Assembly: GCF_002285795.1 (NCBI RefSeq)
Contig: NZ_CP022961.1
Coordinates: 248,001 to 312,000 of the forward strand
Length of the DNA stretch: 64,000 bases
Direction of reading: 5' to 3'
DNA from: Plantactinospora sp. KBS50
GTDB taxonomy: Bacteria > Actinomycetota > Actinomycetes > Mycobacteriales > Micromonosporaceae
Position 1 is the stretch's first letter, and every line of letters begins with the position of its first letter. Shown here one piece after another: positions 1 to 64,000 of this stretch. Below the pieces are notes generated by a model that was given only the letters and a program-made list of their open reading frames with translations, ran no database searches and was not told the DNA's origin. Both the position numbers and the translations under genes were made by a program.

Positions 1-1025
1 CCGGTGTCCTGGAGCACCCCGGCCAACTCGTCCACCCCGGCGGTGCCCGAGCCGTGCCGGTGCCCGTCCAGGGTGGCCCGCTGGGCCGGCGTGGCCAGCT
101 CCCGGGCCAGCATCAGCAGCGCCGTGGGCTTGCCCCGGAGCAGGTCCTCGCCGGCGGGCTTGCCGGTGGTACGCGGGTCGCCGTACACGCCGAGCAGGTC
201 GTCGCGGAGCTGGAACGCCTCACCCACGGCGAGGCCGTACCGGTGGTACGCGCCGGCCAGCGGACCCTCCCGGCGCAGGCCGGCCAGGGCGGCGCCGTAG
301 AGCAGCGGCCGCTGCACCGTGTAGCAGGCGGTCTTGTAGCGGGCCACCCGCAGCGCCCGGTCGAGCGACCACGACCCCACGACGGTCTCGCCGAGCACGT
401 CGAGGTACTGGCCGGCGACGGTCTCGACCCGCATCTGGTCGTAGCAGCGGCGTGCCTCCAGGACCGTCCCGGCCGGCAGCCCGGTGTGCCCGAGCAGCCG
501 GTCCGCCCACACCAGGCAGAGGTCGCCGACCAGCACCGCGGCGGCCACGCCGAACTGGTCGCCGTCGCCGGTGCGGCCGCCCGCGGCGTGCTGGGCTGCC
601 AGCGTGCGGTGCGCGGTCGGCCGGCCGCGCCGGGTGGCCGAGGAGTCCATCACGTCGTCGTGGACCAGCGCGAACGTGTGCAGCAGCTCCAGCGCGGCCA
701 ACGCCGGCAGCACCGGACCGACCGGTTCGGAGCCGCCGATCGCCCCCCGCCATCCCCAGTACGCGAACAGCGGGCGGAGGCGCTTCCCGCCGGCCAGCAC
801 GGACTCCCGGGCGGTGCGGCCGAACTCGCCGGCCGCCGGGTCGATCTCGTCGAGCGCGCCGATCTCCCCGTCGAGGAAGGCGGTCAGCGTCGCGTCGATG
901 GCGGCCCGGATGTCGTACGCCGGCTCGTCTGCGGAGGGTGCCCGCGGGTCGCGGGGCTCGGAACTCTGGCCGGGCACGGTGCGGGCGAGCGGGACCGCGT
1001 TACCCGCAACGGCGTCGTTGGCCAC
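1..1025 (-). CDS. Polyprenyl (geranylgeranyl-type) diphosphate synthase, 3' end outside window
   Basis: Cytosolic trans-prenyltransferase that condenses isopentenyl units into a linear diphosphate feeding carotenoid, menaquinone or other terpenoid pathways. The minus-strand frame shows the first aspartate-rich motif as DDVMD about 110 residues in, followed by TRRGRPTAH, and the second as DDLLGVYGD near the window edge; these are the Mg-diphosphate sites of the family. GTG at 1023-1025 is the first start after an in-frame TAG and opens a disordered leader (VANDAVAGNAV). About 340 residues are visible; the C-terminus lies beyond position 1. It is divergent from a phytoene-synthase-like gene 211 bp away, which supports a carotenoid or terpenoid role. 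Product chain length cannot be read from sequence. Confidence 0.9.
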   Translation of the reverse strand, partial: MANDAVAGNAVPLARTVPGQSSEPRDPRAPSADEPAYDIRAAIDATLTAFLDGEIGALDEIDPAAGEFGRTARESVLAGGKRLRPLFAYWGWRGAIGGSEPVGPVLPALAALELLHTFALVHDDVMDSSATRRGRPTAHRTLAAQHAAGGRTGDGDQFGVAAAVLVGDLCLVWADRLLGHTGLPAGTVLEARRCYDQMRVETVAGQYLDVLGETVVGSWSLDRALRVARYKTACYTVQRPLLYGAALAGLRREGPLAGAYHRYGLAVGEAFQLRDDLLGVYGDPRTTGKPAGEDLLRGKPTALLMLARELATPAQRATLDGHRHGSGTAGVDELAGVLQDT

Positions 1026-1236
1026 GCGGCTGAGCGTACCCTAGGCTGAGTCATTACTGCGTCGATTGCTGAGTCGATTTCGACGATCGTCCCCGACGGT
1101 CGGATCGGGGGGGAGCGGGACCGGGTCGGCGGTTTTCGGACCGGCGGTGGCGGACGCCCTCCGGGCGGAGGCCCCGGCGGCGGAAGCCCCTCGTGGCGGG
1201 AAGCCCTCCGGGGCCAGGGTGAACAAGGGGGACCGG

Positions 1237-2184
1237 GTGGACACGGAACTCGCCACGGCCTACGAGCGCTGCCGTGAACTGCACCGGCGGCACGGCCGTA
1301 CCTACTATCTCGCGACCCGCCTGCTCCCGGGGTGGAAACGCCGACACGTGCACGCCCTCTACGGCTTCACCCGGTACGCCGACGAGATCGTGGACCGGAC
1401 CGACGCCGGCTCGCCGGCCGACCGGGCCGCCCGGCTGGCCGACTGGTCGGAGCGCTTCCTCGCCGGACTGCACGGCGCACCCGTCGACGACCCGCTGCTG
1501 CCCGCCGTCCTGCACACCATCGCCGTGTTCGACCTGGACCGGGCCGACTTCTCCGCCTTCCTGCGCAGCATGGCGATGGACCTCACGGTCTGCGCGTACC
1601 CCAGCTACGACGACGTGCTCGGCTACATGGACGGCTCGGCCGCGGTGATCGGCACGATGATGCTGCCCATCCTCGGCAGCACCGACCCGGCCGCCGCCCG
1701 GGAACCCGCCCGGCAGCTCGGCTTCGCCTTCCAGCTCACCAACTTCATCCGGGACGTGGCCGAGGACCTGGCCCGGGGCCGGACGTACCTGCCGGAGGAG
1801 GACCTGGCCACCTTCGGGGTGTCCCGGGCCGACCTCGCCGACGCCGCGCACCGGCACGTCGCCCCGACGCGGATCCGGGACCTGATCGCGTACGAGGTGA
1901 CCCGCGCCCAGGCGCACTACGCCGCCGCGGCGCCGGGTCTGCTGCTGCTGGAACCGGCCTCGCAGACCTGTATGCGCACGGCGTACGCGCTCTACGGCGG
2001 CATCCTCGACGAGATCGCCGCGGCCGGCTTCGACGTGTTCGCCCGCCGGGCCGCGGTGCCGAACCGGCGCCGCGCCGCGGTCGCGGCCCGCGCGCTGCTG
2101 ACCCGGCCCGGCACCCCGGTCCCGCTGCCCGGCCCGGCCGCGCCGAGCGGTCCGCTGCCCCCGCTGCCCTCGCTGTCCGGATAG
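1237..2184 (+). CDS. crtB: Phytoene/squalene synthase family protein
   Basis: Head-to-head prenyl synthase, probably condensing two geranylgeranyl diphosphates into phytoene, the first committed carotenoid step. Both aspartate-rich motifs are present: YADEIVDRTD about 50 residues in and NFIRDVAEDLARGRTYLP in the middle, which in this family bind the Mg-diphosphates. Length (315 aa) is normal. GTG 1237 is preferred because AAGGGGG (1225-1231) stands five bases upstream; GTG 1219 is an in-frame alternative 18 bases earlier with a poorer site. The divergent prenyl diphosphate synthase would supply substrate. The gene symbol is assigned by family; a squalene or hydroxysqualene product cannot be excluded. 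The C-terminal tail is proline-rich and unconserved. Confidence 0.85.
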   Translation: MDTELATAYERCRELHRRHGRTYYLATRLLPGWKRRHVHALYGFTRYADEIVDRTDAGSPADRAARLADWSERFLAGLHGAPVDDPLLPAVLHTIAVFDLDRADFSAFLRSMAMDLTVCAYPSYDDVLGYMDGSAAVIGTMMLPILGSTDPAAAREPARQLGFAFQLTNFIRDVAEDLARGRTYLPEEDLATFGVSRADLADAAHRHVAPTRIRDLIAYEVTRAQAHYAAAAPGLLLLEPASQTCMRTAYALYGGILDEIAAAGFDVFARRAAVPNRRRAAVAARALLTRPGTPVPLPGPAAPSGPLPPLPSLSG

Positions 2185-2210
2185 CGGCCGATCCGGTACC
2201 GCGCGCGGGT

Positions 2211-2304
2211 CTGCGGCCTTGCGGCCCTGCGGCCCGCCGTCCATGGCCTTGCGGCCCTGCGGCCCTGCGGCCCTGCGGCCTGGCGGCCCGGCGGCGCTGC
2301 GGCG
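2211..2304. repeat. GC-rich short tandem repeat (GCGGCCCTG unit)
   Basis: The spacer between the phytoene synthase and the flavin reductase carries about eight exact or near copies of the nonamer GCGGCCCTG. It includes a larger duplicated block: GGCCTTGCGGCCCTGCGGCC occurs at about 2215 and again at about 2246. No start, stop or hairpin role is evident; it looks like slippage-prone spacer. Confidence 0.7.
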
Positions 2305-2356
2305 CGGCTTCCCCGGCTCGCTGGCCGATGACGATCGGCTGCGCCATGCTGGCCGG

Positions 2357-3718
2357 GTGACGGAGACGCGGGTTGACGTGGTCGTGCTCGGGCTGGGCGT
2401 CGGCGGCGAGGAGGTGGCCGGCAAGCTCGCCACGGCCGGGCTGGCGGTCGTCGGCATCGACGACCGGCTGGTCGGCGGGGAGTGCCCGTACTGGGGCTGC
2501 ATCCCGAGCAAGATGATGATCCGGGCGGCAAACGCGCTGGCCGAGGCGCGCCGGGTGGACCTCCTCGCCGGGCGGGCACAGACGTGGCCGGACTGGGCGC
2601 CGGTGGCCACCCGGATCCGCGAGGAGGCCACCGACAACTGGAACGACGAGGCCGCGGTCCGCCGGTTCACCGACAAGGGCGGCCGGTTCGTCCGCGGTCG
2701 CGGAGTGCTGGACGGCCCGGGGCGGGTCCGGGTCGGCGACGACGTGTACGTCGCCGAGCGCGGCATCGTGATCGGCACCGGCACCTCCCCCTCGGTGCCG
2801 CCGATCGACGGCCTCGCCGGAACGCCGTACTGGACGAACCGCGAGATCATCGAGTGCGCCGAGCTACCGGCGTCGCTGCTGGTCCTCGGCGGCGGTGCGA
2901 TCGGGCTGGAACTGGCCCAGGTGTTCGCCCGGTTCGGGGTCCACGTGCGGATCATGGAACGGCACGAGCGGGTGCTGGCGATCGAGGAGCCGGAGGCCGG
3001 CGAGGTCGTCGCCGACGCCCTGCGCGCCGAGGGCATCGAGATCGACACCAACGCCGGAGTCGAGCGGGTCAGCCACGACGCGGACGGGTTCGCCGTACAC
3101 CTGACCGGCGGTCGGACCGTCCGCGGCGAGCGGCTGCTGGCGGCCACCGGCCGGCACGCCGCACTGGGCGCCCTCGGCCTGGACAGCGTGGGCCTCGACG
3201 CCCAGCAGCGGTACCTGGTGCCGGACGGGCGGATGCGGGTCGGCGAGGGCATCTGGGCGGTCGGCGACGTCACGGGGCAGGGCGCGTTCACGCACGTGGC
3301 CATGTACCAGGCCGGCATCGCCGTCCGGGACGTGCTGGGCCAGGGCGGGCCGGACGCCGACTACCACGCGCTGCCCCGGGTCACCTTTACCGACCCGGAG
3401 GTCGGCGCGGTGGGACTGACCGAGCGGCAGGCCCGGGACCGGGGTCTGACCGTCAAGGTGTCGGTCAGCCCGCTCGGCGAGTCCAGCCGGGGCTGGATCC
3501 ACGGTCCGGGCAACGCCGGCTTCATCAAGCTGGTCGCCGACGCCGACCGGAACGTCCTGGTCGGCGCCACCTCGACCGGTCCCAGCGGCGGCGAGGTGCT
3601 GGGCTGGCTGAGCGTGGCGGTGCACGCCGAGGTGCCGATCGGGACGCTGCGGCACATGATCTTCGCGTACCCGACCTTCCACCGCGCCATCGAGGACGCC
3701 CTGCACCGGCTGGGGTGA
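2357..3718 (+). CDS. FAD-dependent NAD(P) disulfide oxidoreductase (dihydrolipoamide dehydrogenase/mercuric reductase class)
   Basis: Two-dinucleotide-fold flavoprotein of about 453 aa. The N-terminal FAD fold starts GLGVGGEEVA; the redox-active disulfide is seen as GGECPYWGCIPSK (C-x4-C); the NAD(P) fold is GGGAIGLELAQVF; the second FAD motif is GDVTGQGAF; and the dimerisation domain carries TDPEVGAVGL. The catalytic HPTxSE element of true dihydrolipoamide dehydrogenases is replaced by AYPTFHRAIED, so a lipoamide role is unlikely and the electron acceptor is unknown. GTG 2357 is chosen because the frame upstream reads into the GCGGCCCTG repeats and the FAD fold begins ten residues after it. 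It stands alone, converging on the crotonase gene 15 bp away. Confidence 0.85.
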   Translation: MTETRVDVVVLGLGVGGEEVAGKLATAGLAVVGIDDRLVGGECPYWGCIPSKMMIRAANALAEARRVDLLAGRAQTWPDWAPVATRIREEATDNWNDEAAVRRFTDKGGRFVRGRGVLDGPGRVRVGDDVYVAERGIVIGTGTSPSVPPIDGLAGTPYWTNREIIECAELPASLLVLGGGAIGLELAQVFARFGVHVRIMERHERVLAIEEPEAGEVVADALRAEGIEIDTNAGVERVSHDADGFAVHLTGGRTVRGERLLAATGRHAALGALGLDSVGLDAQQRYLVPDGRMRVGEGIWAVGDVTGQGAFTHVAMYQAGIAVRDVLGQGGPDADYHALPRVTFTDPEVGAVGLTERQARDRGLTVKVSVSPLGESSRGWIHGPGNAGFIKLVADADRNVLVGATSTGPSGGEVLGWLSVAVHAEVPIGTLRHMIFAYPTFHRAIEDALHRLG

Positions 3719-3733
3719 CCGGGCGACCGCCGG

Positions 3734-4504
3734 TCACGGCGGCGGGGCGGGGGTACCGTGCCGGCCCGCACCGCCGGCGAACCGGGCCGCCCCGGCGGCG
3801 GCGTCGGCGGCCAACGACGCCATCCCGTACCCGTACTCGTCGGCCAGCGCCACCGCCTCGGGCCGGCCCGAGGCGGCAATCACCGACAGCCGGTCGTTGC
3901 GTAGGCAGGTCTGCGGGAAGCCGGCCAGCTGCGCGGCCAGCTCCTGCGCCGCGGCCAGCGCCCCGCCCGGTGGCGCCAGCCGGTTCACCAACCCCATCTC
4001 GTACGCCTCGCCGGCCGGCACCGGTCGGCCGGTGAGGATCAGGTCCATGGCCCGGCTCTCGCCGATCAGCCGGGGCAGCCGGACCGTGCCGCCGTCGATC
4101 AGCGGTACGCCCCACCGCCGGCAGAACACCCCGAGCACCGCGTCCGGCTCGGCCACCCGCAGGTCGCACCAGAGCGCCAGCTCCAGACCACCGGCCACCG
4201 CGTACCCGCAGATCGCCGCGATCACCGGCTTGCTGAGCGCCATCCGGGTCGGTCCCATCGGGCCGTCACCGGTGGGCTCGACCCGGTTGCCGCTCGGCGT
4301 ACCCAGGGCCTTCAGGTCGGCGCCCGCGCAGAACGTGCCGCCGGCGCCGTGCAGCACCGCGACGGCGGCCGCGTCGTCGGCCTCGAACGCCCGGAACGCG
4401 TCGGCCAGCGCCCGTGCGGTGGGGCCGTCGACCGCGTTCCGGCGTTCGGGCCGGTCGATGGTCACCGTGGTCACCGGCCCGGACCGCTGCACCCGTACCG
4501 TCAT
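3734..4504 (-). CDS. Enoyl-CoA hydratase/isomerase (crotonase) family protein
   Basis: Cytosolic acyl-CoA enzyme of the crotonase fold, 256 aa, normal length. The oxyanion-hole segment GTFCAGADLKALG lies near residue 65 and the second, GLELALWCDLRVAEPDAV, near 115. Where hydratases carry catalytic glutamates this protein reads CRRWGVPLIDGGTVRLPR, a pattern found in a distinct crotonase subgroup, so classical hydratase activity is doubtful; a dehydratase, isomerase or hydrolase role is equally possible. ATG 4504 is the natural start (MTVRVQRSGPVTTVTIDRPE). It lies 19 bp downstream of the deaminase gene on the same strand and may share its transcript. Confidence 0.85.
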   Translation of the reverse strand: MTVRVQRSGPVTTVTIDRPERRNAVDGPTARALADAFRAFEADDAAAVAVLHGAGGTFCAGADLKALGTPSGNRVEPTGDGPMGPTRMALSKPVIAAICGYAVAGGLELALWCDLRVAEPDAVLGVFCRRWGVPLIDGGTVRLPRLIGESRAMDLILTGRPVPAGEAYEMGLVNRLAPPGGALAAAQELAAQLAGFPQTCLRNDRLSVIAASGRPEAVALADEYGYGMASLAADAAAGAARFAGGAGRHGTPAPPP

Positions 4505-4523
4505 CGCCCGAGTTTACGGAAGC

Positions 4524-4949
4524 TCAGCGGTAGTAGCCCTCCACCGGCACCCGCGCCTCGTCGAACAGCGCCGGGCCCTCCGTGGGCACGCTCGGGAAGC
4601 CGCCGCCCGGCTTGAGCGCGTTGATCTCGTCGCCGGAGAGCGCGTAGACCACACGACCCAACCCGGACCGCTCGATCGCGCCCGCGCACATCCCACACGG
4701 CTGGCAACTGGTGTACATCGTGGTGCCGGCGGCGGTCGTCGGATCCAGGTGCCGCGCCGCCCACCGGGCCAGCTTCAGCTCCGGGTGGGCGGTGATGTCG
4801 TCGTCGCTGATGCTGCTGTTGCCGTCCTCGGCGAGAACGGCGCCGTCCGGGCCGACCAGCAGCGAGCCGAACGGCGGGTTTCCGCCCGTCCGGGCGGCGC
4901 CCGCCAGTTCGATGGCGCGACGGAGGTGGCGTTCGTCATGGGCGTTCAT
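4524..4949 (-). CDS. Nucleoside/guanine-type deaminase (CMP/dCMP deaminase fold)
   Basis: Zinc hydrolase of the cytidine-deaminase superfamily, 141 aa. Zinc ligands and the catalytic acid are visible as TAHPELK (the H-x-E element) and TSCQPCGMC (P-C-x2-C). PFGSLLV near residue 27 is the nucleobase-binding strand. Length and motifs resemble guanine deaminases and tRNA-adenosine deaminases; the short acidic insert and ALKPGGGFPSVPT fit a free nucleobase or nucleoside substrate better than tRNA. Its start codon overlaps the stop of the upstream LLM oxidoreductase by one base (TGATG), so the two are translationally coupled, suggesting a shared catabolic step. Confidence 0.8.
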   Translation of the reverse strand: MNAHDERHLRRAIELAGAARTGGNPPFGSLLVGPDGAVLAEDGNSSISDDDITAHPELKLARWAARHLDPTTAAGTTMYTSCQPCGMCAGAIERSGLGRVVYALSGDEINALKPGGGFPSVPTEGPALFDEARVPVEGYYR

Positions 4950-5803
4950 CAGTTCTCCTCACAGCTCGTCTTCCAGTGGTCGAGCACCGTGGCAAGGTCC
5001 CGCCAGGCCGCCTCCGGCCGGGTGGTCTCGGCGGGATCGCCGTTGAACGGGTCGAGCAGCACGGTCCGGGCGCCGAGCCGGCGCAACTCGTCGAGGTCGT
5101 CGCCGACCTGTTCGATGCTGCCCTCGCCGGCGAGCCGGTCCGGCCGGGTGACCGGCCCCGGACGCAGGCGCAGGTTGATCCGCGGGTTCAGCTCGGGCAT
5201 CGGCCGCGGCTGGGCCTCGGCGACCGCCCGCATCCGGACGAGTGCCGCACGCAGCCACGGCATCGTGAAGCCCAGCGGATGCCAGCCGTCGCCCAGCCGT
5301 ACCGCCCGGCGGATCCCGGCGTCGCTGTTCCCGCCCACCCAGATCGGCACGGACCCGGACTGGTAGTCGGCCGGGTCGGACCAGGCCAGCCGCAGCGTGC
5401 GGATCAGTTCGTCGGTGAGCGCGCCGCGCCGTTCGAAGGGCACGCCGAGCGCGGCGAACTCCTGCCGCGCCCAGCCGACGCCCACCCCGAGGACCAGCCG
5501 TCCACCGCTGAGCCGGTCCAGGTTGGCCGCCATCCGGGCCACCAGCAGGGGATGCCGGTACGGGGCGACGAGCACCGTCGTGCCGAGCCGGATCCGGCTG
5601 GTGGCCCCGGCCAGCCAGGCGAGGGTGGTGAACGGCTCGTAGAAGGGCGCCGGGTACTGCTCGGCCACGTCGGGGGTCACCACCAGGTGATCCGAGACCA
5701 TCAGCAGGTCGAACCCCAGCCCCTCGACGGCCAGCGCCCAGCGGTGCAGTACGTCGGGGTCGGTGCCGGGCCCGAAGTTCGGGACGTTCACGCCAAGTCG
5801 CAT
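4949..5803 (-). CDS. LLM-class (F420-dependent type) oxidoreductase
   Basis: TIM-barrel flavin or F420 oxidoreductase of the bacterial luciferase-like family, 284 aa. Typical features are the start MRLGVNVPNFGPG, the strand FDLLMVSDHLVV, the segment RIRLGTTVLVAPYRHP and the GRLVLGVGVGW signature. ATG 5803 is chosen because the family consensus starts exactly there; the frame stays open upstream but reads through the intergenic region. It is the first gene of the pair with the deaminase and is divergent from the AsnC/Lrp regulator (93-bp spacer), a likely controller. The cofactor (F420 or FMN) and substrate cannot be deduced. Confidence 0.85.
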   Translation of the reverse strand: MRLGVNVPNFGPGTDPDVLHRWALAVEGLGFDLLMVSDHLVVTPDVAEQYPAPFYEPFTTLAWLAGATSRIRLGTTVLVAPYRHPLLVARMAANLDRLSGGRLVLGVGVGWARQEFAALGVPFERRGALTDELIRTLRLAWSDPADYQSGSVPIWVGGNSDAGIRRAVRLGDGWHPLGFTMPWLRAALVRMRAVAEAQPRPMPELNPRINLRLRPGPVTRPDRLAGEGSIEQVGDDLDELRRLGARTVLLDPFNGDPAETTRPEAAWRDLATVLDHWKTSCEEN

Positions 5804-5896
5804 CGGTGCAACGATAGTGGCCGATGGACGCGGGATGAACGGACTTCTACTGGTCTTGGCCTCGATCGGCCACGGATCTCCCGGTAAATTCGCCGG

Positions 5897-6352
5897 ATGA
5901 CCGTGAATCTTGATCCGATCGATTGGTCGGTCCTGGCGGAGCTGCAACGGGACGGGCGGCTGCCGCTGACCGAGCTGGCCCGCCGGGTCAACCTCAGCGC
6001 CTCGGCCGTCACCGAGCGGGTACGGCGGCTGGAGTCGACAGGGGTCATCGCCGGCTACCGGGCCGAGGTGGACCTAGCGGCGGTCGGCTACGGAGTGCTG
6101 GCCGTGGTCCGGCTGAAGTATCCGGGCAGTCGGCACGAGCCGCTGCACCGGCTGCTGGACGAGCGTCCGGAGATCCTGGAGTGCCTGCGCACCACTGGCG
6201 ACGACTGCTACCTGCTCAAGGTGGTCGCGACGACCATGCCCCAGCTCGAACGGACCATCAACGAACTGGCCCAGTTCGGCAGCACCACCACGAACGTCGT
6301 CTACCGCCAGACCCTGCCCTACCGCGGCCCGCAGGCGCCCGAGCACGACTGA
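5897..6352 (+). CDS. Lrp/AsnC family transcriptional regulator
   Basis: DNA-binding regulator of 151 aa: N-terminal winged helix-turn-helix (residues about 5-60, with LTELARRVNLSASAVTERVRRLE) and C-terminal RAM ligand-binding domain (from about residue 70, containing GDDCYLLKVVATTMPQLE). Members form dimers or octamers and respond to amino acids. It is divergent from the LLM oxidoreductase/deaminase pair, the usual arrangement for a local AsnC-type regulator, so those genes are the first candidates for its targets. Start ATG 5897 sits just after AT-rich GGTAAATTC and lacks a strong Shine-Dalgarno sequence. Confidence 0.9.
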   Translation: MTVNLDPIDWSVLAELQRDGRLPLTELARRVNLSASAVTERVRRLESTGVIAGYRAEVDLAAVGYGVLAVVRLKYPGSRHEPLHRLLDERPEILECLRTTGDDCYLLKVVATTMPQLERTINELAQFGSTTTNVVYRQTLPYRGPQAPEHD

Positions 6353-6380
6353 GCCGGCGGCACGGTCGCCCCGGCCCGGC

Positions 6381-6423
6381 GCCGCGGACGACTCAGGCCC
6401 CGCCGCCGCGGACGACTCAGGCC
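6381..6423. repeat. Two direct copies of a 19-bp sequence
   Basis: GCCGCGGACGACTCAGGCC occurs at 6381-6399 and 6405-6423 (24-bp period). The second copy contains the stop codon of the minus-strand epimerase, and a degenerate third copy lies in its last codons. Confidence 0.8.
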
Positions 6424-7469
6424 GCGGCGCCGCGGGACGATCGCGCGTACCGGGAGTTGGGCCGCAGCGCCGGACTCGCGGTACCGGCGCCCTCGACGAC
6501 GCCGTGCAGCAGCTCGCGGATGGTCTCCCGGCCGTTGCGGCTGGGCCGCCAGCCAAGCTCGCGCTCCGCCCGGGTGCAGTCCACCAGCGGGGCGGCGGCG
6601 GTCAGATCCAGCCAGCCCGGCTCGGTCGGGATCAGCTTGGCCCGCCAGGCCAGCTTGGCCAGCATCCGGAGCACCGGCAGCGGCGCGTGCACCACCCGGC
6701 CGCCGACCTCGTCGGCCACCTGCGCGGCGTCGAGCACCGGCTCCGCCGCGATGTTGTACGCGCCGCGCCGGTCGCTGCGGACCGCCCGCAGATACGCCTC
6801 GGCCGCGTCGTCGGCGTGCACCACCTGACCGCGCAGGTGCCGGTTGGCCGGCACCAGCGGCAGCCGGCCGGAGCGCAGCAGCGAGACCGGGATCAGGCCG
6901 CCGAAGAAGTAGCGGGTGAGTTCGGCCCCGGCGAGATACTGGAGCACCGGCGGGGTGCGCAGCCGGATCACCTGCAACGCCGGGTTCTCCCATTCGAGGC
7001 CGTCGAGCATCGCCTCCACGGCCGCCTTGTCCGCGCTGAAGCCGGAGCCGGACACCCCGGTCGTCGGCCAGTTCTCGTCGACCCGGTTGTCCTTCGGCCC
7101 GGGCGCGTAGGCGGCGATCGAGGAGGCGTACACGAGTTTCGGCACCTGGGCCTCGGTGACCGCCCGGAGCAGGTGCCGGGTACCGGCGAGGTTCGTCCGG
7201 CGCAGCCGCGCCCGGCGGTGGCTGGGCTGGACCTGCCAGGCGAGGTGGACCACCGCGTCCAGCCCGGCGAACGACTCGGTCAGCGTGCCGACCGCCGACG
7301 GGTCACCCAGGTCGACCGACTGCCAGCGCGCCCGGTCGTACGGCGCCGTCCCGGCCTCCGGGAGGCGCCGGGCGATGCCGAGCACCTCGATGTCCGGTTC
7401 CGCGGTGCCGAGCCGGCGGAGCAGGGCCGTACCGATGTTGCCGGTGGCCCCGGTGATGGCGATGCGCAT
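6417..7469 (-). CDS. NAD-dependent epimerase/dehydratase (extended SDR)
   Basis: Rossmann-fold SDR protein of about 350 aa. The NAD motif GATGNIGTALLRRL is at the N-terminus, VVHLAWQVQPS marks the cofactor strand, and YASSIAAYAPGP carries the active-site serine. The usual YxxxK is read as SGFSADKAAVE: the lysine is kept but the tyrosine is replaced by phenylalanine, which would weaken classical SDR chemistry. ATG 7469 (MRIAITGATGNIG) is preferred over the start seven codons upstream because it matches the fold boundary. The extreme C-terminus is arginine/alanine-rich and runs into a short direct repeat. Substrate is probably a nucleotide-sugar-like or other hydroxylated compound but is not identifiable. 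Confidence 0.8.
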   Translation of the reverse strand: MRIAITGATGNIGTALLRRLGTAEPDIEVLGIARRLPEAGTAPYDRARWQSVDLGDPSAVGTLTESFAGLDAVVHLAWQVQPSHRRARLRRTNLAGTRHLLRAVTEAQVPKLVYASSIAAYAPGPKDNRVDENWPTTGVSGSGFSADKAAVEAMLDGLEWENPALQVIRLRTPPVLQYLAGAELTRYFFGGLIPVSLLRSGRLPLVPANRHLRGQVVHADDAAEAYLRAVRSDRRGAYNIAAEPVLDAAQVADEVGGRVVHAPLPVLRMLAKLAWRAKLIPTEPGWLDLTAAAPLVDCTRAERELGWRPSRNGRETIRELLHGVVEGAGTASPALRPNSRYARSSRGAAA

Positions 7470-7571
7470 CGCCGTGCCTACCCGGTACATCGGCCCGCAT
7501 GCCTGGCCGGAATCTGCCCCGGATTCGCCCGAGTCCGGTTTGCCGGGCCTACGGCGGGGAAAGCCTTCCGA

Positions 7572-8422
7572 ATGCGTGAGCTGCTGACAAGGCTGGAACG
7601 GGCGTCCGGGCTGGACGGCATAGGTGAACGGGTCCAGCGGGCGGTCTGGGCGGTGCTCCCGGGCGGGGCGTCCGGGACGCGTTGCACGGGGTCTGGCTCG
7701 GCCACCCGCTGCACCCGGCGATGGTGCAGGTGCCGGTCGGTGCCTGGGTGAGCGCCGGGGTGCTGGACCTGATGCCGGGGCAGCGGCGGGCCGCGACCAC
7801 CCTGGTCGGCGTCGGCACGGTCACCGCGGTACCGGCCGCCGTGGCCGGGCTGAACGACTGGGCCGCGCTCGCCCCGGAGCAGCGCCGGGTCGGCCTGGTG
7901 CACGCGGCCGCCAACGTGGTCGGGGTGACCCTGTACGCCGGATCGCTGGCCGCCCGCCTGGCCGGCCGGCACGGCGCCGGGCGTACCCTCGGATTTCTCG
8001 GGCTGGCCGCGGTGAGCGGCGGCGCCTACCTCGGCGGACACCTGGCCTACAAGCAGGCCGCCCAGGTCAACCACGGCGTCACCGAGATGCACCGGCTGCC
8101 CGAGGACTGGCGACCGGTGGCGGATCTCGACCAGATCCCGGAGGGCAGCCTGGTCCGGCGGACCGTGGAGGACGTGGATCTCGTCGTCTACCGCGACGGG
8201 TCCGACGTCACGGTGCTGCTGGACCGCTGCTCCCACCTGGCCGGCCCGCTGAGCGAGGGCGAGGTGACCAAGCTGGACGGGCACGTCTGCGTCGTCTGCC
8301 CGTGGCACGGCAGCACCTTCCGGCTGGACAACGGCCAGGTGGTGCACGGACCGGCGGCCAGCGACCAGCAGGTGCTGCCGGCCCGCGTGCTGGACGGCGT
8401 CCTGGAGGCCCGGCTGCCCTGA
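7572..8422 (+). pseudogene. DUF2231 membrane domain plus Rieske [2Fe-2S] protein, apparent -1 frameshift
   Basis: A fusion of a DUF2231-type membrane domain (four helices between about 7690 and 8070) and a C-terminal Rieske domain with both cluster motifs, CSHLAGPL and CPWHGSTF. Such proteins are probably membrane-bound electron carriers. Translation from ATG 7572 gives MRELLTRLERASGLDGIGE, the expected N-terminus, but the rest of the protein (VRDALHGVWLGHPLHPAM and onward) is in another frame. Adding one G to the run at 7665-7668 joins the halves perfectly. Either the gene is newly broken or one base was lost in sequencing. Without the shift only an internal TTG start near 7682 would make the second part. 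Confidence 0.75.
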
Positions 8423-8485
8423 GCCGCGATCCTGAGCCCCGCGAGGGGCGTCGCGGCGACCTCGCTCGACCCGTGACGGACCGGG

Positions 8486-8517
8486 CGTCGGCCCGCTCCC
8501 CGGGGAGCGGGCCGACG
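8486..8517. terminator. Perfect 16-bp inverted repeat, bidirectional terminator
   Basis: CGTCGGCCCGCTCCCC (8486-8501) is followed immediately by its exact reverse complement (8502-8517), a 32-bp palindrome with no mismatches. It stands between two convergent genes (Rieske protein and DprA-like gene), the place for a shared terminator. There is no T-run, common for actinobacterial terminators. Nothing else is recognised in 8423-8709. Confidence 0.75.
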
Positions 8518-8709
8518 GCGGACGGGATGGTCAAGTGCTCTTGGTCAGTCCTCGGCCGCGCAGCGAGTGGTATCGAAGACCGGGCTGGCAATCGAGTTCA
8601 GTAACTGCTTGGCCGGCACGTCGGGCAGATCCAGGGGCATGCCGGTAGCGGGTTGCGCAGATAGCCGCGCTGGACCTCGACATGTCGGCTGATGATGGCC
8701 CAGCGCTGG

Positions 8710-9624
8710 TCAGCGGAGGGCGAAGTCAGGGAAGTTCTCCAGGCCGGCGTCGGTGGGCTGGTAGCTGAGGATGTCCTGGAGGGCTTCCAGCAGCTGTGTG
8801 GTGCCGTGAACGACGTAGACGCCCGGGTTCTCGGCGAACGTCTTTGCCCAGTCGCACTGCATGACCTGACCTGTGAGCACGACGGGACGGCCGTGCTGAA
8901 GTGCGAGCCGGGCCTGGATCCGCGCTCCGCTGGTCTCACCCGCCTCGACAATGACCGTCGCGACTGAGTACCCACTCATGACGGCGTTGCGCATGGGGAA
9001 GCTCTGCCTGCTCGGCGGGGCATCGGGCCAGAACTGGGAGATCACGAGCCCGACCTCCGCAATGTGGTCCTGTAGGCGCTGGTTTGCCGAGGGGTAGTAG
9101 CGACGGATCCCGGTGCCGATGACTGCGACCGTGCGTCCACCTGCCTCCAGCGCAGCCGAGTGGGCGGCGGTGTCGATGCCGGTGGCGAGCCCGCTGACCA
9201 CGGTCACCCCGCGGCCCGCCAGGGTGGTGGCGACGGCGCGAGCGATCCGCAGCCCGTTCTCACTCGCCTTGCGACTGCCGACGACGGCTACTGCCCGGTC
9301 GTGAACCCGTAAGTCACCTCGGCTGAGCAGGAGCGGTGGCATCTCCCGGATGCCGAGCAACTGGGCAGGGTAGGTGCTGTCGAAGAAGGCGTGGACGCCG
9401 ATTCCATCCGCTTGCCAGCCGGTGATCTCGGCGGCGGCAGCGCTGATCAGCTCTGTGGCTGGATCCCCGTTCGGAAAGAGCGTGTCGGAGTGGCCGACCA
9501 TACGGTCGAGGACTGCCTTGGCGCTGCCGTTCTCCTGGATGTCGAGAGCGATCTCCGACCAGCGCGCGCGAGGTTGGCGAAGTAGCGCGACCAGGGAGGC
9601 ACGCTCGATCGTCGCCGTGTCCAT
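8710..9624 (-). CDS. DprA/Smf-like DNA-processing (SLOG-fold) protein
   Basis: A 304-aa protein with a DprA-type Rossmann domain: AVVGSRKASENG, VVSGLATGIDTAAH and VIVEAGETSGA are the conserved nucleotide/ssDNA-binding segments. DprA loads RecA on incoming single strands in transformation; free-standing relatives in actinobacteria are also found near defence or mobile genes, where the fold may bind a nucleotide signal. The N-terminal 80 residues are a helical extension and no C-terminal winged helix is seen. ATG 9624 is the first methionine before that helical part. It is a lone gene, not in the usual topA/dprA neighbourhood. A 32-bp palindrome lies 80-111 bp upstream and may control it. Confidence 0.8.
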   Translation of the reverse strand: MDTATIERASLVALLRQPRARWSEIALDIQENGSAKAVLDRMVGHSDTLFPNGDPATELISAAAAEITGWQADGIGVHAFFDSTYPAQLLGIREMPPLLLSRGDLRVHDRAVAVVGSRKASENGLRIARAVATTLAGRGVTVVSGLATGIDTAAHSAALEAGGRTVAVIGTGIRRYYPSANQRLQDHIAEVGLVISQFWPDAPPSRQSFPMRNAVMSGYSVATVIVEAGETSGARIQARLALQHGRPVVLTGQVMQCDWAKTFAENPGVYVVHGTTQLLEALQDILSYQPTDAGLENFPDFALR

Positions 9625-9703
9625 GGGCACGATCGTAGGCCCTGGGCTGCGTTCCTGGCTCAGCCATCCTGGCCGGTGTTGGGGACGGGATCCTCGGACG
9701 GAT

Positions 9704-9735
9704 GTCATAATTGGAACGTACGTTCTAATTATGAC
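9704..9735. promoter_or_regulatory. 32-bp near-perfect palindrome, TetR-like operator
   Basis: The core GAACGTACGTTC is self-complementary and is extended on both sides by GTCATAATT / AATTATGAC; only one of 16 base pairs mismatches (9713/9726). It is AT-rich in a very GC-rich setting. This length and symmetry are typical of TetR/AcrR-family operators. The only start codon nearby that faces away from it is the minus-strand DprA-like gene (start 9624). No TetR gene lies within 20 kb on this side, so the cognate regulator is unknown. Confidence 0.7.
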
Positions 9736-9830
9736 GGAATCAAGGCTGACCGGCGGGCTCGCCTGGCGTACCGGCCGCACCGGCAGGACCGGCGGTGCAC
9801 CCGCACGCCACCGTCACGGCGCCGGCCGGG

Positions 9831-11041
9831 TCAGTTCCGGAACCGGCGGTGCCGCCCCGGCGGGGCGGCGGAGGCGGCGCCGTGCCCGGCCGGCCGGCGC
9901 AGGCCGAGCATGGCGCCGATCTGCGCGCCGACCAGGGCAGCGACCGTCAGCACGGCGGAGACGGCGAGCGGCCGGTTCAGCGTGCTCAACTGGTCGGCTC
10001 GGGCGGCACCGGCGGAGAGTGCCGGCGCGCCACCGGGCGTCCCGGAACCGGGTGCGGTGGCCGAGGGCGGTACGGCCGGCGACGTGTCCGCGGGCGGCGC
10101 GGCGGGATCGCTGGGGCGCGTCGGCGCCGGCGGGGCGGGCTGACCCCGCCCGGCCGGGGATGCCACCAGCCGGCCGCTGGCGTGCGGGCGCTGGCCGTGG
10201 TCGAGCGCGTCCCGGGCAGCCGGAGCAGTTGTCCCGGCGCGATCCGGTTCGGGTCGCGCAGGTCGTTGAGCCGGCTGATCTCCGGATACCGCCGGAAGTC
10301 GCCCAGGTAGCGTTCGGCGACCCGACCGAGGTAGTCGCCGTGCGCCACCCGGTACACCGGCGGCACCGCGGCATCGGCGGTGCGGCCCACGGCCGCCCGG
10401 CCGGCGGCGGCTGCCGCGGCCGGCGGGGCGTGCCCCATTCCGACCTGGGCGCCGGCCAGTCCCGACCGGGTGGTTCCGAGTTTGACCGTCGCGGGCTGAC
10501 CGAGCGCCGCGGTGCCGCCGCCCAGCTTCGCGGTGCCGCTCGGCCCGGTGCCGGTCAGCCCCGCGCCGGTCAGCCCCGCGCCGCTGGCGAACGCCGCGGT
10601 GCTGACCGGCGCCGCGGCGTACGCGGCGGGTCCCGCCACCGTCGCCGCCATCGCCGCGGCCGGGCTGCCGGCCAGGATGAGGGCGACCGAGCCCACCAGG
10701 GCGGCCGCGGCCCGCTGCTGCCGGCCCATCCCGGGCAGCCGGGGCGCGGGCCGGCGCAGCAGCCTGGCCGGCAGCTCGACCAGCACCGACAGGGCGAACG
10801 TCGCCCAGCCGGCCCAGCCCAGCAACGCCAGCGCCCGCAGGAACAACTGGCCGTCGTCCCGGCTGGTCAGCGCGGTGCCGAGTTCGGTGAGCGTCGGCAG
10901 GTGGTCCGGCAGGGGATCACCGGCCAGGGCGTACAGCGCCGCCGGTGCGCCGCCGAGCAGGGCGGCGAGGACGACAAGCGCGCCGAGACCGGTGAGGACC
11001 TGTCCGGTCCGCCGTGCGGCGCGGGCACCCGTTGAACCCAT
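9831..11041 (-). pseudogene. LysM-domain membrane protein of the Tad pilus locus, apparent -1 frameshift
   Basis: N-terminal half has two or three membrane helices (from GQVLTGLGALVVLAALLGG, from about residue 70, and VALILAGSPAAAMAATVAGP), then an alanine-rich linker and a LysM domain (YRVAHGDYLGRVAERYLG ... IAPGQLLRLPGT) that would bind peptidoglycan. After TASARTPAAG the frame turns into arginine-rich noise, while the -1 frame continues with a proline-rich linker and a clean terminal helix (PLAVSAVLTVAALVGAQIG) ending at 9831. One missing base near 10165-10185 would explain it. The gene starts 15 bp after the TadE/G-like gene, as the last member of the Tad operon, where LysM proteins (often fused to BTAD domains) are usual. 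Confidence 0.7.
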
Positions 11042-11056
11042 GGCTGCCTTCCCTTC

Positions 11057-11500
11057 CTAGGGCACATCCTCAAGTTGGGCGGTGGCCTGCACGGTCGTCG
11101 GCGGCGGGCGCCAGCCGAAGAAACGGAGCAGGACGGGCTGGTACTCGACCTCGACGTGCGCGGTGATGGTCCGGCTGCCGGGTGCCGGCTCGTCCACCCA
11201 GCCCCGGGCGCCGGCCGCCGCGATGTACGCGGCCGCGTCGGCCCGAGCCCGCCGCGGGTCCAGCACCTTCGGGTCGCCGTTGATCGCCGAACCCTCGTCG
11301 ATGGCCTGGCCCCCGGTGCGCGCCGCCTCGGCGGCCACGCTGCGGGCACGGTGCAGCGCGAAGAGTTCCCCGGCGCCGTCCACCGACAGCCCGATCACCA
11401 TGAACACCCCGAGCAGGGCGATCGCCAGGAAGATGCTCACCCGCCCGGCGTCGTCGGCCGCGGCGCGCCGAACCGGGGCGGATCCGACCGGTACGGCCAT
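11057..11500 (-). CDS. TadE/TadG-like pilus assembly protein
   Basis: A 147-aa protein with one N-terminal membrane helix (GRVSIFLAIALLGVFMVIGL) preceded by a charged stretch, followed by an extracytoplasmic domain containing AAEAARTGGQAIDEG, the typical TadG/Flp-assembly alanine-rich helix. ATG 11500 is chosen because it directly precedes the charged leader; the frame upstream overlaps the divergent HIT gene. It belongs to the minus-strand Tad locus but is separated from the other TadE genes by the divergent HIT-family gene, so it may have its own promoter in the 44-bp gap. Confidence 0.75.
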   Translation of the reverse strand: MAVPVGSAPVRRAAADDAGRVSIFLAIALLGVFMVIGLSVDGAGELFALHRARSVAAEAARTGGQAIDEGSAINGDPKVLDPRRARADAAAYIAAAGARGWVDEPAPGSRTITAHVEVEYQPVLLRFFGWRPPPTTVQATAQLEDVP

Positions 11501-11544
11501 CAGCCACCCCCCGCACGAACGGAGACGGGCCGTACTGTCCGGCA

Positions 11545-11991
11545 ATGGAGTGCTACACCTGTGGCAACAATCGTCGGATCGACGCGCTGCCGGCACGCGA
11601 GCTGGTCGCCGCCGACGACCACTGGCGTGTCGCCCACGCGTTCGACTCGGCCCTGCCGGGCTGGCTGGTGCTGCTCCCGCGCCGGCACGTCACCGAGATC
11701 GCCGAACTGACCGACGCCGAAGCGGCCAGTCTCGGCACCTGGCAGGTCCGGCTCTCCCGTGCTCTGCATGCCGTGACCGGATGCTCGAAGACCTACCTCA
11801 TGCAGCTCGCCGAGAAGGAGGGCTTCGCCCACGTGCACTTCCACGTGGTGCCACGGATGCCCGACCTTCCCGCCGATCGCCGTGGTCCGGCGGTCTTCGG
11901 CTACCTGAACGCCGCCGAGGGCGAACGCCTCGACGAGGTGCGGCAGGACGAGATCGCCGCGGCACTGCGCGCCCGGCTCGGCCCGCAATAG
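11545..11991 (+). CDS. HIT-family (histidine triad) nucleotide-binding protein
   Basis: A 148-aa hydrolase or transferase of the HIT fold. The triad is seen as FAHVHFHVVPRMPD (H-x-H-x-H), with the nucleotide-binding strand GWLVLLPRRHVTEIAELT earlier. The first residues MECYTCGNN carry a Cys pair that may bind zinc. Substrates in the family are AMP- or UMP-linked nucleotides. It is oriented opposite to, and inserted between, genes of the Tad pilus cluster, with no evident functional link to it. Confidence 0.85.
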   Translation: MECYTCGNNRRIDALPARELVAADDHWRVAHAFDSALPGWLVLLPRRHVTEIAELTDAEAASLGTWQVRLSRALHAVTGCSKTYLMQLAEKEGFAHVHFHVVPRMPDLPADRRGPAVFGYLNAAEGERLDEVRQDEIAAALRARLGPQ

Positions 11992-12036
11992 GGTCGGAGA
12001 TCCATCGGTACGCCTGCCACGGCGCTGCGCGCGGTC

Positions 12037-12096
12037 CGCTGCGGAACCGAGCGCTGCGGAACCGAGCGCTGTGGAACCGAGCGCTGCGGAACCGAG
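12037..12096. repeat. Four tandem copies of a 15-bp unit
   Basis: CGCTGCGGAACCGAG is repeated four times without gaps; the third copy has one C-to-T change. It lies in the gap between the convergent HIT gene and a TadE-like gene, outside both coding regions, and is a candidate variable-number locus. Confidence 0.9.
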
Positions 12097-12116
12097 CCGG
12101 TCCGGTCTGGCCGTCA

Positions 12117-12662
12117 TCAGACGCCACCCCCGTCCGGACCGCCGCCCCCGGCGGGGCTCACCGGACCGACGAGGCCCAGTCCGAGAGTTCTTCCCCGGTA
12201 CCGGTCCATGGGGGAGACGAAGCTGCGTTCGATGGTGATGGTGCCGGGCGTGCCCGGCATCCACAGGTCGTCCAGCGACACCACGCAGCGCACGGTGGCG
12301 ACCACGAAGACCAGCTCGCCGACCCGCCAGGGGTCGAAGGCGTAGTCCAGCGAAACGCTCTCCCCGGTGGGGAGCCGGCCGGTGAGTCGTACCGAGGCCG
12401 CCGAGGAGCAGTTGATGCCCTGGCCGGCCAGCACCTGCTCGACCCCGGCCTTGCCGTCCGCCACGGCCTGCTCCCGGGTACGGGCGATCGAGGCGGCACG
12501 GGCGGCGTCGTGTGCCGCGGAATCCACCACGCTGCGGGCCACCGCCGCCCGCCCGGCCACCACGGCCAGCCCGAGCAGCAGGATGAACACCGGGGCCAGG
12601 ATGGCCACCTCGACCGAGACGGATCCGCGCTGGGCGCGGCGCACGGTTCGGTCACCCGACAT
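12117..12662 (-). CDS. TadE-like minor pilin/assembly protein
   Basis: A 181-aa protein with the TadE signature: charged N-terminus with RGSVSVEVAILAPVFILLLG, in which a glutamate five residues into the hydrophobic helix resembles prepilin cleavage contexts, then AAHDAARAAS, and a periplasmic-type beta-rich domain with two cysteines (GINCSSAAS, ATVRCVVSL) able to form a disulfide. The tail is a Gly/Pro stretch. It follows the other TadE gene by two bases, so the pair is co-translated. Expected role: pseudopilin of the Flp/Tad pilus machine. Confidence 0.8.
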   Translation of the reverse strand: MSGDRTVRRAQRGSVSVEVAILAPVFILLLGLAVVAGRAAVARSVVDSAAHDAARAASIARTREQAVADGKAGVEQVLAGQGINCSSAASVRLTGRLPTGESVSLDYAFDPWRVGELVFVVATVRCVVSLDDLWMPGTPGTITIERSFVSPMDRYRGRTLGLGLVGPVSPAGGGGPDGGGV

Positions 12663-12664
12663 GT

Positions 12665-13090
12665 TCAGCCTCCGGTGGTCACTCGCTCGACGGGCCCGCG
12701 AGCGGTCTGTTCGACCCGGATGTCGATGCCCGGCAGCAGGCGCAGCACCCGCCCGCTCACCTGGGCCGTCACCTCGGTGCCGGACTTGGTGACCTCGGCA
12801 CGGGAATCGGTCAGCCACCCCGGCGCGTCGGCGACGTAGTCGAGCGCCACCCGCTCACCGTGGGCGGCGGACCCGCCGCCGAGGGTCCGGGTGTTCTCCA
12901 CGGCCTCCTGCGCGGCGGTGAAGGCCACCGTGCGGGCCAGGAAGTACGCCGCCGCCTGGATCGACATGATCAGCAGGAAGAGGATCATCGGCAGCAGGAT
13001 CGCCAGCTCGACGGGGGTCGCGCCGCGATCCGCGTCCCGGCCGCTGCGCAGCCCGCACCGGCGGGCCGGCAGCGGTCGGCGACGACTCAT
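12665..13090 (-). CDS. TadE-like pilus assembly protein
   Basis: A 141-aa TadE family protein: basic leader (MSRRRPLPARRCGLRSGRD), then RGATPVELAILLPMILFLLI with the conserved glutamate in the helix, then FTAAQEAVENTR and an extracytoplasmic domain. Its ATG shares one base with the stop of the small Flp-like gene (TGATG) and its stop is two bases before the next TadE gene, so the three are translationally linked. Confidence 0.8.
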   Translation of the reverse strand: MSRRRPLPARRCGLRSGRDADRGATPVELAILLPMILFLLIMSIQAAAYFLARTVAFTAAQEAVENTRTLGGGSAAHGERVALDYVADAPGWLTDSRAEVTKSGTEVTAQVSGRVLRLLPGIDIRVEQTARGPVERVTTGG

Positions 13091-13299
13091 CAGGTGGCGG
13101 GGTTCTGGTCGGCGCCCGGGATCAGCGCGTTCCAGCCGTTGATGGCCGCGGCGGCGGCGGTGAGGATGGCCAGCGCCATCACGGCCAGCCCGGCGATGAT
13201 GATGGCGGTCGGTACCGGGCTGTCGCCCCGGTCGGAGTCGGCCCGCAGCTCGGCGAACCGGTTCTGGATGGCGGCGTACAGGTAATGGACGAGGGGCAT
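13090..13299 (-). CDS. Small Flp-type pilin-like protein
   Basis: A 69-aa protein with a 30-residue hydrophilic start (MPLVHYLYAAIQNRFAELRA), the sequence DRGDSPVPTAIIIAGLAVMA and one membrane helix ending in INGWNALIPGADQ. Size and position directly after TadC match the major Flp pilin position of actinobacterial Tad loci. The usual prepilin G/XXXXEY cleavage motif is not evident, so either the pilin is atypical or this is an accessory subunit. Confidence 0.65.
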   Translation of the reverse strand: MPLVHYLYAAIQNRFAELRADSDRGDSPVPTAIIIAGLAVMALAILTAAAAAINGWNALIPGADQNPAT

Positions 13300-13323
13300 G
13301 GCAGCACCTTTCTGCGTGCGTCG

Positions 13324-14190
13324 TCAGATGCGGCTGACGAACGGATAGAGGACGAATCCCATGAGGACGAAGACCAGCAGCGCGCCGGGCACGTCCAGCC
13401 GGGCCGTCACGGCCTCGGCGCGGGCCAGGTTGTCGGTGCGGATCTGGTCGCGCAGCGAGTCGGCGCGCTGGCGCAGCGTCTCGTGCACCTGCGCGCCCTC
13501 GGCGCCGGAGGACTGCATGATCGCCCCCACGTCGCTCAGCTCGGGCACGGCGATCCGGTCGGCCAGTTCGCGCAGCTCCTCCCAGGGCGAGTGCATCTGC
13601 AACTGGGCGATCCGCAGCGCCTCCCGGATCCGCTCGTACACCCAGCCGTCGCAGACGGCCGCGGCGCGTTCCAGCGCCTGCACCGGTCCGTGTGCCGCGG
13701 AGAGCTGCAACGCGACGAGATCGAGGTAGGTGCAGACGGCCCGGCGGAACTCGCGGCGAGCCCGGTCGGCCTTGGCGATCACGTCGTAGTGGGCGATGGC
13801 GGCGAACAGCACGGCCAGGCCGAGACCGGCGGCCACCGGCACCACCAGCGGCGGGGTGAAGCCCAGCGCCGACATGGCGGTGCCGGCCAGGCCGGGCAGC
13901 ACCAGCCCGGCCAGCGCGGAGAGCAGCACCGACAGCGTGTACTGCTCGGGGGTGCGGTCCAGCAGCGCGAGGTCCCGGGCGGGCGGCCGCAGCCAGCGGG
14001 ACGCGCCGGTGAGCCACTCGGTCCGGCTGGGCCGGCCGGCGGGTGCCCCCGCGCCCGGCTGGTGCAGCCGGCGCAGCGCCGGGCCGAGGGCCGGCACGGC
14101 CGGCATGTACTCCCGGACCAGCACGAAGACACCCAGCCCGGCGGTGCCGCCGCCGCCCACGGCGAGGGTGAGCTGCCAGTTGAGGATCAC
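13324..14190 (-). CDS. tadC: TadC-like type II secretion F-domain protein
   Basis: Integral membrane platform protein of the Tad pilus, 288 aa. Two helices (LSVLLSALAGLVLPG and VVPVAAGLGLAVLFAAI) are followed by the T2SSF cytoplasmic helical domain (VCTYLDLVALQLSAAHGPVQALERAA) and a C-terminal helix (LLVFVLMGFVLYPFV). GTG 14190 is chosen for its ideal GGAGGT six bases upstream and its four-base overlap with the end of tadB. TadB and TadC form the inner-membrane base that works with the TadA ATPase. Confidence 0.85.
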   Translation of the reverse strand: MILNWQLTLAVGGGGTAGLGVFVLVREYMPAVPALGPALRRLHQPGAGAPAGRPSRTEWLTGASRWLRPPARDLALLDRTPEQYTLSVLLSALAGLVLPGLAGTAMSALGFTPPLVVPVAAGLGLAVLFAAIAHYDVIAKADRARREFRRAVCTYLDLVALQLSAAHGPVQALERAAAVCDGWVYERIREALRIAQLQMHSPWEELRELADRIAVPELSDVGAIMQSSGAEGAQVHETLRQRADSLRDQIRTDNLARAEAVTARLDVPGALLVFVLMGFVLYPFVSRI

Positions 14191-15092
14191 GTCAGCACCT
14201 CCTCTGGGTCGGGGCCGCTGAGGAACCGGGCCGGCGGTGCCGGCTGGCTCATCGAGCGCACCCAGGCCAGCAGGCCGATGAAGGCGCCCGCGAGCATCAC
14301 CATCACGAGCTGGCCGACCGGTTCCCGGTACGGCGCCATGTAGTCCGGGTTGATCAGGCCGTACGCCAGCACGGCCAGGGTCATCGCGGTGAGGAACCGG
14401 ACCGCGAACCGCGGCTGGGTGCGCTTCGCCTCCACCTCGCGCCGGGTGGCGACCTCGGCCGCCGCGCCGGTGGCGATGGATCCGAGTACGTCGCCGAGCC
14501 GTTCGCCGCGATCGGTGAGGTGCAGCACGAGCGCGGCGACCACCTGGTCGCAGACCGGGTCGGCGATGTCGTCGGCGAATGCGAGCAGCGCGGCCCGTCC
14601 CGACCAGCCCGCCTGTAGCCGGGTGGCCAGCAGCCGGACCTCCCCGGCGATCTGGTCCGGCGCGGTGGGTACGGTCCCGACGATGGCCTGCTGGAGGCCC
14701 TGGCCGGTGGCCGAGACGTCCTTGATCCGGCGGGTCCATTCGCCGACGGCCTCGATCCGGGCGATGGCCCGGCGTTCGGCCTTGCCGACGGTGAACAGCC
14801 AGGGCACCCCCGGCACCGCCACGGCGACCAGCAGCCCCACCACCGGGAGGCCGGTGAGCAGGAAGGCCAGCGCGCCGAGCGCGACCGCCACGATCAGCAG
14901 CGTCTGGTGCCGGCGCCGGTCCGCCGGGTGCGGGCTGCCGCCCTGCCAGATCCGGCGCAGCGGCCCGGCCGGGCCGGCCGGCCGGGGCGGCCGGCGGGTG
15001 CCGACCAGGGCCACGACGGCCAGCACGGCGCCCGCGACGCAGGCGGCGCCGGACAGCATCGCGATCAGCTCCAGCGAGGAGGGCGCGTTCAT
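14187..15092 (-). CDS. tadB: TadB-like type II secretion F-domain protein
   Basis: Second platform protein, 301 aa, with an N-terminal helix (LIAMLSGAACVAGAVLAVVA), a pair of helices near residue 70 (LLIVAVALGALAFLL and VGLLVAVAVPGVPWLF), the F-domain (EAVGEWTRRIKDVSATGQG) and C-terminal helices around residues 230-285. ATG 15092 overlaps the stop of the TadA reading frame (ATGA), and its own stop overlaps the tadC start, showing a coupled tadA-tadB-tadC unit. Confidence 0.85.
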   Translation of the reverse strand: MNAPSSLELIAMLSGAACVAGAVLAVVALVGTRRPPRPAGPAGPLRRIWQGGSPHPADRRRHQTLLIVAVALGALAFLLTGLPVVGLLVAVAVPGVPWLFTVGKAERRAIARIEAVGEWTRRIKDVSATGQGLQQAIVGTVPTAPDQIAGEVRLLATRLQAGWSGRAALLAFADDIADPVCDQVVAALVLHLTDRGERLGDVLGSIATGAAAEVATRREVEAKRTQPRFAVRFLTAMTLAVLAYGLINPDYMAPYREPVGQLVMVMLAGAFIGLLAWVRSMSQPAPPARFLSGPDPEEVLT

Positions 15093-16629
15093 CCGCGCCG
15101 CCCCAGCCGGGAGTTGCGGGGGCGGCGCCACGCGCCGACGCCGGCCTCGATGTACCGGGCCAGCAGCCGGACGTCGTAGCCGACCCGGAGAAGCTGGTCG
15201 CGTACCCGTTCGGGCAGGTGTCGCGGCACGGCCCGGCCGTCCGGGCCGGGGCCGAACACCGAGGTGGTGGTGATCCGGGCGCCGTCGCCGGCGCCGATCA
15301 CCTCCTCGACGTGCGAGACGAACCGGTGCTTGCGGCCGCCGATGGCGGTCTCGTCCTCGACGGTGACGTAGACGATGAGGTCGAGGGCGTTGCTGGCCAT
15401 CCGGCGGGCCTGCTCGACGGTCATCTCCTTGCCGTGCGAGAGGGCCAGCTCGATGATCCGGTCGCTCACCCCGCCGGGGGTACGCGCGTGGATGGTGCAC
15501 ATCGAACCGCGGCTGGTCGTCATGGCCTGCAACATCGGGACGATCTCCCGGGACCGGACCTCGCCCACGATGATCCGCAGTACGCCCATCCGGAGCGAGA
15601 GCGGGATCAGGTCGGCGATGCTGACCTCGCCCGCGGGCCGGCCGTCCGGCCCCGCTCACCGTGCCCCTCGCGGGCCTCGAAGCTCAGCACCGAGCGGTGC
15701 TTGCGGCGCCGCCGGGCCGGCAACAGCTCCCGGCTCTCCTCCAGCAGCACGTACGGCTCGTCGGCCGGGATCTCGTCCATCAGTGCCCGGATGATCGTGG
15801 TCTTCCCGGCTCCGGCGAGCCCGGCCACCATGATGTTCAGCCCGGCCCGCATCGAGGCGCGCAGGAAGTCCCGCAGCAGCGGGTCGATCATCTCGTCCAG
15901 GTCGCCCCGGCCGCCGGCCACGTCCTCAAGGGACACCTCAAGGGTGTTGTGCTTGCGCAGCACCGCGTACGGCCGCTGGCTGACCTGGTAGACCGCGGCC
16001 AGCCGGCTCCCGTCGGGCAGTTGGAGGTCGAGCGTGGGTTTCGAGGTGGACAGCGACCGTTCGGTGGCACCGGCCCGCCGGGCCGCGGCCTGGAGGATCT
16101 CCACCAGTTCCTCGTCGCTGTCGGCGATCGGCTCGCCCCAGTCCACCCCGCCGCCGTGCCGGGTGATCCGCACGGTGTCGCAGCCGAGGATGTGCACCTC
16201 CTCGATCGAGTCGTCGACCAGCAGGCTCTGCAGCCGGCCGAGGCCGACGAGTTCGGCGGTCACCTGGTCCAGCAGCGCCCGCTCCTCGCCGGCCGGCATC
16301 GGCGTGCCGGCCCGCCGGGTGGCGTCGGCGTACTCGGAGACCACGGCGGCGGCCAGCCGGCTCCGCTCGGCGTCCTCCTCCGCGATGGTGAACTCCCGGC
16401 CGCGCTGCCAGAGCGTCAGCCGTTCGCTCAGCTCCCGGCGCAGCTCCCGGACGACCGCGAAGTCCACCCTCGGCCGGGGCGGGCCGGCGGGCTGCGGCGG
16501 CGGGGCGACCGGCAGCACCGGCCCCGGCATCGGGGCCGGCACCGGCTGGTGGTGCCGGCCGTTGAGCGGCACCGGCGGGACGGTCGAGGTGGCACCCCGC
16601 GGGTCGTGCGAGACCGGCTCAAACCGCAT
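15089..16629 (-). pseudogene. tadA: TadA/CpaF pilus-assembly ATPase, apparent -1 frameshift
   Basis: Hexameric secretion ATPase that powers Tad pilus extension. N-terminal part contains EEVHILGCDTVRITRHGG and the Walker A GLAGAGKTTIIRAL followed by EESRELLP (Walker B/Asp box region). It derails after REGHGERG; the conserved remainder (MGVLRIIVGEVRSREIVPML, TTSRGSMCTIHARTPGG, the His box) continues in the -1 frame to 15089. One extra base in the C/G run at 15647-15656 restores an uninterrupted protein of about 513 aa, reading ERGPDGRPAGEVSIADLIPL. The stop of the second part overlaps the tadB start exactly as in an intact operon. True inactivation would abolish the pilus. Confidence 0.85.
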
Positions 16630-17419
16630 GCGGTGCCTCCGCCTCCGTGGGCCAGCTCAGTCGCGCCTGCCGGCGCTCCAGCAGAGCCCGGATCGGGACC
16701 TCCAGGGCGCCGGCCGCACGCATCAACGGCCGCCGGCCGCGCACCGTGCCGCCGTGGCAGAGCACCCGGGCGGTACGCGGGTCCGCCGGCACCTGCCCGA
16801 TGATCGGCAGGGCCAGCGCCCGGCTGATCTCGGCGCGCCCGTTGCCCGAGCCGACGAGGACCAGCCGGAGCGAGCCGGGGGGCACCCGGTGTTCGGCGAA
16901 GTCCCGCTGGATGGCGCGTACCACGGATTTGGTGCTGGACAGCTCGGGCAGCTCGGCGCCGGTCACCACCAGGACCACGGCGGCGGCCCGCAGCAGCGGC
17001 CACGGCGGACCCGGCACGGCCAGCCGGCCGCAGTCGACCAGCACGTCGTACGCGGGCCGGCCGCGGTCGAGGGAGGCGAAGACGTCGGCGAACCGCTGCC
17101 ACAGCGGGGTGACGCTGCCGGCCTGGGCGGGGTCGACGACGCCGGGCAGCAGCAGCCGTTCCCGGCGGGGCGCGTCCAGGTCGACCAGTTGGGACCAGAA
17201 CGCCTCGTCGAGGTTGCCGTCGCGCAGTTCACCAACGGCCAGCTCGCCGATGCCGCGCGGACCCTCCAGCGCGCCGCCCAGGTAGCCGGCCATGATGGAC
17301 CCGCCGGCCGGGTCGCACTCGGCCAGCACCACCCGGCGGTTCCAGGACAGGGCGCAGGCCAGCGCCGTGGTGGTGACGCCCGGTGAGCCCTTGGCCGAGA
17401 CCAGCGCGATGATCGCCAT
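16619..17419 (-). CDS. tadZ: TadZ/CpaE-like MinD-family localisation ATPase
   Basis: ParA/MinD-type P-loop protein of 266 aa expected to position the Tad apparatus at the membrane. The loop region reads KGSPGVTTTALA: the first lysine of the deviant Walker A is kept, but the GKT part is VTT, so the catalytic loop is degenerate, as in several TadZ proteins. VVLAECDPAGGS and DVLVDCGRL are the later nucleotide-fold segments. It overlaps the TadA start by 11 bases and begins four bases after the CpaB gene ends. Confidence 0.8.
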   Translation of the reverse strand: MAIIALVSAKGSPGVTTTALACALSWNRRVVLAECDPAGGSIMAGYLGGALEGPRGIGELAVGELRDGNLDEAFWSQLVDLDAPRRERLLLPGVVDPAQAGSVTPLWQRFADVFASLDRGRPAYDVLVDCGRLAVPGPPWPLLRAAAVVLVVTGAELPELSSTKSVVRAIQRDFAEHRVPPGSLRLVLVGSGNGRAEISRALALPIIGQVPADPRTARVLCHGGTVRGRRPLMRAAGALEVPIRALLERRQARLSWPTEAEAPHAV

Positions 17420-17422
17420 GCC

Positions 17423-18079
17423 TCAGGCCGATCCGACGAGGACGACGGCCAGCCGGTTCTGCGCCTGCAACGCGACCACCGCGGGAACGTCCCGGACGGT
17501 CAGCGCCAGGTAGAGCACCCGGGTGGTCTGGTCGGTCTCGGCCGAGTCGATCACGGTGGCGTCGAACCGGGTGCCGCCGCCGCTCGCGTCGGCGTCCCGG
17601 GCCGGGGTGCTGACCAGCAGCACCTTGTCGCCGGGGTGCAGGGTTCGGGCCGGTACGGCGTCCCGCTTGAGGCTGATCGCGACCTGCTGCTGCCCGGGGC
17701 CGAGCAGCGGCTTGTCGGTGACCTGGGTCAGCGTGAGCAGCGTGCCGGCGGTGAGCCGGACCGCCGCCCGCTTGCCGACCACCTTGTCGAGTTGGTTGGC
17801 GGGGACCGGGGCCAGCCCCTGCCCGCCGGCGAGCTGCACCGGGGCGAGGTCGTCGGGACCGAGCTGGCTGCCGGCGGGCACGTCCCGGGCAACCGCCAGG
17901 TAGGTCCCGGTGGCCCGGACGGAGGTCACCGCGAAGGCCGCGCCGAGCCCGCCGAGCGCGATCAGCAGGACCGCGAGGCCGAGCAGTCCGGGGCGCATCC
18001 GGCGTTGCCGCACGATCCTCGGCGCGGCGATCGGCGCGTTCACCCCTCCGGTGCCGTTGACGGTGGTCGCCATGGTCAT
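17423..18079 (-). CDS. cpaB: CpaB/RcpC-like SAF-domain protein
   Basis: Flp pilus assembly protein of 218 aa. One membrane helix (LGLAVLLIALGGLGAAFAV, residues about 33-52) is followed by a SAF domain (YLAVARDVPAGSQLGPDDL ... VVGKRAAVRLTAGTLLT), which in CpaB is thought to bind glycan and stabilise the pore. It overlaps the upstream secreted-protein gene by four bases and is followed by tadZ. Confidence 0.85.
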   Translation of the reverse strand: MTMATTVNGTGGVNAPIAAPRIVRQRRMRPGLLGLAVLLIALGGLGAAFAVTSVRATGTYLAVARDVPAGSQLGPDDLAPVQLAGGQGLAPVPANQLDKVVGKRAAVRLTAGTLLTLTQVTDKPLLGPGQQQVAISLKRDAVPARTLHPGDKVLLVSTPARDADASGGGTRFDATVIDSAETDQTTRVLYLALTVRDVPAVVALQAQNRLAVVLVGSA

Positions 18080-19068
18080 CGGGTCACCACCTGGAGTTCG
18101 TTGATGGTCACTTGCACGGTCTGGCTCGTCCTGACGACGTTGGGGATCTCCCCGCGCTGCCCGTTGGTGGCGGTCCAGGTCACCTTCCAGTGGGTGGTGA
18201 CCGAGACGCCGTACCGGCCGGCGGTCGGGTAGCCGTCGTAGCCGCAGGAGGACCTGCCGGTCTGGGTGGTGTGCCGTTCACCCTGGCCCTTGTTGGGCTT
18301 CCCCTCGCCGGCCCGGCAGGTGATGGCGGCACCGTTGCCCATCCGCCACTGCGCGTACTCGACGGCGGCGGTGAGCGTCACGCTCAGGCCGCGGTCGGTG
18401 CGGCTGCGGGCCTGCGGACCCCAGACGGCCTCCTCGTTCTGCCCGGCCGGCCCGCCGGTCCAGAGCCAGACGGGCAACCCCACCAGCCCCGGCTTGCCGG
18501 GACCGGGCGCCAGGTGCGCCTCGGGGATCGCCAGGGTCATGCTGGCGAGGATCTCGGCCGCGATGTCGCCGGGGTTCGGCGGTGCGCCGAAGCCGGGCGG
18601 CGGCTCGTCCAGGTACACGATGTTGGTGCCGCCCGCGCCGTCGGTCGCGCAGGACCGGAAGTACGCCTGCTGGCCGTCCGGCAGGTCCGGCGGCGTCGGC
18701 TCGGCCAGCCTGTAGTAGCAGCCGTCGGACTGGTTGAACCAACCGAGGATCGCGTCGTAGCAGGGCACGAGGTCGCCGTTGCGGGTGCAGGTGCGACCGC
18801 CGCTGCCGCCCGGGCCGCCGGAGTCACCGCCGCCGCCCGGGTTGCCGGGGTTGCCCGGGCTACCCGGGTCGTCGTCCCAGACGTGGCAGTCGGTCTGCGC
18901 GGGCGGGCACGCCCCGCCGGCGTCCCGGACGGCCGCGCTGGCGCCGGTCAGCGCCGCGCCGGCGCCCACCAGGGCGAGCGCCAGGGCGGCACCGGCGGCC
19001 GCCAGCCGGGCGGCGGCGAGGCGGGTCGGCCCCCGGCCGGCGGTCCGCCGGCGGCTGCGGCCGGCCAT
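18076..19068 (-). CDS. Secreted/cell-surface protein of the Tad locus, function unknown
   Basis: About 330 aa. ATG 19068 is followed by a twin-arginine-rich leader (MAGRSRRRTAGRGPTRL), a hydrophobic stretch and ASA, a plausible export signal. A glycine/proline linker near residue 70 leads to a domain with scattered cysteine pairs (GACPPAQTDC, RTCTRNGDLVPC, DGCYYRL, ITCRAGEG, SSCGYDG), suggesting a disulfide-rich extracytoplasmic fold. An in-frame GTG at 19128 overlapping the upstream stop is an alternative start. Its four-base overlap with cpaB ties it to pilus assembly; it could be an outer-layer or adhesive component. Confidence 0.7.
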   Translation of the reverse strand: MAGRSRRRTAGRGPTRLAAARLAAAGAALALALVGAGAALTGASAAVRDAGGACPPAQTDCHVWDDDPGSPGNPGNPGGGGDSGGPGGSGGRTCTRNGDLVPCYDAILGWFNQSDGCYYRLAEPTPPDLPDGQQAYFRSCATDGAGGTNIVYLDEPPPGFGAPPNPGDIAAEILASMTLAIPEAHLAPGPGKPGLVGLPVWLWTGGPAGQNEEAVWGPQARSRTDRGLSVTLTAAVEYAQWRMGNGAAITCRAGEGKPNKGQGERHTTQTGRSSCGYDGYPTAGRYGVSVTTHWKVTWTATNGQRGEIPNVVRTSQTVQVTINELQVVTR

Positions 19069-19121
19069 CGGTACGCGGCTTCGGCCGGTGTCCGGTCCGC
19101 CGGCCGGTCCGCCGGTCGCGG

Positions 19122-19688
19122 TCAGCACGGCTGGTCCCGGTACGAGGCGCCGGTGTTGATCAGCCAGCGGCCGTCGGGATAGCGGGTGGCGGTGGCGGTG
19201 ACCAGGTAGCGCCCGCCGGTGGAGCCGGGCACCGGCGCCGAGTTGCGGCGGTAGACCAGCCGGTAGCCGGTGGCGTCCAGGCAGTCCTGGATGAGCACGG
19301 TGGCGGGATTGGTGTCCAGGCTCACGGTGGTGACCTCGGGGTCGGAGTGCAGGGTGCCGGTCCTGGTGGCCCCGTGCTCGCGGACCTGCCGGACCGTCAC
19401 GCGGACCTGGGTGAGCAGCGGGTCGGCGAGGTACCGGCGCAGGTCGGGGGCGAACGGGTCGCCCTGCTGCTCGGCCCGCCGGGACGCGGACAGGTAGCCG
19501 GCGTAGGCCGTGAGAGCGGCCCGCTTGGCGTCGGTGGTTCGCTGGTCCTCGGCCGCCGGGCTGGCCACCCGGCCCGCTGTGTCGGTCATCGCCGCCGGGC
19601 CGTCGGACGACCCGCAGGCGGCCACGCCAGCGGCGAGCACGGCGGCGGCGACGATCGCCGTGAGCCGGCTCCACTGTGCTGCCCCCAC
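19122..19688 (-). CDS. Putative lipoprotein at the head of the Tad operon
   Basis: A 188-aa protein whose N-terminus RLTAIVAAAVLAAGVAACGSS has a lipobox (GVAAC), so it is probably lipid-anchored on the outer face of the membrane. The mature part contains DAKRAALTAYAGYLSASRRA and resembles small NTF2-like secreted domains in its helix-then-strand order. It is the first gene of the minus-strand Tad operon; the 670-bp spacer upstream should carry the operon promoter. Confidence 0.7.
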   Translation of the reverse strand: MGAAQWSRLTAIVAAAVLAAGVAACGSSDGPAAMTDTAGRVASPAAEDQRTTDAKRAALTAYAGYLSASRRAEQQGDPFAPDLRRYLADPLLTQVRVTVRQVREHGATRTGTLHSDPEVTTVSLDTNPATVLIQDCLDATGYRLVYRRNSAPVPGSTGGRYLVTATATRYPDGRWLINTGASYRDQPC

Positions 19689-20360
19689 CGAATACCCTCC
19701 TCGTTCTCGCGCCTGTCCCGTTTGCCGCTTCCCCCCACTTCCGGGGAATTCCCGCGGCGGCCGTGCCGCGGAACAATTCCCATTACCGGGTCGGAGAAAT
19801 GGGCGCCTCTCTCGTCGTCAGGGAATGGTGAACCAGGCCCGGGGCTCCCTGTTCCGACCCGGTGTCGGTGGTGTGACCATTCGATGAACGCGAATTGTCC
19901 CGCCGGACCATTGCTGGTCCGTAGTCCCGATCGCCGCCTCCTCACGCAGCTTGTGCGATCCGTTTCAAGCTCTCAGGCCAACCGCGACCCCGCGGGGATC
20001 CGGCGGTTGCACGTTGTCCAAGGGGGGAGCATAGGCTGACGACCGCGAATGCGACAGAGGCAATTTGCGGTATCACTGAGTGTAGTAAAGCTCGCGGATT
20101 GATGGAGGCAGCGATTTGTTGTCGCTCAATAAGTGTCAGTCGCAATGGAATATTACATCCCGTGGTATTCGGATGATGATGCGGCCGAATACCACTCCGG
20201 TCGTCCCCAAAATGCGGGTCAATGCGGTCGGTGGACCCGTCGGCGGGACCCGGCCGGACGCCCGGCGAGCGGTGAACGGGCGCGGCTACCGGGTGGAGCG
20301 CGAAGGAACGAGGGATTCACGCCATCGCCGGTCGCTCATGCCAATCACGGAACGTAATCG
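19689..20360. other. Intergenic region with an AT-rich island, divergent Tad-locus promoters likely
   Basis: No recognised gene. It separates the minus-strand Tad operon from the plus-strand prepilin peptidase and should hold both promoters. Positions about 20040-20180 are much richer in A/T than anything nearby and include a plus-strand open frame (GTG 20133 or ATG 20142, to 20357) starting MEYYIPWYSDDDAAEY and ending in arginine-rich sequence. It has no good Shine-Dalgarno and is probably not a gene, but a small peptide cannot be ruled out. Confidence 0.5.
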
Positions 20361-21182
20361 ATGACCGGCCCGTCGTACCGGCTCGGCGCCCTGGGCTGGC
20401 TGGCCGTCACCCCCGCGCAGCGCCGTGCCGTCGCCACCCATTCGGTACGCCCCGGCGCGGCCCCGCGTACCGGTTGCGAGGGTTGCGGCGCGGAGCTGTC
20501 CCTGGCCGGCGGCCTGCGACCGTTCCTGCCCGGCGCCCGGTGCGCCGGCTGCGGCGCCCGGGTCGGCGCGCCGCCCTGGTCGGTCGAGCTGGCCTTCGTC
20601 GCGGCGCTGCTGCTGGCGTTCCTCGGCGCCGGAGCCGGCGCCGGGCCGGTCCTGCCGGCGGTGGCGTTCGCCTGGTGGGCGGCCTGGGCCGTGCCGCTGG
20701 TGTTCGTGGACCTCGCCGTGCACCGGCTGCCGGACCGGCTGACCCTGCCGGCGGCGGCCGGCACCTGGCTGCTGCTCGCGGCGGCCGGCCTGGCCGGTAC
20801 CACCGGCGTGCCCGGCCTGGCCGGTGCGGCGGGCGGCGCGACCGGCGTCGCCAATTCGGCCGGCTCGTTGGGTGACGCCGGTCGGGCGGTGCTCGCCGGC
20901 CTCGCGGTGGCGGCCGTCTTCGCCGCGTCCACGCTGCTGCTCGGCCGGCGCGGGTTCGGTCTGGGCGACGCGAAACTCGCGCTCGGCGCGTCCGCCCTGC
21001 TCGGCTGGTACGGCTGGCCGGCGGTGCTCACCGGGCTGCTGCTCGCGGTCGTCGCCTCCGGCTGCACCGCGCTGGTGCTGCTGCTCACCCGCCGGGTGCG
21101 CTGGGCCAGCGAGCTGCCCTTCGGTCCGTTCCTGGTGCTGGGCACGGTTGTTACCATCGCGGTCATGACCTGGCGACATTGA
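20361..21182 (+). CDS. Type IV prepilin peptidase (A24 family)
   Basis: Membrane aspartyl protease of 273 aa that would cleave the pilin leaders of the divergent Tad locus. The two catalytic regions are visible: DLAVHRLPDRLT (first Asp) and GFGLGDAKLALG (GxGD, second Asp). An N-terminal domain has two CxxC pairs (CEGCGAEL, CAGCGARV), the zinc-binding cytoplasmic loop of the full-length family. Six to seven membrane helices follow. ATG 20361 follows a weak GGAACG. Proximity to the Tad locus supports its role as the pilus processing enzyme (TadV-type). Confidence 0.85.
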   Translation: MTGPSYRLGALGWLAVTPAQRRAVATHSVRPGAAPRTGCEGCGAELSLAGGLRPFLPGARCAGCGARVGAPPWSVELAFVAALLLAFLGAGAGAGPVLPAVAFAWWAAWAVPLVFVDLAVHRLPDRLTLPAAAGTWLLLAAAGLAGTTGVPGLAGAAGGATGVANSAGSLGDAGRAVLAGLAVAAVFAASTLLLGRRGFGLGDAKLALGASALLGWYGWPAVLTGLLLAVVASGCTALVLLLTRRVRWASELPFGPFLVLGTVVTIAVMTWRH

Positions 21183-21281
21183 TCCGGCCCGCGCCGGGGC
21201 CGCGCGTACCGGCCGGACCGGCGGATCGCCACCACCCTCTACGGGTACGCGTTCCTGGACGACTTCGTCCTGCTGTACCCG

Positions 21282-22487
21282 GTGTACGCGCTGCTGTTCC
21301 GCGACAGCGGCCTGTCCGTCGGGCAGATCTCCGCGCTGTTCGCCATCTGGTCGGGCAGCAGCCTGCTGTTCGAGGTGCCGTCCGGGGTGCTGGCCGATGC
21401 CGGATCCCGTCGCCGGCTGCTCTGGACCGGTCCGCTGCTGTCCGGACTCGGCTTCACGCTGTGGGTGGCCGCCCCCTCGTTCTGGGCGTTCGCCCTCGGC
21501 TTCCTGCTCTGGGGCGTCAAGGGCGCGCTGACCTCCGGCGCGCTGGAGGCGCTGGTCTACACCGAACTCGACCGGGCCGGCGCCGCCGGGCGGTACGCCC
21601 GGATCCTCGGACGGGCCAGGGCGTTCGGGACCGTCGGGGTGGTGTCGTCGATGGCGCTCGCCGCGCCGGTGCTCGACCGGGGTGGATATCCCGCGGTCGG
21701 CGCGGCGAGCGTGGCCGCGTGCCTGCTCACCGCCGCCGCGGCGGCCACCTTCCCGGAACACCGCGGCGCCGCGCCGGCCCCGGACGGTCCCGCCGTCGCC
21801 GGACCGGCGGCGCCCGGGGACGCGGCGGCCGGGTCGGGGGTCGACGGGGCCGGGTCGGGGGTCGAGGCGGACGCGGCCGGACCGGGCTGGCGGGCGACGC
21901 TGCGCACCGGGCTCGGTGCGGCGGGCCGGCAGCGCGCGGTGCGCTCGGCGCTGGTCTTCGTGGTGCTGGTCACCGCCGGCTGGGGCGTGCTGGACGAGTA
22001 CACCCCGCTGCTCGTCGTCGAGACCGGCGTCGCCGCCGCGACGGTGCCGCTGCTGTTGCTGGTGGTCTGGGCCGCGGTGGCGCTCGGCGGGCTCTGCGCG
22101 GGTCCGGCCGCCCGGTCGGGTCCGCGGCCGTTGGCCGCCCTGCTGGCGCTGGCCGCCGCGGTGCTGGCCGCGGGGGCGCTCAGCCGGCGGCCGGCGGGCA
22201 TCGTGCTGGTCGCCGTGGCGTTCGGCATCCTGCAGGTCCTGGAGGTGGTGGCCGGGGCCAGGTTGCAGGAGCGGGTGAGCGAGCCGGCCCGGGCCACGGT
22301 CACCTCGGTGGCCGGGATGGTCACCGACCTGGCCACCCTCGCCGGCTACGCCGGGTACGCCGGGCTGGCCACCGTGGCCGGACACGGCGGCGCCTTCGCG
22401 GTGCTGGCCGTCCCGTACGCGGTGGTGGCGTGCTGGCTGCTGGCCAGGGCGGCTCAGCGCGGGTCGGGCGCCCGGCCGGCCCGGTAG
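21282..22487 (+). CDS. MFS transporter, start region uncertain
   Basis: Major facilitator protein with about eleven helices visible after GTG 21282. The loop after helix 2 reads VPSGVLADAGSRRRLL, the MFS motif A, and a second half starts near VFVVLVTAGWGVLDEY. In the same frame upstream there is convincing helix-1 sequence (TLYGYAFLDDFVLLYP, from about 21234), but no ATG/GTG/TTG occurs between it and the stop at 21180. A one-base shift would connect it to TTG 21179, next to the prepilin peptidase stop. So either the start is unusual or one base is wrong. Substrate unknown. The 3' end overlaps the convergent CGNR gene by 34 bp. Confidence 0.75.
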   Translation: MYALLFRDSGLSVGQISALFAIWSGSSLLFEVPSGVLADAGSRRRLLWTGPLLSGLGFTLWVAAPSFWAFALGFLLWGVKGALTSGALEALVYTELDRAGAAGRYARILGRARAFGTVGVVSSMALAAPVLDRGGYPAVGAASVAACLLTAAAAATFPEHRGAAPAPDGPAVAGPAAPGDAAAGSGVDGAGSGVEADAAGPGWRATLRTGLGAAGRQRAVRSALVFVVLVTAGWGVLDEYTPLLVVETGVAAATVPLLLLVVWAAVALGGLCAGPAARSGPRPLAALLALAAAVLAAGALSRRPAGIVLVAVAFGILQVLEVVAGARLQERVSEPARATVTSVAGMVTDLATLAGYAGYAGLATVAGHGGAFAVLAVPYAVVACWLLARAAQRGSGARPAR

Positions 22488-23023
22488 GAGCGCATCTTGG
22501 CCCGGCTGCCGCAGATGCTCATCGTGCACCAGCGACCGCGACCGGCCGGGCTGTGGTCGTAGTAGGCCCACCGGCAGCCGTGCGCCGCGCAGGCCTTGAG
22601 CCGGGGCCAGGTGCCGGCGGCCTGGGCGGCCAGCACGTCCGCGCAGACCCGGCCGATCAGGGCGGCCGGCACCGCCCCGGGCACGGTCGGCGTCGCGTAC
22701 GCCGAACCGTCGGAACCGATCCGGAGGCAGAGCGGGCCGCGGGCCGTGAGTTCGGCGAGTTCCCGTTCGCTCCCGGCCGGCAGTGGCGTGCCGGCGTGGG
22801 CCTGGCAGGCGTCCCGGAGCAGTTCCCGGAAGCGCCGCACGGTGGCCAGTTCCTCGTCCGTGCTGGCCACCGGCTCCGGAAGCCCGTGCTCGACGCAGAA
22901 CGCCCGCAGGCCGTCGAGGTCGGCCAGCAGGTCCCGCCGGCCCTCGATGTCGTTCGTGTTGATCAGGTCCTGCACCAGCGCGAGTTCCCGAGGTGCCGGC
23001 GCCCGATCCCCCGGCTGCCGCAT
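22454..23023 (-). CDS. CGNR zinc-finger (ABATE-domain) regulator
   Basis: A 189-aa regulator. The N-terminal ABATE domain (from MRQPGDRAPAPRELALVQDL) is thought to sense stress or a ligand; the C-terminal CGNR zinc finger reads CAAHGCRWAYYDHSPAGRGR then WCTMSICGSRAK, with CGS in place of CGN. ATG 23023 is used as the frame upstream runs into the divergent promoter. It is divergent from an MFS transporter and several GGTAAC/GTTACC half-sites lie between them, so it probably controls that pump and itself. Confidence 0.85.
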   Translation of the reverse strand: MRQPGDRAPAPRELALVQDLINTNDIEGRRDLLADLDGLRAFCVEHGLPEPVASTDEELATVRRFRELLRDACQAHAGTPLPAGSERELAELTARGPLCLRIGSDGSAYATPTVPGAVPAALIGRVCADVLAAQAAGTWPRLKACAAHGCRWAYYDHSPAGRGRWCTMSICGSRAKMRSYRAGRAPDPR

Positions 23024-23032
23024 GTTGACCAC

Positions 23033-23092
23033 GTTACCGGCCAGGGCTAGCATCCGGTAACTCGTTACCTTTATAGGGGGCTTAGTGGTAAC
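23033..23092. promoter_or_regulatory. Cluster of GTTACC/GGTAAC half-sites in divergent promoter
   Basis: GGTAACTCGTTACC (23056-23069) is an inverted pair of GGTAAC around two bases. Two further half-sites, GTTACC at 23033-23038 and GGTAAC at 23087-23092 (inside the first codons of the MFS gene), flank it at about 25-bp spacing. The arrangement suits an operator for the CGNR regulator. The promoter itself is not resolved. Confidence 0.6.
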
Positions 23093-24368
23093 GGAGTCGT
23101 CGATCCTGCGCCGCCATGCCGACTTCCGCCGGTTCTGGGCCGGGCACACCGCATCCGTGTTGGGCAGCCAGGTCAGCGCGGTGGCGCTGCCGCTGGTCGC
23201 GGCGCTCACCCTGGGCGCCGGCGCGTCCGGCGTGGCCGCCGTGGCGACCGCGAGCTACCTGCCCAACGTCGTCCTGACGCTGCTGGTCGGGCGCTGGCTG
23301 GAAGCCCGCCGCCGGCGCCGGATCATGGTCGCCGCGGATCTGCTCCGGGCCGCCGCCATGGTCGCCATCCCGCTCTGCCACCTGTCCGGACTGCTGAACC
23401 TGCCGCTCCTGGTCGGACTCGCCCTGCTGATCGGGGCGGCCACCGTGGTGTTCGACATCGGCGGCTTCGCGTACGTGGTGTCGCTGGTCGACAGGCCGGA
23501 TCTGACCGCGGCGAACCGGGCCACCCAGGGCTCGACCACCGCCGCCCAGGTGGCCGGTCCCGGCCTCGCCGGTGGCCTGGTACAGCTCGTCGGGCCGGTC
23601 GGCGCGCTGGTGGTGGACGCGGTCAGCTACCTGCTCTCCGCGCTGGGCGTCGCCGGTGCCCGGCGCGCCGAACTGGCCCCGCCGGCACCCGCGGCGGGCG
23701 CGGGCATCCTGGCCGGGCTGCGGCAGCTCGCCGGCAACCCGGTGCTGCGGGCGCTCACCGTGCACGCGGCCACCTACAACGGCGCCGCCCAGGTCTTCGT
23801 GGTCAACCTCATCGTGTACGCGGTGACCGTGCGGAACCTCGCCCCCGGCCTGTACGGGTTGGCGCTCAGCGCCGGCGGTGCCGGCGCGTTCCTGGGCACC
23901 ATGCTCGCGCCGCGGCTGTCCGTCCGGCTCGGGTACGGGCGGGCCTTCGCCGCGGCGCTCTGCCTGTCCTGCGGGATGCCGCTCGCCATCGCGGCGCTGC
24001 CCGGCCCGGGCGTGGCGCTGGCCGCCGGGATCGCCGCCGTGCAACTGCTCGCCGGCGCCGGCCTGGGCGCGGCGAACGTGCTGTCGGTGACCCTGCGGCA
24101 GGTGGTGGCCCCGCACGGGATGCTCACCCGGACCAACGCCGGTTACCGGCTCTGCACCTTCGGCACGCTGCCGCTGGGTGGCGCGCTCGGCGGCCTCCTC
24201 GGGCATGCGATGGGCAGCCGGGCGGCCGTCGCGGTCGGGGCGGCGGGAATGGCGCTCTCCGCGCTGCCCATGCTGGCCCGCCGGATCCGGTCGGTGATCC
24301 GGCCCGAGGACGCCGTGCTGGCACCGGTCGATGGCGCACCGGTTCCGACCGCCTCGGCGCCCTGTTAG
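23085..24368 (+). CDS. MFS efflux transporter
   Basis: A 427-aa permease with twelve predicted helices. DFRRFWAGHTASVLGSQVSA at the N-terminus is characteristic of the EntS/MFS_3 branch of drug and siderophore exporters, and LVGRWLEARRRRRIMV is its motif A. It is divergent from the CGNR regulator, with operator-like repeats reaching into the first codons, so drug- or metabolite-induced efflux is the likely role. GTG 23085 is the first start downstream of AGGGGG at 23075-23080. Confidence 0.85.
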   Translation: MVTESSILRRHADFRRFWAGHTASVLGSQVSAVALPLVAALTLGAGASGVAAVATASYLPNVVLTLLVGRWLEARRRRRIMVAADLLRAAAMVAIPLCHLSGLLNLPLLVGLALLIGAATVVFDIGGFAYVVSLVDRPDLTAANRATQGSTTAAQVAGPGLAGGLVQLVGPVGALVVDAVSYLLSALGVAGARRAELAPPAPAAGAGILAGLRQLAGNPVLRALTVHAATYNGAAQVFVVNLIVYAVTVRNLAPGLYGLALSAGGAGAFLGTMLAPRLSVRLGYGRAFAAALCLSCGMPLAIAALPGPGVALAAGIAAVQLLAGAGLGAANVLSVTLRQVVAPHGMLTRTNAGYRLCTFGTLPLGGALGGLLGHAMGSRAAVAVGAAGMALSALPMLARRIRSVIRPEDAVLAPVDGAPVPTASAPC

Positions 24369-24525
24369 GTATCTCACCCGGCGCTGTCCCGAGTGGTCGG
24401 AAAGTGGCTCCGCCCCTACGGTTGGTGAGTATCGTTCAATCAGTCACTCCATGACAGTTGACACACAGTGTCTGGAAAGATCGAGGGCGACTGTCGGACT
24501 GGTGAACACCCACCACGACCCAGGG

Positions 24526-26841
24526 ATGGCCGTGTTCGCTTCGTGGGGCTCACTTGCCTACCGGTTCCGTTGGATGGTCCTCGCGCTGGTCGCCGCCGCG
24601 GTGGTGGGTGCCGGCAGTTGGGGCCTCGGCGTCTTCGGCCATCTCTCCGAGGGCGGCTACGAGGATCCGGGCAGCGAGTCCAGCCGGGCGGCCGAGGCCG
24701 TCGCCGCGGCGCTCGGCCCGCAGGGCGGCGACGTCATCGTGGTCTACACCCCCGAGTCGGGCACGGTCGACGACCCGGCGGTCGCCCGGGAGGTGACCGC
24801 CGTCCTGGACTCCCTGCCGACGGACAAGGTCACCCAGGTCGCGTCGTACTGGTCGGGCGAGGCACCCGAGCTGGCCACGGCGGACCGGCACAGCGGCCTG
24901 GCCGTGCTCACCCTCGCCAGCGACAGCAGCGGCGACAAGCTCAGCGCGTTCCACGAGATCAAGGACAGCCTCGCCGTACCCGGTGTCGAGTCCCAGATCG
25001 GCGGCGGCGCCGCGCTGCACGACTCCACCTCGCAGCGCTCGAAGGTCGACCTGGCCCGAGCCGAGGCGATCTCCCTGCCCGTCGTCCTGATCCTTCTGGT
25101 GATCATCTTCGGGTCGCTGGTGGCCGCCGCGCTGCCGGTGCTGGTCGGCGGCCTGGCCGTCCTCGGTTCGCTGGGCGTGCTGCACCTGACCGCGCTGAAC
25201 ACCGACGTCAACTCGTTCGCCGTGAACGTCGCCAGCCTGCTCGGCCTGGGCATGGCCATCGACTACGGGTTGTTCATGGTGGGCCGGTTCCGCGAGGAAC
25301 TGGCAGCCGGACGGCCCACCCGCGCGGCCGTGCGGAACACCGTGGCCACGGCCGGCCGTACGGTGGTCTTCTCGGCCACCCTCCTGATCATCGCCCTCGG
25401 CGGGCTGCTGCTGTTCCCGCAGGGCTTCCTCCGGTCCCTGTCCTACGGCGGGATGGCCGCGGTCGCGCTGGCCGCGTTCATCTCGCTCACGCTGCTCCCC
25501 GCGCTGCTGGGCATCCTCGGCCCGCGCATCGACAAGCTCTCGCTCCGGCGGCGGCGCCCCGCCGCCGCGCCCGCGCCCGCCACGCCGGCCGGCGGTGGCT
25601 GGGTCCGGCTGGCCCGGCTCACCATGCGCCGCCCGGTGCTCGTGGTGCTGCCCATCCTGGCCGGGCTGCTGCTGCTCGCCGCGCCCATCGGCCAGGTCCG
25701 GTTCGGCGAGGTCGACGAGCGGGTGCTGCCGGCCGGCGACTCGGCGCGGCAGGCGATCGAGACGGTCAAGGACGAGTTCCCGGCGATGAGCGGCAACGGG
25801 GTACAGGTGGTGCTCCGCGGCGACGCCGGGGCCGCGCCCACCGAGGCCGAGGTGCAGGCGTTCGCGGACGAGGTGGGCACGGTCGCCGGCGTACGGTCGG
25901 TCACCCCGGCCGGCGCGGCGGGTGATGTCGCGGTGCTCAGCGCCACGCTGACCGGCACCGACCCGCTCACCGACGCCGCCCGGGCGACGGTCGAGGGCAT
26001 CCGGGCGCTCGACCCGCCGGACGGGACCGAGGTCCTGGTGGGCGGCACCACCGCCCGCAACGCCGACAGCCTGGACGCCACCGCCCGGCAACTGCCGTGG
26101 ATGGCGCTGCTGCTGGTGGGCGCGACGTTCCTGCTGATGTTCCTGGCCTTCGGCTCGATCCTGCTGCCGATCAAGGCCGTGCTGATGAGCGCACTGAGCC
26201 TGTCGGCGACGTTCGGTGTACTGGTCTGGCTGTTCCAGGAGGGGCACGGGGCCGGCCTGCTGGGGGTGACCCCGGCGCCGCTGGAGGTCGGGATCATCGT
26301 GCTGATGGCGGCCGTCGTCTTCGGGCTGTCCACCGACTACGAGGTGTTCCTGCTGTCCCGCATGGTCGAGGCGCGGGCAAGGGGCGCCTCGACCCGGGAC
26401 GCGGTCGCCACCGGGCTGTCCCGGACCGGCCGGGTGATCAGCGCCGCGGCCCTGCTGCTGGTCGTGGTGACCGGCGCCTTCGCCTTCGCCAGCGTGGCGA
26501 TGATGCGGTTCATCGGGGTCGGCATGATCATCGCGCTGATCCTCGACGCCACCGTGGTCCGGATGCTGCTGGTTCCCGCGACCATGCGGCTGGTCGGCGA
26601 CGCGATCTGGTGGGCGCCGGGTCCGCTGCGCCGGCTCCAGCAGCGCGCCGGACTCCAGGAGAGCGACGACATCGAGGACGCCGACGGGACCGACGACGGC
26701 GACGGCACCGGGGCCGCCGGCGAGGTCGACGCCGGTCCGGTCGGCGGTGCCCGCGGGATCGGCGGTGCCGCCGGGATCGGCGGTGCCGGCGGGATCGACA
26801 GCCCCGACGACGAACCGGAGCTGGCCGGCCGGGCCAGCTGA
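24526..26841 (+). CDS. MMPL/RND-type membrane transporter
   Basis: A 771-aa member of the actinobacterial MMPL family, which exports lipids or drugs using the proton gradient. Two homologous halves each have one helix, an extracytoplasmic domain (from SEGGYEDPGSESSRAAEA, and from VDERVLPAGDSARQ) and five helices. The proton-relay Asp-Tyr pairs are seen in GMAIDYGLFMVGRF and GLSTDYEVFLLSRM. ATG 24526 is chosen since homologues begin just before the first helix (FASWGSLAYRFRWMVLAL); GTG 24502 and ATG 24451 are in-frame alternatives. The acidic glycine-rich tail contains repeated GIGGA units. Confidence 0.85.
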   Translation: MAVFASWGSLAYRFRWMVLALVAAAVVGAGSWGLGVFGHLSEGGYEDPGSESSRAAEAVAAALGPQGGDVIVVYTPESGTVDDPAVAREVTAVLDSLPTDKVTQVASYWSGEAPELATADRHSGLAVLTLASDSSGDKLSAFHEIKDSLAVPGVESQIGGGAALHDSTSQRSKVDLARAEAISLPVVLILLVIIFGSLVAAALPVLVGGLAVLGSLGVLHLTALNTDVNSFAVNVASLLGLGMAIDYGLFMVGRFREELAAGRPTRAAVRNTVATAGRTVVFSATLLIIALGGLLLFPQGFLRSLSYGGMAAVALAAFISLTLLPALLGILGPRIDKLSLRRRRPAAAPAPATPAGGGWVRLARLTMRRPVLVVLPILAGLLLLAAPIGQVRFGEVDERVLPAGDSARQAIETVKDEFPAMSGNGVQVVLRGDAGAAPTEAEVQAFADEVGTVAGVRSVTPAGAAGDVAVLSATLTGTDPLTDAARATVEGIRALDPPDGTEVLVGGTTARNADSLDATARQLPWMALLLVGATFLLMFLAFGSILLPIKAVLMSALSLSATFGVLVWLFQEGHGAGLLGVTPAPLEVGIIVLMAAVVFGLSTDYEVFLLSRMVEARARGASTRDAVATGLSRTGRVISAAALLLVVVTGAFAFASVAMMRFIGVGMIIALILDATVVRMLLVPATMRLVGDAIWWAPGPLRRLQQRAGLQESDDIEDADGTDDGDGTGAAGEVDAGPVGGARGIGGAAGIGGAGGIDSPDDEPELAGRAS

Positions 26842-26898
26842 CCCGCGGCCGTGCCACCCCTTGACCTCTCACCTCGTCGCGGGGAAGGCTCCGTGACC

Positions 26899-28647
26899 AT
26901 GGGCAACTCCGGTACCGATGCCTTCCGGGCCGCGCGGGACTTCCTGCTCACCCACCGGGAGGACTACGCCACCGCGTACGAGAAATTCCAGTGGCCCCGG
27001 CTCGACGAGTTCAACTGGGCGCTGGACTGGTTCGACGTGGTGGCCCGGGACAACGACCGCACGGCGCTGTGGATCGTCGAGGCCGACGGGAGCGAACGGC
27101 GCTTGTCGTACCGGGAGCTGTCGCACCGGTCCGACCAGGTGGCGACCTGGCTGCGCGCCCAGGGGGTACGCGCCGGCGACCGGCTGCTGCTCATGCTCGG
27201 CAACCAGCTCGAACTGTGGGAGACGATCCTCGCCGCGATGAAGCTGCGGGCCGTGCTGATCCCGGCGACCCCGCTGCTCGGCCCGGCCGACCTGGCCGAC
27301 CGGATCGTCCGGGGCGCCGTCGGGCACGTGGTGACCGGCGTGGCGGACGTGGCCAAGTTCGCCGACGTACCGGGGGACTACACCCGGATCGCCGTCGGCG
27401 GCCCGGGCGGCGGTCCCGGCCCGGGCGGCGAGCCCAGTACCGGCGGTCCCGGCCCGGGCGGCGGTCCCGGCTGGCGGCCGTACGCCGAGGCGTACCAGGA
27501 GCCGGCCGGCTTCACGCCCGACGGGGTGACCCGGGCGGACGACCCGCTGCTGCGCTACTTCACCTCCGGCACCACCGCGCGGCCCAAGCTGGTCGAGCAC
27601 ACCCACGCGTCGTACCCGGTCGGCCATCTGTCCACGATGTACTGGATCGGGCTGCGGCCGGGCGACGTCCACCTGAACATCTCCTCGCCCGGTTGGGCCA
27701 AGCACGCCTGGAGCAGCGTGTTCGCGCCGTGGAACGCCGAGGCCACGGTCTTCGTGTACAACTACGGCCGGTTCGACCCGGCGGCCCTGCTGAGCCAGCT
27801 CGACCGCTGCGGGGTGACCAGCTTCTGCGCGCCGCCGACCGTGTGGCGGATGATGATCCAGGCGGACCTGAGCCGGCTGCGTACCCCGCCGGCCATCGTG
27901 GTCGGTGCGGGAGAACCGCTCAACCCCGAGGTGATCGAGCAGGTCCGCTCGGCCTGGGGGATCACCATCCGGGACGGGTACGGCCAGACCGAGACCACCG
28001 CCCAGATCGGCAACCCGCCGGGCCAGCCGGTCAAGCCCGGCTCGATGGGCCGGCCGCTGCCCGGGTACGCGGTCGCGCTGGTGGACCCGGTCACCGGGCG
28101 TCCCGGCGACGACGGTGAGGTGTGCCTGGACCTGTCCCGGCGGCCGACCGCGCTGATGACCGGCTACCACGGCGACCCCGAACTGACCGGCACCGCGATG
28201 GCCGACGGCTACTACCACACCGGCGACATCGCGGCCCGGGACGCCGAGGGCTACCTGAGCTACGTGGGCCGCACCGACGACGTGTTCAAGGCGTCCGACT
28301 ACCGGATCTCCCCGTTCGAGTTGGAAAGCGTACTGCTGGAGCACGAGGCGGTGGCCGAGGCGGCCGTGGTGCCGTCGCCCGACCCGGTCCGGCTCGCGGT
28401 GCCGAAGGCGTACGTGGTGCTGACGTCGGGCTGGCAGCCGACCGAGGAGACCGCGCGGGCGATCTTCGCGTACTCGCGCCGCCGGCTGGCACCGTACCTG
28501 CGGATCCGCCGGCTTGAGTTCGCCGACCTGCCGAAGACCATCTCGGGCAAGATCCGCCGCACCGAACTGCGCGGCGCCGAGCGGGACCGGCACGCGGCGG
28601 CCGATGCCCGGCCGGCCGGCGAGTACCGCGAGGAGGACTTCGCCTGA
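26899..28647 (+). CDS. Acyl-CoA synthetase (AMP-dependent synthetase/ligase)
   Basis: ANL-superfamily enzyme of 582 aa that activates a carboxylic acid through an acyl-AMP and joins it to CoA. The P-loop-like A3 motif is YFTSGTTARPKLVEH; DGYGQTETT is the A5 motif; YHTGDIAARD is A7; and the C-terminal lysine lies in LPKTISGKIRRTELR. The overall order fits the medium-chain or acetyl-CoA-like group. A glycine/proline-rich insert near residue 165 is unusual. ATG 26899 lies ten bases after GGAAGG; GTG 26893 is possible. It may be co-transcribed with the MMPL gene (57-bp gap), an order known for lipid-building operons, but the acyl substrate is unknown. Confidence 0.85.
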   Translation: MGNSGTDAFRAARDFLLTHREDYATAYEKFQWPRLDEFNWALDWFDVVARDNDRTALWIVEADGSERRLSYRELSHRSDQVATWLRAQGVRAGDRLLLMLGNQLELWETILAAMKLRAVLIPATPLLGPADLADRIVRGAVGHVVTGVADVAKFADVPGDYTRIAVGGPGGGPGPGGEPSTGGPGPGGGPGWRPYAEAYQEPAGFTPDGVTRADDPLLRYFTSGTTARPKLVEHTHASYPVGHLSTMYWIGLRPGDVHLNISSPGWAKHAWSSVFAPWNAEATVFVYNYGRFDPAALLSQLDRCGVTSFCAPPTVWRMMIQADLSRLRTPPAIVVGAGEPLNPEVIEQVRSAWGITIRDGYGQTETTAQIGNPPGQPVKPGSMGRPLPGYAVALVDPVTGRPGDDGEVCLDLSRRPTALMTGYHGDPELTGTAMADGYYHTGDIAARDAEGYLSYVGRTDDVFKASDYRISPFELESVLLEHEAVAEAAVVPSPDPVRLAVPKAYVVLTSGWQPTEETARAIFAYSRRRLAPYLRIRRLEFADLPKTISGKIRRTELRGAERDRHAAADARPAGEYREEDFA

Positions 28648-28727
28648 TTGTCCACAGCGGACGAACCGGCGAAGGTGAGCGGCCTTCCCCGGTGCGCCCG
28701 CGGGGCCGGCAGGGTAGGTTTGGCGGC

Positions 28728-29159
28728 ATGGCCGCCGCGTTCGCACCCGCCTGCGGGGTGACGCGCTGGCTCATGCGGACGGCCGCGGCGCTGGCGATGA
28801 CCGCCTTCACGGCCGCGATCCTCGCGCTCAGCGCCGGTGCGGCGCCGCCGGGATCGGCCATCGTGGATCCGGCCGGCGCGCCGGACCACTCGCCGGCAGT
28901 CGTCCTGGCCGGCCCCCCGCTCACCGTCGGGCCGGTCGCCCCGGCCGGCGGCGCCGTCCGGCCGGCGAACGTGACGCTCGCCGCCGCGGCCGCCCGGGAC
29001 CTCGACACCGCGCCGATCACGACCGTCGCCGCCGACCCGGCCGCGGCGCCGGCCCCGGTGCTCGACGCCGCCGCTCCGGCCGGCATCGCCCCGGTCCGGC
29101 ACACCGCCGGCACGACGTCGCCGAACGTCCACGGCGAACGCGCCCCACCCACTCGCTGA
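28728..29159 (+). CDS. Small secreted or membrane-anchored alanine/proline-rich protein
   Basis: A 143-aa protein not recognised as any family. After a short basic N-terminus it has one hydrophobic helix (MTAFTAAILALSAGAAPP) that could be a signal peptide or anchor. The rest is low-complexity Ala/Pro/Val and probably disordered. Codon third positions are strongly GC-biased throughout, which supports coding, but the conservation is untested. It lies 80 bp downstream of the synthetase gene in the same direction. Confidence 0.5.
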   Translation: MAAAFAPACGVTRWLMRTAAALAMTAFTAAILALSAGAAPPGSAIVDPAGAPDHSPAVVLAGPPLTVGPVAPAGGAVRPANVTLAAAAARDLDTAPITTVAADPAAAPAPVLDAAAPAGIAPVRHTAGTTSPNVHGERAPPTR

Positions 29160-29333
29160 GGCGTACCGGCCCGACCCCGCTCGGTCCCCGCCCGCTGCCG
29201 CCGCGGACCCGGCCCTCCCGCCGGTCCCGGCCTTCGTGGATGACCACCGGGATGACCACCGCCAACCGCCGGTCCGGTACGCCCGTCGTGCGCCCCGCCC
29301 CGTCCCGCGCTCGATCGCCCCCGAGGTGCCCCC

Positions 29334-30158
29334 ATGAAGACCGTCCTGTCCCTCGTCCTGCCCGACATGCCGCGCGCGGCTGCCATCTGGATCGTTCTCC
29401 TGCTGCTCGGCCTGGCCGCGATGGTCGCCCTGGTCGTCCAACCCGCCCGGTCGCGCCGGGCCGAGGCGGCCGACGAACCGGTTCCGCTCGACGACGAGCA
29501 GCAGGACCTGCTGCGCTACGCCGACGAGGTGGCCGTGGCGGCCGACCGGGCGGCCGCGACCGCCCGGCAGGCCCGGGAGGCGTGGTCGGCGGCCCAGGAC
29601 GAGGTCGAGTCCGCCTGGCAGGCGTACCGGGCCGCGGAGAAGGCGCTGGAACCGGTCCGCGCGGCGGCCGCGCTGCCGGCCCCGTGCACCCCGCAGACCC
29701 CGGCCGAGTACGCCGACCGCGAGCGGTACCTGCACCGCGCGGTGATCGCCGCACACTGGCGGGGCGAGCTGTCGGTGAGCCGGCTCACCGACGCGCTCGC
29801 GCACCGGGCCGGCTGGGACCCGCGACTGCATCCCTTCGACCAGGAACGGCACCTGCTCCAGGTCATCCGGGACGACCTGCTGGCCGGGCACCAGGCGGCG
29901 GCCGAGCGGGAGCGCGCGGCGTGGCAGCAGGCCGAGCGGTCGGCCGAGGCCGCCCGCAGCCTGCGGGCCGAGGCGGCCCGCGCCACGGCGCGGGCCACCC
30001 GCCCGGCGCGCGGCGGGGACCTGATGGCGGAGCTGCTGGCCACGGCGGCGCCGGAGCCGACCGCGGGTACGCCGTCCGGGCCGGTGGGTGCACCGTCCGG
30101 GCCGGCCGGTACGTCCCGCCCGGCGGCGGGCCGGCTGCGTGCCGCGCGGGCCGGCTGA
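29334..30158 (+). CDS. Membrane-anchored coiled-coil protein, function unknown
   Basis: A 274-aa protein with a single helix near the N-terminus (AAAIWIVLLLLGLAAMVALV) and a long charged alpha-helical domain (residues 50-245), rich in Ala, Arg and Glu and predicted coiled coil (for example AAERERAAWQQAERSAEAAR). A conserved-looking segment RYLHRAVIAAHWRGELSVS interrupts the coil. ATG 29334 follows GAGGTGCCCCC. Its last codons (LRAARAG and stop) are copied several times downstream as 40-bp tandem repeats. Such proteins occur in actinobacterial cell-envelope contexts, but no role can be assigned. Confidence 0.65.
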   Translation: MKTVLSLVLPDMPRAAAIWIVLLLLGLAAMVALVVQPARSRRAEAADEPVPLDDEQQDLLRYADEVAVAADRAAATARQAREAWSAAQDEVESAWQAYRAAEKALEPVRAAAALPAPCTPQTPAEYADRERYLHRAVIAAHWRGELSVSRLTDALAHRAGWDPRLHPFDQERHLLQVIRDDLLAGHQAAAERERAAWQQAERSAEAARSLRAEAARATARATRPARGGDLMAELLATAAPEPTAGTPSGPVGAPSGPAGTSRPAAGRLRAARAG

Positions 30159-30330
30159 CCCCTGTGCGGCGCGGCTGCGCGCCGCGCGGGCCGGCTGACC
30201 CCTGTGCGGCGCGGCTGCGTGCCGCGCGGGCCGGCTGACCCCTGTGCGGCGCGGCTGCGTGCCGCGCGGGCCGGCTGACTCCTGCGCGGCGCGGCTGCGC
30301 GTCGCGCCGGCCGGCCGACTCTGCGTGCGG
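30139..30330. repeat. Four 40-bp tandem repeats plus a decayed fifth
   Basis: Units start at 30139, 30179, 30219 and 30259, each beginning GTGCCGCGCGGGCCGGCTGA or a one-base variant, with a diverged fifth from 30299. The first unit covers the last six codons and stop of the coiled-coil protein gene, so each later copy carries a spare copy of that C-terminal end (AARAG plus TGA). Confidence 0.9.
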
Positions 30331-30347
30331 CGGCGGTCGGCGCCCGG

Positions 30348-31967
30348 TCAGCCGCCGCTGGCCGCCGGGGAGGCCGTGCCGCGCAGCACCGGCAGCACGG
30401 GCGAACTGCCGAGCACCCGGCGGTCGGCGTCCAGCGCGTCGGCGGCCAGATAGGCCGGGACGTCCGGGATGGGCAGGGCGGTCTCGAACCCGGTCCGGTC
30501 GACCTCGGCCAGCATGCCCAACGAACCGGGCTGCGCTCCGCCGCGGACCCTCCAGCGCCGCACGTCGGTGGCGCCGTTCCAACTCGCGTACACGGTCGCG
30601 GCCGGTCCGTCCAGGTTCACCGCCACGGCGGGCGGCTCGGGCGGCGTACCCGACCAGGCGAACCGGTAGGCGCGGTAGGAGACGTTGTCGGCCGGCAGGT
30701 TGCCGGCGAACCGCACCGTTCCGTCGGCCGCGTGCTCCGAGAAGTACGGCCGGGCGCCCCACCCGATGAACGACGCATCGCCGGTCAGCTCCTGCAGGTT
30801 GCCCTGACTGGCCGCGAGCAGCCGGTCCGGATGCAGCATCTGCCGGACCAGGGTGGCGGTCCGGGCCTGCTCGTCGACGTCCAGTACCAGGCCACGGGAC
30901 CAGGTGGCGTCCTCGGTGATCCCCGCCCCGTTGTCGAACAGCCCGATCGTGCCGTCGTGGCGCAGCCGCACGTCGTGCTGCCAGGAGAACGCCGCGTCCG
31001 TGTCGAGCTGGAAGTCGCTGCGGGGCCCGCCGAGCCGCCAGCGGATCCGGCCGGTGGCCCGTTCGATCTTGTACACCGTCCAGGTGTGCCGGGCGGACAC
31101 CAACAGGTCACCGTCCCGGTCCACCGCCACGGCGTTGGCGTGGAAGAAGTCGTACGGCGATCCGGCCCGCTCGCCGCCGGGCAGTGGCGCCCGCGACTCG
31201 GCCAGTTCCACGTGCTCCAGCGCCCGCCACCGCCACAGGGTGCGGCCGGTCTCCAGGTCCACCTCCTGAAGGACGGCGTCGTAGACGGCGCCGGCGGCCG
31301 GCCCGCCGAGCGCGGACAGGTCGGCATCGACCGCCGGGCAGGTGAAGAAGAGCGCCGTGCCCTGCTCGGTGAGCACGAGTTCGTGCTGGTCGGCGGGCTC
31401 GCCGCCGGCTCCGCGCAGGCGGTGCAGCTCCCGGTAGGAGGTGTCCGCGATGACGAACTCGCCGGCGCCGATCCCGAGGGTGTGGTCGATGATCCCTTCC
31501 CACCAGGTGAGCACCGGGGCGTCGTTCAGGTGCTGCATCCGTGCGTCCGTGGCCACCTCGGCCGGCGCGGCAACCTGCCGGAACCAGACCGGGTCGCCGG
31601 ACGCGTCCACGATCAGCGGGCCGCGCCCACCGGCGCCGGCGGCCGGGGTGAGGAAGACCAGACCACCGTCGCTGCCCGCACCGGTCGTGATGGTCACCAC
31701 CGGCACGGACAGGTCGGGTCGGGAGACGTACCGGTGCAGTGGTGGAGTGTCCGCTGCCGGCCCCTCGGCGCTCGGGTTGCCGCGTTGGCCGAGCAGGTAG
31801 CCGGTGCCGCCACCGACCGCGGCCGCCGCCACGGCGCCGCCGCCGGCCAACAACCGCCGCCGGCTCAGGCGCGGTCGGCTCGGGCGCTGTCGGTCCGGCG
31901 GATCCGGTGGCCCGCCACGGGCGCTCCGCCGATCAGCCGGGGGGTCGGCCGGGGCGTGCTCGCTCAT
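30348..31967 (-). CDS. Arylsulfotransferase-family (ASST-like) Tat-exported protein
   Basis: A 539-aa secreted beta-propeller protein related to bacterial arylsulfate sulfotransferases. The Tat signal SRRRLLAGGGAVAAAAVGGG sits after a 35-residue proline-rich leader. Repeated propeller strands with W/D-rich turns follow, with the histidine-containing segments DFFHANAVAVDRDGD and FSWQHDVRLRHDGTIGLFDN typical of the family core. The C-terminal 110 residues form a fibronectin-like domain (PPAVAVNLDGPAATVYASWN). The actual sulfate donor and acceptor are unknown and many family members may be non-enzymatic. Confidence 0.8.
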   Translation of the reverse strand: MSEHAPADPPADRRSARGGPPDPPDRQRPSRPRLSRRRLLAGGGAVAAAAVGGGTGYLLGQRGNPSAEGPAADTPPLHRYVSRPDLSVPVVTITTGAGSDGGLVFLTPAAGAGGRGPLIVDASGDPVWFRQVAAPAEVATDARMQHLNDAPVLTWWEGIIDHTLGIGAGEFVIADTSYRELHRLRGAGGEPADQHELVLTEQGTALFFTCPAVDADLSALGGPAAGAVYDAVLQEVDLETGRTLWRWRALEHVELAESRAPLPGGERAGSPYDFFHANAVAVDRDGDLLVSARHTWTVYKIERATGRIRWRLGGPRSDFQLDTDAAFSWQHDVRLRHDGTIGLFDNGAGITEDATWSRGLVLDVDEQARTATLVRQMLHPDRLLAASQGNLQELTGDASFIGWGARPYFSEHAADGTVRFAGNLPADNVSYRAYRFAWSGTPPEPPAVAVNLDGPAATVYASWNGATDVRRWRVRGGAQPGSLGMLAEVDRTGFETALPIPDVPAYLAADALDADRRVLGSSPVLPVLRGTASPAASGG

Positions 31968-32119
31968 TCCGAAGAGACTGCCCCGTGCAACTGGGCATCA
32001 ACCACAAGATTTGCTGTGTGTTTCTTGGGAGTCCGGGACGAGCCCGTCGTCCGGTGCCACCCCGGGGTTGACGGGACGGCGGCGGTGCCGGTCCGCCGCC
32101 GTCCCGCCAGCGGGGGTGG

Positions 32120-32758
32120 TCAGGCGACCCCGACGGGCCGGAACTGGACGCTGACCCGTGGGCCGACCGGGCGGGCGGTCTTCGGAACCGCGTGCTCCCA
32201 GGTGCGTTGGCAGGATCCGCCCATCACCACCAGATCGCCGTGGCCGAGCAGGAAGCGCCGGCTCTCCCCACCGCCACGCGGCCGTAGCAGCAGGGGGCGC
32301 GGTGCGCCGAACGAGACGATCGCGACCATGGTGTCCAGATAGGCCGACCGGCCGCGGGTGTCGCCGTGCCAGGCGACGCTGTCCCGCCCGTCGCGGTAGA
32401 GACACAGGCCGGCGGTGACGAACGGCTCGCCCAACTCGCGCAGGTAGTGCTCGGTGAGCCGGTTGCGCGCGTCGGTGAGCACGGGATGGGGCAGCCGGTC
32501 GCGGCCGTCATACCAGCACAGAAGCCGGGGAACGGCCACGTCGTTGTCGTACATCGTGCGCCGTTCGGCCCGCCACGGGACGTCGCTGAGCAGGGTGCGC
32601 AGCACCGCGTCGGAGCCGCGGACCCAGCCGGCCAGGTGGTCGACCCAGGCGCCGTCGGTGAGCTCGTGGCGGCGGACCCGGCCGGCCAGCCAACCCAGCC
32701 GGGCGCCGCGCTCGTCGTCGAGGTCGAGCATCGAGGGTTGGTACGCCAGGGAGGTCAT
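32120..32758 (-). CDS. AlkB-type 2-oxoglutarate/Fe(II) dioxygenase
   Basis: A 212-aa DNA/RNA repair dioxygenase that removes alkyl groups from bases. Iron ligands are seen in AWHGDTRG (H-x-D) and TWEHAVPK (distal His); the 2-oxoglutarate arginines lie in PRVSVQFRPV. The substrate-lid region includes RRTMYDNDVAVPRLL. ATG 32758 is chosen since residues before it are not conserved-looking. It stands alone between the ASST-like gene and the mini-gene region. It resembles the actinobacterial AlkB branch in length. Confidence 0.85.
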   Translation of the reverse strand: MTSLAYQPSMLDLDDERGARLGWLAGRVRRHELTDGAWVDHLAGWVRGSDAVLRTLLSDVPWRAERRTMYDNDVAVPRLLCWYDGRDRLPHPVLTDARNRLTEHYLRELGEPFVTAGLCLYRDGRDSVAWHGDTRGRSAYLDTMVAIVSFGAPRPLLLRPRGGGESRRFLLGHGDLVVMGGSCQRTWEHAVPKTARPVGPRVSVQFRPVGVA

Positions 32759-32918
32759 GCGGATCACCCTACCCCGGCTTTCGAACTTGTGTTCGACGAA
32801 TCGCCGGACCGTCCGGTAGGTCGGCATCCGCGGCGCGGGTGTGGTCGCGGCCGCTGGTCGGGGTGCCGTGCGCGGTGTCGCGCGAGGGTGTGACGGGTCC
32901 TTTCGATCGGAAATGCGA

Positions 32919-32948
32919 TTGCCGGTACGAAGGGAACGGTCGTACGGT
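32919..32948 (+). promoter_or_regulatory. Candidate sigma-70-type promoter for the mini-gene
   Basis: TTGCCG (32919-32924) and TACGGT (32943-32948) are separated by 18 bases, matching the principal actinobacterial sigma factor pattern closely enough to be plausible. Transcription would start near 32955, about 36 bases before the 38-codon reading frame that ends just ahead of an intrinsic terminator. Confidence 0.5.
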
Positions 32949-32990
32949 TATCGGGCAGGTTCAACCGTTGGGGAAAGCGGGGGGCGCACG

Positions 32991-33107
32991 ATGTGGTGCG
33001 GATGGACGAGCGGTTCGCCCGCTCCGGCCGTCGATCGGTCCGACGTGGCTCGGCACGCCTCTGGGCTGCTCGGATTGGCGGCCTGGGTGGCGGTGGAGGT
33101 CGGGTAG
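32991..33107 (+). CDS. 38-residue mini-gene, function unknown
   Basis: ATG 32991 opens MWCGWTSGSPAPAVDRSD and continues through a hydrophobic end (GLLGLAAWVAVEVG). A purine-rich GGGAAAGCGGGGGG lies just upstream as ribosome site, a promoter-like pair precedes it, and a stem-loop with a T-run follows 24 bases after the stop. The three signals make a compact transcription unit of about 210 nt. The peptide has two Trp at the start, one Cys, and a possible amphipathic tail; it could be a small membrane-associated peptide or the coding part of a dual-function RNA. No family is recognised. The remaining sequence between 32759 and 33289 shows no other gene. Confidence 0.45.
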   Translation: MWCGWTSGSPAPAVDRSDVARHASGLLGLAAWVAVEVG

Positions 33108-33130
33108 CCAGCGCCCGCCGCCAACCGCGA

Positions 33131-33164
33131 GCCGCCCGTCCGTACGCACGGAGGGCGGCTTTTT
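33131..33164 (+). terminator. Intrinsic terminator with T-run
   Basis: GCCGCCCGTCCGT (33131-33143) pairs with ACGGAGGGCGGC (33148-33159) with one bulged base and a four-base loop, followed by TTTTT. One of the few T-run terminators in this window; it ends the mini-gene unit. Confidence 0.85.
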
Positions 33165-33289
33165 GGGTATCTAAAAATTGAACATAGTCAATTGTTGAGC
33201 CTCGCGGGGGGAACGGGGGGAGCCGGGCCGGGAAACAGGGTGGGGCAGCCCGTTCCCGGTCCGGTTCGCGGGCGCCGCCGGGTGTGGGG

Positions 33290-33871
33290 TCAGGCCGGCC
33301 TGATGTACGACAGGGCGGCCCCGACCACCTCACCGAGCGGCCGGTCGGGGTGGTCCATCCAGTGCTGGATCGCGGTGCGCAGCGCGTTGAGGAAGGTGGC
33401 GGCCAGGACCCGGGACCGGAGCGTGGCGTCCGGCCGGCCCGGCATCCGGTGCAGCAGCTCGGTGGCCAGGTCCCGCTCGACGGCGCCGTACATGGAGATC
33501 TGCTGTGCGGCCAGGCCGGGATGGTTGCCGACGAGCCGGCGCCGGGTGAACCACTCCGGTTCCCGTGCGGCCTCGGCGGCGAGCCGCTCGGCGGCGTGCC
33601 GGAGTGCCGTCCACGGCTCCTCGCTCTGCGGCCGGCTCCGGACCAAGTCGATCACCGAGCGCAGCCGGACCAGGTCGGCGTGCAGCAGCGCCTCCTCCTT
33701 GCTGGCGAAGTAGTTGGAGAAGGTCCGCCGGGACACCTCCGCGGCGTCGGCTATCGCCTCCACGGTCACCCGGTCCAGGCCCTGCTCGATGGCCAGTCGA
33801 AGCGCGGCCTCGTGCAGCGCCTGCCGGGTGGCGGCCTTCTTGCGCTCCCGTAGCCCGAGCCTGTCGTCCAC
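33290..33871 (-). CDS. TetR/AcrR family transcriptional regulator
   Basis: A 193-aa repressor. The N-terminal helix-turn-helix reads VTVEAIADAAEVSRRTFSNYF, the TetR signature; the C-terminal ligand domain (from about residue 75) resembles the MftR-like C-terminal region with AATFLNALRTAIQHWMDHPD. It is divergent from a MarR-family gene and its drug exporter, with two inverted repeats in the 106-bp spacer, so it may control that exporter or itself. Confidence 0.9.
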   Translation of the reverse strand: MDDRLGLRERKKAATRQALHEAALRLAIEQGLDRVTVEAIADAAEVSRRTFSNYFASKEEALLHADLVRLRSVIDLVRSRPQSEEPWTALRHAAERLAAEAAREPEWFTRRRLVGNHPGLAAQQISMYGAVERDLATELLHRMPGRPDATLRSRVLAATFLNALRTAIQHWMDHPDRPLGEVVGAALSYIRPA

Positions 33872-33911
33872 GTCGGCAGTCTAGAGCCGAGGTGACGGTG
33901 TTCTCACTGAG

Positions 33912-33966
33912 CAAACTTGCACAGCAGGCAAGTTTGTGGAAACTTGTGTGAGGCAACCAAGTTTCC
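33912..33966. promoter_or_regulatory. Two adjacent inverted repeats with AAACTTG/CAAGTTT arms
   Basis: Site 1: CAAACTTGC (33912-33920), seven-base spacer, exact complement GCAAGTTTG (33928-33936). Site 2: GGAAACTTG (33938-33946), eleven-base spacer, exact complement CAAGTTTCC (33958-33966). Both lie in the divergent TetR/MarR promoter, the second ending just before the GAGGAGG ribosome site of the MarR gene. The shared half-site indicates a double operator, probably of the MarR protein. Confidence 0.8.
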
Positions 33967-33977
33967 GAGGAGGCGGC

Positions 33978-34475
33978 GTGGCCAACCCCAGCACCGCGGC
34001 CCAGGCGGAACTGGTCGACCGCATGCGCGACCTCACCCGGCTCGCCCGCCAGGTCCGGCAGCGCCGCACCGGGGCCAGCACCGCCGTACCCGGCGGCACG
34101 CTCGAAACCCTCGCCCACCTCGGCCAGATCGTGGACCGACCAGCCGGCTGCCACGCCAAGGAACTGGCCGTCGTCGCCGGCCTCGACCCGTCCACCGTGA
34201 GCCGGGCGGTGGCAGCGCTCGTCGCCGACGGCCTCGTCGAGCGCCACCCCGACCCGGCCGACCGGCGAGCCAGCGTGCTGGTCCTCACCGAAACCGGCCG
34301 GGCCGCGCTGGCCGCGGCCCAGCGCTGGTACGGCGACCTGCTCGACCGGGCACTCGCCGGCTGGCGACCCGAGGAGATCGACAACCTCACCCGGGCGCTC
34401 CACCGGCTCACCACGGACATCCACCAAGCCCTCGAAGACGAACCCCGAATCCCCGACCTGGAGGCCGCGCGATGA
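33978..34475 (+). CDS. MarR family transcriptional regulator
   Basis: A 165-aa winged-helix repressor: helix-turn-helix AKELAVVAGLDPSTVSRAVA and wing DPADRRASVLVLTETGR are clear. GTG 33978 is chosen for the GAGGAGG six bases upstream; an in-frame ATG-like start further up would lie inside the operator. Its stop overlaps the start of the DHA2 exporter gene (ATGA), so it is the classic regulator-pump operon in which ligand binding releases the repressor. Confidence 0.9.
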   Translation: MANPSTAAQAELVDRMRDLTRLARQVRQRRTGASTAVPGGTLETLAHLGQIVDRPAGCHAKELAVVAGLDPSTVSRAVAALVADGLVERHPDPADRRASVLVLTETGRAALAAAQRWYGDLLDRALAGWRPEEIDNLTRALHRLTTDIHQALEDEPRIPDLEAAR

Positions 34476-36214
34476 GCGCCCCGACCGCAACCACCACCGC
34501 GCAGCACGCGGAGCCGATGAGCCACCGGCAGATCCTGGAGGCGCTCAGCGGCCTGCTGCTGGTGCTCTTCGTCGCCCTGCTCAGCAGCACCGTGGTCTCC
34601 ACCGCGCTGCCCCGGATCATCGGGGCGCTGCACGGCTCGCAGACCCAGTACACCTGGGTGGTCACCGCGACCCTGCTCACCGCCACCGCGACCACCCCCA
34701 TCTGGGGCAAGCTGGCCGACCTGTTCAACAAGAAGGCGCTCGTCCAGATCTCCATCGTGGTCTTCGTCCTCGGCTCCGCCGTGGCCGGACTCAGCCAGAG
34801 CGCCGGACAGCTCATCGCGGCCCGCGCCTTCCAGGGCATCGGCGTCGGCGGCCTGCAGGCCCTGGTCCAGGTCGCCATCGCCGCGATGATCCCGCCCCGG
34901 GAACGCGGCAGGTACAACGGCTACCTCGGCGGGGTGATGGCACTGGCCACCGTGGGCGGCCCGCTGCTGGGCGGCCTCATCGTGGACACCTCCTGGCTCG
35001 GCTGGCGCTGGTGCTTCTTCGTCGGCGTCCCGGTCGCCATCGTCGCGCTGATCGTGCTCCAGGCCACCCTGCACCTGCCCACCATCCGCCGGGACAACGT
35101 GAAGATCGACTACCTGGGCGCCAGCCTGATCGCCGCGGGCGTGAGCGTGCTGCTCATCTGGGTCTCCTTCGTCGACAACTCGTTCGACTGGTTCTCCTGG
35201 CAGACCGCCGCCATGGTGGGCGCCTCGCTGCTCCTGCTCGCCCTCGCCGTACTCGTCGAATCCCGCGCGGCCGAACCCGTCGTACCCCTGAAGATCGTCC
35301 GCGAACGCACCACCGCGCTGGCCATCCTGGCGAGCGTCGCGGTCGGCATGGCGATGTTCGGCGGCGCCGTCTTCCTCGGCCAGTACTTCCAGATCGGCCG
35401 CGGCTACAGCCCGACCGAGGCCGGCCTGCTCACCATCCCGCTGATGGCCGGCGTACTGGGCGCCTCCATCGTCGCCGGCCAACTGATCACCCGTACCGGC
35501 CGGATCAGGCCGTACATCATCACCGGCCTGGTCGTCCTGGCCGCCGGCTTCGCGATGCTCGGCACCATCGACCACCAGACCTCACTGGTCTACGTCGGCG
35601 CCGGCATGTTCCTGGTCGGCGTGGGCGTCGGCATGAGCATGCAGAACCTGGTGCTGGCCGTCCAGAACACGGTGGCGCTGCGCGACATCGGCGCGGCCAG
35701 TTCGACCGTGGCGTTCTTCCGCTCCCTCGGCGGCGCCATGGGCGTATCCGTGCTCGGCGCCGTGCTCGCCCACCGGGTCACCGACCGGATCACCCACGAC
35801 CTGAGCGCCGCCGGCATCCCCGCCGACGGATCCAGCGGCGGTGGCACGCTGGACCTCGCCTCCCTGCCGGCACCGATCGCGCAGATCGTGCGCTCCGCGT
35901 ACGGCGACGCCACCGGCCACATCTTCCTGATCTCGGCCGCCATCGCGGTGCTGGGTCTGCTGGCCGCGCTCCTGTTCAAGCCGGTCACCCTGCGTACCAG
36001 CCTTGACCTGCCGGACGCGACCGCGGCGGCCGGCGAGGCCGCCGGGGCGGTGGGCGGCGCGCCGGTCCCGGAACCGGCCCCGGAACCGGCCGCGGGTTCG
36101 ACGCCGGGTTCGACCCCGGGTTCGACCCCGGACGAGGCGTCGGACGGGGTCCCGGGTGGGGCCGGTACCGGAGTCGACGGCCGGGCCGCGACCGGGAGCG
36201 CACCCCGCCGGTAG
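34472..36214 (+). CDS. DHA2-family MFS multidrug exporter (EmrB/QacA type)
   Basis: A 580-aa transporter with fourteen helices. Motif A is GKLADLFNKKALVQ, motif C the glycine/proline stretch GGVMALATVGGPLLGGLI, and YTWVVTATLLTATATTP the family-specific helix-2 entry. It exports drugs by proton antiport. The cytoplasmic tail is disordered and contains GSTPGST repeats encoded by a 15-bp tandem repeat. It is co-translated with the MarR gene and ends before a hairpin terminator. Confidence 0.9.
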   Translation: MSAPTATTTAQHAEPMSHRQILEALSGLLLVLFVALLSSTVVSTALPRIIGALHGSQTQYTWVVTATLLTATATTPIWGKLADLFNKKALVQISIVVFVLGSAVAGLSQSAGQLIAARAFQGIGVGGLQALVQVAIAAMIPPRERGRYNGYLGGVMALATVGGPLLGGLIVDTSWLGWRWCFFVGVPVAIVALIVLQATLHLPTIRRDNVKIDYLGASLIAAGVSVLLIWVSFVDNSFDWFSWQTAAMVGASLLLLALAVLVESRAAEPVVPLKIVRERTTALAILASVAVGMAMFGGAVFLGQYFQIGRGYSPTEAGLLTIPLMAGVLGASIVAGQLITRTGRIRPYIITGLVVLAAGFAMLGTIDHQTSLVYVGAGMFLVGVGVGMSMQNLVLAVQNTVALRDIGAASSTVAFFRSLGGAMGVSVLGAVLAHRVTDRITHDLSAAGIPADGSSGGGTLDLASLPAPIAQIVRSAYGDATGHIFLISAAIAVLGLLAALLFKPVTLRTSLDLPDATAAAGEAAGAVGGAPVPEPAPEPAAGSTPGSTPGSTPDEASDGVPGGAGTGVDGRAATGSAPRR

Positions 36215-36241
36215 CGGTGCGGGGCACGCCGGTCGGGATCC

Positions 36242-36273
36242 TGGATCTTGCATCCGGCGGGATGCAAAATCCA
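36242..36273 (+). terminator. Hairpin after the DHA2 exporter gene
   Basis: TGGATCTTGCATCC (36242-36255) pairs with GGATGCAAAATCCA (36260-36273) across GGCG with one mismatch in 14 pairs. It lies 28 bases after the stop codon and about 70 bases before tRNA-Lys, and probably ends the exporter transcript; no T-run. Confidence 0.7.
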
Positions 36274-36345
36274 AGATCTCGATGTGATGTCGGCCGGCGG
36301 CATGCCGAAGCCCGCGCAGGCCACGCCCGGTACCCTGGCAGCGAC

Positions 36346-36420
36346 GGGCCGCTAGCTCAATGGCAGAGCTGTGGACTTTTAATCCATAGGTTCGGGGTTC
36401 GAGTCCCCGGCGGCCCACCA
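36346..36420 (+). tRNA. tRNA-Lys (anticodon TTT)
   Basis: The 7-bp acceptor stem GGGCCGC/GCGGCCC is perfect and CCA is encoded. The D-arm GCTC..GAGC, the anticodon arm GTGGA-CTTTTAA-TCCAT with anticodon TTT, and the T-arm CGGGG-TTCGAGT-CCCCG are all present. It reads AAA and AAG lysine codons. The tail of a serine recombinase gene runs antiparallel right up to its 3' end, so the tRNA end is a likely integration site of a mobile element. Confidence 0.97.
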
Positions 36421-36833
36421 GGTTTGGCATTGCGCGAACCGGATCCGGTTCGTTGCCGTCGCCGGGGGACGTAGCAGATGTTGCCGCGTCCACCGGGACG
36501 TGCTCGTCGCGGGGTAGCCGGAATACCGGGATGGTCTCGTCGCCGATGATGCGGATCTGGGCGATCAGTTCCTCGATGATGGCCTTGCGCTCGGGTGAGT
36601 CGCCGTTGGTGATCACGTGTTCGAGGCGGGCTCGGGTCTTCGCGAGGGTGCTGGGTGACGGTGCGACGGGTTCGTCGCTGGTCAGGTCGGTGATCTCGTC
36701 CCGCAGCTCCGCGGCCAACGCTGCCGCCGTACCCTCGCGGTCGTTCGCCGTGCCCGTAGCGGCGAGCGGTGCAGTACCGCGGGCATCGCGGGGGGCCCGG
36801 TGCCGGAGTTGGTAGACAAGGTGCTCACCTGGT
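36421..36833 (-). pseudogene. C-terminal remnant of a serine recombinase next to tRNA-Lys
   Basis: The minus-strand frame is open from about 36833 and reads AALAAELRDEITDLTSDEP, RARLEHVITNGDSPERKAII and EELIAQIRIIGDETIPVFRLP, the C-terminal region of large serine recombinases, ending VRAMPNLV at the tRNA; further reading is only the tRNA complement. The catalytic domain and zinc ribbon are missing. It is the footprint of an integrated element whose tRNA-proximal end lies here. No gene is seen between 36834 and 37044. Confidence 0.7.
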
Positions 36834-37044
36834 CAAGCCTGCCAGCATTCGCCCGAAGTGGGTAGCGGCCGGACCCGGGCCCGAAAGTGCCACCACCTGT
36901 GATGTCGCTGTTCGGCCGACGATTCGCGCGCGGCTTGCCATCCCGAAAGGGCATGGCAGGAACGGCTGGGCACAGTGCCGATCGGATCCCGCAACAGGAC
37001 GAGGAGATTGACGAGGCCGCCTAAACGGCTGGCTCGCGGCGGCA

Positions 37045-37560
37045 TCAGGAAGTCGGGAACGGGTGGGTGGAGCTGCCGCTGTCTCCGGCAATTGCAGTGA
37101 TCCGTCGGGCCTCTGCGAGGATCTCGTTGTCGAGGTCCTGTTCAGTCATGTCGATGTACTCAAGAGTGTCGTACACGTCATCGAGGTCCACGAGGCGTTC
37201 GGCGATGGGAAGCCGGTCGTGGCCGATGGTGGAGTGCGCCCACGTGGCGAGGTCCATCGGTGACATCCGGCCGGCCAGCACACGTGAGGCCATGATGCTG
37301 AGGGCGGCTTCAAGCCCGGCATCGCTGCCCGCCGGATAGTGTCTGAGCCCCACATCGTCCAGAGCGGCCTCCAGCAGGTCGGGAACCTCCTCGTCCGCGT
37401 TGCGCGCGTGCACACCGGCGAGCATGGCAAGGTTCATCCCGTCGAAGCCGGCGACCAGCAGCTCGCAGCCGAGGCTGACGAGTTCGGCTGCGGTGACCTG
37501 GCCGACGCTCCACAACGCGACGGCCTCCTGGATCCGGACGAGAGCGGGATCGCGTTGCAT
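37045..37560 (-). CDS. Hypothetical protein, acidic helical
   Basis: About 171 aa from ATG 37560 (MQRDPALVRIQEAVALWSVG), or six residues more from GTG 37578. Not recognised. It is acidic, all-alpha by appearance, with LCELLVAGFDGMNLAMLAGV-like central helices and a polar tail. GC3 is lower than in core genes, consistent with an accessory origin. It is the first complete gene after the recombinase remnant. Proteins of this shape often neighbour each other in actinobacterial accessory islands as orphan immunity-like or regulatory genes. Confidence 0.55.
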   Translation of the reverse strand: MQRDPALVRIQEAVALWSVGQVTAAELVSLGCELLVAGFDGMNLAMLAGVHARNADEEVPDLLEAALDDVGLRHYPAGSDAGLEAALSIMASRVLAGRMSPMDLATWAHSTIGHDRLPIAERLVDLDDVYDTLEYIDMTEQDLDNEILAEARRITAIAGDSGSSTHPFPTS

Positions 37561-37714
37561 CCGCTCATCGTGGATCACCGCGTGCTGGACGGCACCATCA
37601 TTTCCGGGCTGCCCACACGATTCGCACAGCGAGCGGGTATGGCCGTCCCGAGGCTCACGCCCCGGGTCAGACTGCCGTCGATTCGCGATGTGCGCCGGGC
37701 GGCCCGTCTGCGTG

Positions 37715-38167
37715 CTACTGCTCGGTCTGGACTATGGCCTCCTCGGGTACCTCGTTGTGGACGAGGAGCCGGACGAGTTGATCGAGGAGATCGTCGAGGT
37801 CGCTTCGACTGGTCAGGTCGAAGTGCTTGTTGACGATCCTGTCGTCGCGCAGGCGCACGGTTTCCAGCTCCGCCTCACCGGTGCTCCAGATCATGATCTG
37901 AACCAGCCACGCTGCGGACTCCAGCTCGGCGCGGACGACAGGCTTGCCGTGATTCGGCTGGGCAGGGAACGCTCGCCAGGACATGGCCAGCCCGGACCAG
38001 ATCTCGGCGCGCTCGTCCAAGGCCGATGCGAGCGTCTGCAAGGGGAAGGTCACGACGGCGACTGTCGCATACTCCCCGTTACGCAATGGTGCCAGTTGCG
38101 TGCGCTCGCCGGTCAGCATCACTGTCACGGACGGGGATACACCGCTCTGATAGTTTCCGTCGATCAT
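37715..38167 (-). CDS. Hypothetical protein divergent from HAD gene
   Basis: A 150-aa protein of alternating strands with a C-terminal acidic helix (SRSDLDDLLDQLVRLLVHN). No family is recognised. ATG 38167 shares CATG with the oppositely oriented HAD-domain gene, so the two start codons overlap by two bases on opposite strands. A later start within SVTVMLTG is possible. Composition suggests an immunity- or chaperone-like small protein, but this is only an impression. Confidence 0.5.
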   Translation of the reverse strand: MIDGNYQSGVSPSVTVMLTGERTQLAPLRNGEYATVAVVTFPLQTLASALDERAEIWSGLAMSWRAFPAQPNHGKPVVRAELESAAWLVQIMIWSTGEAELETVRLRDDRIVNKHFDLTSRSDLDDLLDQLVRLLVHNEVPEEAIVQTEQ

Positions 38168-38699
38168 GGCCGTTACCGCAGACCGTCCGATCATGTTTCT
38201 CGACGTCGACGGCGTGCTGATCCCGTTCCGCGCCCGGCCGACCGAGCCCACCTCGGCTGAGCGATACGCAGCCCCGCCAGCCGACGATGACGAAGGCAAT
38301 CCGCTGCTGGGGCGGCTCGACCCGGAGGACGGGCACCGGCTTCGGTCGCTGGGGTGCTGGCTGGTGTGGGCGACCACCTGGATGTCGGACGCGAACGAGC
38401 AGGTCGCGCCGCGGCTCGGGCTGCCGGAACTACCCGTGGTCGACTTCCCTGATGATGACGACGAGCCCGAACACGGACTGCACTGGAAGACGCCGTTCCT
38501 CATCCGGTGGGCGGCCGGGCGAACATTCGTCTGGCTCGACGACGAGATCACCGACACTGACCGGCGATGGGTTCATGCCCACCATGAGGGGCGAGCGCTG
38601 TTGCACCGGGCTGATCCGGCCGTCGGCGTCACTCCTAACGACTTCGAGGTGATCCGCCGATGGCTGGCCGAGACGTCAGCAGCGGTCGCCGCGTCGTGA
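38166..38699 (+). CDS. HAD-superfamily phosphatase-like protein
   Basis: A 177-aa small HAD protein. The nucleophile motif is MFLDVDGVLIPF (DxDGV), WATTWMSDAN follows as motif II with Thr, and FVWLDDEITDTDRRW supplies the acidic motif IV. It resembles the HAD domain found in Swiss Army Knife RNA-repair-like proteins, here as a free-standing unit. A substrate cannot be named. ATG 38166 leaves no 5' leader because of the overlapping divergent start; ATG 38193 just before the catalytic motif is an alternative. Confidence 0.7.
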   Translation: MAVTADRPIMFLDVDGVLIPFRARPTEPTSAERYAAPPADDDEGNPLLGRLDPEDGHRLRSLGCWLVWATTWMSDANEQVAPRLGLPELPVVDFPDDDDEPEHGLHWKTPFLIRWAAGRTFVWLDDEITDTDRRWVHAHHEGRALLHRADPAVGVTPNDFEVIRRWLAETSAAVAAS

Positions 38700-38729
38700 G
38701 GTAGTCCGCACGCCGTCGCCCGCGACCGG

Positions 38730-39136
38730 TCACCAGTCGCGCCACGCATCGGTCAGCTCGCTGCGGTGACGGTCGCGGCGGGCGGTCAGCGCCGCCACGT
38801 CCACGCCGGCGTCGGTCAGGACCGTGTCGACGTACTCGGCGAGTTGCTCGCGTTCGCCGGTCTCGATCGCGCCGCATGGCTCGTCGGCGGTGTTGAGCCC
38901 GACCACGACCGTCTCGACAGCGGTCCAGATCGCCTCGTCCGAGGAGGCCGTGTCGAGGGCGGCGACGTCCCGCTCGTAGGCGGCCAGGACGGTGTCGACC
39001 GCGGCGGTGAACGCCGGGGGCCACAGGTGAATCGCATACGCGTTGGCTGGTGCCAAGGTGCCAAGGTGCCGGCGGTGACGGCGGCCTCCTGCTCGGCGAC
39101 CTTGCTCTGCCAGCCCATGGTGGGTCTCTTGATCAT
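38730..39136 (-). pseudogene. Hypothetical protein frameshifted by an 8-bp tandem duplication
   Basis: The N-terminus (MGWQSKVAEQEAAVTAG, start 39118 or 39136) is in one frame and the remainder (LAPANAYAIHLWPPAF ... LTDAWRDW, ending 38730) in another. At the switch, GGTGCCAA is repeated (39049-39070, 2.75 copies). Removing one 8-bp copy yields a continuous protein of about 133 aa reading TAGTLAPANAYAIHL. The family is a small helical protein unknown to me by name; the C-terminal part EYVDTVLTDAGVDVAAL is the best-conserved-looking piece. The gene was probably inactivated by replication slippage and could revert. Confidence 0.6.
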
Positions 39137-39320
39137 GCCTCGCAGGGTAGGAGCTGGCTATGACAGTTTCTCCCGGCAGTTCGAAACTCGCTGCTGGAGG
39201 CGGTGGTCGGCCGGACGCACCCACGGTGAGGGTGCGAACTGAGGTCTCAGCGGGGTTCTTTCGGCGGGGTGAACGGCGCGTGATTGTCGGGCTATGTAGA
39301 AGTTCCGGGAGGAGGCGCCG

Positions 39321-39957
39321 ATGACCATCTCCTCTTCCACAATCCGCCGACGAACGGCCTCGTCGCCCGCTGGGAGACGGATCGGCTACAGCGCATGGGG
39401 TTTCCTGACCGCTGGAGTCCTGGACACTCCGGACGGGTCGCGTGCCTACCACCGTGCGGTGATCGACGCTCTCCAAGACGCCGGGAACGAGATCGTGCTG
39501 CTGCAGGCCGACCGGGACCGGTGGGAGGCAGGCGTCGACTTGGACGACCGATACCGGTTCGCCGCCGGGTTGCCGGAGCTGGATGCGGTGGTGTTTGAGT
39601 GGCGGTGGCCGTTGGCGGGCCGGAACACCACCGAGTGTTGCTGCTGCCGGAGCGCTATCGCACGGTCGGGCATCAGACGTCACGGCTGTTCGAGGCCGTG
39701 ACCCAGGGTTGCCTGCCGTAGACCCCGACCGACACGGTGACCGCCGGCCGGTTCACACCACCGGAGCTGCACGTCCGCGACGGCGGCGAGGTCGTCGAGA
39801 AGCTGCACTGGTTGCAGTCGATCGCCGGGACGCCGGCCCACCGGGATCTGATCCGCGCGTGCCTGCGCCTGTTGGAGCCGTATCGGCTCAGCACCCAGAT
39901 CGCGGTCCTGCTCGACACCTTGCACACGCTCGGCGCGCCGGTAAGGAGATCACGATG
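39321..39957 (+). pseudogene. Glycosyltransferase-like gene, internally deleted and stop-interrupted
   Basis: Starts with a strong GGAGGAGG ribosome site and MTISSS, then GYSAWGFLTAGVLDTPDG, DALQDAGNEIVLLQADRD and AVVFEWRWPLAGRNT, resembling the first Rossmann half of GT-B-type glycosyltransferases. From about 39630 the continuation is in another frame (VLLLPERYRTVGHQTSRLFE), is stopped by TAG at 39717-39719 and resumes as AGRFTPPELHVRDGGEVVEK to 39957. The middle of the protein is missing. The end overlaps the next start (ATGA), so it was the first gene of a coupled four-gene operon. Confidence 0.6.
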
Positions 39958-40524
39958 ACTCTCACCCCGACGACGTTCGACACCTTCGGCGATGCGTACG
40001 TGGCGGTGCTGCGCCGCATTCACGATCAGCCGGAGTACGACACCCGAGGTCGCGGCAACGACGCCGTCATCGGCCTGCTGTGCGACACCTTCTCGTTCAC
40101 CATGGTCCAGGAACTGGCCGCCCGGCGACTCGGTGTCGATGTCGGTACCTACACCCACCATGTCGGCTCGATGCACATCAACGTCCTCGACATCGCCAAG
40201 GTCGAGGCGATCCTGGCCGAAGCCGACCGTACAACGGCTCCGACGTTCCCCCGCTCGCCGATGCCGGACACCTCGCCGGAGGAGTTGGCCACCGTGCTGT
40301 GGTGGGAGCAGGCTCTCCGGGCGGGCGGTACGACATTGACCGCCGAGGCGACCACCCGGATTCCGGTGCCCGACTACTGGCGGCAGGTGCTGCTGCTGTT
40401 CGAGGCCCACCGGCAGATCCGGCACACCGGCGACCCGATCACCGCCGACATCACCGCAGCCCTGACCGCGGGCAACCGGTGGCTGATGGCCGCCCGCTGG
40501 CCCGACCGGATCGGCGCACCGTGA
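39955..40524 (+). CDS. Thymidylate-synthase-like protein lacking the catalytic cysteine region
   Basis: Recognisable ThyA-fold ends: FGDAYVAVLRRIHDQPEYDT at the N-terminus and NDAVIGLLCDTFSFTMVQEL, LGTYTH-like VGTYTHHVGSMHIN in the core. The stretch between DTRGR and NDAVIG, about 100 residues that in the family hold the catalytic cysteine and folate/dUMP contacts, is absent, giving 189 aa instead of about 290. The frame is kept, so the protein could be made but should not methylate. Intact relatives can also be nucleotide hydroxymethylases. AAGGAG at 39942-39948 and ATGA/GTGA overlaps with both neighbours show a coupled operon. Confidence 0.6.
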   Translation: MTLTPTTFDTFGDAYVAVLRRIHDQPEYDTRGRGNDAVIGLLCDTFSFTMVQELAARRLGVDVGTYTHHVGSMHINVLDIAKVEAILAEADRTTAPTFPRSPMPDTSPEELATVLWWEQALRAGGTTLTAEATTRIPVPDYWRQVLLLFEAHRQIRHTGDPITADITAALTAGNRWLMAARWPDRIGAP

Positions 40525-41025
40525 ACCCCGACGGCTGGCGCTGGTGGACAGTGATCCTGCTCAAACCCGACTGCCTCGCCCGTGACCTGCTCGGCCCGGT
40601 CCTGACCGCCGTCGAGCAGGAACTACAGGTGGTCGACGTCTGCTGCGTCTTCCCCACCGAGGAAGAGATCTTCACCCACTACGCCGACATCCTGCCGCTG
40701 TCCACGCAGCTCGGCCGGGATGTGCCCGCCGAACTGCGGCGCATCTACGTCGGCCGGCAGGCCGCCGTCGCCCTCGGCTACGGCCTCGACGCCGCGCCGC
40801 GGCTTCGGCCCGACCGGCCCGGCCGCCGCCGGACCGGACACCATCCGCGGCCAGTTCGCCGCCGACAGCCTCGAGAAGGCGATAGCCGAAGGCCGCCTGA
40901 TCGACAACCTCATCCACAGCTCCGACAGCACCGAGGTCGTGCCCCGCGACTTCGGCATCTGGTACGGCCCGGCCAAGAAACACCTGCTCCGCGCCCCGCA
41001 CACCGTGAACGGAGACCCTCGATGA
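40521..41025 (+). pseudogene. Nucleoside-diphosphate-kinase-like gene, frameshifted
   Basis: GTG 40521 (overlapping the previous stop as GTGA) opens NPDGWRWWTVILLKPDCLAR, the NDK opening strand, and runs to GYGLDAAPR. The NDK-like remainder, FGPTGPAAAGPDTIRGQFAA, DSLEKAIAEGRLIDNLIHSSDS, lies in the +1 frame and ends at 41025 overlapping the radical SAM start. The catalytic histidine (normally NVIHGSDS, here NLIHSSDS) is kept, in the shifted part. One surplus base near 40790-40810 accounts for it. The native enzyme would phosphorylate a nucleoside diphosphate or analogue. Confidence 0.65.
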
Positions 41026-41394
41026 CCATCATCCCGGACCTCGACAGCGGCCCGAGAACACTGCGCTTCATGCCGGACGCGCTGAAGGCCGGCCTGGATC
41101 CGTACATGGCGCAGTACGTCGGCTACCGCAAGAGCGGCCTGTCGCTCAACCACATCATCGGCTGCCCGCTGGACTGCGGGTACTGCGTACGCCACTTCTG
41201 GGGCAACTTCGACGTCAGACAGCCCCAACTGCTCGTCCCCACCGAGCAGGCGATCGAGGACCTGATCGGTCACGAGGCGTTCCAGCCGCACGTCACCCCG
41301 ATCCAGCTGTTCAACAAGGCCACGACCCGTTCCTGCCCGGCGTCAAACCGCACCTGTTCCAGGTCCTGAATAGTCTCGACGCGCGCGGCCTAAC
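41022..41394 (+). pseudogene. Radical SAM protein, 5' part only
   Basis: The cluster motif GCPLDCGYCVRHFWGN (C-x3-C-x2-C) is intact about 45 residues in. The frame breaks at KATTRS; one extra base at about 41322 restores LFNKATDPFLPGVKPHLFQV, and sequence typical of this radical SAM group continues to SLDARGLT at about 41392, where it changes abruptly into a helicase. The rest of the barrel and C-terminus are lost. ATG 41022 overlaps the NDK-like stop. It would have used S-adenosylmethionine radicals, perhaps on a nucleoside. Confidence 0.7.
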
Positions 41395-43138
41395 CACCCC
41401 AGAATCTCTGGAGGCGATGCTGGTCAGCCAGAAAGTCGACCACCGGGCGTTCTTTGCCGGATTGCAAGCCGTCGTGGTCGACGAGGTCCACGCCTTCGCC
41501 GGCGACGACCGAGGCTGGCACCTGCTGGCCGTTTTGGAGCGGCTCACCCACCTGATCGGCCGACCAGTACAACGGGTCGGGCTATCCGCGACCGTGGGTA
41601 ACCCGGACAGGCTCCTGACCTGGCTGCAAGGTTCGGGCGCCGGTACCCGGCCGGCCCGCGTCGTCGCGCCAGACCTGCCCGTCCTCGTACCGGGAGAACC
41701 TGCTCCCGCTGTGCCGCCCGGAGAGATCGAGCTCGACTACGTCGGCTCCCTCCAGAACGCCGCCAAGATCATCGCTAGCCTTCACGCCGGGGAGAAGCGC
41801 CTGGTCTTCTGCGAGTCCCGGCAAGCGGTCGAAGAACTCGGCAGCCTGCTGCGAGGCAAAGGCATCACCACGTTCCTGTCGCATGCCTCGCTCTCCGCCG
41901 ACGAGCGACGCCGCTCGGAGGAAGCGTTCGCCGAAGCCCGCGACTGCGTCATCGTCTCCACCAGCACCCTGGAACTCGGCATCGACGTCGGCGACCTCGA
42001 CCGCGTCATCCAAATCGACACACCAGCGACCGTGGCATCGTTCCTCCAGCGCCTCGGCCGCACCGGGCGCCGGCCCGGCAACATCCGCAACTGCCTGTTC
42101 CTCGCCCGCGACGGCGACGCCCTGCTCGAAGCCGCAGCCCTACTCCTGCTCTGGGGCCGCGGCTGGGTGGAGCCCGTCATCGCCCCACCCGAACCCCGGC
42201 ACATCGCCGCACAACAGATTCTCGCGCTCTGCCTGCAGGAACACCGAGCAGGAGATCAGACATGGCCGCAGTGGTGGAACGGACTCGCCCCGTTCGACCG
42301 CAGCGCCGACCCGATCCTCCGCCACCTGATCGACCAGGGCTACCTGGACAGCGACGGCGGCATGCTCTTCATCGGACCCGAAGCCGAACGGCGCTTCGGC
42401 CACCGGCACTTCATGACCATGACCGCCGTCTTCACCAAAGCACCCGAATTCACCGTCCTCGTCGGCCGCGAAGAACTGGGCCGCGTCGACCCCGCCCTGC
42501 TCACCGAAGAGGTCCAGGGCGACCGACGACTCCTGCTCAACGGACGCAGCTGGCGCGTCACCTACATCGACTGGCGCCGCCGCCGCTTCCGCGAATCCGC
42601 CGACGGCGGCGGCAAAGCCCGCTGGACAACCGGCGGCTGGTCAGGCCTCGGCTTCGAGCTGACTCGTGCCATGCGCGAGGTACTGCTCGGTGCCGACCCG
42701 CCGGTGAAACTCACCCGCCGAGCCATCGACCGCCTTGCACAGGTGCGTGAGGACGAGTCCTCGCTGGTGCGCCCCGGCGGCAGCGTCATCCTGCGCGACC
42801 ACCGCGGCGACGACCTCAGATGGTGGACTTGGGCAGGCTTCCGCGCGAACGCCACACTCGCCGCAACCCTCACCGAAGTCGTCGACCCGATCCAGCGCTT
42901 CGACGACCGGCACGTCAGGCTTCGAGAGAACATCACTCCCTCCGAATGGCGGGCCCTTATCGCCGATGCCGACGAGCGACTCTGCTTACCCGAGGTCAAC
43001 AAGAAGGCACTTGACGGACTCAAGTTCAGCCAGGCCTTACCGGAACGGCTGGCGATGGCCACGCTCGCTGCTCGACTTGCCGACCTTGATGGCGCCGAGA
43101 CCGTACTCCGCGAATCGGTACGATTTGTGCATACGTAA
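41395..43138 (+). pseudogene. Lhr-type DEAD/DEAH helicase lacking its N-terminus
   Basis: Starts inside helicase motif Ib (TPESLEAMLVSQKVDHR), then shows DEVHAFAGDD (motif II), VGLSATVGNP (III), FCESRQAVEELG, HASLSADERRRSEEAF, STSTLELGIDVGDLD (V) and FLQRLGRTGRR (VI), followed by a winged-helix and a C-terminal domain typical of Lhr-family helicases, about 575 residues. The Walker A/Q-motif half is missing, so it cannot hydrolyse ATP. It is in frame with the tail of the radical SAM sequence, the mark of a deletion junction near 41390-41398. Confidence 0.75.
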
Positions 43139-43342
43139 CGGCGAAGCCCGAGAATCGGTGCCCGATGAGATTGGGGTCTCAACCTCGATCCGTCAGACGG
43201 TTTTGCTCCCTGCTTGACCGTTTCGGCTTGACCGTTTTGTCCACTCGGGTGGGGTGCGGGATCGCCACATGTCGCTGTGGACGCGCCGAGGTCTCCGGAC
43301 TCGGGAAACGGCCCTTTCTGCTGGTAGGTGCGGGGAACCAGG

Positions 43343-44770
43343 TCAGGTGGCCGGTGGTAGCAGGGTGAGGCGTCGCCAGCAGAGGGTGAACGCGTCGGCC
43401 CAGGGCCAGGTCCCGGGGATCGACAGCACGCGGCGGCGGGCGTGGGTGGCTAGTCTCGCGGGCAGGTGCAGCAGCCGGTAGCGCAGCGTGTCGGGTTCGG
43501 CGTGCGCGAGGTCCGGCTGGTCGTACAGGCCGAGGAGCCGTGTCCAGGCGGCGAGGTCGGCGGCGATGTTGCAGGTCAGGGTCCAGCCCTGGTTGACGGT
43601 CCAGTCCTTGGAGGGCAGGTTCCGCAGACCCGTCGCCTTGCCGTGGCGGACGTGATCTTCCACTCCGGCGTGGGCCCGGTGGAGGGCGTCGAGCCATTGC
43701 GGCTGGTGCGAGCCGGGCACGCCTGCGATCCGGGTGATGTTGGTGGCCACGATCTGGTAGCGCCAGCCGGTGCGTTTCTCCAGGGCGGTGAGGTTACGGG
43801 CGTGCCGGGCCGACGGCCTCGTGCGTCGTACGAGTAGCCGTAGCGTGCCGGTCCAGCCCGCGAGTCGGGGGTTGAGACCGGTCAGTTCCGCGACGTGCGC
43901 GGTGCCGGTGGCGGTGCCGTCCTGGTGCAGGCTGTCGGTCCAGGCGTCGGCGGGGACCTGTTCGATCGCGGTCTCGTCGGCGGCGGTGATCGTCCAGCCG
44001 ACGGTGAAACGCACGCTGCGCCACACCCGGTTCATCCGCTCCAGATGCTCCAGTAACTCATGGGTGGCGCCGGCCCCGTCGACGCGGATCAGGAGTTTGC
44101 GCCGGTAGCCGGCCGGGAGCTGCGCGATGGCGTCACCCAGGACCCGGATGTGGTCGGCGACCGTGTTCGACCCGGCGTTACCGGGCCGCAGCAGCATCGC
44201 CAGGCACTCCGCCGTGTTCGCGCACCACGCGCCGAGCGGGTGGAAGCCGTAGCCCTTCTTGAAGGTGGCCGCTGCGCCCTGCTTGTCGCTGTGGGCGGTG
44301 ATCAGCGTGGCGTCCATGTCGATGACCACCCAGCCGGTCAGCAGCTTCCCGGCCACGGTCAGCCACGGGAACCCCTGCGGGCGTCGGGCGAGCAGCGCCC
44401 ACACGTGGGCGCGGACCTTCGCCCGGGCCTTGCCGACCCGTTTCAGTACCTTCTCGTTGAGACCGGCCAACGCGCGCCGGACGGTCGACTCCGACGGCCG
44501 GTCACCGAAGACCAGCCTCTGATGGGCGAGCAGGCCGATGTCGGACATGCTTGTGGCGCCGAGCGTGATCACCACGGCCAGACAGACCAGGACCGTGCCG
44601 CGATCCCACCAGCCGGGGCCCTTGCCGCGCGGCAGCACCTTGTTCAGAGCACTGGTCAGACCGGTCCGATCGGCGCATTTACGCAGCAGGACCGCACCCG
44701 CGTGACCGACCAGGCCCTTCCCGTCCGAGCCGACGACCAGCCGCTGATCCCACCCACTACTCTTACTCAC
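43343..44770 (-). CDS. IS1380-family transposase
   Basis: A 475-aa DDE transposase: KGPGWWDRGTVLVCLAVVI near residue 50, the catalytic region GWVVIDMDATLITAHSD (first Asp, about residue 150) and LLIRVDGAGATHELLE (second Asp, about residue 220), then WRYQIVATNITRIAG (C-terminal catalytic part), in the order typical of IS1380. Full length, with no frameshift, so probably recently active. ATG 44770 follows GAAAGGTGCACC with inverted bases. Confidence 0.9.
   Translation of the reverse strand: MSKSSGWDQRLVVGSDGKGLVGHAGAVLLRKCADRTGLTSALNKVLPRGKGPGWWDRGTVLVCLAVVITLGATSMSDIGLLAHQRLVFGDRPSESTVRRALAGLNEKVLKRVGKARAKVRAHVWALLARRPQGFPWLTVAGKLLTGWVVIDMDATLITAHSDKQGAAATFKKGYGFHPLGAWCANTAECLAMLLRPGNAGSNTVADHIRVLGDAIAQLPAGYRRKLLIRVDGAGATHELLEHLERMNRVWRSVRFTVGWTITAADETAIEQVPADAWTDSLHQDGTATGTAHVAELTGLNPRLAGWTGTLRLLVRRTRPSARHARNLTALEKRTGWRYQIVATNITRIAGVPGSHQPQWLDALHRAHAGVEDHVRHGKATGLRNLPSKDWTVNQGWTLTCNIAADLAAWTRLLGLYDQPDLAHAEPDTLRYRLLHLPARLATHARRRVLSIPGTWPWADAFTLCWRRLTLLPPAT
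43343..44770 (-). mobile_element. IS1380-type insertion sequence (minimum extent)
   Basis: Only the transposase bounds are given. Convincing terminal inverted repeats could not be paired by eye: TTGACCGTTTTG (about 43228) and TTTGACTGATCG (minus strand, about 44852) are the best candidates, sharing only seven or eight bases. The element sits between the truncated helicase and the helicase/PLD defence gene. Confidence 0.6.
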
Positions 44771-44887
44771 CAGAAAGGTGCACCTTGCTCTGCTATGGAC
44801 ATGGCGTAGACACCCACATCCTCGCAGGCCAGGCGCACCTTTCGTTTACCGCCCTCGATCAGTCAAATCCCCCCTGACCAGGGGAGG

Positions 44888-47800
44888 TCAACTCCGTTTG
44901 TTGGCTCGCTGAGACGAAGCCTTCTTGGGTGTTGACTTCGAGCCGAGGTCGATGTCCTGTGTCCATCGACCTCGCCCAGTAGGGGTCCATTTCGGGCAGG
45001 TGTCCGCATAGCAGCGCCAGTACCAGATTCCGTTATGCCGTCGGCGAAGATCGACTTGAGGGCTGCCGCAGACACCGCAGGGTGGCTGGCGAGAGAAGAT
45101 GGCGGCGTTTTCATGTTCGAGCAGTTTCCGCGCGAAATGTGAGCCACGCATTGTCACCATCACCTCGCGGGTCCACCGCTGTGACAGGACATTCAGGCTG
45201 CCGAGCAGCGTTGTCCGTTCGTCGATGACGGCAATCTTCTGGTGCATGACGTTGACCTCGACGACCGTGTGAAGTACAGCCCGCAGGTCGGCCAAGAACC
45301 CTTGGTGCTCAGGCTCGCGCTGTACCTTATCGCCCGGATCCCGCACGAAAAGGGTGATACGGACGCCGCGATCGACGGCCGCGCGCAACAGCGGCAGAAC
45401 AGACCGCACGCGGGTAGTGGTCCACGGTGCCCATAGCCAGATCGACTGTCGCGCCGATGCGATGTGACCGGCGAAGACGTCGTAGAACGTCCGCTCGTCG
45501 TGGATATCCTCGACGCGGACGTGCTGTGCCAGCAGTTCGGCCAGCTCGCCCGTGAAGCTCCCGGCGAGGTACGCCAGATCGTCCTCCGGGGTAGTCGTCG
45601 GGGTGACCAGACAGTTGGCGCGGATGACCCGGGCCTGTTTCTGCCTGACGAGTTCGGCGAGGTGGCCGAAGGGCGTGTCCGCTGCGGCGGCCTCGATCCT
45701 CCGCAGGCTAGCGATCAGGTAGAGACGGTGCTGAGTGCGGGTGATCGCGACGTTGAAGAGCCGGATACCGTCACGCAGGAAGGCGCTCTTGGTGCGGTTG
45801 GCCTCGGCCATCCAGCGAGTGTCGTACTCGTCCTCAACCGTGTCGAAGACGACGATCGGGAACTCGCGTCCCTGAAAGCGGTGCGCGGTACCGACTTCGG
45901 TCACCAAGGTTGTTCCGGTCTCGTGGTCACGGAGCGATTCCAATGTCGCCTCGACCTGCCGGCCGTAGGGGGTCACGATGCCCGTACGCTCTCCTCGACT
46001 CTGATGAAAGTCGGACAGGACGCGAGCGAGCAGCGCACCGGCTGGCCACCATCCTTTGAACCGCCCATCACTTCGTACACGGCCGATCTCGCCGAGGTCA
46101 TCGACGTCAACGACCAAGATTTCTGGATCGCTCTCGATGTGTGGACGGATTGATTCGCCGGGCTTCAGGCGGCCGTCGTAGGCGATCGCGTTGGCCAATC
46201 CCATGATCTGCGGCCCGAAGCGGTGTTGGACGTCGAGCATGGTGCACCCTGGATGACGCTCGGCGTCTTCCGCTGAGAAGATTCCGCAGTGCGCGAAGAC
46301 ATCCGGGATCAGCCACTTCTTCACGTCCGCCCGGTCAGCTTTACCAACCTCTACGTTGTCGATGATGGCGCCGAGCTGCATGAAATCGCCGAACATGACG
46401 GCCGCCTGGGTGGCGCGGGATACCGCGAGCAGTACCTCGGGAATGTTCGCGGCGCCGACCTCGTCGACCAGCACGACATCGTACGGCCCGTCCATCAGCG
46501 GTTTGCTGGTGCGCAATCGGGCGAGGGTGGTCGCGACCAGACGGGCGTCGCGGATGATCTCGCCTTCGGCGTCGCGGCTCAACCGGGTGTATTGCTCCTG
46601 CACCTTGGTGTACTCGGCTTCCAGGCGGCTCCAATCACCTTCGGAAGCACTGAGCCGGGTACGCAAGACTCGCATCTTCGCGTTGAGGGTCACCAGGTCA
46701 CGATGTTCCGCTTCGGCGAGCAAGGCGCGTTGTGCTTCAGTCGGTGATGCGGCCTCGGCTGCGAGCAGACGCTGCTGTGCGGCATCCATACTAGACGTGG
46801 TCTCATCGGCGATCGTGGCCGTTTTCTCCAACTCCTGGCGCGCGCCCAGCATGAAGGCCTGCGCCTCTCGAATGTCCGCCCGGCTGCAGCTGGCCGCAGT
46901 GGTCAACTGCTCGATCCGAACCCGAGCTCGGTGTTGTTGACGGTCGACGAGTTCCTTCGCTTCGCGTGCACTCAGATCGGCGTCATGCGCCCGCGTTCTG
47001 GCCTGTTCCTCATCGAATGCCAGCTTCTTCAACCGGCCGCGATCGCGAAACCGGGAAAAGCGCCGCCCGTCGCTGAGGTCGCGGATTTCGGCTTGAATCA
47101 GATCCGCGGCATGATTCGCCTGCAGGGCGCGTGCGGCCTGACCGTCGGCTGCCGCAACGAGCTCGGTGATCTCTTGATCGAGCCGGTCGATTTCGGTATA
47201 GGCCCGGCGAGCTGCGTCAAGATCACGCCAGTGGCTCTCCGCGGCGTCGCGAGTCGTCGTTGCGTTCGCCAGACGGACATGGGCGACGTGCGAAGCTTCC
47301 TTTTTTGCGGCCAAGTTGGCTGCTAACTGAGGTACCGATGCCGCGGCAGCTGCGGCGCTCTTTGCTCGGAGGTAGGCGTCTGCGTCAAAGCCAGCAAGCT
47401 CGTTCTCCAACCGGGCCAATTCAGTGCGCTCCTTGCGGATCAGCACCAGGCGTTGCTCGATCCTGGATCGTTCCTGGCTGACCGTCGCCAGCCGTTGCTC
47501 GACCAGGAACGGCAGACAGACATCGGGATGTTCGAGAACTTCCGGATGGTGAGGCGGGCCGACACGCAACAGATGGCCATGCTGATGTCGTTTGCTCCGC
47601 ACCGCGCCGAGTAAAGCGTTGTCCACGGCGATGTTGGTCGAGGACACCAGCAAGACCCGTTTGCCGCCGCGGACCAGCGCATCTATCGCCTCGGTGAGCA
47701 CGCGAGTCTTTCCCGTCCCGGGAGGACCCCACACGAGATGGACCCCGCGGCCCAGACATGCTGCGCGTGCAGCGTCCTGGGCCGGAGTGAACCCGCTGAC

Positions 47801-48235
47801 GTGAGGCGGATGACTCGGCGCCGAGGTGAGTCGTCCCGCTGCGAGATCATGTGCCAGACCGGCTTCGCGCAGCCCGGCGATGCCCTCCTTCAGCTTCACG
47901 AGGAGCCGGGTGGGCGGCTGTTTGCTCTGCCAAAGCTGAGGCTCGGCGAGATCGATGAACTCGGGAACCCGAAACCGTACCGCTTCTCCCTCCTGCACGG
48001 CCTCCAGCACCGCGTATGAGGGCCCGGTCTCCAAGCCGCCCGGTCCGGCCAGTCGAAGCGACTCGATTTGGTCGATACCGCTAAACCGCAATCCCCGTAT
48101 ATCGACCGAGAACCAGCCCGGTTCCAAGGGGTGAGCCCGACCGATCCGCAGCGGTCTACCTACTCGGTTCGGTCCGCCCTCCGCGTTGATCCAGAAGTCA
48201 AGCGCACTACACACAAAGTCACGCCAGTCCGGCAA
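44888..48235 (-). CDS. SF1 (COG1112-type) helicase fused to PLD nuclease, type II Mokosh-like defence protein
   Basis: A 1115-aa protein. Residues about 145-250: P-loop helicase with Walker A WGPPGTGKTRVL (170-177). Residues about 255-560: long coiled coil. Then DVVLVDEVGAANIPEVLL (Walker B), DVQHRFGPQ, TAHRFQGREFPIVVF and NVAITRTQHRLYLIA complete the Upf1-like SF1 motor. Near 935-1050 is a phospholipase-D nuclease domain with MHQKIAVIDERTTLLGSLN, the HxK(x4)D(x6)GS motif. A zinc ribbon follows (CGVCGSP, RCYADTC). One gene carrying a COG1112 helicase and a PLD domain is the described layout of type II Mokosh anti-phage defence. TTG 48235 is the only start close to the fold; GTG eight codons later is possible. 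Confidence 0.8.
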   Translation of the reverse strand: MPDWRDFVCSALDFWINAEGGPNRVGRPLRIGRAHPLEPGWFSVDIRGLRFSGIDQIESLRLAGPGGLETGPSYAVLEAVQEGEAVRFRVPEFIDLAEPQLWQSKQPPTRLLVKLKEGIAGLREAGLAHDLAAGRLTSAPSHPPHVSGFTPAQDAARAACLGRGVHLVWGPPGTGKTRVLTEAIDALVRGGKRVLLVSSTNIAVDNALLGAVRSKRHQHGHLLRVGPPHHPEVLEHPDVCLPFLVEQRLATVSQERSRIEQRLVLIRKERTELARLENELAGFDADAYLRAKSAAAAAASVPQLAANLAAKKEASHVAHVRLANATTTRDAAESHWRDLDAARRAYTEIDRLDQEITELVAAADGQAARALQANHAADLIQAEIRDLSDGRRFSRFRDRGRLKKLAFDEEQARTRAHDADLSAREAKELVDRQQHRARVRIEQLTTAASCSRADIREAQAFMLGARQELEKTATIADETTSSMDAAQQRLLAAEAASPTEAQRALLAEAEHRDLVTLNAKMRVLRTRLSASEGDWSRLEAEYTKVQEQYTRLSRDAEGEIIRDARLVATTLARLRTSKPLMDGPYDVVLVDEVGAANIPEVLLAVSRATQAAVMFGDFMQLGAIIDNVEVGKADRADVKKWLIPDVFAHCGIFSAEDAERHPGCTMLDVQHRFGPQIMGLANAIAYDGRLKPGESIRPHIESDPEILVVDVDDLGEIGRVRSDGRFKGWWPAGALLARVLSDFHQSRGERTGIVTPYGRQVEATLESLRDHETGTTLVTEVGTAHRFQGREFPIVVFDTVEDEYDTRWMAEANRTKSAFLRDGIRLFNVAITRTQHRLYLIASLRRIEAAAADTPFGHLAELVRQKQARVIRANCLVTPTTTPEDDLAYLAGSFTGELAELLAQHVRVEDIHDERTFYDVFAGHIASARQSIWLWAPWTTTRVRSVLPLLRAAVDRGVRITLFVRDPGDKVQREPEHQGFLADLRAVLHTVVEVNVMHQKIAVIDERTTLLGSLNVLSQRWTREVMVTMRGSHFARKLLEHENAAIFSRQPPCGVCGSPQVDLRRRHNGIWYWRCYADTCPKWTPTGRGRWTQDIDLGSKSTPKKASSQRANKRS

Positions 48236-48783
48236 GAGCCGACCCCCATCGCCTCCAGGCTACCCGCCGAGACACTACCTGGAGTGAATGCTTGAGCACT
48301 AGCGTGCATATATGAAGTGGGGCGGCGGCAATGAGGTGGCGAACGATCCTTAGGAATATGCTCAAAGTGGTAAATAAGGCCCAGGTCTTGGCCGCTGGGA
48401 TCCCGCCGCTCTCATCCGCTCGACTTCAGCGAGAGTCGATCCCCGGAAGCGCTCATCGGTGCGCTGTCACCGTCATCGAGTCCCTCCTGAGGTAGTCCGG
48501 ATACGGCTTGAGCTGGTCAAACGTCCCCGCAGTGGCGCGCCCGGGACGGCGGTGGGGTGGTTCGCATGGTGCAACGTCCGGCCCACCAGCCAGAACGGGC
48601 ACCTGAAGATCGCCATTTGGGGGCGTTGGGTGCACCGCAGGTGCACGCGGGTCAAGTGAGGCGTTGCGCGAACCAGGGGGTTCGGACGCTGGGATCGAGG
48701 GCCTTGGAGTCTGGATGTAGCGTCTTCACAGCCCGGTGTGGTCTCGATAGCGTGGGTAGGCTGTCGGCGAAGGCGAGACTCCA
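48236..48783. other. Intergenic region without recognised genes
   Basis: Contains the likely promoters of the minus-strand helicase/PLD gene and the plus-strand YbaB-like gene; 48300-48390 is AT-richer. A 31-bp stretch at 48557-48587 recurs at 51141-51171 on the far side of the toxin genes with five differences. Short open frames here look non-coding. Confidence 0.5.
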
Positions 48784-49167
48784 GTGGACGGTGTCGATAC
48801 TGCCGAAGATTGGCTGGATTCGTGGGTGTCGCTGGTGGATGCCCATGCTCGGCGAGCTGTCGAGCTGTCGCATTGGGTTGCGGCGTTGACCGGGTCGGCG
48901 CAGGGGCGGGACGGTGCCATCCGGGTGACGGTCGGTTCGTCGGGTCAGGTGGAGTCGCTTGATCTCGACGATCGGGTGCATGAGCGGTCGGGGCGGCAGC
49001 TGGCCCGGGAGATCCTGGCTGTGATGCGGCGGGCCCAGGCGGCGTTGTCGGCGGAGGTGGCCGAGCAGGTTCGGGGGACCATCGGTGCGGACAGTGAGGC
49101 CGGGCGGGCGATCATCGATTCATTCGAGAACCGGTTCCCGGTGCCGGGCTGGCGGGACGAGCGGTGA
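48784..49167 (+). CDS. YbaB/EbfC-like nucleoid-associated protein of the WXG cassette
   Basis: A 127-aa protein whose core GAIRVTVGSSGQVESLDLDD and RQLAREILAVMRRAQAAL resembles YbaB/EbfC. In actinobacteria a subset of these proteins is encoded with WXG100/EspC-type proteins and is thought to act in, or regulate, type VII secretion rather than as bulk nucleoid proteins. GTG 48784 follows AAGGCGAG. Its stop overlaps the next gene's start (GTGA), giving a coupled gene pair. Confidence 0.75.
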   Translation: MDGVDTAEDWLDSWVSLVDAHARRAVELSHWVAALTGSAQGRDGAIRVTVGSSGQVESLDLDDRVHERSGRQLAREILAVMRRAQAALSAEVAEQVRGTIGADSEAGRAIIDSFENRFPVPGWRDER

Positions 49168-49490
49168 GTACCGGGATGCGGTTTCCGGTCGAGGCGGTTC
49201 GCCGGCATGCGGCCGTGGTTGGCGAGGTTGCTGAGCAGATGGCGGTGGCCCGGGCGGCGGTGCGCGAGGTGACTATGGACCGCCGGGCGTACGGGGAACT
49301 TTGTCAGTTTCTGCCCGGCCTGTTGGACCCCTTGTTCGGCGGTGCGTTGGACGTCTTGAACAGCGCAATGGACGCGTTGTCGGAGACGGCGCTGAAGCTG
49401 AGGGCTACTGCTGAGGCGATCGAGGCGACCGACGCGGACAGTGCTCTGCGGTTGAGCGAGGCGGGGCGCGGCCCGGAGGCGCCGTGGTGA
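49164..49490 (+). CDS. EspC-like small type VII secretion substrate/partner
   Basis: A 108-aa helical protein (RFPVEAVRRHAAVVGEVAEQ ... SAMDALSETALKLRATAEAI) with the size and two-helix build of EspC/WXG100-type proteins. It probably pairs with the helical N-terminus of the downstream toxin for recognition by the secretion ATPase. It is translationally coupled on both sides (overlap with the YbaB-like stop and with the toxin start). Confidence 0.7.
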   Translation: MSTGMRFPVEAVRRHAAVVGEVAEQMAVARAAVREVTMDRRAYGELCQFLPGLLDPLFGGALDVLNSAMDALSETALKLRATAEAIEATDADSALRLSEAGRGPEAPW

Positions 49491-50788
49491 GTGACAATCC
49501 GCTGATTGCTCAGGCGCAGAGTTCAACGACCTGGTCGACGGGTCTGGGGCTGGTCGAGGATGCCCGGCAGGTCAGTGCCGGGATCCGGGACAATAGTTGG
49601 GTCGACGTTACGCTCGGTGGGGTCGGCAGCAGCCTGGACGCGCTGGTGCTGGCGGTGGACCCGCTGGGTTCGTTGTTCGCCTGGGGCGTCGGCTGGTTGA
49701 TGGAGCACCTCAAGCCGCTGCGAGACGCGCTGGACTGGCTGGCCGGGCAGCCGGATGAGATCGCCGCGCATGCGGCGACCTGGCGCAACGTCTCTGCCGC
49801 GGCCGCGCAGGCCCATGAACAGTACGCGGCTGACGCGCGCGCGCAGACTGCCTACTGGTACGGCGCGTCCGGCGACGCCTACCGCGCCCGTGCTGGTGAC
49901 CAACTTGCTGCGGTCGAGGGGACCGCGACGGTGACGAACGCGATCTCGTACGCGGTGGAGGGCGCCGGCCTGCTGGTCGGTCTGGTCCGGGAGATCGTGC
50001 GGGACCTGATCGCTCAGTTCGTCGCGACGCTGGCGGTCAGGTTGCCGCAGTGGCTGGCCGCCGAGGGCGTCACGCTCGGTCTGGCCACTCCGGCGGTGGC
50101 CGGTCAGGTCGCCACCCTGGTATCCCAGTGGGCCAACCGGATCCAGCACTTCATCCGGGCACTGCTCAACAGCCTGCGCCGTCTCAGCGGCAAACTCGAC
50201 GAACTCGCCAGCATCCTTGCCCGGCTCAAACAGACACTCGCACGACTCAGCGGTACGAACGCAGCGAATATAACAGCGGATGGCGCCGCTATCCCCACGG
50301 TCCGGTTTCACGGAGGCCACTCCACCCGGCCGCGGAGCATGCTGGACATCGAGCGGCAGGACGAATGGGCCGGGGACGCATACGAGAGCATTCGTGCTGA
50401 ACCGGATGTCGATGTCGTTGCCTCATCGGTGCAAGACTCGGACCGTCTCGACGGCTCGATCGGGTTCTCGACGGCGGAAATCGAGCGAATCCGGCAGCAC
50501 GTCTTCTTCGAGGAGCACCCACTCACCGACTATCAAACGGGCGGTATCGTGCATCGCCGTTACGATCCGAGCCCCGACATAGCCGAAGCATGGCTTCGAC
50601 TTCGCGCCGGGCGACCCTTGCCCGAGGACGTGGTTCTGCTTGAGCACGAACTGGCTGAGGCGCGCTACTACGATGCTCATCCGGGTGCTACCTACAGCGA
50701 AGCTCACCATGCGGCCAACGCTGTCTCGAACTGGCAGAATCAAATCCCAGAGCCGACGTATGAGGACTTTTCGACGCCATGGAGGTAA
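49484..50788 (+). CDS. WXG-type secreted toxin with unassigned C-terminal domain
   Basis: A 434-aa polymorphic-toxin-like protein. Residues 1-260 are helical and hold the WXG motif (YWYGASGDAYR, 125-127) and hydrophobic helices (GAGLLVGLVREIVRDLIAQF). After a linker the C-terminal 110 residues (from about FSTAEIERIRQHVFFEEHPL) contain LLEHELAEARYYDAHPG and YSEAHHAANAVSNW; the two His/Glu-bearing helices look catalytic or metal-binding, but the fold is unknown to me. GTG 49484 or 49487. The last codons overlap the small downstream gene, the usual place of an immunity gene. Confidence 0.7.
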   Translation: MVSDNPLIAQAQSSTTWSTGLGLVEDARQVSAGIRDNSWVDVTLGGVGSSLDALVLAVDPLGSLFAWGVGWLMEHLKPLRDALDWLAGQPDEIAAHAATWRNVSAAAAQAHEQYAADARAQTAYWYGASGDAYRARAGDQLAAVEGTATVTNAISYAVEGAGLLVGLVREIVRDLIAQFVATLAVRLPQWLAAEGVTLGLATPAVAGQVATLVSQWANRIQHFIRALLNSLRRLSGKLDELASILARLKQTLARLSGTNAANITADGAAIPTVRFHGGHSTRPRSMLDIERQDEWAGDAYESIRAEPDVDVVASSVQDSDRLDGSIGFSTAEIERIRQHVFFEEHPLTDYQTGGIVHRRYDPSPDIAEAWLRLRAGRPLPEDVVLLEHELAEARYYDAHPGATYSEAHHAANAVSNWQNQIPEPTYEDFSTPWR

Positions 50789-50796
50789 CCGTGGGC

Positions 50797-51021
50797 ATGA
50801 TGGTCACCGGCCGTAAGGTGGCGGAAACCGCAGAGACTGTGCGCTACGAGTTCGGCTTCGATGAAAACTTCGATCGAGTACTGATCATCGACAAGGAATC
50901 GTGGGAGATCAGCCCGGAAGACGGGCGCTTCGACTCCGCAGTGGGCGCTATCGCCTCGAAGATCAAGGGCTCGTGGCGGGAACAGGGAGAGTTCCCTGCG
51001 GGCGCTTTGTTCGCGAGTTGA
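50797..51021 (+). CDS. Probable immunity protein to the WXG toxin
   Basis: A 74-aa acidic protein (TVRYEFGFDENFDRVLIIDK, SWEISPEDGRFDSAVGAIAS). Small, acidic and immediately downstream of the toxin, it fits an immunity protein. ATG 50797 lies ten bases after a perfect GGAGGT (50781-50786); GTG 50791 and ATG 50779 (overlapping the toxin stop by ten bases) are in the same frame. No known family is recognised. Confidence 0.6.
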   Translation: MMVTGRKVAETAETVRYEFGFDENFDRVLIIDKESWEISPEDGRFDSAVGAIASKIKGSWREQGEFPAGALFAS

Positions 51022-51222
51022 ACGCCCGAGAGGCCGGTCATCAACCTGAGAGCACCCGTCGCTCGTCGCTCCGCGTCTGTGGTCTGGCCTGGCGCGAACT
51101 GGCAAGCGCCCTGGCGCGGATCGTCGGTGACGGTGGTGGTGTGGTTCGCATCGTGCAATGCCCGATCCACCCTTCAAATCGCTGAACAGGCGTGTTGCAT
51201 GATCAAGATCGGCGACTGCTCG

Positions 51223-51345
51223 TCAGTAGTAGGTGTCGCCATTACGCAGGTGAGCCAGGACGAGCAGCGCCTGCCGGCCGGGTTCGAGGCTCCGCCACCG
51301 GGATCGGCGCTGCTTAGGGTGGCCGCGGATGCGTTCGGGCGTGCC
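51223..51345 (-). pseudogene. Fragment of an IS5-type (DDE) transposase N-terminus
   Basis: The minus-strand frame reads RSRWRSLEPGRQALLVLAHL then RNGDTYY and stops. This matches the start of actinobacterial IS5-group transposases, in which the helix LEPGRQALLVLAHLRNGDTY is followed by a helix-turn-helix; the rest is gone. The gap 51022-51489 contains nothing else recognisable, so a former insertion and deletion separates the toxin block from the secretion block. Confidence 0.55.
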
Positions 51346-51489
51346 GGTGAGTCGTCGGCGATCACCAACCCGGCGCCGAATGGCTCCGCCAGCCGGCGAA
51401 CCGGCACTGCGCAACCCGCCGCCCGGCTGACCCGGAACCTCCACGCACTCCACGACACGGCGGAGTGTGCCGACGGCGACGGTTGGCGC

Positions 51490-52080
51490 TCAGCCACCGG
51501 CCGTCGCCACCGCCACCAGGTGTTTACCGACGAGGTCCTGGGCCTGCTTGACCTCGTCCACGCCCTCTTCGAGTCGGACGGGCGCCTGCCGGCACGCCCG
51601 CACCGCGCTGTTCAACAGGTTGTTGCCCCCGCCCCGGCTGACCTTCTGGAAATGAGCCTGGGCCTTGTTCACCGAGTCGACGACCTCGGCGATGCCGCGA
51701 CCAACCTGGTCGAGCGTTTGCAGAACCATGCTCAACTCCGCCATGACCGAACCGATCGGACCGCCACCCCGACCTGCGGTGATCCGGTCCAACCCGGCGT
51801 TCATGGCCCGTCCGACCAGGCCGCCGACCTTCATACCGGCGTACGCGGCACCAACCGCGATCAAGGGTGAGGGGTGGTAGCCAGCTGCGTCAGCGGCTGC
51901 CGTGGCTGCTACAGCCATCCCAGCCCCGGCTGCCTTACCGACCTTCTCGCTGACCTTGGTGATGCCGTCACGCGCTGATTCAACCGCTGTGTCCATCAAC
52001 GCGCGCCCGGCGGACCGTCCGACGTTGCCGATGCGGGAACCGGATGTTCCGGCTCGGTTAGTCTGCCGACGCCAGCCCAT
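51490..52080 (-). CDS. Hypothetical glycine/alanine-rich protein of the secretion block
   Basis: A 196-aa protein with a basic start (MGWRRQTNRAGTSGSRIGNV), two small-residue hydrophobic stretches (AGAGMAVAATAAADAAGY and LIAVGAAYAGMKVGGLVGRA) and a C-terminal helical region (LDQVGRGIAEVVDSVNKAQA). No family is recognised. It is the last gene of the minus-strand block of the WXG cassette, two bases after the neighbouring gene ends, and may be a membrane-associated or structural accessory protein. Confidence 0.6.
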   Translation of the reverse strand: MGWRRQTNRAGTSGSRIGNVGRSAGRALMDTAVESARDGITKVSEKVGKAAGAGMAVAATAAADAAGYHPSPLIAVGAAYAGMKVGGLVGRAMNAGLDRITAGRGGGPIGSVMAELSMVLQTLDQVGRGIAEVVDSVNKAQAHFQKVSRGGGNNLLNSAVRACRQAPVRLEEGVDEVKQAQDLVGKHLVAVATAGG

Positions 52081-52082
52081 CG

Positions 52083-52718
52083 CTAGGAAGTCTTGTCAAG
52101 AACTGCGCAGCCGGCGGAGATGAGAAGCGGCACGTTGCCGGCGATTGCCTTTGCCGCCTCGTCCGCGGTCAGCGAGTCGAGTTCCTCGCCCTCGGCCCTG
52201 CCTTGCTCAGCATCTTCGGCGAGGCCTGAGCAGGCAGCCCAGAGTGACTCTTCAGTGCTGGAGAAGGCCCAGATGCCATAGACAGTCGCGCTCACCTTCA
52301 GCAGAGGCTGCCCGTTGTGACCGATGCGCTCCCAAGCCGGTTCATCCGGAGTGCTGCCCAGGCCCTCAGCTGTGGGAAATAGCTTGAGCTGCCGAAACAC
52401 CTTTTCGAGCGAGCCGTCCGGGTCGAACTCAACGAGAAGGCCGCGCTCCAGCAGCGCTTCGATTGCCTGGTCTGGCTGCGCTGGACCGTTTCCAGACGCA
52501 ACGAGGTCATCGCGCAGCGTCGCCCGATTGATCTCCAGCCGAGCGTGCCTTTCGGGGTCGAGAAACGCCCGTCCCCAGACCTTGAACTCGTCGACGGTCA
52601 GCTGCGCGAATTCTTCGCGGAGCCGCACCCGGTAGAACTCCGGTTCCGGGTCGGGCGGGGTGACGTACCGGTAGGAGGGGCCGAGGTTGAGGCCGACGGG
52701 GACGATGACGGTGGGCAT
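52083..52718 (-). CDS. Hypothetical cytoplasmic protein of the secretion block
   Basis: A 211-aa mixed alpha/beta protein beginning MPTVIVPVGLNLGPSYRYVT with a central helix (LTVDEFKVWGRAFLDPERHA), an acidic stretch and a small-residue tail (KAIAGNVPLLISAGCAVLDK). No known family. It lies 24 bases downstream of the 86-residue helical protein gene and three bases before the next gene. By position it may be a chaperone or component for export of the small protein. Confidence 0.6.
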   Translation of the reverse strand: MPTVIVPVGLNLGPSYRYVTPPDPEPEFYRVRLREEFAQLTVDEFKVWGRAFLDPERHARLEINRATLRDDLVASGNGPAQPDQAIEALLERGLLVEFDPDGSLEKVFRQLKLFPTAEGLGSTPDEPAWERIGHNGQPLLKVSATVYGIWAFSSTEESLWAACSGLAEDAEQGRAEGEELDSLTADEAAKAIAGNVPLLISAGCAVLDKTS

Positions 52719-52742
52719 CGGGGGACCTTCCGGGGTTCGGTG

Positions 52743-53003
52743 TCAGAGGACGGCGTTGTACTTTTCGGTCTGGGCGATGGCGGCCTGGATCAGGCCGGCG
52801 CCCTCGCCGAACTTCTGCTTGGCGGCGCTGAGTTTGCCGATGGCTCCCATGACGGCGGGTTGCTGGGTGCCGGCGGCGAGGGCCTGGAGCACGGCGATGG
52901 CCCGGTCGACCTGAGCGTTGACGCCGGCGAGCTGGGCGAGTGCCTTGTCGGCTTCGGACTTGCCGTGTGCCAGGCCCGCCTTGATGTCTCCGATGGTGGC
53001 CAC
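52743..53003 (-). CDS. 86-residue helical protein, WXG100-size
   Basis: An all-helical protein (IGDIKAGLAHGKSEADKALA ... AVMGAIGKLSAAKQKFGEGA) of WXG100-like size, without a W-x-G motif. GTG 53003 is preceded by GGGGAGGA eight bases upstream; the frame continues upstream only as arginine-rich shadow sequence. In actinobacterial cassettes that encode one FtsK-type ATPase, such small helical proteins are candidate secreted subunits. High copy expression would be expected from its strong ribosome site. Confidence 0.65.
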   Translation of the reverse strand: MATIGDIKAGLAHGKSEADKALAQLAGVNAQVDRAIAVLQALAAGTQQPAVMGAIGKLSAAKQKFGEGAGLIQAAIAQTEKYNAVL

Positions 53004-53068
53004 TGGATGTTCCTCCCCTGATTCGTGATGTCCAACGCCCGCCACCGATGGCGGGTGCGTCTGCGGGT

Positions 53069-53737
53069 TCAGCCTCGGATCGCGGCGATGAAGATGAACC
53101 ACAGGATCGGCATGCCGACAAAACAGATCACTCCGCCGGCGCGCACGGACCGGGTGTCCCCGCCGCCGATGCGCGGCTGCCCGACGAGGCTGATGGTGAG
53201 GTAGCCGGCGAAGAACGCCAGCGCTGGCAGCCCGCACAGCGACCAGGGCACGAGTTGCCACGGGATGCGGCCGAGGTCGGTGTCGGGGCTGGCGGCGAAC
53301 ATCAGCAGCGAGGCGAGGGTGCCCAGCGTCGCTGCGGCGGTGTAGACGAGGGCGTTGCGGGCCAGCGGGGTGAGCCCGGGCAGCAGCGGTGGTTGCGCGG
53401 CCCGCCGGTGGGCCTGCTCGGCGACGGTGTCGGCCGCGTCGGCGGATGCGACGGCCCGGCGAAGTGCCTCGGCCGGGTCGGCGACCGGGCTGGGGGCGAT
53501 GCCGCCGACGTGCGGTTCGGGCAGGCGCAGCGTGGTGGCGAACTGGTGAAGGTGTTGTCGCTGGACCGCGAGCCGGTGGGTGATCTGGTCGAGGGCGGCC
53601 TGGCCGCTGCGGCTCGCCGCGGCCTGCTGCTCGGCCCGTGAGCGTTCGTGCTGTAGCAGGGCGGCGAGGCGGCGGGCGTGGTCGGTGTAGGCGGCCCAGC
53701 CGCCGTCGCGGGGCATCGGGGTGACGGGGTCAGTCAT
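53069..53737 (-). CDS. Membrane protein of the secretion block
   Basis: A 222-aa protein with an N-terminal coiled coil (HARRLAALLQHERSRAEQQA; residues 20-75) and four membrane helices in the C-terminal half (NALVYTAAATLGTLASLLMF, LCGLPALAFFAGYLTISLV, GVICFVGMPILWFIFIAAI). Its ATG overlaps the stop of the FtsK-type gene (ATGA). It probably anchors the ATPase in the membrane, replacing EccB/EccD-type core proteins that are absent here. Confidence 0.7.
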   Translation of the reverse strand: MTDPVTPMPRDGGWAAYTDHARRLAALLQHERSRAEQQAAASRSGQAALDQITHRLAVQRQHLHQFATTLRLPEPHVGGIAPSPVADPAEALRRAVASADAADTVAEQAHRRAAQPPLLPGLTPLARNALVYTAAATLGTLASLLMFAASPDTDLGRIPWQLVPWSLCGLPALAFFAGYLTISLVGQPRIGGGDTRSVRAGGVICFVGMPILWFIFIAAIRG

Positions 53738-56370
53738 GCCATGTCGTCGATCTGGTCGAGGGTTCCGGGGCGGACGTAGGGGACGATGAGGGTGCGGCGG
53801 TTGTCGTGCCGCTCTATAAGTAGGGCCCGGTTGGGTCGGGACTGCCACTCGGAGGCGTATTCGCCGAGCAGGGAGCCGATGTCGCTGCCGGGCAGGTTGA
53901 GCGCGACGAGGCAGGCGACCTCGCCGCCGCCGGTGGGACCGAGGTCGTCGCTGAACCGGCTCAGGGTGCGCCACCAGCCGAGCAGGTGCACACCGTGGCC
54001 GGGCCCGTTGGCCAACACGGCCCGCAGGTCGTCGTGCCCGGAGCGGTAGGTGGTCGGGTCGCTGGTAGCGAGGAGGTTGGTCGCGGCGTCGGCGCCGAAC
54101 ACCACCAGGTACGTCGACTGCCCGCCGCCAGGCTCGGACTGCTGGGCGAGGTCGACCAACTGCGTCCGGTACTGGGTGGAGGTGAGCGTTTCGCAGGGGT
54201 GGCCGGCTGCGGTGATCGCCTCGACGGTGGCGTCGGCGGCCTCGTCGGCGGCGGCGACAAGCGGCGCGACGAGGAAGCGGGCGGTGCCGGGGGTGTGCTG
54301 GCGGGCCAGGCTGACCGCGGCTGCGTACAGCACGTCGGCTCCGACCGGTGAGGTGCCGAGCACGGCCAGATGGCTGCCCGGCGTGGCGTCGAGGGTGAAC
54401 CCGGCGGTCGGTAGACCGACCTCGACGGCACGGCCGACCAGCGCCCGCCGCCGCCGTACGTTCGGAGACAGGCGGGCGAAGATGGGATCGGCGTCGGGGT
54501 GCTGCTCGGCGTAGCCGGCGAACACCGCGGGCGGCGCGTCGCCCGGCGGTCGGGCGTTCCACAGCAGGTGGCGCTGCGCTGTCACCGATGTGGCATCGGC
54601 GTTCGGGAAGCGGATCACCCGGTTCGCCCCCGGTATCCCGGCGGCCGCGTTGACGACGGCTGCGCCGATCGGGAGGTTGTCGGCACCGTCGTTGAGCTGG
54701 TCGAGGATCCCGCCGCCGCCGGCGAGAGCGATCCGCAGCGGAAACTGCCCGAAGATCGACTCGGTTTTCGCGAACAGCGCCTCCACCCCGGAGATGGTCT
54801 GCGAGGCCAGGACCAGGTGGATGCCGTACGAGCGGCCCTTGCGCGCCAACTCCTCCAGCAGCGCCACCGCCTGCCGGGCCACCGCGTCGTTGCCCTCGAA
54901 GAGCACATGGAACTCGTCGATCACCGCCACCAGCCGCGGCATCGCCACGTCCGGCCGCCCGGTGCGCAGGTCGGCCAGCTTCGTCACCCCGGCCCGCTTC
55001 AACTCGCTCGCCCGGCGGGTCATCTCCCGCGACAGCGTGCGCAGCACCGCCAGCCCGTACTCCCGGTCGGACTCGATACCGACCGTGCGGGCGTGCGGGA
55101 TCCACGACGGATCCACGGCCGTCGGGGTGAACTCCGCGAACGACACCCCCTCCTTGAAGTCCAGCAGATACAGGCCCAACTCGTCCGGCGAGTAGCGCGA
55201 GGCAAGGCCGTAGAGCACATCCAGCAGGAAGACCGTCTTGCCCGACCCGGTACGCCCACCCACCAACCAGTGCGGCGTCGCATCATCCAGCGCCAGCACG
55301 CACTCGGCGCGGCCGTCCCGCCCGACCACGGTCCGCAAGCCCTCGACCGACGACTCCTGCCACATCTCGGCCGGCATCAACGCCGTGAAATCCGTGGACG
55401 CCTGCACCCGCGCGGCTTTCGCCAACCGGCGACAGACCGCTTCGACCAGCTCGTCGGGTGGGCCGCTGTCCAGCCGCATCGGCACCGCCAACCCCGTACC
55501 GTCGTCGCTGAACCGGTACGGACCCGGCGGATCCGAGACCTGGAACGATCCGTCGCCGGTCGCCGTCAGGTGCGTCGTCCGTTCCAGTCGGGGCACCGCG
55601 TCCAGACCCGGGTGTTGCGGCGGCGGATAACCGGCCAGCAACAGGAACACACCCGCGGCCGGCCCGGCGTGCGCGATCGCCGTTAGCCGCGACCATTCCG
55701 TACGCCCCGTCCCCTGCGGCATGGCCGCGACACAGAGCAGCAGCACCGACGGGTCCGCCTCACCGGCCTGGACCCGCTCGATCCGCTCCTCCGCCTCGGC
55801 GAGTACCCGCTGGAAACCCGGAAGGTCAATCGCGGGCCGCCGCCACGCATCCGCCTCCACCATCGCGCGGAACGGACCGAGCACCGCACCGAGCGTCGCC
55901 CCGTCCACGGTCGCAACCCGAAGCGCGCCGTCCGGCATCGCCGCAAGCACCCGCAGCAGCAACCCACGCAGCCAGCGCGCCAGGGACGGATCGCGGGCAT
56001 CAATGTCAATCGCCAGATGACCGGCTCCCACGAACGGTACGACGACGGTGAATACGCTGCCTGCGACCGGTGACGCCCCACCCAGCCGAACCGCAAGCGG
56101 GCGACCCACAGCCGCGTCCACGCCCGTCGGAAGGCTCCCGGCGGCAGCGTCCAGCCGGCAACCGAGCCAGCCCGGCGTCAGCCCTTCGGCCAGCCGCTGC
56201 ATGCCGGCGGCGAACCGCCGGGCGTCCTCGACGGCCTGCGCAGAGCGGCTGTCCTGCCCGCTGCTGCCGCTTGCGTTGGCGCGCAGCCCGGCGCGTGCGG
56301 CCTCCACATGCGACAACGCCTCCCGGTGCGCCGCCACCGCCCGACCGAACGCCGACGCCACCGACTCCAT
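53734..56370 (-). CDS. FtsK/SpoIIIE-domain ATPase, type VII-secretion-like
   Basis: An 878-aa protein. Residues 1-340 form a non-motor domain; the motor has Walker A VGGRTGSGKTVFLLDVLYGL (371-378 core) and Walker B VAVIDEFHVLFE (482-486), with LLDFKEGVSFAEF and LASQTISGVEALFAKTE as further FtsK/EccC hallmarks. The C-terminal part looks like a degenerate second ATPase domain without a P-loop. EccC proteins of type VII secretion have two or three such domains, so this is a reduced version. ATG 56370 is the natural start. It is the first gene of its block, in a 4-base overlap with the membrane protein gene. Confidence 0.8.
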   Translation of the reverse strand: MESVASAFGRAVAAHREALSHVEAARAGLRANASGSSGQDSRSAQAVEDARRFAAGMQRLAEGLTPGWLGCRLDAAAGSLPTGVDAAVGRPLAVRLGGASPVAGSVFTVVVPFVGAGHLAIDIDARDPSLARWLRGLLLRVLAAMPDGALRVATVDGATLGAVLGPFRAMVEADAWRRPAIDLPGFQRVLAEAEERIERVQAGEADPSVLLLCVAAMPQGTGRTEWSRLTAIAHAGPAAGVFLLLAGYPPPQHPGLDAVPRLERTTHLTATGDGSFQVSDPPGPYRFSDDGTGLAVPMRLDSGPPDELVEAVCRRLAKAARVQASTDFTALMPAEMWQESSVEGLRTVVGRDGRAECVLALDDATPHWLVGGRTGSGKTVFLLDVLYGLASRYSPDELGLYLLDFKEGVSFAEFTPTAVDPSWIPHARTVGIESDREYGLAVLRTLSREMTRRASELKRAGVTKLADLRTGRPDVAMPRLVAVIDEFHVLFEGNDAVARQAVALLEELARKGRSYGIHLVLASQTISGVEALFAKTESIFGQFPLRIALAGGGGILDQLNDGADNLPIGAAVVNAAAGIPGANRVIRFPNADATSVTAQRHLLWNARPPGDAPPAVFAGYAEQHPDADPIFARLSPNVRRRRALVGRAVEVGLPTAGFTLDATPGSHLAVLGTSPVGADVLYAAAVSLARQHTPGTARFLVAPLVAAADEAADATVEAITAAGHPCETLTSTQYRTQLVDLAQQSEPGGGQSTYLVVFGADAATNLLATSDPTTYRSGHDDLRAVLANGPGHGVHLLGWWRTLSRFSDDLGPTGGGEVACLVALNLPGSDIGSLLGEYASEWQSRPNRALLIERHDNRRTLIVPYVRPGTLDQIDDMA

Positions 56371-57067
56371 GCCAACGTCTCCCCAGGACCGATGGACCGC
56401 GATCTCTGGCGCCGACCCTATCCAACGACACCACCCGCAGTCAGTCCCGTATTGCGCAGCGTGCTGGGCAACGTAGTGAGGAGGTCTCTGTCACGGCGAG
56501 GACGTGCCCGGTCCGCCAGCCGACGTCAGTCGGCCAGGGCGTGCACTACAGCAATGAGTAGCGCATCGACAGCGAAAAGTGATAGGAGTGGCAGACCATC
56601 GCCTCAGGGGAGTCTCGCGATGCGAGTGGAGGTGCTCTCAGGCCATGGCGGCCAGCAGTTCGGCCGCACCGTTCAACACCTTCAGCAGGCCGGAACGAAT
56701 GTGGTTGCCTGGCAGGAGTCGCACCGCCAGGCGCGGCAGGCTCTCGCCGCGAGTCGCCGTGCAAAGCCCTGGTGGAAGCGCTTGTTGAGGATCTCCACGG
56801 TTGAGGAGCGGGAGGCGAGCCGCCGGCCGAGCTTGTCGATCCCCTCATTGGGCGCCTGCCACGGCTCATCCGGGACGAGATCCGGACGAGCCTGATCCGG
56901 GCGCGGGCAACATTCGACCTCCCGAAGCCCGCCGCCCGTCCGTTACAACGGGCAGGTCTGCACCTCACCGTCGGCGGCCGGCCGAGCCGTCTGCGGGGGT
57001 ACCTGAGCCCCGCTCCCGCAGCTCAGCGCGGTGGAAGCCGGTGGGGAGTCTGGCGCACGAAACAAGC
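56371..57067. other. Intergenic region, probable gene remnant
   Basis: No convincing gene. On the minus strand GNHIRSGLLKVLNGAAELLA ends at 56638-56640, preceded by LPRLAVRLLP; it looks like the end of a lost protein, but upstream the frame is not open. Promoters for the FtsK-type gene should be near 56400. The downstream end holds the 3' end of the dehydrogenase gene and no obvious hairpin. Confidence 0.4.
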
Positions 57068-60031
57068 TCAGTCGTGGAGGTGGGCGGCGAGCAACTCGGC
57101 AAGATGGACACCCTGCACGCCGGCGAGCTGTTCGGCCTGCGTCCGGCAGGAGAAGCCGTCCGCGAGCAGCACGGTGCCCGGGGAACGCTGACGAACCGCG
57201 GGAAGTAGCGAGCGTTCGGCTACCGCCACCGATATGTCGTAGTGACCTCGTTCCATGCCGAAGTTCCCGGCCAGCCCGCAGCAGCCGGCCAGGATCTCGA
57301 TCTTCGCGCCCGTTTCGTTCAGCAGCCGGCGGTCGGTTTCGAAGCCCATCACCGCGTGCTGATGGCAGTGCGGCTGGGCGATCACCGTGATGCCGTCGAG
57401 CCGGGGTGGTCGCCACCGATCCTTTCGACCGGGCTGTTCGGTGAGGATTTCCGCCAGGGTGCGGACCGCCGCCGACACGGTGCCGGACCGTGGGTCCTCC
57501 GGAAGCAGGTCGGGCAGTTCCTGGCGCAGCACGGCCGTGCAGGACGGCTCGATCCCGACGATCGGGAGGCCAGCCGACACGAACGGGGCCAGGATGTCGA
57601 GCGTGCGCCGCAGCCGGATCCTGGCGGCGTCCAACTGGCCGGTCGAGATCCAGGTCAGTCCGCAACAGGCGGTTCGCGATGGCACCACCACCTCGTAGCC
57701 GGCCGCCTGGAGGACCTCGATGACGGCGTGCCCGGCCGTGGGAGAGAACGCGTCGGTGAAGGTGTCCGCCCAGAGCACCACCCGGGGCGGACCGCCCGAT
57801 TCCGGTCGCTCCGCCGGATCAGCCAGGCGGCGGGTACGGGTTGCCCGCCGCAGCGGGACGGGGGCGAAGCGGGGGATGCCGCGGCGTACGTCCATCCCCC
57901 CGAGTCGAAGCAGTCGCGAGCGAATCAACGCTGGCCGCAGCAGGGAATTGACCAGCCGCGGTGCCATCCCGGCAAGCCGGGCCCAGCGCGGCAGTTGCCC
58001 CAGGGCGTAGTGATTCGCCGGCCGCAGCCGCCCGCGGTAGGCATGGTGCAGCACCTCCGCCTTGTACGTGGCCATGTCCACGCCGGCCGGGCAGTCGCTG
58101 CCGCACGCCTTGCAGGACAGGCAGAGGTCCAGCGCCTCGAGCACCTCGCGGGAGCGGAAGCCGTCCCGGACCAGGCTGCCGTTCGCCAGCTCCTGCAGCA
58201 CCCGCGCCCGGCCCCGGGTGGAGTCTGTCTCGTCGCCGGTGGCCAGGAACGACGGGCACATGAATCCGCCGGCCGCGGAGTTGTCGGCTCGGCACTTGCC
58301 GACGCCTACGCAACGGTGCACCGCGTTGGTGAGGTCGCCGCCGTCCTCGCGCAGCGCCATGCCGCCGGGGCGCCGGGACAGCGGCAGCGGGTGGGCGACG
58401 GGTCGGCGCAGGTCGTCGTCCACGGCCCGGGGCCGGACGACGACTGCGGGGTTGAGCAGGTCGTGCGGGTCGAAGACTGCCTTGAACGCGGCGAAGGCGG
58501 CGATCGCGTTCGGGGAGTACATTTCCGGCAGGAGTTCGCTGCGGGCCCTGCCGTCCCCGTGTTCCCCGGAGAGCGAACCGCCGTGCGCCGCGACCAGCCG
58601 GGCCGCGTCCAGCAGGAAGGGCCGCATCCGCTCCGGACGCCCAGCCAGCGGCAGGTTCAGCCGCAGGTGGACGCAGCCGTCACCGAAGTGGCCGTAGGCC
58701 AGGCCCTCGATGCCGTGTTCGGCGAGCAACTCCTCCAACTCGCGCAGGTAACGCCCGAGCCGCTCGGGTGGGACCGCGGCGTCCTCCCAGCCCGGCCATG
58801 CCTGCTCGCCGGCGGCGGTCCGGCCGGCCAGGCCCGCACCGTCCTCGCGGATCCGCCACAGCCGGGCCGCCTCCGCGCCCGCGGGCACCACGCGCAGCTC
58901 TCGGGTGCCGGCACCGACGGCCAGCCGCCGGGCGGCAGCGTACGCGTGCTCCGGGCTGTCCCCGCCGGTCTCCACGAGCAGCCACCCACCGCCGCGGGGC
59001 AGCTCCGGCACGGCGCCGGAACCCTTGTGCCGGCGGACGACGTCGACGATGCGGGCGTCGATGCCCTCGACCGCCAGCGGCCCGTGGCCGAGCAGGGCGG
59101 GTACGGCGTCGGCGGCGGTGGCCATGTCGGGATAGCCGAGCACGGCGAGCGCGTGCGCCGCCGGCGGCCGTACCAGCCCGACGGTGGCGCCCAGCACCAG
59201 CGCGCAGGTCCCCTCCGTGCCGACCAGGGCCCTGGCAACGTCGCCGCCGTGCTCGGGCAGCAGGTGCTCCAGCGAGTAGCCCGAGACCTGGCGGCCGAAC
59301 CGGCCCAGCTCGGTCCGGATGGTGGCGAGGTGGAGCCGCACCATCTCCGCGAGCCCCGGCACCGACGACACGCCGGTCGCCGCCGGTACGGCATCCCCGC
59401 CGGGCTGTGCCGTGGCCGCATCGCGGTACCGCGCCGTGACAGCGCCGCCGGGCTGTGCCGTGGCCGCGTCGCGTCCGGCGAGGAACCTGCGCCCGGCGCC
59501 GTCGAGCACGTCCAGCGCCAGCACGTTGTCCGAGGTGCGCCCGTACGCTATCGCGTGCGACCCGCAGGCGTTGTTGCCGATCATGCCGCCGACGGTGCAG
59601 CGGGCGTGGGTGGACGGATCGGGGCCGAACCGGAGCCCGTGTGGACCCGCCGCCCTCTGCAGGGTGTCGAGGACGGTGCCGGGTTCGACGACGGCCGACC
59701 TGGCCTCCGGGTCGATGGCGAGCACCCGGTTCAGATGCCGGCTGGTGTCGAGCACGATGCCGGGACCGACCGCGTTGCCGGCCACGGACGTGCCGGCGCC
59801 GCGCATGGTCAGCGGCGTCCCCGTCTCGCGGGCGATCTCGGCGGTGCCGAGGATGTCGTCCACGTCCCGGGGGAACACCACCACCCGGGGCACCACCCGG
59901 TAGTTCGACGCGTCGCTGGAGTACTCGGCCCGGCGCAGGGCCGACGCGCTCACCTCGCCGCCGACCGCCGCCCGCAACCGCTCGACCAGGTCGGCGCGGC
60001 GCAGTCGCTGCCTGGCGCCGTCGGTTGTCAT
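57068..60031 (-). CDS. FAD/4Fe-4S D-2-hydroxyacid dehydrogenase (D-lactate dehydrogenase-like fusion)
   Basis: A 987-aa flavo-iron-sulfur protein. Order: FAD-binding domain (RGAGTSVAGNAVGPGIVLDT, GGMIGNNACGSHAIAYGRTS, residues 60-270); FAD-oxidase C-terminal domain with GLAYGHFGDGCVHLRLN and LSGEHGDGRAR (to about 560); 4Fe-4S segments CVGVGKCRADN and CLSCKACGSDCPAGVD (about 590-680); and two CCG domains (CCGLTW, CCGLAGNFG). It oxidises a D-hydroxyacid such as D-lactate, D-2-hydroxyglutarate or glycolate and passes electrons to the membrane chain. A 48-bp in-frame duplication at about 59401-59470 inserts a second DAATAQPGG. ATG 60031 overlaps the ribulokinase stop. Confidence 0.85.
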   Translation of the reverse strand: MTTDGARQRLRRADLVERLRAAVGGEVSASALRRAEYSSDASNYRVVPRVVVFPRDVDDILGTAEIARETGTPLTMRGAGTSVAGNAVGPGIVLDTSRHLNRVLAIDPEARSAVVEPGTVLDTLQRAAGPHGLRFGPDPSTHARCTVGGMIGNNACGSHAIAYGRTSDNVLALDVLDGAGRRFLAGRDAATAQPGGAVTARYRDAATAQPGGDAVPAATGVSSVPGLAEMVRLHLATIRTELGRFGRQVSGYSLEHLLPEHGGDVARALVGTEGTCALVLGATVGLVRPPAAHALAVLGYPDMATAADAVPALLGHGPLAVEGIDARIVDVVRRHKGSGAVPELPRGGGWLLVETGGDSPEHAYAAARRLAVGAGTRELRVVPAGAEAARLWRIREDGAGLAGRTAAGEQAWPGWEDAAVPPERLGRYLRELEELLAEHGIEGLAYGHFGDGCVHLRLNLPLAGRPERMRPFLLDAARLVAAHGGSLSGEHGDGRARSELLPEMYSPNAIAAFAAFKAVFDPHDLLNPAVVVRPRAVDDDLRRPVAHPLPLSRRPGGMALREDGGDLTNAVHRCVGVGKCRADNSAAGGFMCPSFLATGDETDSTRGRARVLQELANGSLVRDGFRSREVLEALDLCLSCKACGSDCPAGVDMATYKAEVLHHAYRGRLRPANHYALGQLPRWARLAGMAPRLVNSLLRPALIRSRLLRLGGMDVRRGIPRFAPVPLRRATRTRRLADPAERPESGGPPRVVLWADTFTDAFSPTAGHAVIEVLQAAGYEVVVPSRTACCGLTWISTGQLDAARIRLRRTLDILAPFVSAGLPIVGIEPSCTAVLRQELPDLLPEDPRSGTVSAAVRTLAEILTEQPGRKDRWRPPRLDGITVIAQPHCHQHAVMGFETDRRLLNETGAKIEILAGCCGLAGNFGMERGHYDISVAVAERSLLPAVRQRSPGTVLLADGFSCRTQAEQLAGVQGVHLAELLAAHLHD

Positions 60032-61764
60032 GGCCGGGCCTCCTGCGGGGACGGCGGGACAGCGGCGCCGGCGCCCGGCGCGTCGAGTGCGGCCCGACGG
60101 ATGGCGCGGAGCCGGTGCATGACGGCGTTGCCGCCCCGGCCGAAGTAGTCGTGCAGGCGGGCGTACTCGGCGAAGAGGGCGTCGTAGACCGGCGCCGCGC
60201 CCGGGTCCGGCAGGTACCTGCGGGGTTCGTGCCGCCCCATCACGCCGGCCGCGGTAGGAACGTCGGGGTGGATGCCGGCGGCGACGGCCGCGTGGATGGC
60301 CGACCCCAGCGCGGGGCCCTGAGCCGAGGTGATCACGCCGATCGGCAGCCCGGTGACGTCGGCGCACATCTGCATGAAGAACCGGTTCGTGGTGAGGCCG
60401 CCGGCGGCGACCAGCTCGGTCACCGGCAGCCCCGCGTCGACGAAGGCGTCGACGATGGTACGCGTGCCGAACGCGGTTGCCTCCAGCAGCGCACGGTAGA
60501 CGTCCTCGGGGCGGGTCGCCAGGGTGGCACCGACGACCAGGCCGGAGAGGGTGTGATCGGTCAGCACCGACCGGTTGCCGGAGTGCCAGTCGAGGGCGAC
60601 CAGCCCGTGCGCCCCGACCGGCTGGGCCGCGGCGAATTCGGTCAACAGTTCGTGCACCGACATGCCCCGCTGCCGGGCCTGCTCGACGTGGCCGGCCGGC
60701 ACGCAGGTGTCGACGAACCAGGAGAAGATGTCCCCGACGCCGCTCTGCCCGGCCTCGTACCCCCACAGCCCGTCCACGATGCCGCCGTCCACGATGCCGC
60801 ACATGCCGGGCACCTCGACCCGGCGTTCGGCGCTCATCACCAGGCACGTCGAGGTTCCCATGGTGGCCACCAACTGGCCGGGGCCGACCGCGCCGGCCGC
60901 GGCGGCGGTGACGTGCGCGTCGACGTTGCCAACGGCCACCGCGATGCCCGGCCGCAGTCCCGTCCACGCCGCAGCCTGCGGGGTGAGGGCGCCGGCACGA
61001 GCGCCCAGGCGCCCCAACGGCTGGTCCAGCTTGGCGGCGACGAAGTCGGCGAAGTCGGGGTGGAGCTGACCGAGGAATTCCGGGTCCGGGTGCGCACCGT
61101 CCTGGAGCAGGCCCTTGTAGCCGGCGGCGCAGACGCTCCGGACGTACCGGCCGCACAGCTGCCAGACGATCCAGTCGGCCGCCTCGACCCATCTGTCCAT
61201 CGCCCGGTAGAGCTCGGGCGCATCCTCAAGGACCTGCAGCGCCTTGGGGAACTGCCACTCCGAGGACGTCCGCCCGCCGTACCGGGACAGCCACGGCGCG
61301 GCCCGCGCCGCTGCCAGCTCGTTGATCCGGTCCGCCTGCGGCTGGGCCGCATGGTGCTTCCACAGCTTGGCGTACGCGTGCGGGTTCGCGGCGAACTCCG
61401 GCAACTGGCAGAGCGGGACTCCCTCGGCGGTGGTGGGCAGCACGGTGCTGGCCGTGAAGTCCGTGGCGATGCCGACCACGTCGGCCGGGTCGGCGTCGGC
61501 TGCCGCCAGCGCGGCGGGGACCGCCGTGCGCAGCACCTCGACGTAGTCGGACGGCACCTGCAGGGCCCAGTCCGGCGGCAGGAGCTGACCGGTCCGGGTG
61601 AGGTGGCGATCCATCACGCCGTGTCGGAACGGGTGGACCGCCGAGGCCAGTTCGGCGCCGTCCGCCGCCCGGACCACGATGGCCCGCCCGGACAGGGTCC
61701 CGAAGTCCACCCCCACCACCAGGGCCCGCTCCCGGCCAACCGTCGTTGCGCTCACGGCAGCCAC
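60028..61764 (-). CDS. araB: Ribulokinase (FGGY carbohydrate kinase)
   Basis: A 578-aa FGGY kinase that phosphorylates ribulose (L-ribulose in AraB) with ATP. Diagnostic stretches are VGVDFGTLSGRAIVV at the start (phosphate loop), QVPSDYVEVLRTAV, GIATDFTAST and KLWKHHAAQPQADRINE, typical of AraB-type ribulokinases rather than xylulokinases, and GTSTCLVM in the second ATP region. Located between the ABC ATPases and the hydroxyacid dehydrogenase, with a four-base overlap to the latter; pathway enzymes AraA and AraD are not in the window, so the pentose may instead be a ribulose or other keto-sugar or sugar alcohol. Confidence 0.85.
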   Translation of the reverse strand: MAAVSATTVGRERALVVGVDFGTLSGRAIVVRAADGAELASAVHPFRHGVMDRHLTRTGQLLPPDWALQVPSDYVEVLRTAVPAALAAADADPADVVGIATDFTASTVLPTTAEGVPLCQLPEFAANPHAYAKLWKHHAAQPQADRINELAAARAAPWLSRYGGRTSSEWQFPKALQVLEDAPELYRAMDRWVEAADWIVWQLCGRYVRSVCAAGYKGLLQDGAHPDPEFLGQLHPDFADFVAAKLDQPLGRLGARAGALTPQAAAWTGLRPGIAVAVGNVDAHVTAAAAGAVGPGQLVATMGTSTCLVMSAERRVEVPGMCGIVDGGIVDGLWGYEAGQSGVGDIFSWFVDTCVPAGHVEQARQRGMSVHELLTEFAAAQPVGAHGLVALDWHSGNRSVLTDHTLSGLVVGATLATRPEDVYRALLEATAFGTRTIVDAFVDAGLPVTELVAAGGLTTNRFFMQMCADVTGLPIGVITSAQGPALGSAIHAAVAAGIHPDVPTAAGVMGRHEPRRYLPDPGAAPVYDALFAEYARLHDYFGRGGNAVMHRLRAIRRAALDAPGAGAAVPPSPQEARP

Positions 61765-61810
61765 CGCCCGGGTGCGAGCCTGTGCGGAGGCCGGTCGGCA
61801 CGGCGTCGGG

Positions 61811-62977
61811 TCACCGCAGGCGCTCCCCGCTGTCGGTGTCGAACAGGTACACCCGGGCGGCCGGTGCGGCGAACCGGACAGGCTCGCCCGGCCGCATCAC
61901 CGTGTGCGCGTCGGTGAGCACGTCCACCGGCGCGTCGACGCCGGGCACGTCGACGCTCAGCTGCCCGAACTCGAGCAGGTTCGCGAAGGCCCGGACCGAG
62001 CCGGACAGCCCGGGGGCGTCCACGGGCAGACCGACCTGGCAGTCCTGCGGCCGGATGCCGACGACCACCCGCCGGCCGGGCTCGGCCGTAGCGCAGCCCG
62101 TCAGCAGCGATCCGGCCGCGCCGACCCGCGCCAGCACCCGGCCATCCCGGTGCTCGACGACCCCGGGAAGCAGATTGATCTTCGGCTCCCCGACGAAGTC
62201 GGCGACGAACACGGTGGCGGGATCGTCGAAGATCTCGTCGGGGGTGCCGAACTGCACGATGACCCCGGCGTTCATCACGGCGATCTGATCGGCGAGGCTC
62301 AGCGCCTCGAGTTGGTCGTGCGTCACGACGATCGTGGTGTAGCCGAACTCGCGCTGGAGCATCTTCAGCTCCCGCCGTACGCGTTGACGCTGCCCCGCGT
62401 CCAGGTGTGACAGCGGCTCGTCGAGCAGCAGCACCGGCGGGTTGCGGATGAGCGCCCGGGCGAGGGCGACCCGCTGCTTCTGCCCGCTGGACAGGGCCGC
62501 CGGCCGCAGCGGCAGCAACTCGGTCATCTCCAGCCGCGCGGCCAGGTGGTCGACCCGCCGGTCGGCGTCCCTGACCTTGCGGGCCCTGAGTCCGTACGCG
62601 AGGTTCTCCCGGACGTTCAGCGGAGGGTAGAGCGCGTAGCTCTCGAAGCCCACGCCGATGTTCCGCCTGCCCGCCGGGAGCGCGGCGACGGACTGGTCAC
62701 CGATCCGGATGTCGCCCCCGGTCACGGTCTCCAGGCCCGCGATCATCCGCAGCGTGGTGGTCTTTCCGCAGCCCGAGGGCCCGAGCAGCGCGACCAGGCT
62801 GCCGGCCTCGATGTGCAGGTCGATGCCCTTGACCGCCTCGAAGGACCTGCGTCCGCGGCTGAGATAGGTCTTGCGCAGGCCCCGCAACGTCAGGCTCCGT
62901 GCGCCGGCGGCGGGTTCCGCCCGCCGTCCGGACGCGACGTCCCGCTCGGGGTCCCGCGGGGTGACGGAGGTGTTCAT
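61811..62977 (-). CDS. ABC transporter ATP-binding protein (MalK/UgpC type)
   Basis: A 388-aa sugar-type ABC ATPase. Walker A GPSGCGKTTTLRM (66-73), Walker B VLLLDEPLSHLD (near 185), H-loop VVTHDQLEAL; a C-terminal TOBE/OB regulatory domain from about residue 255. The signature is LSSGQKQR (one change from LSGGQ). The Q-loop glutamine is Glu, FESYALYPP. The neighbouring ATPase shares the Q-to-E change, a pattern known for paired-ATPase polyol/glycerol importers. ATG 62977 overlaps the previous stop by four bases. Downstream is ribulokinase, pointing to import of a pentose or polyol. Confidence 0.85.
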   Translation of the reverse strand: MNTSVTPRDPERDVASGRRAEPAAGARSLTLRGLRKTYLSRGRRSFEAVKGIDLHIEAGSLVALLGPSGCGKTTTLRMIAGLETVTGGDIRIGDQSVAALPAGRRNIGVGFESYALYPPLNVRENLAYGLRARKVRDADRRVDHLAARLEMTELLPLRPAALSSGQKQRVALARALIRNPPVLLLDEPLSHLDAGQRQRVRRELKMLQREFGYTTIVVTHDQLEALSLADQIAVMNAGVIVQFGTPDEIFDDPATVFVADFVGEPKINLLPGVVEHRDGRVLARVGAAGSLLTGCATAEPGRRVVVGIRPQDCQVGLPVDAPGLSGSVRAFANLLEFGQLSVDVPGVDAPVDVLTDAHTVMRPGEPVRFAAPAARVYLFDTDSGERLR

Positions 62978-64000
62978 CGGCCCTCCCCGGACGTGGCCGC
63001 CTGCGGCGACCGTTGCGGTTGTGCCGCGCCCGAACCCAGACGCGCGGCATCGCCGTCGCCGTCCGCGGCGGCGAACAGGTGCACGTGTTCGTACGAGATC
63101 TGCAGCCGGACCCGCTCGCCCTCGCGCAATCCGTGCTCGCTGACCACGACGACCAACCGGCCGCCCACCTCGACGGTGAGTTCGACGAGCCTGCCGAGTC
63201 GTTCCGAGAGCCGGACGGTGCCGTCGAAACAGAGCGTCCCGTCGGTCTGGTCGTCTGCCGGGACCAGGCGCAGGTCCCGGGGACGGAGACCGAGCTGGGC
63301 CCGCTGACCGGCGGACAGCGCGGTCCCTGGCGGCACCGGGAGCGCGATCGCCCCGGCGGCGGCCCGCAGCATCCCGTCCTCGGCCTCGGCCGCGAGCAGG
63401 TTGATCTCGGGCTGACCGAGGGACCTGGCCACGAACGTGTCGACGGGCGTGTGCCAGAGGGCCTGCGGGGTGCCGATCTGGACCAGGTGCCCGGCGCGCA
63501 GCACGGCGAGCCGGTCGCCGAGCGCCAGCGCCTCCTGGTAGTCGTGGGTGACGTAGAGGGAGGTCGTGCTCGACATCGCGCCGAGCTGCTTGAGTTCGGC
63601 GCGCATCTGGGCCCGCAGCTTGGCGTCCAGGTGCGAAAGCGGCTCGTCCAGCAGGTACACCTCGGCGGGACGGACCAGCACGCGGCCGAGGGCGACCCGC
63701 TGGCGCTGCCCGTTGGACAGCTCGGCGGGGAACCGCTCCAGCAGGGCGCCGATGCCGAGTGTACCGGCGACGGCGTCGATCCGGTCACGCTGCTGGTCCG
63801 GCGGGTAGCTGCCGCTGCGCCCCGAGCGCAGCGGCGAGGCGAGGTTCTCGAACACCGTCTTCTGCGGGTAGAGGGCGTAACTCTCGAACGCCATCGCCAC
63901 GTTCCGGTGGTACGGCTCGACACCTGCCATGTTCCGGCCGGCGATGTGCACCTCTCCGGCGTCGACGTCGACCAGTCCGGCCACGCTCCTGAGGGTGGTC
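62974..64000 (-). CDS. Second ABC transporter ATP-binding protein, 5' part outside window
   Basis: MalK-type ATPase truncated by the window end: the visible sequence begins at TTLRSVAGLVDVDAGEVHIA just after the Walker A loop. It shows FESYALYPQ (Glu in the Q-loop), LSNGQRQRVALGRVL (LSNGQ signature), VYLLDEPLSHLDAKLRAQMR (Walker B) and YVTHDYQEAL, and a TOBE-type tail from about residue 250. The two ATPases probably form a heterodimer for one importer; permeases and binding protein would lie to the right of the window. Confidence 0.8.
   Translation of the reverse strand, partial: TTLRSVAGLVDVDAGEVHIAGRNMAGVEPYHRNVAMAFESYALYPQKTVFENLASPLRSGRSGSYPPDQQRDRIDAVAGTLGIGALLERFPAELSNGQRQRVALGRVLVRPAEVYLLDEPLSHLDAKLRAQMRAELKQLGAMSSTTSLYVTHDYQEALALGDRLAVLRAGHLVQIGTPQALWHTPVDTFVARSLGQPEINLLAAEAEDGMLRAAAGAIALPVPPGTALSAGQRAQLGLRPRDLRLVPADDQTDGTLCFDGTVRLSERLGRLVELTVEVGGRLVVVVSEHGLREGERVRLQISYEHVHLFAAADGDGDAARLGSGAAQPQRSPQAATSGEGR

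Follow-up and report, generated by a model that had tools for sequence, protein, structure and literature searches.

A candidate lineage-specific small transcription unit with a T-run terminator between an AlkB-like and a TetR-type gene in a high-GC actinomycete

In actinobacteria, the known intergenic small RNAs are short units that lie between genes and carry promoter-like and terminator-like signals, and in the leader-peptide attenuators of the whiB7 type a short reading frame is followed by a T-run terminator. The mini-unit described here lies in a stretch of 64,000 nucleotides (hereafter the window) of the source genome, which is a single contig of 6.69 Mb. It resembles the former in being short, intergenic and provided with promoter-like and terminator-like signals, and the latter in having a short frame before a T-run terminator; it differs from the small RNAs in having neither an Rfam family at the gathering score nor sequence relatives detected by the searches below, and from the attenuators in that no co-oriented gene stands directly downstream and that the alternative pairing does not rise above chance. 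Intergenic small RNAs have been predicted in Streptomyces clavuligerus (PMC11678152, in excerpt), and in the same species the structured U-rich 3′ ends (HS-U-rich class) are associated with the least read-through and with higher transcript levels, according to the excerpted text of PMC8269248. Like the ends of that class, the 3′ end of the mini-unit consists of a GC-rich stem-loop and then a U-run, five of the eight bases that follow the stem-loop being U where the excerpt sets a threshold of three; its hairpin, at -22.4 kcal/mol alone and -28.9 over the 51 nt around it, straddles the divide of -23 given there, with the proviso that the folding lengths may differ. Unlike the ends of that class, the 3′ end of the mini-unit is a prediction from sequence only.

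Along the + strand of the gap between the AlkB-like and the TetR-type gene, the order of the elements is a promoter-like pair, a G-rich run, a 38-codon ATG frame, and a hairpin followed by TTTTT; these elements and the two neighbouring genes are as follows.

32120-32758 (likely extent), - strand: AlkB-like 2OG-Fe(II) oxygenase gene, divergent neighbour (PF13532, E 4e-16)
32919-32924, + strand: -35-like hexamer TTGCCG (sequence and pattern counts)
32925-32945, + strand: inverted repeat GTACGA-N9-TCGTAC, spanning the spacer between the hexamers and the first bases of the -10 (read by eye, no control)
32943-32948, + strand: -10-like hexamer TACGGT, after an 18-base spacer (sequence and pattern counts)
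32955-33164, + strand: transcript of about 210 nt, predicted from promoter and terminator, its start assumed about 7 bases past the -10
32979-32984, + strand: G-rich run GGGGGG, resembling a ribosome site (sequence)
32991-33107, + strand: 38-codon ATG frame, TAG stop included (sequence; coding signal weak)
33131-33164, + strand: intrinsic terminator, hairpin and TTTTT (sequence, strict scan, local fold)
33290-33871, - strand: TetR-type regulator gene, convergent neighbour (PF00440 and PF17754)

The sequence-only reading had placed a promoter-like pair with 18-base spacing, a purine-rich ribosome site, a short frame and a terminator within 250 bp, and all of these are present at the positions just listed; its proposal of an autonomous unit with a T-run terminator is likewise backed by the sequence, through the strict terminator scan and the pattern counts given below. 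The GGGGGG run stands six bases ahead of the ATG at 32991, and the terminator comprises a hairpin of 12 pairs with one bulge and a 4-base loop (33131-33159) and the TTTTT at 33160-33164. The T-run is found on the + strand only, and 182 bases of that same strand separate the end of the promoter pattern from the hairpin. Both neighbours are on the other strand, and therefore no gene of the annotated type ends at the terminator. This arrangement makes an RNA of about 210 nt credible, and the inverted repeat at 32925-32945 is a possible candidate for an operator.

The terminator was evaluated with a strict scan, which required a stem of 8 or more pairs, allowed no more than 2 unpaired bases outside the loop and asked for 4 or more T among 5; these limits were fixed after the result of a looser scan. 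In the window, on both strands, the strict scan gave three matches, with the terminator of the mini-unit as the strongest (-22.4 vs -14.8 and -13.6 kcal/mol), and no strict match at -22 kcal/mol or below appeared when 20 strands of 64 kb were simulated with a second-order Markov model. The looser, earlier scan yielded 5 to 18 matches in each simulated strand and, in 7 of 10, a hairpin stronger than -22.4 and more irregular; the beyond-chance case for the terminator rests on the tight stem together with the T-run, and the looser scan alone would not show it. When 400 kb of the same genome were scanned on both strands, 19 strict matches were obtained. Three of these, located at two sites, are at -20 or lower, and no tail among the 19 contains a run of five T. 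The local fold of the site points in the same direction (z -3.4; 1 of 200 shuffles as good), and the arrangement of an intrinsic terminator, a T-run immediately downstream of a GC-rich hairpin, is present here beyond chance. The statement that T-run terminators are rare in this genome is thus right for the window and the 400-kb sample under the strict scan. A stock scanner reported two terminators in 30000-36000, both elsewhere, and missed this hairpin because its stem is bulged. Folded as a whole, the RNA of about 210 nt is not strongly structured (z -1.7; 12 of 200 shuffles as good), and the part ahead of the terminator is not unusually structured either (z -0.5 and -1.2). Directly after the terminator there is an AT-rich palindrome, AATTGA-N6-TCAATT (33176-33193). 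A repeat element was considered at this site and rejected, the hairpin core and the palindrome having one copy each in the genome, the palindrome even when 3 mismatches are allowed.

The two hexamers, TTGCCG and TACGGT at a distance of 18 bases, fit a housekeeping promoter pattern of actinobacteria. A tight pattern devised after seeing the site, TTG[AC]CN-17/18-TANNNT, has two occurrences on the + strand of the window and none on the - strand, where 0.15 would be expected on each, and seven in 400 kb counted over both strands; by arithmetic from this last rate, the chance that a given 250-base stretch on one strand contains it is about 0.2%. No enrichment in the window is seen for the looser TTGNNN-16/19-TANNNT (4 and 1 occurrences vs 3.15 expected per strand). 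Because the tight pattern is post hoc and the looser one unenriched, pattern rarity is only suggestive of a promoter belonging to the mini-unit itself. The stock scanner returned no E. coli-type promoter in 30000-36000, and the site escaped it because TACGGT agrees with TATAAT at three positions only.

Regarding the product, the sequence-only reading had offered a small peptide of 38 codons, which is not borne out by the codon usage, low in this frame, or by the peptide matches, which are at chance level. Scored with a codon table of 98 long ORFs (41,438 codons) from a genome sample, the 37 codons after the start reach -0.17 per codon, against a median of 0.38 for equal-length pieces of the neighbouring genes, only 1 of 43 of which is as low; scores at or above that of the mini-frame are attained by 69 of 215 off-frame pieces, and of the six frames across these bases the ATG frame ranks second, the remaining five lying between -0.10 and -0.59. 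When the table is taken from five neighbour genes, which are also in the comparison, the mini-frame drops to -0.26, below all 43 gene pieces. The GC content by codon position is 73/68/81% in the mini-frame vs 74/54/93% in the neighbours, and the frame does not show the codon usage of the genome that would mark a small-protein gene. The frequency of such frames by chance was estimated from 2000 simulated 176-nt stretches, in which closed frames 38 or more codons long were found in 3.9% when starting with ATG, in 1.2% when the ATG was accompanied by a lax ribosome site, in 4.5% for ATG or GTG with a site, and in 14.9% for ATG or GTG with no site; as the combination of ATG frame and ribosome site is seen in no more than 1.2% of the simulations, the frame may still be translated. 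This figure, the good placement of the G-rich site ahead of the ATG, and the fact that no other frame of at least 15 codons starts from ATG within the predicted transcript, would be compatible with a young lineage-specific peptide of 38 residues with a hydrophobic C-terminal stretch. Such a peptide is nevertheless unlikely, given codon usage at the bottom of the gene pieces, matches among family and class genomes no better than chance, and no Pfam family for the peptide, and this reading is less likely than that of an RNA.

The short frame could also be a leader peptide, the translation of which would choose between the terminator and an alternative pairing, with a read-through RNA antisense to TetR and reaching the MarR-MFS genes. 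Codons close to the beginning of the frame are able to pair with the 5′ arm of the terminator, at a predicted probability of 0.997 before the 3′ arm exists, but this complementarity does not exceed chance, since 106 shuffled leaders in 1000 do equally well; in the full RNA the terminator wins over the alternative pairing, with a predicted 0.97. No regulated gene is found directly downstream on the same strand, the next gene being TetR, on the opposite strand, and the next + strand gene begins about 770 bases beyond the mini-unit, past this opposing gene, so that a leader-peptide attenuator is very improbable. More far-fetched still is a translation-controlled terminator gating antisense RNA over TetR into the MarR-MFS operon (likely for drug export), which would constitute an attenuated antisense efflux switch. 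A type I toxin-antitoxin pair was also considered and rejected, with no minus-strand promoter pattern nearby.

Relatives of the unit were searched for in 354 genomes of the family and 394 of the class, both sets including the own genome and neither containing a second genome of the genus. With the peptide as query and E up to 0.1, 82 of the 354 family genomes match, the own genome included; the best E per genome in the other 81 is 0.001, close to the value expected by chance over 354 genomes, and the foreign matches were treated as chance. The best of them, in one genome (E 0.001), has 61% identity over residues 1-28, and the foreign peptide matches that were fetched are partial and mostly inside longer frames; at 0.001, the class set of 394 genomes yields no match outside the own genome. 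The DNA query matches in 7 of 61 genomes at 0.001 and in 65 of the 354 family genomes at E 0.001, the own genome being one in each case, and among the foreign matches in the family, the 29 loci read with 60 bases of context are short and align to differing stretches of the query, and no T-run follows the aligned segment. No match to the DNA was obtained in phages or plasmids; Rfam gave nothing in the unit at the gathering score and, at a loose threshold, four weak hits, all to unrelated families and well short of the respective cut-offs. A chance assembly or a decaying remnant with no present transcript would agree with relatives at chance level only and with the lack of phage or plasmid matches, but hardly with a rare terminator spaced after the promoter pattern, and it is accordingly given very little weight.

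The loci of the neighbouring genes in other genomes were inspected from both sides. On the AlkB side, 80 loci were listed of 586 confirmed, and 54 of these (L008-L061) were scanned over 1000 bases upstream: none of the 54 has a comparable terminator, 52 have no strict match, and L009 and L012 have weak matches with TTCTTC tails. A TetR, MarR or sulfotransferase-like gene at 1e-20 is present in none of the 80 listed AlkB-relative loci (of 586). On the other side, TetR relatives are matched in 199 of the 354 family genomes, and 29 foreign loci were fetched and scanned for hairpins behind TetR on the opposite strand under looser limits (3 T of 5); some hairpin occurs in 12 of the 29, in no case with a run of T longer than two, and the strongest, in L160, reach -22.4 and -25.9 with the tails TGGTTACTCC and GTTACTCCCC. 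A hairpin retained without the reading frame, which the sequence-only reading had named as evidence against it, was not found, since the relatives' loci examined at either neighbour keep neither. Among the genomes searched, the unit seems to be peculiar to its own lineage. These loci also bear on whether the terminator is mainly a stopper of weak or pervasive transcription coming from upstream of the AlkB-like gene, placed before the antisense strand of TetR is reached, with an idle RNA. The position of the site between divergent and convergent genes, the T-run on the + strand only, and the lack of an Rfam family and of DNA relatives are in agreement with such a role; we regard it as doubtful in view of the recognisable promoter-like pair just upstream of the terminator and frame and of the relatives' loci at either neighbour, which are without a comparable terminator and therefore indicate that these neighbours do not generally need one.

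The best explanation, with a probability of roughly 0.5, is a lineage-specific, self-contained transcription unit, likely for a small RNA, in which the 38-codon frame is incidental or at most weakly translated. RNA polymerase would start near 32955 at a housekeeping-type promoter and halt at 33164, on the U-run hairpin. The resulting RNA, some 210 nt long, would be stabilised by the stable hairpin at its end and would act as such, as a small RNA and possibly a regulatory one. The terminator may also stop this transcription from going antisense into TetR, with transcription ending about 125 bases before the TetR stop codon is reached; such shielding would need no function of the RNA itself. We infer the transcription, the exact ends and the RNA function alike. 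That the transcript is abundant is plausible only, a guess supported indirectly because in S. clavuligerus structured U-rich ends are accompanied by higher transcript levels (PMC8269248, in excerpt). If transcribed, the mini-unit would give a clean example, in a high-GC actinomycete, of a small transcription unit that is an orphan, and strong T-run terminators look rare enough there to flag units of this type; by itself it opens no long-standing question, and is a tidy candidate of a known kind, drawn from the DNA letters only.

Regarding the divergent neighbour, the top relatives of the AlkB-like gene, among the matches listed, are from Micromonospora and its kin, which makes an origin of the genome in the Micromonosporaceae likely. 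Its likely start was put at 32758 because the alignment of the relatives begins one residue past that ATG, 32827 being the start of the longest open frame. A perfect actinobacterial SOS box, TCGAAC-N4-GTTCGA, the only one in the window, lies upstream of the gene at 32781-32796, and a TAGGGT stands seven bases ahead of the ATG at 32758. Upstream of AlkB relatives (80 listed of 586; no chance control), the box is perfect in 6 of 80 and has up to 2 mismatches in 62 of 80, those 6 included. The SOS box and the TAGGGT suggest that the AlkB-like mRNA may be induced by DNA damage and possibly leaderless. SOS control of AlkB is already known biology, since AlkB is among the listed LexA targets of Streptomyces venezuelae (PMC9380542, in excerpt).

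On the convergent side, the stretch 33290-36214 forms a divergent TetR / MarR-MFS module, in which the MFS is putative and named from its sequence, and the pairing of TetR with MarR was found again in 20 of the 29 foreign loci that were retrieved for TetR within the family. An inverted repeat read by eye, CAAACTTGC-N7-GCAAGTTTG, lies at 33912-33936 in the gap separating these two divergent genes and is a likely operator.
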